Of a stretch of DNA of 34,443 nucleotides, positions 1 to 34,443 are shown one piece after another. The stretch is from contig JAKITY010000007.1 in the NCBI GenBank assembly GCA_021647835.1, forward strand, positions 1 to 34,443. The letters are read 5' to 3'. A model generated the notes under the pieces. The model was not told the DNA's origin, ran no database searches, and saw only the letters and a program-made list of their open reading frames with translations. The first letter of the stretch is position 1. The number at the start of each line of letters is the position of its first letter. Both the position numbers and the translations under genes were made by a program. This DNA is from Flavobacteriaceae bacterium. GTDB lineage: Bacteria; Bacteroidota; Bacteroidia; Flavobacteriales; Flavobacteriaceae.

Positions 1-308
1 TAGCCCTAAAAATAGGACTGTATAACTCAAAATGAAGAAATTCTACTCGAAAATTAATAAAAAATCAAAAATATAATTTGAAAATTAAAGTTTATTAATC
101 AAGAACCTATACTGCAACGGTCTTAAATTAGTATTATCAAAGGTGTATCTTTTGGATATGCTTGTAGTTCTATTAATTGTTCTTTGGATGGAGAAATGTG
201 ATTGGTAAGCGTAATTTAACTTATTAAATTCATTTTGACCGAAGTTAGTGGTTTTTTTGTTAAAAATAAAAACCGTCAAAAATCTATTTATTTTTGCAAT
301 AAAAATTG

Positions 309-339
309 TTGAGAGTTTGACTTTGAGTCAAGCCCTCAA
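309..339 (-). terminator. Rho-independent terminator downstream of the MutS-like gene
   Basis: 14-bp stem on the minus strand (ttgagggcttgact / agtcaaactctcaa, two wobble pairs, 3-nt loop) followed by caattttt; lies just past the stop at 359. Confidence 0.7.
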
Positions 340-358
340 TGATTAAAAGCGACAACAA

Positions 359-2125
359 TTAAATTATCTCCATCTTTCGCAATAAAAAGGAAGCATTCAT
401 GTTCTTACAAACCCCTTTTTTAAAGGAATAGTCAAAGTATAACTCGTCATCAATAATCTCAGCATCAAAATAGTAGTTTTTAACATCTTCTAATTTTTTT
501 TCTATTTCGCAAAGACTTAAATCGTGTGTTGCAATAATTCCTGTGGCGTTTGAAGCAACTAATTTCTCTACAAATTTTCTTGAGCCTATCGCTTTATCTG
601 TGCTGTTTGTTCCTTTTAAAATTTCATCGAGAATGATAAAATAAGGTTCTTTTTGAATTTCATCTACAATGAATTTTAAGCGTGTCAATTCTGAAAAGAA
701 ATACGAACTATCATCAGTCAACGAATCTGAAGTTCGCATACTTGTAATTAATTTTACTGGTGAATAAGTACTTTTTTTAGCGCAAATTGGCAAACCAACA
801 TTTGCCATTACAATATGCAAGGAAACGGTACGTAAAAAAGTACTTTTTCCTGCCATATTTGCGCCTGTAACAATAAAAAACTGTTCGTGATGGATACTTA
901 AATCATTATCTACACGCTTTTCAACTTTCAATAAAGGATGCCCTAATTGTTTAGTCGAAATGGCTATTTTACTATCAACTATTTCAGGAAAAATGTATGT
1001 TGGATGATTGAATGTGAAATTTGCTAAGGAATTATAAGCGTCAAAAAACGAAATCACTTCAAACCAATCTCCAACCTTGTGATTATAGTCTTGAATCCAT
1101 TGCTCTATCTTGTAACTTTGCTTACAATCCCACAATAAAAAACCGTTGCCAACAATAGCAAAAAAGATGTTATTTCGACTATCTAAAGCATCTAATATTT
1201 TTGAAAATTCATTAAAAATTAAAGATGCTTTTTTTCCTTCGAATGTTATTTTTTCTTGTTTTTCTTTTAGAATTTTTGATGTAAAAGTTTCATTTTCTAT
1301 TTGATTTAATAGTAATGAATATTGTCTAAAAGTATTTTTTATTTTGTCAGAATTAGAAGATAAATCGGATATTTTTTTTAAATATCTTCCTGTTACAAAC
1401 AAGCCAATAAACATCCAAATAATTGCAGGAAAAGGAGAAAGGATACTCATAAAAGACAAACCTAAAAGTACTGCTGAAACAATAGCGAAAATGAACGGTA
1501 ACCTTTTCATTATTGTTGGTAAAAAAGAATTATATTTTTGTAGCCAATTAATAATTGTTTTTGCTGGAGTTTCTATAGTAACTAAACTTGCAATGGCTGA
1601 GAAATTTTGCCTCCATTTCGCAATTGAAGCGAGTTCTTTTAGTGCATTTTGCCTTAAAACTATATTATCTATTGAATTTGCATTTAATTCTTCTGCCAAT
1701 TTTTTTGAACCTTCTGTTATCGTTGTTCTATTTATAAATTGATAAAAAGAACCTCGACCAAATAAATCAATATCCAAACTATAAAAGTGTTTTGGATCTT
1801 GAAATTCTAATCCTTGTGCTCTTTCATAAAAATCTCCTGTTGAGATTTTAATTTCTTCTTGATTGATAGTTGTCAACCTTTCAGACAATTCTTTTTCTGA
1901 TTTTACTTTTGAGTATTTCTTCAATAAAAAAAGGAAAACAACCAAACCTATCACTCCAATAATGACTCTAACTTGAGTTTGCTGAAAAGTCAAATACACG
2001 CTAATTCCTGTTCCTAAAAAAATCAAAAAACGAACTAAACTGAGTCGAATTAGACGTTTTTTAGCATTTTTTGTGTCAATTTGATGCTTTTTTAGTTGTT
2101 TTTGATAAAATTCTGTTGGTTGCAT
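359..2125 (-). CDS. MutS-family DNA mismatch repair-like ATPase
   Basis: 588 aa; Walker A TGANMAGKSTFLRT, Walker B region FIILDEILKGTNSTD, ATHD motif; N-terminal hydrophobic segments as in MutS-related membrane-type proteins of Bacteroidota. Confidence 0.85.
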   Translation of the reverse strand: MQPTEFYQKQLKKHQIDTKNAKKRLIRLSLVRFLIFLGTGISVYLTFQQTQVRVIIGVIGLVVFLFLLKKYSKVKSEKELSERLTTINQEEIKISTGDFYERAQGLEFQDPKHFYSLDIDLFGRGSFYQFINRTTITEGSKKLAEELNANSIDNIVLRQNALKELASIAKWRQNFSAIASLVTIETPAKTIINWLQKYNSFLPTIMKRLPFIFAIVSAVLLGLSFMSILSPFPAIIWMFIGLFVTGRYLKKISDLSSNSDKIKNTFRQYSLLLNQIENETFTSKILKEKQEKITFEGKKASLIFNEFSKILDALDSRNNIFFAIVGNGFLLWDCKQSYKIEQWIQDYNHKVGDWFEVISFFDAYNSLANFTFNHPTYIFPEIVDSKIAISTKQLGHPLLKVEKRVDNDLSIHHEQFFIVTGANMAGKSTFLRTVSLHIVMANVGLPICAKKSTYSPVKLITSMRTSDSLTDDSSYFFSELTRLKFIVDEIQKEPYFIILDEILKGTNSTDKAIGSRKFVEKLVASNATGIIATHDLSLCEIEKKLEDVKNYYFDAEIIDDELYFDYSFKKGVCKNMNASFLLRKMEII

Positions 2126-2209
2126 TTATTGTAATTAATCATCAAAGAAACAAAAAATCTCAAACCTTTTAATGATTTGAGATTTTATAAATATCATTTC
2201 TTGATTTGT

Positions 2210-2956
2210 TTATCCTTTAGAAGTCGCTTTTAAATATTCACGATTCATTCTTGCGATATTTGTTAATGAAATTCCTTTAGGGCATTCCACTTCACATGCA
2301 CCTGTATTAGTGCAATTTCCAAAACCTTCAGCGTCCATTTGAGCAACCATATTCATCACTCTATCTGTAGCCTCAACTTGACCTTGTGGTAACAATGCAT
2401 ATTGAGATACTTTAGCCGAAACAAATAACATAGCGCTTGAATTTTTACAAGTTGCTACACAAGCACCACAACCAATACAAGTTGCTGCGTCCATCGCTTC
2501 ATCAGCAGCACTTTTTGCAATAGGAATTGCATTTGCATCTTGTGTATTTCCCGAAGTGTTTACAGAAATAAATCCTCCTGATTGTTGAATACGCTCAAAA
2601 GCAGTACGATCTACAACTAAATCTTTAATCACAGGAAAAGCATTTGCTCTAAAAGGTTCTATATAGATAGTATCGCCATCATTAAACATACGCATGTGCA
2701 ACTGACACGTTGTAATTCCTCTATCTGGACCATGTGCTTGACCGTTGATATACATAGAACACATTCCGCAAATTCCTTCACGGCAATCATGATCAAAAGC
2801 TACTGGTTCATCTCCTGAATTTACTAACTGTTCATTTAAAACATCCATCATTTCTAAAAATGACATGTGTTCTGAAATATCAGTAACTTTATATTTAACT
2901 AATTTCCCTTTATCGTTTGCATCTTTTTGACGCCAAATTTTTAATGTAAGATTCAT
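2210..2956 (-). CDS. sdhB: Succinate dehydrogenase/fumarate reductase iron-sulfur subunit
   Basis: Fe-S cysteine motifs [35 protein letters not shown]; start taken at the internal Met of [11 protein letters not shown] rather than the longer ORF start at 2998. Confidence 0.93.
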
Positions 2957-2969
2957 AATATTAGGTTTG

Positions 2970-3406
2970 AGGGATTTGCGAAAAGCGAAAAGGGTCAATT
3001 CTTTTCTTCAAGTTTTTTAATTAACGAGTTCAGCATTTTGCTGATTTCAACAATTAAACTCTCAATGGTTTCACTATCACTTATATATTTTAATTCTTTT
3101 GTTATTAATACTTGTGTTTCTAATTCAAACAAAGAGCCTCTAGAAATTCTTAAAAATCGAATATAATTTTTTCAAGATAATCTTCCCCAACCTTCTGCAA
3201 TATTTGAAGGAATGGATACTGATGCTCTTCGCATTTGACTTGTCAATCCAAATTTTTCATTATCAGGAAAACTTGCTGAAATCATATAAACTTTCTTAAC
3301 TAAAATCATAGATTTCTGCCAAACAATCAATTCCTTATATGATTTTAACACAGACATTTTTTTATTTTAGGATTTAGTTAATAGTTGCAACTCATCGCTA
3401 TTCCCT
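2970..3406. repeat. Degenerate terminal inverted repeats bounding an IVS-like element between sdhA and sdhB
   Basis: agggatttgcgaaaag (2970-2985) versus the reverse complement of ctcatcgctattccct (3391-3406), agggaatagcgatgag: 12/16 matches by eye. Outer span 437 bp, filling the sdhA-sdhB gap. Confidence 0.5.
2995..3357 (-). pseudogene. Four-helix-bundle (23S rRNA IVS / S23-type) protein with an in-frame TGA
   Basis: MSVLKSYKELIVWQKSMILVKKVY...RRASVSIPSNIAEGWGRLS then TGA at 3172-3174. The same frame continues [58 protein letters not shown] to a stop at 2995; the downstream part still matches the family pattern. Confidence 0.82.
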
Positions 3407-3408
3407 AA

Positions 3409-5415
3409 TTACTTATACGAACGAGTTTTTAACTCAATATCTTTAAATTCTAATTCTTCTTTGTGCAATACTGCTTCACTTGGTTTTCCTGTGTATTCCC
3501 ATGCAGAAACATAGGCAAAATTGACATCATCACGTTTTGCTTCACCATCTTCAGTAACATGTTCTTCTCTAAAATGACCTCCGCAAGATTCCTCACGATT
3601 TAAAGCATCTTTGGCAAATAACTCTCCTAATTCTAAGAAATCTGCTACTCTTCCTGCTTTTTCTAATTCTTGATTAAATTCATTTAAACTTCCCGGAACT
3701 TTTACATGCTTCCAAAAATCTTCACGTACTTCTTGAATCTCTTGAATTGCTTCTTCCAATCCTTTTTTATTACGAGCCATTCCACATTTTTCCCACATAA
3801 TTTTTCCTAATTTCTTGTGGTAATAATCAACAGAATGTGTTCCTTTATTATTGATAAAAAAGTCTAATTGTTCTTTTACTGATTTTTCTGCTGCATCAAA
3901 TTCAGTTGTTTTAGTAGAAATTTCTCCAGTTCTGATATCATCAGCCAAATAATCTCCAATTGTATAAGGCAATACGAAATATCCGTCAGCAAGACCTTGC
4001 ATCAAAGCAGATGCTCCTAATCTATTCGCACCATGATCAGAGAAATTTGCCTCTCCAATACAATACAACCCTTCAACAGTGGTCATCAAGTTATAGTCAA
4101 CCCAAACGCCTCCCATCGTGTAATGAGTTGCAGGATAAATCATCATTGGTGTTTTATACGGATTCTCAGCAACAATTTTCTCATACATCTGAAATAAATT
4201 TCCATATTTTGCCTCTATAATTGCAGTTCCTAACTCAATAACTTTTTCTTTAGAAGGATTTGTTATATGATGTAATTTTGCTTGTTCTTTTCCATAACGT
4301 TGTATAGCAGATTTAAAATCTAAATACACCGCTTCTCCTGTTGCATTCACTCCATAACCAGCATCACAACGCTCTTTTGCTGCTCTTGAAGCAACATCAC
4401 GTGGAACTAAATTACCAAACGCAGGATAACGCCTTTCTAAATAATAATCTCTTTCTTCTTCTGATAAATCTGTTGGTTTTTTACGACCTTCTCTAATTGC
4501 CATCACATCATCCATGTTTTTTGGCACCCAAATACGTCCGTCATTACGAAGTGATTCAGACATCAATGTTAATTTTGACTGATAGTCTCCACTTCTAGGA
4601 ATACAAGTCGGATGAATTTGTGTGTAACAAGGGTTTGCAAAATACGCTCCTTTTTTATGGATTTTCCACGCAGCAGTTGCGTTACTTCCCATCGCATTGG
4701 TCGATAAGAAATAAACATTCCCGTATCCTCCAGAAGCAATCACAACAGCATGCGCAGAGTGACGTTCTATTTCTCCTGTGATTAAATTACGTGCAATAAT
4801 TCCTCTTGCTTTGCCGTCAATTTTTACAACATCAAGCATTTCATGACGATTGTGCATGGTGATTTTACCACGCGCAATCTGTCTATTCATTGCGGAATAT
4901 GCTCCAAGTAATAATTGTTGTCCTGTTTGACCTTTAGCGTAAAAAGTTCTTGAAACCAAAACTCCACCAAACGAACGGTTGTCAAGTAATCCTCCGTAAT
5001 CACGTGCAAAAGGAACTCCTTGAGCCACACATTGGTCAATAATATTTCCTGAAACTTCTGCTAATCTATAAACATTTGCTTCTCTTGAACGATAATCACC
5101 TCCTTTTACAGTATCATAAAACAAGCGATAGTTAGAATCGCCATCTCCTTGATAATTTTTTGCAGCATTGATACCTCCTTGAGCAGCAATTGAATGCGCT
5201 CTTCTTGGTGAATCTTGATAACAAAATGCTTTTACATTATAGCCTAATTCCGCTAATGTTGCTGCTGCAGAACCTCCTGCTAAACCTGTACCAACAACGA
5301 TAATATCAATATTTCGTTTGTTTGCTGGATTAACAAGATTGATATGTTCTTTATAATTTGACCACTTATTTGCAAGTGAATCTCCTTTAGGTACTCTTGA
5401 ATTTAATGTTGTCAT
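3409..5415 (-). CDS. sdhA: Succinate dehydrogenase/fumarate reductase flavoprotein subunit
   Basis: FAD-binding [68 protein letters not shown]. Confidence 0.95.
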
Positions 5416-5424
5416 ACCTTATTT

Positions 5425-6096
5425 TTAATGATTAAAATGATGGAAAAGTGCAATGAAAATAAAACCTAATGGAATCAAAATAGCATACGCCTTTCCAAAG
5501 GTTTTTAATCCTTTTGTATATTTATTATTTGCGCCAACTGATTGAAATGCTGAATTAAAACCATGTAATAAATGCAATGCTAAAAATACAAATGCAATAC
5601 AGTATAAGGCAACCCTCCAAATTGGAACAAATTTTTCTTGCAATTCATGAAAATACCTAAACTCACCATTGTGCAATCCAGACATATCGCCTAAAATATA
5701 TTTTGTATTCAATTCTGGAATCCAAAAATCAATAAAATGAATAATCATAAATATTAATATTGCCAATCCTGAATAAATCATATTTCTACTCATCCAAGAT
5801 GAATTTGCAGCCCCCTTATTTTTAGCGTATTTAACACCTTGTGCCTTCTTGTTTTTGATTTCTAATACAAAACCCATCACAAAATGAAATATAACTCCAA
5901 ACAACAAAACTGGTTGCATTACATATTGAATTAAAGGGTTTGTTCCCATAAAATGGGATGTTTCATTAAAAGCATCAGCACTAAAAACAGATGTAATATT
6001 TATGGCAAAATGCTGTAATAAGAAAAACATCAAAAAGAATGCTGAAAGTGCCATTGACACCTTTCTTGCTATTGACGAGGATAAAAGTCCGCTCAT
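5425..6096 (-). CDS. sdhC: Succinate dehydrogenase cytochrome b subunit (b558 family)
   Basis: Five predicted TM segments with membrane His residues; directly upstream of sdhA on the same strand. Confidence 0.88.
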   Translation of the reverse strand: MSGLLSSSIARKVSMALSAFFLMFFLLQHFAINITSVFSADAFNETSHFMGTNPLIQYVMQPVLLFGVIFHFVMGFVLEIKNKKAQGVKYAKNKGAANSSWMSRNMIYSGLAILIFMIIHFIDFWIPELNTKYILGDMSGLHNGEFRYFHELQEKFVPIWRVALYCIAFVFLALHLLHGFNSAFQSVGANNKYTKGLKTFGKAYAILIPLGFIFIALFHHFNH

Positions 6097-6121
6097 GTTT
6101 ATATAAGTTAATTTGTGATAA

Positions 6122-6149
6122 CAAAGGTACTATAACTTATCTGCTCCAA
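6122..6149 (-). promoter_or_regulatory. Bacteroidota-type promoter for sdhC-sdhA-(4HB)-sdhB
   Basis: Minus strand TTG...17 nt...TACCTTTG, matching the -33 TTG / -7 TAnnTTTG pattern, about 25-30 nt upstream of the sdhC start. Confidence 0.55.
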
Positions 6150-6245
6150 AAAATGATTTGTTTGTTTTTTAGGATATTTAGAAAGTTTCTAAAGACGCAA
6201 TCATAAAATTTGTATAAATTTGCTTTTCTTAAAATTCAGTAGAGA

Positions 6246-7538
6246 ATGAAATATTTACCAATAGACAATACTCTTTTTATAAAAAGCCGCAAGAAATTTA
6301 GTGCTAAAATGAAGCCGAATTCATTGGCTGTTTTTAATTCTAACGACATCTATCCCGTGAGTGCCGATAGCACATTGCCGTTTGCACAACATAGAGATAT
6401 ATTCTATTTAAGTGGCGTAGATCAAGAAGAAAGTATCTTGGTTTTATTTCCAGACGCTGTTCATAAAAAACATCGAGAAGTGTTGTTTTTAAAAGAAACG
6501 AACGCACATATTGCTATTTGGGAAGGAGAAAAACTGACTAAAAAAACAGCCTTTGAAACAACAGGAATTGAAACTGTTTATTGGCTACAAGACTTTGAAA
6601 AAATATTTTTTGAATTGATGACTCAAGCCGAAAATGTATATCTCAATACCAATGAACACTATCGTTCAAATGTTGAAACAGAAACACGTGAAGATCGGTT
6701 TATCAAAAAATGCAAAAGCACATATCCTGCGCACAACTATTTGCGTAGTCAACCTATTTTACAACGCATCAGAGCCGTTAAAGAACCAGAAGAAATTGCA
6801 TTAATTCAACAGGCGTGTATGATTACCGAAAAAGGGTTTCGCAGGGTTTTAGGCTTTGTAAAACCAAACGTTTGGGAATATGAAATTGAAGCAGAATTTA
6901 TACATGAATTTACTCGAAATAGAGCCAATGGATTTGCTTACACGCCAATTATAGCAAGTGGCTTTAATGCCAATGTATTACATTATATTGAAAACAATCA
7001 ACAGTGTAACGCTGGCGATATAATTTTAATGGATGTTGGTGCAAGTTATGCAAATTACGCAAGCGATATGACACGAAGTATTCCTGTTTCAGGAAGATTT
7101 ACTGATAGACAAAAAGACGTTTACAACGCAGTACTTCGTGTTAAAAAAGCGGCTACAAAAATGCTAGTTCCAGGAACTATCTGGGCAGATTATCATGTGG
7201 AAGTTGGTAAAATAATGACTCTAGAATTAATAGGTTTAGGATTATTAACCAACGAAGAAGTGAAAAATGAAGATCCAAAAAAACCTGCCTATAAAAAATA
7301 TTTTATGCACGGAACTTCTCATCATTTAGGACTCGATACGCACGATTATGGTATTTTAACCGAACCAATGCAAGAAGGAATGGTGTTTACAGTTGAACCT
7401 GGAATTTATATTCCTGAAGAAAATTTAGGTATTAGGCTGGAAGATGATTATGTAATTCAAGAAAATGGAGAACCTTTTAATTTGATGCAAAATATTCCTA
7501 TAGAAATTGAAGAGGTTGAAGCATTGATGAATGGTTGA
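6246..7538 (+). CDS. pepP: Xaa-Pro aminopeptidase (M24, AMP_N domain)
   Basis: 430 aa; N-terminal AMP_N-like region, metal-site motifs DVGASYANYASDMTRS, HGTSHHLGLDTHD, VEPGIYIPEENLGIRLEDD. Confidence 0.9.
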   Translation: MKYLPIDNTLFIKSRKKFSAKMKPNSLAVFNSNDIYPVSADSTLPFAQHRDIFYLSGVDQEESILVLFPDAVHKKHREVLFLKETNAHIAIWEGEKLTKKTAFETTGIETVYWLQDFEKIFFELMTQAENVYLNTNEHYRSNVETETREDRFIKKCKSTYPAHNYLRSQPILQRIRAVKEPEEIALIQQACMITEKGFRRVLGFVKPNVWEYEIEAEFIHEFTRNRANGFAYTPIIASGFNANVLHYIENNQQCNAGDIILMDVGASYANYASDMTRSIPVSGRFTDRQKDVYNAVLRVKKAATKMLVPGTIWADYHVEVGKIMTLELIGLGLLTNEEVKNEDPKKPAYKKYFMHGTSHHLGLDTHDYGILTEPMQEGMVFTVEPGIYIPEENLGIRLEDDYVIQENGEPFNLMQNIPIEIEEVEALMNG

Positions 7539-7593
7539 TAGATTTTTAGAGGTTGGACTGTTGGATTGTTAGATGTTTGATGAAAATATTTCC

Positions 7594-7707
7594 CGCAGAT
7601 TTTCGAAGATACTTCGGCTTTAGTTTATCTTGAATACTTCGACTTTAGCCTGTCTTGAGCGCAGTCGAAAGGCTCAACATGCTTTTAATTTTCTGCGAAA
7701 ATCTGCG
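7594..7707. repeat. Interrupted palindromic intergenic repeat
   Basis: Arms cgcagattttcg.. (from 7594) and ..cgaaaatctgcg (to 7707), same core as the 8651-8731 palindrome, separated by a different repeat-like sequence (acttcggctttag...acttcgactttagcctgtcttgagcgcagtcgaaaggct). Confidence 0.6.
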
Positions 7708-7828
7708 ACATCCCGAATAGTCAGGACAGGTACTGCGAAAACAAGCATATAAAGTAGTTGTCGATGCTTTTTCCTGTCTTAATTAAAATGCATCTCTAAA
7801 TTATGCTCACAAAATCAATAACATCAAT

Positions 7829-8608
7829 ATGCAAAGTTTTGTAACCTATAAAAATATTCAAGTTGGATTTTCTTCAGCAGGAAAAGGAAGTGTTGTTGTT
7901 TTGCTACACGGCTTTTTAGAAAACAGCACGATGTGGAATGGCATTACTCCTACTCTTTCCAAAAGAAATCGTGTAATTACCATTGATTTATTAGATCATG
8001 GAGACACCGAATGTTTGGGTTATGTCCATACAATGGAAGACCAAGCAAAAATGGTGAAATTTGTTTTAAATCATTTAAAATTGAGACGTTTTACAATTAT
8101 TGGTCATTCTATGGGTGGCTATATTGCACTTTCGTTTGCACATTTATTTCCTGAAAATACTAAAGGAATATGCTTGCTAAATGCTACTTACCAAAACGAC
8201 AATCGAGAACGGAAATTACTCCGATCTCGTGCTATTAAAATGGCAGAAAATAACTATGAAAATATGGTTAGAATATCGTTTACTAATTTATTTAGTGAAA
8301 ATAGTAGAACCGTTTTTAAATCAGAAATTAAAAAAGCATTAATTGAGGCTTTGAAAACACCTGTTCAAGGTTATATTGCTGCACAAGAAGGAATGAAAAT
8401 CCGTAAAGAATTCACCTCTTTTTTTAAAAATGCTTCGTTTAAAAAATTAGTCGTCATTGCAAAAAAAGATTCGGTTATTGACGCAAAAAAAGTGCTGTTA
8501 TTTACACAAAAAAACAACATTCCCGTAAGTGTTCTTCAAGAAGGACATATGAGCCATATCGAAAATAAAAAAAAACTTATTGAAGTACTGAAAGATTTTG
8601 AGAAATAG
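7829..8608 (+). CDS. Alpha/beta-fold hydrolase
   Basis: VVLLHGFLENSTMWNG, nucleophile elbow GHSMGGY, C-terminal EGHMSHIE. Confidence 0.88.
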   Translation: MQSFVTYKNIQVGFSSAGKGSVVVLLHGFLENSTMWNGITPTLSKRNRVITIDLLDHGDTECLGYVHTMEDQAKMVKFVLNHLKLRRFTIIGHSMGGYIALSFAHLFPENTKGICLLNATYQNDNRERKLLRSRAIKMAENNYENMVRISFTNLFSENSRTVFKSEIKKALIEALKTPVQGYIAAQEGMKIRKEFTSFFKNASFKKLVVIAKKDSVIDAKKVLLFTQKNNIPVSVLQEGHMSHIENKKKLIEVLKDFEK

Positions 8609-8650
8609 GCGGACACGTGCCTAATTACATTTTATTTAAATTACTGGCTG

Positions 8651-8731
8651 TTTTTCCCGCAGATACCGCAGATTTTCGCAGAAAATAAAAATAACCAATC
8701 TGCGAAAATCTGCGGTATCTGCGGGGAAAAA
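8651..8731. repeat. Long palindrome, probable bidirectional terminator
   Basis: tttttcccgcagataccgcagattttcgcaga (8651-8682) and tctgcgaaaatctgcggtatctgcggggaaaaa (8699-8731) are reverse complements apart from one extra G; flanked by T/A runs between convergent genes. Confidence 0.88.
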
Positions 8732-8734
8732 TTA

Positions 8735-9799
8735 TTAATGTGTTTTGCTGTCTTTATCCGAAAGTGAATTCCAGCCTTGAGCAACAATTGCTATTTTTTG
8801 ATTTCCGCGAGTTATTAAGTGAACGCCTTCATTTTTATCGGTTATATGACCAATAACAGTTAAATTTGGGTTTCCTTTTATCTTTAAAAAATCTTCTTGA
8901 GAGATTGTAAATAACAATTCATAGTCTTCGCCTCCGCTTAAAGCAATAGTTGTGGCGTCTAAATTAAACTCTTCGCAAGTAGAAATTACTTGAGGATCTA
9001 ACGGGATTTTATCTTCATAAATATTACATCCAACTTCAGATTGACTCGTAATATGTAAAATTTCAGAAGATAATCCATCAGAAATATCAATCATAGATGT
9101 TGGTTTTACACCTAGCTTTTTCAGCAATAAAATAACGTCTTTTCGTGCTTCTGGTTTTAATTGTCGCTCTACCAAATAAGAATAGTGTTCTAAATCTGGT
9201 TGCGAATTAGGGTTTGCCTTAAACACTTGCTTTTCTCTTTCCAATACTTGCAAACCTAAATATGCAGCGCCTAAATCTCCTGTAACTACTAACAAATCAT
9301 TTGGTTTAGCGCCATTTCTATAAACAACATCTTTTTTGTCGATCTCACCAATTGCAGTAATACTAATCATCATTCCTGTAGTTGAAGATGTGGTATCTCC
9401 GCCAACCAAATCAACCGTATAATTTACACACGCCAACTGAATTCCAGCATATAGTGCTTCTAGTGCTTCCAGCGAAAAGCGATTGGAAATTGCAATAGAA
9501 ACTGTAATTTGAGTTGCCTTGCCATTCATAGCATATATATCAGACAAGTTTACCACAACAGCCTTATACCCTAAGTGTTTCAAAGGCATGTAAGACAAAT
9601 CAAAATGTACGCCTTCAATCAATAAATCGGTCGTAAGTAATATTTGTTTATTGCCAAACTCAAGAACTGCAGCATCATCACCAACACCTTTCTCAGTTGA
9701 TTCACAATTAATTGTAAAATGTTTCGTTAAATGTTTAATAAGTCCAAATTCTCCTAATTCGGATAATGATGTTCTTTGCTCGCTCTTATTTTTTAACAT
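8735..9799 (-). CDS. thiL: Thiamine-monophosphate kinase
   Basis: GVGDDAAVL, TTDLLIEGVHFD, DLVGGDTTSS, VTGDLGAAYLGLQ, SMIDISDGLSSE, ALSGGEDYELLFT; start placed at internal Met MLKNKSEQRTSLSELGEFGLI. Confidence 0.93.
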   Translation of the reverse strand: MLKNKSEQRTSLSELGEFGLIKHLTKHFTINCESTEKGVGDDAAVLEFGNKQILLTTDLLIEGVHFDLSYMPLKHLGYKAVVVNLSDIYAMNGKATQITVSIAISNRFSLEALEALYAGIQLACVNYTVDLVGGDTTSSTTGMMISITAIGEIDKKDVVYRNGAKPNDLLVVTGDLGAAYLGLQVLEREKQVFKANPNSQPDLEHYSYLVERQLKPEARKDVILLLKKLGVKPTSMIDISDGLSSEILHITSQSEVGCNIYEDKIPLDPQVISTCEEFNLDATTIALSGGEDYELLFTISQEDFLKIKGNPNLTVIGHITDKNEGVHLITRGNQKIAIVAQGWNSLSDKDSKTH

Positions 9800-9919
9800 T
9801 ATAAAGGTAATTTTTATTAAACAAATCAATACATTTGTTGAATATGCAAAATTCACTATTTTTTTGATAACAATAGCACATTTTTGATAAATAATTCTAT
9901 AACAGAAAACTAAATTAGT

Positions 9920-11470
9920 ATGATTTTTAAAAACAAATCCCCTAAAGCAATTACATATGTTCTTTTTATAACATTCTCTTTATTTGTATTTCAAAATTGC
10001 TCTACAGAAAATATCGATTTAGACCCTGATAATGACGGGATAACAGGAACTTTAGATAATTGTCAAAACACAGCAAATCCAGACCAAGAAGATAGTGATA
10101 ACGATGGTTTAGGAGATGCTTGTGATGATGATGATGACAACGATGGAATACCTGATGCAGACGATAACTGTCCAACAGTTGCAAATCCTAATCAAGAAGA
10201 TTTTAACGATAATGGTGTTGGTGATGTGTGTGAAGATAGTGATGGCGATACTATTTTTGATGCTGTTGATAATTGTATAGATATAGAAAATCCTAACCAA
10301 GAAGATTTTGACAATGACGGTATTGGAAACCTTTGTGATGAAGATTATACCGCGCCAATTAGCCCTTGCGAAGATGGAATGGCAGGAATATACCCTTGCG
10401 ATGGATATGATTTAATGGGTTTTGTAGATGTTGCTGATTTAGGAGGAGTCGAAGGAAATGATTCTTGGGGCTGGACAGACCCAACAACCGGAAAAGAATA
10501 TGCCATTGTTGGAACAAACACAGGAACTGCTTTTATAGATATATCCGATACCCAAAATTTATTAGTTTTAGGAACGCTTCAAACTGCAACTACCAACAGT
10601 TCTTGGAGAGATATTAAAGTATATAACGATTACGCTTTTATAGTAAGTGAAGCTTCAGGACACGGAATGCAAATATTCGATTTAACAAGATTAAGAAACG
10701 TTACAAGTGCTCCTGAAACATTTACTACAGATGCGCACTATACTGGTTTTGGAAATGCGCATAATATTCTTATCAATGAAAATACAGGTTATGCGTATGC
10801 CGTAGGAACAAATACATTTAGTGGAGGAGCGCACTTTATAAACATACAAGACCCTATAAATCCTGTTGCCGCAGGAGGATTTTCTGCTGGAGGATATAGT
10901 CATGATGCACAAGTCGTTACTTATACTGGTCCAGATAGTGATTATATAGGACGTGAAATTTTTGTTGGAAGCAATGGAAATAAAATTGTCATTGCCGATG
11001 TTACTGATAAAGCAAGTCCTGTTTTAATAAAAAATATAACTTATGGTAGCATTGCTTACGCACATCAAGGTTGGTTTACAGAAGATTTAAAGTATTTCAT
11101 TGTAGGTGATGAACTTGATGAATGGAATTTTGGGGGAAATACAAAAACACTAATATTTGATTTCACCGATTTAGACAATCCTTTTTTAGATACAACCTAC
11201 ACAGGACCTACAACAGCAATTGATCATAACGGATATGTAAAAGGAAACACCTATTATTTATCTAATTATAGTGCAGGAATACGCTTTTTAGATATTTCTG
11301 ATATTGAAAACGGAAACATTGTTGAAGAAGGGTTCTTTGATAGTTTTCCAACACATGATAATACAAGTTTTAATGGCGTATGGAGTGTATATCCATATTT
11401 TGAAAGCGGAAATATTATTATAAGTGATATTGAAAAAGGACTACTAATTGTAAGAAAAAGTGGAACTTAA
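9920..11470 (+). CDS. Choice-of-anchor B (LVIVD-repeat) lipoprotein with thrombospondin type-3 Ca-binding repeats
   Basis: Signal peptide ending FQNCSTENID; DxDxDG repeats (DPDNDGITGTLDNC, DSDNDGLGDACDDDDDNDGIPDADDNC, DSDGDTIFDAVDNC); propeller-like DISD/LVLGTL repeats. Confidence 0.85.
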   Translation: MIFKNKSPKAITYVLFITFSLFVFQNCSTENIDLDPDNDGITGTLDNCQNTANPDQEDSDNDGLGDACDDDDDNDGIPDADDNCPTVANPNQEDFNDNGVGDVCEDSDGDTIFDAVDNCIDIENPNQEDFDNDGIGNLCDEDYTAPISPCEDGMAGIYPCDGYDLMGFVDVADLGGVEGNDSWGWTDPTTGKEYAIVGTNTGTAFIDISDTQNLLVLGTLQTATTNSSWRDIKVYNDYAFIVSEASGHGMQIFDLTRLRNVTSAPETFTTDAHYTGFGNAHNILINENTGYAYAVGTNTFSGGAHFINIQDPINPVAAGGFSAGGYSHDAQVVTYTGPDSDYIGREIFVGSNGNKIVIADVTDKASPVLIKNITYGSIAYAHQGWFTEDLKYFIVGDELDEWNFGGNTKTLIFDFTDLDNPFLDTTYTGPTTAIDHNGYVKGNTYYLSNYSAGIRFLDISDIENGNIVEEGFFDSFPTHDNTSFNGVWSVYPYFESGNIIISDIEKGLLIVRKSGT

Positions 11471-11471
11471 A

Positions 11472-12809
11472 ATGAACTTAAATAGTTTAAAAAATAAAAA
11501 AATACTCTTAATAGTATTCTCTTTTATTCTTATTGGATGTTCAAAAAGTGAAACTCCTATTAAGCCAACACCTCAACTTGATTTTGTCAAAAATTTTGGA
11601 GGAACTAAAAATGAAAGAGCCCAATCTGTAATAAAAACAAATGATGGCGGTTATGCCGTTTTAGGTTTTACACAAAGTATTGATGGAGATATAACAGATA
11701 AAACCGTTGAAAATTTTGATTATTGGCTTTTAAAATTTGATAGTAATGACATCTTACAATGGTCAAAAACCTATGGAGGATCTAATGATGAAAGAGCCTT
11801 TAAAATCATACAAACCAACGATGGAGGTTATGCTTTTGTAGGATATTCAAATAGTAACAATGAAGATGTTTCAACAAATGCAGGACTTGATGATATTTGG
11901 ATTGTAAAAACAGATGCTTCTGGAACTATTATTTGGGAGAAATCACACGGTTTTTCTGGTAACGATCAAGGATTTTCAATAATTCAAACTACAGATAATA
12001 AATACCTAATAACTGGAGTTTTAGATGTAACAGCATCTGGAGGAAATGGAAATGACCGAAGTGCTCAACACGCAGGAGGAGATTATTGGACTCTTAAATT
12101 AGACACTAACGGAGATAAAATTTGGCGAAGATACTTTGGAGGAACACTTACCGATTCATCTTATGACGTTGTTAGCACAAATGACAATGGATTTATACTC
12201 ATTGGTTCTTCTGATAGTAACGATGTAGATATTACCAACAACAAAGGAACGTATGATTTTTGGATTGTAAAAATTGACACTGATGGAAATCAAGTATGGC
12301 AAAAATCTTTTGGAGGAAGCCAAATAGACGAAGCAAAAAGTATTGTAAAAACAACTGACGGAAATTATTTAATAGTTGGAGACAGTAGAAGTAGTGATGT
12401 AGATGTTACAAATTCAAAAGGAGCCGCAGATATTTGGCTTATTAAAATTTCTGATGAAGGAAACCTTATTTGGAAAAAATCCTATGGAGGAAGTAGTTTT
12501 GATGCAGCAAGACATATTTCTTCAACATTAGATGGCGGATATATTATTGCTGGAAGTTCTAGAAGTCAAGATATTGATGTTAATATAAATCAAGGGCAAA
12601 ACGATGCTTGGATATTAAAAATTGACAATGCTGGAAATATAGAATGGCAAAAATCTTTTGGAGGAACAGAAATAGATTTTGCATATAGCACTGTGGAACT
12701 AAACAACCAAAGCATTATTGTTGTTGGAGAAAGTAATAGTTCTAATGGAGATGTACTTGAAAACAAAGGTTTTTCAGATCTACTAATAGCAAAAATAAAA
12801 CTACAATAA
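11472..12809 (+). CDS. Putative surface lipoprotein, predicted seven-repeat beta-propeller
   Basis: Lipobox ILIGCSKSE; about seven repeats of the form ...NDGGY(A/I)xxG(Y/S)SxS...DxWxxKxDxxGNxxWxKSxGG. Confidence 0.75.
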   Translation: MNLNSLKNKKILLIVFSFILIGCSKSETPIKPTPQLDFVKNFGGTKNERAQSVIKTNDGGYAVLGFTQSIDGDITDKTVENFDYWLLKFDSNDILQWSKTYGGSNDERAFKIIQTNDGGYAFVGYSNSNNEDVSTNAGLDDIWIVKTDASGTIIWEKSHGFSGNDQGFSIIQTTDNKYLITGVLDVTASGGNGNDRSAQHAGGDYWTLKLDTNGDKIWRRYFGGTLTDSSYDVVSTNDNGFILIGSSDSNDVDITNNKGTYDFWIVKIDTDGNQVWQKSFGGSQIDEAKSIVKTTDGNYLIVGDSRSSDVDVTNSKGAADIWLIKISDEGNLIWKKSYGGSSFDAARHISSTLDGGYIIAGSSRSQDIDVNINQGQNDAWILKIDNAGNIEWQKSFGGTEIDFAYSTVELNNQSIIVVGESNSSNGDVLENKGFSDLLIAKIKLQ

Positions 12810-12823
12810 AACACTAAAAACAT

Positions 12824-13579
12824 ATGAAATCTTTAAAACTTATAGTTGCATTTACACTTCTGTTTTTATTAACTGGATGTGAAGAAAATGAAGAAAATAC
12901 CATAACACACGGCTCTTTAACTATTAATTTTTCTCACTATTGGGACGCTGAAAAAATAACTTCAGCAGATTTCAACGCAACAACATACACGAATGAAAGC
13001 AATAATATCCTAACCATTAGTCAATTGCGCTATTTAATTTCTAACATCACTTTACATAAACCTGATGGAAGTAGCATAGAACTATTAGACCATTATTTAG
13101 TTAATTTAGAAGGGTTAAGTAGCAATACCTCTATCACTATTTCTGGCACTGCTATTGACACTTATTCTAGCCTTTCTTTTACCTTCGGATTTAACGAAAC
13201 AGACAATGTCGAAAACTATATTGACTTAAATTCTGCCTCTTGGAATTGGCCAGAAATGCTTGGCGGAGGATACCACTTTATGCAATTTGAAGGAAAATAT
13301 GGCGCAACAGGAACCGAAAACCCATTTGCATATCATATGGGAACTGCAAGAGTAAGTACAGGCGTTTTTGAATCAAATCATTTTGATGTCTCTCTTGAAG
13401 GTTTTTCTACTAATGAAAACACAACGATTGAAATCAAAATGAATCTTGAGCAATGGTTTGAAAATCCGAATACTTGGGACTTAAACACCTACAATACCAA
13501 TTTAATGTCAGATTATAATGCACAAAAAATGATGCAACAAAACGGCGCATCTGTATTTAGTTTAGGAGAAATCAATTAA
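12824..13579 (+). CDS. MbnP-family lipoprotein
   Basis: Lipobox LLTGCEENEEN; HGSLTINFSHYWD, ISQLRYLISNITLHKPDG, SASWNWPEMLGGGYHFMQFEGKYG, NPFAYHMGTA resemble MbnP proteins; adjacent to a di-heme peroxidase gene. Confidence 0.8.
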   Translation: MKSLKLIVAFTLLFLLTGCEENEENTITHGSLTINFSHYWDAEKITSADFNATTYTNESNNILTISQLRYLISNITLHKPDGSSIELLDHYLVNLEGLSSNTSITISGTAIDTYSSLSFTFGFNETDNVENYIDLNSASWNWPEMLGGGYHFMQFEGKYGATGTENPFAYHMGTARVSTGVFESNHFDVSLEGFSTNENTTIEIKMNLEQWFENPNTWDLNTYNTNLMSDYNAQKMMQQNGASVFSLGEIN

Positions 13580-13587
13580 TAAAAAAA

Positions 13588-14658
13588 ATGAAAAATCTAA
13601 TAAATCTTATTTGTTTAGCACTTCTGTTTAGTTCGTGTAATGAAAGTGAAATAGAAACTTACACACAACACGTTCCAACACCATTAGCATTAGAAATTCC
13701 TCCATTATTTGCCGATAATATTTTACCTCCAGTAATTCCAATAAACAACCCTCAAACAGTTGAAGGCGTTGCTTTGGGGAGAAAATTGTTTTTTGACACT
13801 ATTTTATCTGGAGACAATACACAATCTTGTGCAAGTTGTCATTCTCCAGAAACTGCCTTTTCAGATTCAAACCAGTTTAGCACAGGAATTGATGGATCTT
13901 TAGGAGGTAGAAACTCAATGCCTATTTTTAATTTGGCATGGAATTATGATGAAAATTTTTTTTGGGACGGAAGAACATTTAGTCTTGAATCACAAGCCTT
14001 ACAACCTGTAATAAACCCTATAGAAATGCACAACACATGGGTTTTGGCAGTTGCCGATTTACAAAACGACACACAATATCCTAATCTCTTTTTTGAAGCC
14101 TTTGGTACGACTACCATCGATTCGGTTTTAGTAGCAAAAGCAATTGCACAATTTGAACGCACTTTAATTTCTGCAAACTCAAGGTTTGACAAACATTTAC
14201 TCGGAGAAATTACTTTAACAACATCAGAATTGAACGGATTTAATATTTTTATGGACGAATCAAAAGGAGATTGTTTTCACTGCCATGGAAATGCCAACAA
14301 TCCACTTTGGACAGACAATAAATTTCACAACAATGGTTTAGACGCTATTTTTACCGACTACGGTTTAGGATATATTACAGGTGATCCAGCAGACAATGGT
14401 AAATTTAGATCTCCATCTTTAAGGAACCTACAATTTACAGCACCATATATGCATGACGGCAGATTTAACACCTTAGAAGAAGTAATTAATCATTATTCCG
14501 AAGGATTGGTAAACTCCCCAACAATCGATCCTTTGATGAAAAACGTAGATGATGGAGGCGTGCAACTTTCTAACTCAGAAAAAATAGATTTAAAAGCATT
14601 TCTTCTTTCACTTTCTGATGAAGAATTTACCACAAACCCCAATTTTCAAGCGCCGTAA
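13588..14658 (+). CDS. Di-heme cytochrome c peroxidase / MauG-MbnH-like lipoprotein
   Basis: Two CxxCH motifs (SCASCH, DCFHCH); GRKLFFDTILSGDNTQSCASCHSPETAFSD, RSPSLRNLQFTAPYMHDGRFNTLEEVINHY; lipobox-like LFSSCNESE. Confidence 0.88.
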   Translation: MKNLINLICLALLFSSCNESEIETYTQHVPTPLALEIPPLFADNILPPVIPINNPQTVEGVALGRKLFFDTILSGDNTQSCASCHSPETAFSDSNQFSTGIDGSLGGRNSMPIFNLAWNYDENFFWDGRTFSLESQALQPVINPIEMHNTWVLAVADLQNDTQYPNLFFEAFGTTTIDSVLVAKAIAQFERTLISANSRFDKHLLGEITLTTSELNGFNIFMDESKGDCFHCHGNANNPLWTDNKFHNNGLDAIFTDYGLGYITGDPADNGKFRSPSLRNLQFTAPYMHDGRFNTLEEVINHYSEGLVNSPTIDPLMKNVDDGGVQLSNSEKIDLKAFLLSLSDEEFTTNPNFQAP

Positions 14659-14780
14659 TTAAAAAACGCATCATTTCTATCTATAGAACTATCTGTTTTA
14701 TTGATAAGGCTTCCTCTAAAAAAATCATTTATTGTTCGTATATTTGTAAACTATTTAGAATTAATCTAAATTCAACAAAG

Positions 14781-15110
14781 ATGATTAAAGTTTCAGACAT
14801 CGCAAAAAAGAAAGTCGTTGAATTAATGACAGATGACGGCTACAATACAACTACCGACTTTGTACGTGTAGGCGTAAAAAGTGGTGGATGCTCGGGACTT
14901 TCCTATGAATTGAAATTTGACAAAGAAAAGCAAGAAGAAGATAAAGTATTTGAAGATAATGGCGTGAAAATCATTATTGACAAAAAGAGTTTTTTATATT
15001 TGGTTGGTACAACCTTAGAATATTCTGGCGGACTAAACGGAACAGGATTTGTATTTAACAACCCAAATGCAAATAGAACTTGTGGTTGTGGTGAATCGTT
15101 TTCACTTTAG
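14781..15110 (+). CDS. HesB/IscA/SufA-type iron-sulfur assembly protein
   Basis: 109 aa; VGVKSGGCSGLSYELKFD and C-terminal CGCGESF. Confidence 0.92.
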   Translation: MIKVSDIAKKKVVELMTDDGYNTTTDFVRVGVKSGGCSGLSYELKFDKEKQEEDKVFEDNGVKIIIDKKSFLYLVGTTLEYSGGLNGTGFVFNNPNANRTCGCGESFSL

Positions 15111-15548
15111 TTTATAAAGTTGTAAAGTTTTTAAAGTTAAAAAGTAATGGCAAAGTTTAATTCTTTTGAAGAAATCTTATCTTGGAAAAAAGCACGAGAA
15201 CTAAATCTAATTATATATAAAATTACAAATTTAAACCCTTTGTTTTCAAAAGATTTTGGGTTAAAAGACCAAATAAGAAGAGCATCTGTCTCAATCTCTT
15301 CAAATATAGCTGAAGGTCTTGAAAGACAAACAACCAAAGAATTTATTAGATTTCTATATATTGCTAAAGCATCAGCAGGAGAAGTTCGGTCTCAATTATA
15401 CCTTGCTTTTGATATAAAATATATTGAAAAAGAAGCGTTTGAAAAATTGAAATTAAAAGTAAATGAAGTTTCTAAATTGATAAGTGGATTGTTAAAATAT
15501 TTACACTCAACTTTATAACTTTAAAAACCTTACAACTTTATAAACTAA
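15107..15548 (+). mobile_element. IVS-like element: terminal-inverted-repeat-flanked four-helix-bundle gene between the sufA-like gene and sufB
   Basis: Left arm 15107-15145 ttagtttataaagttgtaaagtttttaaagttaaaaagt; right arm 15510-15548 reverse complement ttagtttataaagttgtaaggtttttaaagttataaagt; 37/39 positions match. Single ORF inside. Confidence 0.75.
15147..15518 (+). CDS. Four-helix-bundle protein (23S rRNA intervening-sequence / S23 family)
   Basis: 123 aa; [67 protein letters not shown] is the family signature. Confidence 0.92.
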
Positions 15549-15550
15549 GT

Positions 15551-16996
15551 ATGAAATACACCGAAGACGATTTAAAAAAAGAACTCGAAACCCAAGAATA
15601 CGAGTACGGATTTTACACTGATATTGAATCCGACACATTCCCAAAAGGTTTGAATGAAGACGTTGTTCGTGCTATTTCTAAAAAGAAAAACGAACCAAAA
15701 TGGATGACAGATTGGCGATTGGAAGCATTTCGTATTTGGCAAAAAATGGCAGCACCAGATTGGGCAAACGTAAACTACAAAAAACCCGATTTTCAAGAAA
15801 TTGCATACTATTCGGCTCCCAAAAAAGTAGATCCAAATAAAACATTAGACGATGTAGATTCTGAATTGCTAGAAATGTATAAAAAACTAGGGATTTCAAT
15901 AAATGAGCAGAAAAAAATGAATAATATTGCAATGGATATTGTAGTAGATTCCGTTTCTGTTGCAACAACTTTTAAAGATGCATTAGCCAAAAAAGGCATT
16001 CTATTTATGCCTATTTCTGAGGCAATTCAAGAACATCCTGAATTAGTAAAAAAATATATAGGAACAATTGTTCCGCAAACCGACAATTTTTATGCAGCAC
16101 TAAATTCGGCTGTTTTTACGGACGGCTCGTTCTGTTATATTCCAAAAGGCGTAAAATGCCCTATGGAATTATCTACCTATTTTAGAATTAATGAAGGAGG
16201 AACAGGACAGTTTGAACGCACACTTTTAATTGCCGATGAAGGCTCTTATGTAAGTTACCTTGAAGGTTGTACGGCTCCTGCGCGTGATGAAAATCAACTG
16301 CACGCAGCCGTTGTAGAACTCATTGCTTTAGACGGTGCAGAAATCAAATATTCAACTGTTCAAAACTGGTTTCCTGGAGATAAAAATGGAAAAGGTGGCG
16401 TTTTTAATTTTGTAACCAAACGAGGAATTTGTTATAAAAACTCCAAAATTTCGTGGACACAAGTAGAAACAGGAAGCGCAATTACATGGAAATATCCAAG
16501 TTGTATTTTAAAAGGCGATAATTCGGTTGGGGAGTTTTATTCCATTGCGGTAACCAACAATTATCAGCAAGCAGATACAGGAACAAAAATGATTCATTTA
16601 GGAAAAAACACGAAATCAACTATTATTTCTAAAGGAATATCCGCAGGAAAATCACAAAATTCATACAGAGGATTGGTGCAAATTGGCGCTCGTGCCGAAA
16701 ATGCTCGAAACTTCTCGCAATGCGATTCTCTTTTAATGGGAAATGAATGTGGCGCACACACATTTCCATATATAGAATGCAAAAATAAAACAGCACAAAT
16801 AGAACACGAAGCAACAACCAGTAAAATTGGCGAAGACCAATTATTTTACTGCAATCAACGTGGAATTGATACCGAAAAAGCAATTGCATTAATTGTAAAT
16901 GGTTTTAGCAAAGAAGTATTGAATAAATTGCCTATGGAATTTGCCGTAGAGGCACAAAAATTATTAGAAATATCATTAGAAGGAAGTGTAGGTTAA
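15551..16996 (+). CDS. sufB: Fe-S cluster assembly scaffold SufB
   Basis: 481 aa; [69 protein letters not shown]. Confidence 0.96.
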
Positions 16997-17073
16997 TTTA
17001 CTTAATCGTTTATGTGTGTAATCGTTCACCATTAAACAGTTAAACTCTTACACAAATCAACAAAAAATAAAGA

Positions 17074-17820
17074 ATGTTAAAAATAGAAAATTTACACGCA
17101 GAAATTGAAGATAAAGGGATTCTAAAAGGAATAAATCTTGAGGTAAAAGCAGGAGAAATTCATGCGATTATGGGACCAAATGGTTCTGGAAAAAGCACCT
17201 TAGCATCCGTTATTGCAGGAAATGAAACCTATGCCGTTTCTGAAGGAACAATTACTCTTGATGATGAAGATCTATTAGATCTTTCACCTGATGAAAGAGC
17301 GCATAAAGGTGTGTTTATGAGTTTTCAATATCCTATTGAAATTCCTGGAGTTAGCACAACAAACTTTATCAAAACGGCTATTAATGAAAACCGTAAAGCA
17401 AATGGTTTGGAAGATCTTCCTGCAAAAGAGATGTTAAAAATGATTCGTGAAAAATCGGAATTATTAGAAATGGATCGTAAGTTTTTATCTCGTTCTTTAA
17501 ATGAAGGTTTTTCTGGAGGAGAAAAGAAACGTAACGAAATTTTTCAAATGGCAATGCTTGAACCTAAATTGGCTATTTTAGATGAAACTGATTCTGGATT
17601 AGATATTGACGCTCTAAAAATTGTTGCAAATGGCGTAAATAAATTGCGAAATAAAGACAATGCTGTTATTATAATTACACACTATCAAAGACTTTTAGAC
17701 CATATTGTTCCTGATTTTGTGCATGTTTTATACGATGGTAAAATTGTAAAGTCTGGTGGGAAAGAATTAGCTCACGAACTGGAAGAAAAAGGGTATGATT
17801 GGATAAAGGAATTAGCATAA
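17074..17820 (+). CDS. sufC: Fe-S cluster assembly ATPase SufC
   Basis: IMGPNGSGKSTLASVIAG, EGFSGGEKKRNEIFQMAMLEPKLAILDETDSGLDIDALKIVANGVN. Confidence 0.97.
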   Translation: MLKIENLHAEIEDKGILKGINLEVKAGEIHAIMGPNGSGKSTLASVIAGNETYAVSEGTITLDDEDLLDLSPDERAHKGVFMSFQYPIEIPGVSTTNFIKTAINENRKANGLEDLPAKEMLKMIREKSELLEMDRKFLSRSLNEGFSGGEKKRNEIFQMAMLEPKLAILDETDSGLDIDALKIVANGVNKLRNKDNAVIIITHYQRLLDHIVPDFVHVLYDGKIVKSGGKELAHELEEKGYDWIKELA

Positions 17821-17830
17821 AACACAAACA

Positions 17831-19153
17831 ATGTCTTTACAAGAAAAATTAATATCATCTTTTATGGTGTTGGAAAATCAAGGAAAACTTGATTTAGATT
17901 CATCTATACACGATATCCGTACAGAAGCAATATCAGTATTCGAAAAGCAAGGATTCCCAACCAAAAAAGACGAAGAATGGAAGTACACATCACTAAAATC
18001 GGTTTTAAAACACGATTATAGCGTTTTCCCTATTGCTGAAAATTCTATCGAATTTAAAGATGTCAAAAAATATTTTTTACACGAAATAGACTCTTATAAA
18101 TTAATCTTTATTGATGGTGTTTATAGTTCGTATTTATCTGAAACCACACATGATGGTTATGATATTTGCTTGATGTCATCGGCATTGAAAAAACCAAAAT
18201 ACAAAATGGTCATTGACAACTATTACAATAAAATTGTCAATAAAAAAGAAAGCGTTACCAATTTGAATACAGCATTTTCTACAGAAGGCGCATATATTCA
18301 TATTCCAAAAAACATTGTACTTCCAAAACCAATTCAAATTATTAATTTTTACACAGGAAACGAAAAAGAAATTTTATTACAACCTCGAAATTTGGTGATT
18401 GTTGGAGAAAATTCGCATGTGCAAATTATTGAACGTCATCAAAGTTTAAGTAGTAATGTTGTTTTGACAAATGCTGTTACTGAAATTTTTGCTAATAAAC
18501 GTGCAATTGTAAATTATTATAAAATTCAGAATGACCACGAGAGTGCTTCATTAATTGATAGTACTTTTGTACAACAAAAAGAAAGCAGTATTGTATCTGT
18601 GAACACCTATTCTTTTGGTGGAAAATTGACACGGAATAACTTAGAATTTTATCACGAAGGCGAACATATCGAATCTCACCTTAATGGAATTTCAATTCTA
18701 AACAACAAGCAACATGTTGATAATCATACACTTGTAAAGCATCAAACTCCTAATTGTGAGAGTTTTGAAATTTATAAAGGCATTTATGACGATGCTTCAA
18801 CAGGAGTTTTTAATGGTAAAGTAATTGTAGATCAAGAAGCCCAAAAAACGAATGCTTTTCAGCAAAACAACAACATTTTAATAGGAGACAGAGCAACTAT
18901 TAATGCAAAACCTCAACTAGAAATTTTTGCTGATGATGTAAAGTGTTCACACGGTTGTACAATTGGTCAATTAGATGAAAGTGCATTATTTTACATGCAA
19001 TCTCGTGGTATTCCAGCCAAAGAAGCGAAAGCCTTGTTGTTATATGCTTTTACAAACGAAGTTGTAGAGAAAATTAAAATTCCTGAGTTAAAAACACGTA
19101 TTACGAAATTAATTGCAAGTAAATTAGGTGTGAAGTTGGGGTTTGATATGTAG
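17831..19153 (+). CDS. sufD: Fe-S cluster assembly protein SufD
   Basis: 440 aa; KTNAFQQNNNILIGDRATINAKPQLEIFADDVKCSHGCTIGQLDESALFYMQSRGI; directly after sufC. Confidence 0.95.
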   Translation: MSLQEKLISSFMVLENQGKLDLDSSIHDIRTEAISVFEKQGFPTKKDEEWKYTSLKSVLKHDYSVFPIAENSIEFKDVKKYFLHEIDSYKLIFIDGVYSSYLSETTHDGYDICLMSSALKKPKYKMVIDNYYNKIVNKKESVTNLNTAFSTEGAYIHIPKNIVLPKPIQIINFYTGNEKEILLQPRNLVIVGENSHVQIIERHQSLSSNVVLTNAVTEIFANKRAIVNYYKIQNDHESASLIDSTFVQQKESSIVSVNTYSFGGKLTRNNLEFYHEGEHIESHLNGISILNNKQHVDNHTLVKHQTPNCESFEIYKGIYDDASTGVFNGKVIVDQEAQKTNAFQQNNNILIGDRATINAKPQLEIFADDVKCSHGCTIGQLDESALFYMQSRGIPAKEAKALLLYAFTNEVVEKIKIPELKTRITKLIASKLGVKLGFDM

Positions 19154-19194
19154 CTCCTCCAAACGCTTAAATAGGGTTTTATTTCAACTAAGTC

Positions 19195-19264
19195 GTCATT
19201 CTTCCTGCAAAGGTAGAAATCCATAATTAAGTTTGGTTTAGATTTATGCTTTCACAGGAATGAC
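19195..19264. repeat. Degenerate palindromic repeat / probable terminator
   Basis: gtcattcttcctgcaaaggtagaaatc ... gatttatgctttcacaggaatgac: imperfect inverted repeat of the gtcattcctgngaaag type between convergent sufD and the serine hydrolase gene. Confidence 0.5.
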
Positions 19265-19266
19265 AT

Positions 19267-20589
19267 TTACTCAACACTCCCAACAACCTCTTTTAAAAAT
19301 TCATTAAAATCCATACGACTCAATCCTGTTCTAACAATTATTAAGTCTTTAGACGGAATTATAAACACACGCTGTCCTTGATAGCCATTAGCAGAATACA
19401 TATCTTTTGGCGCATCTGGATAATATCCTGCTGAATTTAGCCAAAAATGTCCGCCATATTCTCCATTAGAAGTATTGGTTGGCGTTGTAACATAATCAAC
19501 CCAAGAAGGTTCAAAAATTTGTTCGCCGTTCCAATTGCCTTTGTGCAAATATAGCAATCCAAACTTTGCCCAATCTCTCGTGGTTGCCCAACCGTAAGAC
19601 GAGCCAACATAGTTTCCTGCCAAATCAGCCTCAATAACCATCGAATGCATACCAATTTTATCAATCAATTCCGAATACCAAAAATCTAAGTATTCTTGAT
19701 GTGTTTTAAAATAATTTCGCAGCATTTTTGATAAGAGGTTAGACGTTCCCGAAGAATAATTCCATGTTTCGTTGGGTTTTCCTACAAATGATTTTTCCGT
19801 TTGAATTTTAGCCATATCCGTTTCTAAAAACAACATTCTAGTAACATCAGAAATATTGTCATAATCTTCTGTCCATTCTAAACCACTATTCATTTGCAAT
19901 AAATTATTGATGGTTATTTTAGAGCGCTCATCGTTTTTCCAAATAGCAATAGGTGCTTTGTCATGAATGTTTAATTTTTTTTCTTTCTGAAGGATTCCGT
20001 AAAGTGTCGATACAATACTTTTAGTCATTGACCAACCCAAATGCAAGGAGTTTTCATCAAAACCGTTTGCATATTTTTCTGCAATAATTTGGTTTTTATA
20101 CAGCACTAAAACCGAACGTGTTTTATGAATACTATCAAATGTTTTGTCTATAATAGTATTCATTTTTTTATAATTGATGTTTGAAAAAACAGTGTCTTTT
20201 TGAGGAAGATTTCCATACGGAAAAGGAAGTTTTTTTGGAACTTTATTCCTTTTTGGAACTAAATAAGAAGCGTTTTTATCATAGGTATCATTTATTAAAA
20301 CGGCGCCCAAGCCTTCTCTATAAACTGCAGTTCTACTTTTCAGTCCGAAAACAGTAGCAGTAACCGTTTTTTCAGTTTTATCTATCTCGTTTTTGGCTTT
20401 GTTTATTGGCGCAAAATTATTGTCTTCTTTTTCTGCGGATAGTTGTGTTCTATCAGCAAGAAGTAGTACAGATGCCGTACTTTTAGAAGAGAATCCTGTA
20501 ATTATATCCAATCTTGGATAATTCGCATAAACAATATAAATCAGTCCTAAAAAAAGGAAAAGAAAGAAGTACTTGATAATTTTTTTCAT
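19267..20589 (-). CDS. Serine hydrolase (beta-lactamase class C-like)
   Basis: Active-site SMTK (LGWSMTKSIVSTLYG), YSSGTSNLLS, GGHFWLNSAGYYPDAPKDMYSANGYQGQRVFIIPSKDLIIVRTG. Confidence 0.87.
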   Translation of the reverse strand: MKKIIKYFFLFLFLGLIYIVYANYPRLDIITGFSSKSTASVLLLADRTQLSAEKEDNNFAPINKAKNEIDKTEKTVTATVFGLKSRTAVYREGLGAVLINDTYDKNASYLVPKRNKVPKKLPFPYGNLPQKDTVFSNINYKKMNTIIDKTFDSIHKTRSVLVLYKNQIIAEKYANGFDENSLHLGWSMTKSIVSTLYGILQKEKKLNIHDKAPIAIWKNDERSKITINNLLQMNSGLEWTEDYDNISDVTRMLFLETDMAKIQTEKSFVGKPNETWNYSSGTSNLLSKMLRNYFKTHQEYLDFWYSELIDKIGMHSMVIEADLAGNYVGSSYGWATTRDWAKFGLLYLHKGNWNGEQIFEPSWVDYVTTPTNTSNGEYGGHFWLNSAGYYPDAPKDMYSANGYQGQRVFIIPSKDLIIVRTGLSRMDFNEFLKEVVGSVE

Positions 20590-20610
20590 TTGGTGGTTGT
20601 ATTATTTTTT

Positions 20611-20676
20611 TGTCAGGTCGAGCGGAGTCGAGACCTGTTTAAACATTCTTAGTTCTCGACTCCGCTCGAACTGACA
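20611..20676. repeat. Palindromic intergenic repeat
   Basis: tgtcaggtcgagcggagtcgaga (20611-20633) versus the reverse complement of 20654-20676, tgtcagttcgagcggagtcgaga: 22/23 matches. Confidence 0.85.
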
Positions 20677-20730
20677 ATTCTATTTCACTCGAATTGACGC
20701 AACAATTTTGCATCTTTGTGCCTCTAAACC

Positions 20731-21999
20731 TTACTTCAACACCAATAATTTCATCATTTCTCGGGCTGCAACTTCGGCTTTTAATTTTATAAATTCTCGT
20801 GCTGTTTCATCGCCAACTTCATAGGTAATAGATTCGGCATTAAACTGCAGGAAAAACCATGCTTTTGAAATTGGATCTCCAACTGCATACGGTCTGTCAT
20901 CTGGCGTATAAGTTGGCAATGCATCGTCAATTCCTTGCAACCAATAATCTTTAAACGGATAAATTGTTGGATGCATATCATCGGTAAACGTATAGTATAA
21001 ATCTTGCTGTGTGGAATGAAAATCTAATCCTAAAATTACCTTATTTTTTGATTTATTTGCGGTATCTACAATTGCATTTACAACTGTTTTCACTTCTGTT
21101 TGACGGTAATATGCCCAATCTCTGTTCAAATCAATTCCGCCTACATTATGACGCCAATGTCCCAAATCTACACCATCAGGATTTAGCATTGGAAACACTA
21201 AAATTCTATATTTTTTTCTAAAATCACTTGCCAATCTATTATTTTTCAAAATTTCTTCAACAAATGCTTGCATTGCAAAATATCCTGTTACTTCTGGCGG
21301 ATGCTGGCGGCTCAAAATCACAATCAGTTCTTTATTTTTCACTTCGCCATTGTAAATGTCTAAAGCAATCAAATCTCTATTTAATACACTTTTTCCAATC
21401 GTTTTATAACGCACATCTTTGTGCGTTGCAACCTCTTTTGCCCAGTTTTTTGCATCTGATGATGTGTTTATTTCTTGTGCAGCAATCCATAATTTACCTG
21501 TATCAACAGAGATCGTTAAAAGCGCGTTTTTACCACTATCTATCAATTTAAAATAAGCACTATCAATAGGTTTCCAGTGTTTTCCATCAAGACTTAATTT
21601 TGGGTAATATCGATGCTTTGCTGTTGGATAATTCAGTTGTAATGTAAGTTGTTTTATTTCTTTTGACCAAATTCTAAAAGCATAGTATGGACTCGAATTT
21701 ATAGGTTCATTTTCAGGCAAAATAGTAACTATAAAAGTAGTGTCATTTTCTTTAGTGAAATTATTTAATCGTGCGCCATCAAAAAGGTTGTCAGCAAAAA
21801 CACCGTCAATCTGATATGTTTTTTTTTCTTGATAATTTATGGGATGATTTGACGTATTTTTTGGGTTTGGAAACGTGTAGGTTTTTAGTTTTTTACTTCC
21901 GCACCCAAGCATCAAAAAAGAAATAATTATGTACAAAAGAATGCTCTTAAAATGGTTGCTCTTTTTATTTTCTGATGTTTGTTTTGCTAAATCCATCAT
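20731..21999 (-). CDS. M14-family zinc carboxypeptidase-like lipoprotein
   Basis: Lipobox FLMLGCGSKK; RQHPPEVTGYFAMQAFVEEIL, PMLNPDGVDLGHWRHNVGGIDLNRDW, LDFHSTQQD. Confidence 0.88.
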   Translation of the reverse strand: MMDLAKQTSENKKSNHFKSILLYIIISFLMLGCGSKKLKTYTFPNPKNTSNHPINYQEKKTYQIDGVFADNLFDGARLNNFTKENDTTFIVTILPENEPINSSPYYAFRIWSKEIKQLTLQLNYPTAKHRYYPKLSLDGKHWKPIDSAYFKLIDSGKNALLTISVDTGKLWIAAQEINTSSDAKNWAKEVATHKDVRYKTIGKSVLNRDLIALDIYNGEVKNKELIVILSRQHPPEVTGYFAMQAFVEEILKNNRLASDFRKKYRILVFPMLNPDGVDLGHWRHNVGGIDLNRDWAYYRQTEVKTVVNAIVDTANKSKNKVILGLDFHSTQQDLYYTFTDDMHPTIYPFKDYWLQGIDDALPTYTPDDRPYAVGDPISKAWFFLQFNAESITYEVGDETAREFIKLKAEVAAREMMKLLVLK

Positions 22000-22080
22000 T
22001 ATTTCAATCTTTTAATATCTATTTCTGGCTCTACTGCAAATTTAGTGAAAAAAAAAATACATCAATGAATGTAAATTATG

Positions 22081-22162
22081 AGTCATTTCGACCTTAGGAG
22101 AAATCGTATTCTGAGAATCACGTGAGCAATGTGATGCGATTTCTCCTAAGGTCGAAATGACT
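22081..22162. repeat. Perfect 26-bp palindromic repeat in a divergent intergenic region
   Basis: agtcatttcgaccttaggagaaatcg (22081-22106) is the exact reverse complement of 22137-22162; 30-nt spacer. Confidence 0.9.
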
Positions 22163-22336
22163 AAACACCTCTAAAAACATTTTTACCTACTTGAATTCAG
22201 ACTGCTAAATTTGTAGTAGAACCCTATTTTCTTTTAAACTATGTTTTTTTGTGCATTTTAATTTTCACAAATTAGCATAACAAAAATAGTACTTATTTCG
22301 TAGTTTTGTCGTTAAGAATGATCTTAAAATAGAAAT

Positions 22337-23551
22337 ATGATTGATATCCATAAAGTTCGTGCTGATTTTCCAATTCTAAATCGTATTGTGAATGGCAAAC
22401 CGTTGGTTTATTTTGACAATGCTGCAACTTCGCAAACACCACAAGTTGTAATTGATGCTATTGTTGATTATTACAGTAATTACAACGCCAATATTCATCG
22501 AGGCGTACATACTTTAAGTCAAGAAGCGACCGATAAATACGAACAAGCACGACTAAAATTACAACAGCATTTTAATGCCAACAAGTCGTATGAAATTATT
22601 TTCACAGCAGGAACTACGCATAGTATTAATATTGTTGCAACAGGATTTTCATCGCTTTTAAAAAAAGGAGATGAAGTCATTGTTTCAGCATTGGAACATC
22701 ATTCTAATATTGTTCCTTGGCAAATGCTTTGCGAACAAACGGGTGCAATTTTAAAAGTAATTCCAATGAATGAACAAGGCGAGTTACGATTAGATGTATA
22801 TGAAAAATTACTATCCGAAAAAACAAAAATAGTCTTTGTAAATCACGTTTCTAATGCACTTGGAACGATAAATCCTATTAAAAAAATCATTAAAAAAGCA
22901 CACAAAGTTGGCGCAGCAGTTTTAATTGACGGCGCACAGGCTTGTCCGCATATAAAACCAGATGTTCAAGATTTAGACGCCGATTTTTATGTAGCATCGG
23001 CACACAAAATTTATGGACCAACAGGTGTTGGAATCCTTTATGGAAAAGAAAAATGGCTCAATAAATTACCGCCATATCAAGGAGGCGGAGAAATGATAAA
23101 GGAAGTAACTTTTGAAAAAACTACGTATGCCGATTTGCCGCATAAATTTGAAGCAGGAACGCCAAATATTTGTGGTGGAATTGCCTTTGGCGTTGCCATT
23201 GATTATGCGAATGCTATTGGTTTTAAAAATATTGAACACTATGAAAATGAACTTTTAGAATATGGAACTAAAAAATTATTAGAAATAGAAGGTTTGCGTA
23301 TTTATGGAACTTCCGAAGAAAAAACGGCGGTAATTTCTTTTAATATTGAAGGTGTTCATCCGTATGATATTGGTGTAATTGTTGATAAAATGGGCGTTGC
23401 CGTACGAACAGGTCATCATTGTGCGCAACCTATTATGGATTTCTATAAAATTCCGGGAACGGTTCGTGCTTCGTTTAGTTTTTATAATACTTTTGAGGAA
23501 ATTGATGTGCTTATTGATGCTGTTAAAAAGGCAAAGATGATGTTGGGTTAG
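22337..23551 (+). CDS. sufS: Cysteine desulfurase SufS
   Basis: FDNAATSQTPQVVIDAI, SALEHHSNIVPWQ, VLIDGAQACPHIKPDVQDLDADFYVASAHKIYGPTGVGILYGK, RTGHHCAQPIMD. Confidence 0.95.
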   Translation: MIDIHKVRADFPILNRIVNGKPLVYFDNAATSQTPQVVIDAIVDYYSNYNANIHRGVHTLSQEATDKYEQARLKLQQHFNANKSYEIIFTAGTTHSINIVATGFSSLLKKGDEVIVSALEHHSNIVPWQMLCEQTGAILKVIPMNEQGELRLDVYEKLLSEKTKIVFVNHVSNALGTINPIKKIIKKAHKVGAAVLIDGAQACPHIKPDVQDLDADFYVASAHKIYGPTGVGILYGKEKWLNKLPPYQGGGEMIKEVTFEKTTYADLPHKFEAGTPNICGGIAFGVAIDYANAIGFKNIEHYENELLEYGTKKLLEIEGLRIYGTSEEKTAVISFNIEGVHPYDIGVIVDKMGVAVRTGHHCAQPIMDFYKIPGTVRASFSFYNTFEEIDVLIDAVKKAKMMLG

Positions 23552-23554
23552 TCA

Positions 23555-24196
23555 TTACTTCCTTCCAAAATCGGCAGGAATTTCGCCCCAAGCCTTTGTT
23601 TCCCATTTTAAAATGTTGGAATGCGTTATCATTTCTGGGTTTTTATGTAACCAAACAATCGCTCTATCAACCAATTCAAATATTTTTTTATTCTCTGCGG
23701 TTCTTTTAATCGTTGTTTTAATCTTTTTTCTCCAAACCCAACTTATTGCGGTTTTACTATCAGAATAAATAGGAATTCCCAATTTGTTTTTCTTTAGATA
23801 TGCCAAACCATGAACAAGTGCCAAAAACTCCATTAAATTATTACTTCCGCTTTTAAACGGACCTTGTGCAAACAATTCAGTTTTTGTGTCTGTATAAACA
23901 CCTTTGTATTCTGAGAGTCCTTTATTATTACAAGCGCCATCAACTGAAATACTATTTGGTATTGGTTTGCCTATTTTTTTTAATTCTGAAGACGACAGTT
24001 TCTCCTTTTTAGTATCTTTTCCAACATAATCAAAATAATTTCCCTTAAATGCTTTTTCGGCTTCAGTTTTTGATACAAATGATTTGTATTGAGCACCTTG
24101 AAAATTAGCAATATTCTTTTTACAAACATTCCAAGAGGTGAAAACGCCTGTTTCATGTCCGTTCCAAACTACATAATATTTTTTCTTTTTACTCAT
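23555..24196 (-). CDS. Ribonuclease H family protein with N-terminal viroplasmin-like domain
   Basis: N-terminal YYVVWNGHETGVFTSWNVCKKNIANFQGAQYKSFVSKTEAEKAF; RNase H region SVDGACNNKGLSEYKGVY, NLMEFLALVHGL, PIYSDSKTAISWV. Confidence 0.85.
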   Translation of the reverse strand: MSKKKKYYVVWNGHETGVFTSWNVCKKNIANFQGAQYKSFVSKTEAEKAFKGNYFDYVGKDTKKEKLSSSELKKIGKPIPNSISVDGACNNKGLSEYKGVYTDTKTELFAQGPFKSGSNNLMEFLALVHGLAYLKKNKLGIPIYSDSKTAISWVWRKKIKTTIKRTAENKKIFELVDRAIVWLHKNPEMITHSNILKWETKAWGEIPADFGRK

Positions 24197-24795
24197 TTAT
24201 ATTCATCACTTAATAAAACATCTTCAATTACCTTTGGAAAGTGTTTTTGTTCCAACAAATGTATCTTTTTTGCGACATCTTCAGAAGTATCAAAAGGTGA
24301 AATTGGCGTTTTTGCTTGAAAAATGATTGCTCCTTCATCATAATACTCATTTATATAATGAATTGTGATGCCAGTTTCAATTTCTTTATTGTTAACAACG
24401 GCATTATGCACATTCATTCCATACATTCCTTTCCCGCCATATTTTGGCAATAATGCTGGATGAATATTGATAATTTTATTGGGGAAAATCTTGATAATAT
24501 GATCTGGAATCTTCCATAAAAAACCTGCTAAAACAATCAAGTCTGCTTCTTTCTTTAGGAATTTGATAAGTTTTTCTTTTGATAGAAACTGTTCTCGATT
24601 AAATCGTAAACTATTGATTTTTAATTTTTTAGCACGTAATAATACTTTGGCATCTTTATTGTTAGTGAGAATATGTACAACAGATGCTAAACTACTTTGT
24701 TTAAAAAAACGGCTAATATTTTCGGCATTAGTTCCCGAACCAGAAGCAAAAATCACAATACGTTTCACAATAGTTATAAATTTGTAGTGCAACAA
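24193..24795 (-). CDS. purN: Phosphoribosylglycinamide formyltransferase
   Basis: IVIFASGSGTNAENI, ADLIVLAGFLWKIPDHIIKIFPNKIINIHPALLPKYGGKGMYGMNVHNAV; 4-bp overlap with the RNase H gene. Confidence 0.93.
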   Translation of the reverse strand: MLHYKFITIVKRIVIFASGSGTNAENISRFFKQSSLASVVHILTNNKDAKVLLRAKKLKINSLRFNREQFLSKEKLIKFLKKEADLIVLAGFLWKIPDHIIKIFPNKIINIHPALLPKYGGKGMYGMNVHNAVVNNKEIETGITIHYINEYYDEGAIIFQAKTPISPFDTSEDVAKKIHLLEQKHFPKVIEDVLLSDEYK

Positions 24796-24946
24796 AAAAA
24801 AGAATAAATATTAACAATTACGAAGATTATCATAAAAAATTGAACTATTTTTTTTATCTTGGTCTTCATATTTTTCGAGGTAAATGTAATTATCCAAAAT
24901 AAGTTTTTTACTTTTGCCGAGAATTTAAATTTAAAATTAAAAAATT

Positions 24947-25183
24947 ATGTCAGACATTGCATCAAGAGTAAAAGCCATTATCGTAGATAAATTAGGCGTA
25001 GATGAAAATGAAGTAACAACTGAAGCAAGCTTCACTAACGATTTAGGAGCTGATTCATTAGATACAGTAGAATTAATTATGGAATTTGAAAAAGAATTCG
25101 ATATTCAAATTCCAGACGATCAAGCAGAAAATATTGGAACTGTAGGTCAAGCTGTAAGTTATATTGAAGAAGCAAAGAAGTAA
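24947..25183 (+). CDS. acpP: Acyl carrier protein
   Basis: 78 aa; phosphopantetheine motif [26 protein letters not shown]. Confidence 0.97.
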
Positions 25184-25194
25184 TTAAAATACTA

Positions 25195-25225
25195 AACTAC
25201 GAGTTCAAATTTTGAACTCGTAGTT
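25195..25225 (+). terminator. Hairpin between acpP and fabF (terminator/attenuator)
   Basis: aactacgagttcaaa t tttgaactcgtagtt, perfect 15-bp stem, followed by attttag. Confidence 0.7.
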
Positions 25226-25343
25226 ATTTTAGCATACAACCCCATCTTTTTATGAAACGAACATATTAAAAAATTTCCTCACCAAAGAAGGATGATTAAT
25301 AGTGAATAGCATGTAACTGTTAAAAAACAATACATATAAACAC

Positions 25344-26594
25344 ATGAAATTAAAACGCGTTGTAGTTACTGGACTTGGTGCTCTTACACCAATTGGTAAT
25401 AATTTAGAAGAATATTGGAATGGATTGATAAATGGAGTTAGCGGTGCTGCTCCTATTACTCATTTTGATGCAACTAAATTCAAAACTCGTTTTGCCTGCG
25501 AAGTGAAAAACTTTGAAGTTACAGATTTTATCAATCGAAAAGATGCTAGGAAAATGGATAAATTTACGCATTACGCTATGGTTGTTGCTGAAGAAGCCAT
25601 TATCGATGCTAAAGTAGATTTAGAGAAAATTAATAAAGATAGAGTTGGTGTTATTTGGGGTGCTGGAATTGGAGGTTTAGAAACTTTTCAAAACGAAGTT
25701 TTAAATCTTGCAGCAAACGATTTAACTCCGAAATTCAACCCTTTCTTTATACCAAAAATGATTGCTGATATTGCTCCTGGATTTATCTCAATAAAATATG
25801 GGTTTAGAGGTCCAAATTTTACAACAGTCTCTGCTTGCGCATCGTCAGCAAATGCTATTATTGATGCTTTCAATTATATCAGACTTGGAAAAGCAGATAT
25901 ATTTGTTACAGGAGGCTCAGAAGCAGCCGTAACTATGGCTGGAATTGGAGGTTTTAACGCTATGCGTGCGCTATCTACAAGAAATGATGATCCCGCAACT
26001 GCCTCAAGACCTTTTGATCAAAATCGTGATGGCTTTGTATTAGGCGAAGGCGCTGGAGCGCTTATCTTAGAAGAATATGAACATGCAATTGCTCGTGGAG
26101 CAAAAATTTATGCCGAAGTTGGCGGAGGTGGAATGTCTGCTGACGCTCATCACATTACGGCACCACATCCTGAAGGATTGGGCGCAAAAAATGTAATGAT
26201 AAACTGTTTAGATGATGCTGGATTAAAACCTGAAGATATTGATGCTATCAACGTTCACGGAACTTCAACTCCTCTTGGAGATATTGCTGAAACGAAGGCT
26301 ATTAAACATGTATTTGGTGAACATGCGTATTCTCTTAATATTAACTCTACAAAATCAATGACTGGACACTTACTTGGTGCTGCAGGCGCTGTAGAAGCAA
26401 TTGCCTCTATAATGTCTATTGTAAAAGGAATTGTACCGCCAACAATCAATCATTCTACAGAAGATGAAACGATTGATAATAAACTAAATCTTACGCTTAA
26501 CAAACTTCAAAAACGTGATGTAAAGGTTGCGATGAGTAATACTTTTGGGTTTGGAGGACACAACGTTTGTGTTCTTTTCAAAAAATTAGATTAA
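25344..26594 (+). CDS. fabF: 3-oxoacyl-ACP synthase II
   Basis: VVVTGLGALTPIGNN, active-site TVSACASSANAI, NVHGTSTPLGD, NSTKSMTGHLLGAAGAVEAI. Confidence 0.96.
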   Translation: MKLKRVVVTGLGALTPIGNNLEEYWNGLINGVSGAAPITHFDATKFKTRFACEVKNFEVTDFINRKDARKMDKFTHYAMVVAEEAIIDAKVDLEKINKDRVGVIWGAGIGGLETFQNEVLNLAANDLTPKFNPFFIPKMIADIAPGFISIKYGFRGPNFTTVSACASSANAIIDAFNYIRLGKADIFVTGGSEAAVTMAGIGGFNAMRALSTRNDDPATASRPFDQNRDGFVLGEGAGALILEEYEHAIARGAKIYAEVGGGGMSADAHHITAPHPEGLGAKNVMINCLDDAGLKPEDIDAINVHGTSTPLGDIAETKAIKHVFGEHAYSLNINSTKSMTGHLLGAAGAVEAIASIMSIVKGIVPPTINHSTEDETIDNKLNLTLNKLQKRDVKVAMSNTFGFGGHNVCVLFKKLD

Positions 26595-26600
26595 TTTTTA

Positions 26601-27341
26601 ATGAGTTTTATTCAAAAAATAATAAAAAGCCGTTCTAAAAGAGATGACTATTTGTTTAACGAATTAAAGCCAATTTTAGGATTTTCTCCTAAAAACTTAT
26701 ATATATATAAAAAAGCTTTTGTACATCGTTCTACAAAAGAACTTACTGACATTGGAAATCCTCAAAACTACGAACGCTTAGAATTTTTAGGCGATGCAGT
26801 ATTAGGCGCAGTAATCGCATCGTATTTATTTAAAAAAGTGCCATCAGGAAATGAAGGTTATTTAACACAGATGCGCTCAAAAATAGTAAGTCGTGAACAT
26901 TTAAACGAACTTGGACGTGATTTAGACTTAATACGACTTGTGAAAAGTAATGTATCAAAATCAAAATTTGGAGAAAATATTTACGGTAATATTTTTGAAG
27001 CATTAGTTGGTGCTGTGTATTTAGACAAAGGATATAAACACTGTAAAAAATTTATCTACAAAAGCATTATAAAGCCTTATGTAGATATTCCAAGATTAGA
27101 AGGTAAAATAACTAGTTACAAGAGTTTATTTATTGAATATTGCCAAAGAGAGAAGAAAGAGTTTGGTTATGATGTCTTTGACGATACTGGAAAGGATACT
27201 ATTAAACACTTTAGCGTAAAGTTATCTTTAGATAATAAAGTCATAGCAAAAGGAAGAGCCACTTCAAAGAAAAAAGCAGAAGAAATCGCTTCAAAAAGAG
27301 CTTATTTTGCATTTCAAGAACAAATTTCAAAGATTAACTAA
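26601..27341 (+). CDS. rnc: Ribonuclease III
   Basis: ERLEFLGDAVLGAVIASYLF signature, EALVGAVYLDKG, C-terminal dsRBD (AKGRATSKKKAEEIASKRAYFAF). Confidence 0.95.
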   Translation: MSFIQKIIKSRSKRDDYLFNELKPILGFSPKNLYIYKKAFVHRSTKELTDIGNPQNYERLEFLGDAVLGAVIASYLFKKVPSGNEGYLTQMRSKIVSREHLNELGRDLDLIRLVKSNVSKSKFGENIYGNIFEALVGAVYLDKGYKHCKKFIYKSIIKPYVDIPRLEGKITSYKSLFIEYCQREKKEFGYDVFDDTGKDTIKHFSVKLSLDNKVIAKGRATSKKKAEEIASKRAYFAFQEQISKIN

Positions 27342-27419
27342 AACGTTGTAGTCTTTTTTCACACTAATTAAGTTGATATTATAAAACTATCCTTAATTTA
27401 GCATTTCCTATATAATTGA

Positions 27420-27890
27420 TTGGTTATGCAAATACATTCTTTAGATTTGGTTGATGATTACTCATTAATTGGCATTCATACCTCTGAAGAAGACTATCGT
27501 TTGGCTTATCTTTTAAATTCAAATTTACACACAAAATTTACGCGATCTAAATTTAATTTAGATTTTGAAAATAAGAATGCTTCATTCCCTATTTTTGAGT
27601 TTATAAATGAAAAAAAGCAATTAACAAGTTATCTGATTTCAAATAAATCTATAGGAAATACAAGCGCAAATTCTACTGTTAATTTATTTTCAAAAGATGA
27701 GTTTTTTAGTAGTACAACTTATTTGATTCGAGAAAAAAAAAATGTTGATTACTTTATCAAAATAGAAGGAGAGATATCAACTGTTGAACTATACCGAACT
27801 ATTGAAAAACTCAATCAAATCAATCAAATAGTCACTTCATATCATATAAATCCTTTAAAACTAAGTTCAAAAGACTTTTTAATATTTTAA
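27420..27890 (+). CDS. IPExxxVDY-type family protein
   Basis: 156 aa between rnc and pyk (the expected Bacteroidota position); contains KKNVDYFIKIEGE. Confidence 0.75.
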   Translation: MVMQIHSLDLVDDYSLIGIHTSEEDYRLAYLLNSNLHTKFTRSKFNLDFENKNASFPIFEFINEKKQLTSYLISNKSIGNTSANSTVNLFSKDEFFSSTTYLIREKKNVDYFIKIEGEISTVELYRTIEKLNQINQIVTSYHINPLKLSSKDFLIF

Positions 27891-27892
27891 TT

Positions 27893-29320
27893 ATGGCAAG
27901 TACAAAAAAAACAAAAATAGTAGCAACACTTGGTCCTGCATGTGACTCGCCAGAAATGATTGAAAAAATGAGTATTGCTGGTGTTAATGTTTTCCGAATT
28001 AATTTTTCACACGCAGAGCATGAACATGTTAGAGAAACGGTAATTAATATTCGTAAAATGAATGCAAAACTTGGTCATAATGTAGCAATCTTGGCAGATT
28101 TACAAGGTCCTAAGTTGCGTGTTGGCGATATGGGAGATGGTTTTGAACTTGTCAAGGGAAATACTTTTACATTTACAACAGTGAAATGCAAGGGCTCTTC
28201 TGAAAGGGCTTATATGACTTATAAAAAATTCCCTAAAGATGTAAAAGTTGGTGAAAAAATATTGGTTGATGATGGAAAACTAATGTTTGAAGTTATAGAA
28301 ACTGATAATATATCAGAAGTGAAAACAAAAATTTTGGTTGGCGGAGTTCTAAATTCCAAGAAAGGGGTAAACTTACCAAACACTAATGTTTCTCAACCAG
28401 CATTAACCAAAAAAGATATTAAAGATGCTATTTTTGCTTGTGAGATTGAAGTAGATTGGTTTGCACTATCATTTGTAAGAACACCAGAAGATTGTAAAGA
28501 TTTAGAAAGGTTAATTAATAAACACTCTGATTGTAAAATACCAATCATTGCAAAAATTGAAAAACCAGAAGCTGTTAAAAATATAGATGCAATTGTCCAA
28601 TCTTGTGATGGCTTGATGGTTGCTCGTGGAGATTTAGGTGTAGAATTGCCAATGGAACAAGTACCATTAATTCAAAAAATGCTCGTAGAAAAAGCGAAAT
28701 CGGTAAGAATTCCTGTGATTATTGCTACGCAAATGATGGAAACAATGATTGAAAATCAAGTACCAACAAGAGCAGAAGTAAATGATGTAGCAAACTCAAT
28801 AATGGATGGTACTGATGCTGTAATGCTTTCTGGAGAAACATCAATTGGAAATTTCCCAGTATTGGTTATTGACCAAATGAGAAGGATTATTGGAAGTGTT
28901 GAAAATTCGCCAAGAATTACTGTTCCGCAAAAAGTCCCGCATGTTTTAACAAATCGATATATCACTAAATCTATATGCTATCATGCCGCACATATGGCAG
29001 GTGATGTCAATGCAACGGCAATTCAAACCTTAACAAATAGTGGCTATACTGCGTTTCAAATTTCTGCTTGGCGACCAAATGCAAATATTTTGGCTTATAC
29101 TTCTAACAAACGTATTTTGTCAAGACTAAACCTACTTTGGGGAGTTAAAGCATTCTTTTATGATAAAATGGAATCTACAGACCAAACTATAGAAGATTTA
29201 AATAAAATTGCCAAAGATCAAGGCTATGTAGAAAAAGGAGATTTAATAATTACACTTTCTTCTATGCCTGTAAAAGAAAGAGGAATGGTAAATACCTTGC
29301 GTTTGACTCAATTAGAATAG
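27893..29320 (+). CDS. pyk: Pyruvate kinase
   Basis: TKIVATLGPACDSPEMI, VFRINFSHAEHE, IPIIAKIEKPEAVKNIDAIV, DGLMVARGDLGVELPMEQVP, MLSGETSIGNFP. Confidence 0.97.
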   Translation: MASTKKTKIVATLGPACDSPEMIEKMSIAGVNVFRINFSHAEHEHVRETVINIRKMNAKLGHNVAILADLQGPKLRVGDMGDGFELVKGNTFTFTTVKCKGSSERAYMTYKKFPKDVKVGEKILVDDGKLMFEVIETDNISEVKTKILVGGVLNSKKGVNLPNTNVSQPALTKKDIKDAIFACEIEVDWFALSFVRTPEDCKDLERLINKHSDCKIPIIAKIEKPEAVKNIDAIVQSCDGLMVARGDLGVELPMEQVPLIQKMLVEKAKSVRIPVIIATQMMETMIENQVPTRAEVNDVANSIMDGTDAVMLSGETSIGNFPVLVIDQMRRIIGSVENSPRITVPQKVPHVLTNRYITKSICYHAAHMAGDVNATAIQTLTNSGYTAFQISAWRPNANILAYTSNKRILSRLNLLWGVKAFFYDKMESTDQTIEDLNKIAKDQGYVEKGDLIITLSSMPVKERGMVNTLRLTQLE

Positions 29321-29399
29321 TATAAATAAGTTTGTTTTAAGAGAATCAATATGTTTATTTTAAAATTCACTATCTTTAACTCTCTTAAAACTCTCTATT

Positions 29400-29861
29400 A
29401 TGGCTTTTAAAAACTTTAGTGCTCCAAAAAAACGATCAGAAAAACCTTTAAGAGAACCAATTTTGGTGTCAGATTATATGACGACAAATTTGATAACATT
29501 TAAGCCCGATCAATCGGTTCTTGAAGTGATAGATTTACTTATTGAAAATCGAATTTCTGGCAGTCCTGTAATAAACGAAAAGGGCGAATTAATGGGAATT
29601 ATCTCTGAAGGTGATTGTATTAAACAAATCTCTGAAAGTCGTTATTTTAACATGCCAATGACCGACACAAAAGTAGAAAGCCACATGATTAAAGATGTTG
29701 ATACAATTGATGGTAATATGAATATTTTTGACGCTGCAAATAAATTTTTGCAATCTAAAAGACGGCGTTTTCCAATTGTAGAAAACGGGAAATTAGTTGG
29801 TCAAATAAGCCAAAAAGATATTCTCAAAGCTGCTTTAAATCAAAAGGGAAATAATTGGTAA
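29400..29861 (+). CDS. CBS domain-pair protein
   Basis: Two CBS motifs: VSDYMTTNLITFKPDQSVLEVIDLLIENRISGSPVINEKGELMGIISEGD and VESHMIKDVDTIDGN...RRFPIVENGKLVGQISQKDIL. Confidence 0.9.
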   Translation: MAFKNFSAPKKRSEKPLREPILVSDYMTTNLITFKPDQSVLEVIDLLIENRISGSPVINEKGELMGIISEGDCIKQISESRYFNMPMTDTKVESHMIKDVDTIDGNMNIFDAANKFLQSKRRRFPIVENGKLVGQISQKDILKAALNQKGNNW

Positions 29862-29868
29862 TTACTTT

Positions 29869-32193
29869 TTAAAACCTTATTTCTTTTTTAACAATCGTTG
29901 CATCATTTATAACAAAAGGTGTTGGCATCATTTTACTATCTTTTCTTGGTGTAACTTTTAAAAGTTGGTTGGTAAACAAATCGTATTTTACCTCACGAAT
30001 TTCTAATGTTGGATTTACTTTTGAACTGATAACATATTCTAACTCTATAACTTCATTTGGTTTTGTATAATAATAACTTAATACATTTTTTCGTTTACCT
30101 GTATCAAAAGCATACAGTTGATTTTTAGGCCGTTTCAATGCTTCCCCATTTACTATAAATGAGTTGAAAACAATAGAATCTTTCGCTATTAACTCCACTC
30201 TATTAGCATTTCTCAATGTTTCTATACGCAACTTTATATGCCTATTTTCACCTTCAATACTATCTAACAAAATAGTTGTAATAGGTTGCTTTAAATCAAC
30301 TACTTCTGTCTTTTTATGTAATTTATATTTCGAATAATATTTACTTGCTGTGGCACTTTTAACAAAACTTCCTTTGGCTGGATCATCAGTCAAATACGCT
30401 TTATTATAATTATTTACTTTACTTTCATAACTTGCCCAAAACGCCTCTTTTTTATCCGTATCAAGTACATAAATTAGACTTGTTGGCTGTTTTCTGTCTT
30501 CCGAATAATCTGATTGAAAAGATGCTTTTGTAAATAAAAAAATAGCAATCATTAAAAATAAAAGATGTAATTTTTTTATACTTTTATACTGATAAAATAT
30601 AGGTAGTAATAACCCAAATAAAAGAACAACAAAAACAGCGCTAACCCCTAACATTTTTAACCCTAAACCGACTGGAAACATTTTTACCAAAGGCGCAAAG
30701 ACAATTAATAATGGAATTGACAACAAAGCAATTGTTATTGTTTTATTTTCTGATGTGTTTGACGACAATAAAACCATCAGCGAAATCAACGCAAGAAATA
30801 CTGGGAAAATAAAAAATCCTGCTCCTTGAAGTTTTAAAACGATCAGAAAATTAATGATTATCCAAATAAAAATTGGAGCAACAATTAAGTTTTCTGATGA
30901 ATATTTATTGAAATAACGCTTATAAATCCAAGATGAAATTGCCAATGCTAAAATAGCAAAAGCAACAATATACCAATGACCATTATAGGTAAAACCATGT
31001 AAAATATCATTGTATTGTGGATAGATTTGTTTGAGTAATTTCCAGCCAAAAACCGCTACCAAAGCACTGATAATTAAAGAACCTAAAAACGGAACAAAAC
31101 CGATTAACATCTCTTTTATTGTTAATTTTTTTCGACTGACACCAATAAATATCAGTATAAAAAACAGAATTACGGCTACAATAAATGATGGTAAAACCCA
31201 TGAAAACGGATATGTGACCAATCCAATTTTAGGAAAAGAAAAGTAAACATCATCTGATGTTGCATCAAGATTTTCTAAATTAGAATTTGCAAAATACGGA
31301 AGTAAAGTCATCAAGTAATCACCTTGTTGCTCCAAAGTATTTCTATCCAGTCGTTCATAAGTGTCTTGCGCTGTGTGATAATCAAAATGGTCATCGATAA
31401 ATGCAAAATTAAATCCGTTGATATTGGCGTCTTCTCTAAAAATCGTTAAATCTGTATCATTTGGCAGCATTTTATAAATGCTATACATCAACGAATTAGC
31501 AACTGGAAAATTTGGTTTTGCTTTGTTAAACGCTTTAATTAATTCTTTATTTCCACCGTTTGTTTCGAGTAACATATAACTTGGACCTCCACTTCCGCGA
31601 GCCTCAAAATTAAGTACTAAACCAACATCTTTTATCCAACGATGATGATTTACAAAGGCAACAGCACCTAATAATCCGATTTCTTCAGCATCAGAAAATA
31701 AAACAATTACATCATTTTTTGGAGCCTTATTGTTTGCCAAAAACGCACGAACACCTTCTAAAATTGTTACAATTCCACTTCCTGCATCACTTGCACCCAA
31801 AGAAGAATGTACAGCCGAATCATAATGTGCTAATAATAATAATAAGGCTTTGCTGTTTTTGTTAGAACCTTCAATTTTTGCAATGATATTAACTGTATTT
31901 ACGGCAGCTTTCCATTTATTATTTATCGCAATCTGTTCTTGAAGTTCTACTTGCAACCCCAATTTTTCTAATTCTAATACTAAATATTCTCGTACATTTT
32001 TGTGCGATTCTGTTCCTACATAATGTGGCTTTTTGGTTATTTCTTTTAAATGAATTAACGCTCTCTCAGTAGAAAACTCAGTTAAAGGCGTATTTATATC
32101 GGATATTTTACTTGGTAAAAGGCTGTAAAAACTATAATAGATTGTTGCTATTAATATGAGCAACGATAAGGCTTTGGTGTATTTTAATTTCAT
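29869..32193 (-). CDS. M28-family metallopeptidase with a multi-TM C-terminal region
   Basis: LLLLAHYDSAVHSSLGASDAGSGIVTILE, LFSDAEEIGLLGA, LNFEARGSGGPSYMLLE, FIDDHFDYHTAQDTYERLD; several TM helices after ~residue 330. Confidence 0.88.
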   Translation of the reverse strand: MKLKYTKALSLLILIATIYYSFYSLLPSKISDINTPLTEFSTERALIHLKEITKKPHYVGTESHKNVREYLVLELEKLGLQVELQEQIAINNKWKAAVNTVNIIAKIEGSNKNSKALLLLLAHYDSAVHSSLGASDAGSGIVTILEGVRAFLANNKAPKNDVIVLFSDAEEIGLLGAVAFVNHHRWIKDVGLVLNFEARGSGGPSYMLLETNGGNKELIKAFNKAKPNFPVANSLMYSIYKMLPNDTDLTIFREDANINGFNFAFIDDHFDYHTAQDTYERLDRNTLEQQGDYLMTLLPYFANSNLENLDATSDDVYFSFPKIGLVTYPFSWVLPSFIVAVILFFILIFIGVSRKKLTIKEMLIGFVPFLGSLIISALVAVFGWKLLKQIYPQYNDILHGFTYNGHWYIVAFAILALAISSWIYKRYFNKYSSENLIVAPIFIWIIINFLIVLKLQGAGFFIFPVFLALISLMVLLSSNTSENKTITIALLSIPLLIVFAPLVKMFPVGLGLKMLGVSAVFVVLLFGLLLPIFYQYKSIKKLHLLFLMIAIFLFTKASFQSDYSEDRKQPTSLIYVLDTDKKEAFWASYESKVNNYNKAYLTDDPAKGSFVKSATASKYYSKYKLHKKTEVVDLKQPITTILLDSIEGENRHIKLRIETLRNANRVELIAKDSIVFNSFIVNGEALKRPKNQLYAFDTGKRKNVLSYYYTKPNEVIELEYVISSKVNPTLEIREVKYDLFTNQLLKVTPRKDSKMMPTPFVINDATIVKKEIRF

Positions 32194-32196
32194 CTG

Positions 32197-32547
32197 TTAA
32201 ATGGATTTAATCAATAAATAATAATCGTTTTCAAGGGCTAAATATCCTTGATCATACACATAAAAATAGGTCTTTCCGGCTTTTGTTGTATAGATTGATG
32301 TAAAAGTGTTGAAGTCAAAATTATTACTCAATAATTTTACTCGAGTTACCGTTGTTTTTCCTGTAGTGTTGAGCTTGCAGAGTGTTTTGTAGTTTTTTCG
32401 TAAACGATAATTTACATTTCGAATCATGTTTTTACTTTCTTTATCAATCTTATTATTATAGGTGTTTCTACAATAATCTGAACAAAATTTCTTGTCAATT
32501 CTTCCTTTAAACGGCTCTGAACACTCTAAACATTTTTGTGATTCCAT
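32197..32547 (-). CDS. Small zinc-ribbon hypothetical protein
   Basis: MESQKCLECSEPFKGRIDKKFCSDYCRNTYNNK: CxxC...CxxxC zinc-ribbon; start placed at internal Met. Confidence 0.7.
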   Translation of the reverse strand: MESQKCLECSEPFKGRIDKKFCSDYCRNTYNNKIDKESKNMIRNVNYRLRKNYKTLCKLNTTGKTTVTRVKLLSNNFDFNTFTSIYTTKAGKTYFYVYDQGYLALENDYYLLIKSI

Positions 32548-32708
32548 ACATCTAAAGTACAAAATATTATTTGAATGTAGTCGATTCCATTCAATTACTA
32601 TCGAAAGTAACCGTTTAACAACCGATAATTATTAAAAACCTATCGCACCTTTGCAGTGTCAAAACGAATTGACAAACAATAATTATAATAAAAATTAAAA
32701 CTTATCTT

Positions 32709-33410
32709 ATGAGTACGTTAAGAAACAAAGTACAGTTGATTGGAAACTTAGGAAACAATCCAGAAATTATCACTTTAGAAAGTGGTAAAAAATTAGCAAA
32801 ATTTTCACTTGCTACAAATGAATCTTATAAAAATGCACAAGGCGAAAAAGTAACAGACACACAATGGACAAATATTGTGGCTTGGAATAAAACGGCCGAA
32901 ATCGTAGAAAAATATTTGGAGAAAGGAAATCAAATTGCGATTGTGTCAAACGATCCGACTGGAAGCTACAAAGTACTTTTAAACCGTTCAGCGGGCGAAT
33001 TGAAATTGTGCATGGATGTTCCTGAATTTGACCAAAAAGGATATTATCTCTACACCGCAGGGAATGTGGAGAAGCATGATTCCCTAACTATTTTAAAGCA
33101 AATTCAAACTGATGCGATCAATATTGATGGTGAGATGTGCAAAGGGTTCACTGTAGTAACCGATAACGGAAGTGCTATCGCATATTTCAGCTCCGAAGAA
33201 GTTGATTTAACTGGGTTTTCAGAATATTTCAACGATCCAATATATGAATTATTGGACACCTTCGATTCGAAAAAACTACCTAAAAAAATGGTTGTGAATA
33301 AAAACACAGGTTCATATACGGTTGACCTAGTAGCTGAGACTCAAACTCTCGATCCTTCCATTTTTGAAGTTCCAACAGGATATAATCAATTTCAAGTTAC
33401 AGGAGAATAA
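32709..33410 (+). CDS. Chimeric ORF: SSB N-terminal half fused to unrelated C-terminal sequence
   Basis: Residues 1-~78 match SSB (MSTLRNKVQLIGNLGNNPEI...WTNIVAWNKTAEIVEKYLEKGNQIAI). From VSNDPTGSYKVLLNRSAGELKL onward SSB similarity stops and the DDxPF-type acidic tail is absent. Confidence 0.8.
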   Translation: MSTLRNKVQLIGNLGNNPEIITLESGKKLAKFSLATNESYKNAQGEKVTDTQWTNIVAWNKTAEIVEKYLEKGNQIAIVSNDPTGSYKVLLNRSAGELKLCMDVPEFDQKGYYLYTAGNVEKHDSLTILKQIQTDAINIDGEMCKGFTVVTDNGSAIAYFSSEEVDLTGFSEYFNDPIYELLDTFDSKKLPKKMVVNKNTGSYTVDLVAETQTLDPSIFEVPTGYNQFQVTGE

Positions 33411-33413
33411 CCG

Positions 33414-34443
33414 ATGAAGCACTTTGCTTGGATAGCGTTTTTGATTTCTTTGCCCGTTTTCGGTCAAGATGCAACGGTATTCAATCAATCGAATGTGTTG
33501 TTTATTTCTGAAGATGCAGAAATGCATGTCTTTGGTGATATAATAACAGATGGACCTATTTCCATTCTTGAAAACGAAGGATTTATCCAAACGTATGACG
33601 ATGTAACACCAGGGAATTTTGAACTTCAAAATGAAGGAATCGTAATTTCTAAAGGTGATTACATGATTGAAAATGATTGGACGAACAATGGTCTGCTTCT
33701 GATTTCTGAAGGAATGGTGGAAATGTACGGAGCCAATCAATGGTTTTATGGTGACAGCATTTCACGCTTTTGGGATTTACAACTTACTGGTTTTAATATC
33801 AAAGAACAAGCACAAGACATCCGTGTTCGAAGTATTTTGGATTTAACCAATCGAGAACTAGCAGTTCATGCGCAAACATTGTATGTAGATAGTTCAAATG
33901 CGAACGCAATTATCTTCGATCAAACATTCGGCGTTGAAGGAATGATTAGCACGGATCAAGATGGATTCATCAAAAAGTACCTTCTTCAAAATGAACTGAA
34001 TGTAATTCCAACTGGTTCCAAGCAAGGTTCTACACGTCATCGCCCGATTAAAGTATTGATGACTTCGGCTGATGCCAGTGATACAGCAATCATTACGTTT
34101 CATCATCACACGCCAGATTTAGTAAGTGCATTCGAAGCTGACACGGATACGTCGCTTTGTAAAATTCAGAATCAATACTTCTACACATTCAACTCAGCGA
34201 ATCCAACAAATCGTTACCAACTTGATTTCGCGCACTATCCTCCAATTGATGGATTTTATCCTGATGTTGCGCAATGGAACAGCCCTACTTGGCGCGTAGT
34301 TTACGATCATGGAAATTACACCGATCCAAATTACAGCTACGTAAGTACCTTCAATGAGTCTGATTTCGTCGATGAGCATTATACTTTGGCGTACAAAACT
34401 CCAGATGCTCCATACATGATTTTTGATAGCACTGAATGTTACG
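33414..34443 (+). CDS. Predicted secreted protein, partial (runs off window end)
   Basis: Not in the supplied ORF track; reads open from ATG at 33414: MKHFAWIAFLISLPVFGQDATVFNQSNVLFISEDAEMHVFGDIITDGPISILENEG...FDSTECY, with a signal peptide and no stop before 34443. Confidence 0.75.
   Translation, partial: MKHFAWIAFLISLPVFGQDATVFNQSNVLFISEDAEMHVFGDIITDGPISILENEGFIQTYDDVTPGNFELQNEGIVISKGDYMIENDWTNNGLLLISEGMVEMYGANQWFYGDSISRFWDLQLTGFNIKEQAQDIRVRSILDLTNRELAVHAQTLYVDSSNANAIIFDQTFGVEGMISTDQDGFIKKYLLQNELNVIPTGSKQGSTRHRPIKVLMTSADASDTAIITFHHHTPDLVSAFEADTDTSLCKIQNQYFYTFNSANPTNRYQLDFAHYPPIDGFYPDVAQWNSPTWRVVYDHGNYTDPNYSYVSTFNESDFVDEHYTLAYKTPDAPYMIFDSTECY

Follow-up and report, generated by a model that had tools for sequence, protein, structure and literature searches.

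A divergent MbnP-MbnH lipoprotein pair of Bacteroidota with a predicted kynurenine copper site

The stretch of DNA analysed here (34,443 nucleotides of contig JAKITY010000007.1 from a Flavobacteriaceae bacterium, in the following called the window) encodes a genuine and divergent member of the MbnP-MbnH kind. Its most likely product is a kynurenine-containing copper site on the cell surface. In the mechanism that we infer, both proteins would be exported and lipidated, and MbnP, probably together with MbnH, would be flipped to the cell surface. The two c-type hemes of MbnH would oxidise Trp140 of MbnP, the first Trp of its WxW motif, to kynurenine, which together with His171 (possibly also His151 or His38) would bind one copper ion. 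The bound copper would then serve surface copper scavenging or handling. Taken as a whole, we consider the reading as a surface-located Bacteroidota pair with a Kyn140-based site for copper scavenging or handling to be fairly probable. What is unusual about the clade of the window pair is that its target motif drifts while the enzyme persists.

Identification of the MbnP-MbnH pair

The two genes are located on the same strand and are separated by 8 bp (Table 1), exactly as given in the preliminary description, whose naming of an MbnP-type protein and a di-heme MauG/MbnH-like protein is borne out by the profile searches. The first protein matches the Pfam family PF20243 (E 1.2e-33, 117 bits at a gathering cut-off of 27) and the second one CCP_MauG, PF03150 (E 7.5e-57, 192.6 bits at a cut-off of 25.6). 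The best NCBIfam models are TIGR04052 (MbnP_like_WxW) with 26.5 bits, under the equivalog cut-off of 140, and TIGR04039 (MbnH family), best by 77 bits, with 258.9 under a cut-off of 362.85; since other Bacteroidota pairs miss the same cut-offs (MbnP 52-58 bits, MbnH from loci of the types B and C described below 198-223), this shortfall reflects the tuning of the models and not a difference of kind.

Table 1 Features of the conserved unit in the window
Feature	Position	Strand	Basis
Choice-of-anchor B family protein, thrombospondin type 3 repeats, lipobox Cys; opens the conserved unit	9920-11470	+	TIGR04312 E 1.4e-167, TSP_3
Beta-propeller lipoprotein, SBBP-type repeats; ATG start at 11472 more likely	11460-12809	+	AF2 pLDDT 90.5; Foldseek
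MbnP-family lipoprotein, predicted to be the substrate and to carry the copper site, 251 aa	12824-13579	+	PF20243; structural match 7L6G
Lipidated Cys19 and acidic residues CEENEEN of MbnP, candidate surface-export signal	12878-12898	+	acidic enrichment in homologues
WxW motif Trp140-Asn141-Trp142; Trp140 predicted kynurenine	13241-13249	+	aligned to 7L6G WNW via profile A2
His151, clade-specific candidate ligand	13274-13276	+	His in 44/48 type A; almost always Lys/Arg in types B and C
His171, candidate copper ligand	13334-13336	+	invariant 78/78; aligned to 7L6G His via profile A2
MbnH-like di-heme lipoprotein, predicted to oxygenate a Trp of MbnP, 356 aa	13588-14658	+	PF03150, TIGR04039, PDB 6E1C
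Heme-binding motif 1, C81-A-S-C-H85	13828-13842	+	conserved in 77/78
Trp126 (WDG), candidate inter-heme Trp	13963-13965	+	aligned with 6E1C Trp; W in 77/78
Heme-binding motif 2, C229-F-H-C-H233	14272-14286	+	CxxCH in 78/78
Tyr303 (EVINHYSEG), candidate axial heme ligand as in MbnH/MauG	14494-14496	+	aligned with 6E1C Tyr

The fold of MbnP points to the same family. Against its AlphaFold2 model (mean pLDDT 88, 44 aligned sequences as input), the Methylosinus trichosporium MbnP 7L6G, with six chains, was the sole PDB entry to match below E 1e-3, the best match having an E-value of 3.6e-9 and a TM-score of 0.59 by query. Sequence searches of the PDB with the window MbnP alone, which detected no solved structure, or with a profile of its clade (A1) found no MbnP. 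A profile of WxW-rich relatives, in which types B and C are abundant (A2), finds 7L6G by sequence with an E-value of 0.0012.

Among solved structures, the window MbnH is closest to the MbnH structure 6E1C (E 4.9e-53); bacterial cytochrome c peroxidases and MauG rank behind it. Next to Trp126 and Tyr303, Glu146 and the two CxxCH motifs are also aligned with 6E1C, and these three residues and both CxxCH motifs are kept in nearly all of the 78 same-family homologues, Tyr303 being shifted in the seven of type C. By homology to MbnH, Trp126 and Tyr303 would act as inter-heme Trp and axial Tyr, respectively. In the type C proteins (L060-L069), the PYMHDG of almost all others is replaced by PYGSFG and the next Tyr is displaced (YFDNG), so they may coordinate heme differently.

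Pairing and distribution

MbnP was found in 72 of 151 genomes of Flavobacteriaceae and in 78 of 297 genomes of a sample of the phylum Bacteroidota. An MbnH-like open reading frame directly follows MbnP in all 78 same-family loci and in all 29 phylum-wide loci that were read (107/107), and therefore the pairing is not due to chance. Its presence across both samples indicates that MbnP-MbnH is an ordinary and widespread gene set of Bacteroidota. The spread of the pair beyond methanobactin producers has already been noted (PMC3621798). A search of genome contigs with the window MbnP as single query gave eight relatives, seven of them from Flavobacteriaceae members or Lutibacter/Flavobacterium, and the nearest named relatives belong to Lutibacter and other Flavobacteriaceae. 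The evolutionary distances of MbnP and MbnH correlate with 0.71, which is little above the values of either protein with SufC (0.56 and 0.64), and we therefore make no claim of co-evolution.

It could also be that no kynurenine is formed at all, that MbnH is a surface or periplasmic peroxidase and that MbnP binds a metal via His and Met only. The 69%-complete genome yielded no further CCP/MauG protein, a second MauG/CcpA included, so MbnH could serve as its peroxidase, and the pair is kept in homologues with Phe at position 140 (see below). However, many MbnP-bearing relatives do possess further CCP proteins, MbnH has its best alignment with 6E1C, the axial-position Tyr being matched as well, and the strict adjacency together with the conservation of Trp140 fits a dedicated substrate. 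We hold the peroxidase reading to be quite improbable.

Target motif and candidate copper ligands

The preliminary description had proposed a W-rich segment of MbnP, SASWNWPEMLGGGYHFM, as the target of MbnH. This segment comprises residues 137-153 and contains the WxW motif. In the alignment of profile A2, the stretch MlWsWqaGYkf sits on GMAWNWQAGRRF of 7L6G, which holds the WNW of that protein, and the invariant His sits on the His of MVHVGS. Manesis et al. (2021) reportedly identified the leading one of the two Trp residues in WxW as the site of kynurenine formation in MbnP. We take Trp140 to be the counterpart of this residue. The choice of the segment as target is thus supported, since Trp140 corresponds to the leading Trp of the motif in the alignment and 73 of the 78 homologues have Trp at this position, the other five having Phe. 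A conserved Trp at the aligned position, on which the proposal had been made to depend beforehand, is present in the window.

Export signal and location

After the lipid-carrying Cys, MbnP homologues have on average 2.65 acidic residues at positions +2 to +6 versus 0.83 at +7 to +11. For the MbnH homologues the means are 1.63 versus 0.93 (in the window, the lipobox Cys of MbnH is C17, in the context CNESEIE), and a Lys-rich control lipoprotein of the suf region gave 1.25 versus 1.35. A surface-lipoprotein signature had been ascribed to both proteins; the claim stands for MbnP, where the signal is strong, and becomes much weaker for MbnH. The MbnP consensus C-S/N-x-D-D-D fits the pattern of the lipoprotein export signal LES, a polar residue followed by several acidic ones. 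It resembles the signals SDDDD and SDDFE, which were shown to be functional in Capnocytophaga in the work that defined LES (PMC5080379). Judging from these signals, MbnP is likely located at the cell surface, and the same location is plausible for MbnH.

Genomic settings

In the window, two beta-propeller-type proteins, MbnP and MbnH form a four-gene unit upstream of suf. This is the type A arrangement (48 of 78 loci, window included), in which the genes for a choice-of-anchor B protein (at position -2 or -3 of MbnP), a propeller lipoprotein (at -1), MbnP and MbnH are followed by sufA-sufB-sufC-sufD. The AlphaFold2 model of the propeller lipoprotein can be read as seven-bladed, and its top Foldseek matches are the CylK propeller (E 1.2e-24). 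Type B (20 of 78 loci) consists of a small CNGKC protein, MbnP, MbnH and an outer-membrane-like protein. In type C (7 of 78), a YtkA-like lipoprotein and a TonB receptor-like protein, both with weak Pfam matches, precede MbnP and MbnH, a setting that looks like one for metal uptake. Three of the 78 loci fall outside these types.

Some further observations concern the surroundings of the pair. In type B loci (L033-L054), the CNGKC protein encoded before the pair is a small membrane protein without a Pfam match, and a protein encoded after it contains the stretch CDLCGCTT; both are possibly metal-related. Within the suf operon, between sufA and sufB, the window encodes a 23S rRNA-intervening-sequence-type protein (15147-15518, + strand, PF05635, E 3.4e-37), and a small number of other loci have related open reading frames close to suf. 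An Rfam scan gave nothing, and promoter and terminator scans gave counts at chance level.

About 70 of the 151 genomes have choice-of-anchor B and propeller genes in front of suf, with or without MbnP-MbnH (L110-L129 among them). Since type A is defined by the propeller neighbour, the complete overlap of type A and propeller (49/49) is circular and not evidence for an association; this evidence is limited to a clade of 44 pairs defined by sequence, in which the propeller adjoins MbnP/MbnH in every case, and to the empty sites. The latter were seen among 20 genomes with propeller genes lacking an adjacent MbnP, in most of which sufA directly follows the propeller gene and the pair is cleanly missing.

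MbnP and MbnH might be mere neighbours on a stable chromosomal segment, as the flanking suf genes are equally stable in order without a functional link. However, the pair is intact in three unrelated contexts, and at an otherwise intact site both genes are absent together; this makes the lack of any joint function hardly credible. In the MbnH tree, the pairs of four type A loci (L034, L048, L050, L057) fall together with types B and C. Two pair lineages therefore occupy one site, which suggests that MbnP-MbnH was replaced in place at these loci.

A link of the reading favoured here to copper uptake is suggested by homology. Against this reading, there is no recognisable copper gene within the window, and the adjoining propeller genes have no known role connected with copper. 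Nitrous oxide reductase was considered as a copper consumer and rejected, since NosZ is present in 26 of 49 type A genomes versus 48 of 102 others (p 0.6); it is also absent from a 99%-complete genome of the same genus.

Altered target motif in the clade of the window pair

A long branch of the MbnH tree leads to a supported clade that consists of 44 type A pairs, and the window pair belongs to this divergent clade. Its MbnP proteins mostly have His38 and His151; the corresponding residues of types B and C are Asn and Lys/Arg, respectively. Three Trp residues, Trp40, Trp211 and Trp218, are conserved in type A only. The second Trp of the motif, residue 142, is replaced by Val in 35 of the 44 proteins, and none of the 27 loci of types B and C lacks WxW. 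The state of this residue is coupled to that of residue 173, two positions after His171: among all 78 proteins, Trp occurs with Gly in 43 of 43 cases and Val with Ile or Val in 35 of 35. Each of the two residues changed six times on the tree, and the changes are joint in all four well-supported independent comparisons. The window MbnP retains the Trp142/Gly173 state, as do types B and C.

A subclade from five genera (L076, L089, L106, L107, L108) goes one step further and has Phe at position 140, a change that arose once on the tree. The sole Trp residues shared by these MbnP proteins are the equivalents of Trp40, Trp211 and Trp218. Their MbnH partners, which are approximately 70% identical to one another, keep both heme motifs, WDG, PIEM and the Tyr. 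MbnH is hence retained without its canonical target, and Kyn140 formation by MbnH cannot apply throughout the clade. The simple model leaves this retention unexplained.

MbnH of this clade might oxidise one of the other Trp residues of MbnP, for which the shared Trp residues of the Phe140 proteins and the intact heme features of their partners speak, as does the restriction of these residues to type A. Its target might also be a surface protein, for instance the Trp-rich propeller adjoining the pair throughout the 44-member clade; in either case, WxW would be becoming vestigial. However, 39 of the 44 proteins, that of the window included, still have Trp140, its loss in the Phe140 subclade is a single event and the propeller gene is often present without the pair. 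We therefore regard such an alternative target as unlikely. The corresponding evolutionary scenario, in which the enzyme-substrate relation of the clade has shifted by remodelling of WxW (W142/G173 to V/I, then W140 to F) and MbnH now oxidises another MbnP Trp or the surface propeller, is in our estimation rather unlikely; if true, it would mean a new target for the MbnH enzyme family at the cell surface.

Comparison with known systems

To our knowledge, kynurenine as a copper ligand occurs in very few proteins, all of them from methanotrophs. The closest characterised counterpart of the window pair is MbnP/MbnH of M. trichosporium OB3b (7L6G, 6E1C), with which it has in common the fold, the WxW motif, the invariant His, the adjacent gene for a di-heme partner and the Tyr at the axial position. 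In contrast to the OB3b proteins, to which the sequence identity of MbnP is very low, those of the window are lipoproteins with a Bacteroidota surface signal, and MbnP of the window clade has the clade-specific His38 and His151 and three extra Trp residues. A further difference concerns methanobactin: a relative of MbnB (PF05114) was looked for as the criterion of a methanobactin operon, and the 69%-complete genome of the window gave none. Bacteroidota pairs, here without sign of methanobactin genes, make a role outside methane oxidation testable in culturable bacteria.

CorA/CorB of Methylomicrobium album and MopE/SACCP of Methylococcus capsulatus resemble the predicted arrangement in being surface-associated, in their copper site of kynurenine and His and in a co-transcribed di-heme cytochrome (PMC3912023). 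For CorA/MopE, a site of kynurenine and two His is established, the ligands in CorA being Kyn62, His64 and His114 (PMC3912023). However, their motif is W-x-H and not the W-x-W of the window MbnP, and structures of CorA and MopE are absent among the listed fold matches of the MbnP model. MbnH also belongs to the same di-heme, Trp-oxidising superfamily as MauG, which acts in tryptophan tryptophylquinone biosynthesis, but it scores 181.6 with the MauG model TIGR03791 (cut-off 443.85), and its partner is MbnP and not a dehydrogenase subunit.

Within Bacteroidota, types B and C share with the window the same two genes, the WxW motif and the LES-like signal, whereas their neighbours differ. Together with the clade of the window pair, these bacteria offer a natural series of WxW, WxV and FxV with intact MbnH, i.e. 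ready variants for finding out what MbnH needs in its substrate.
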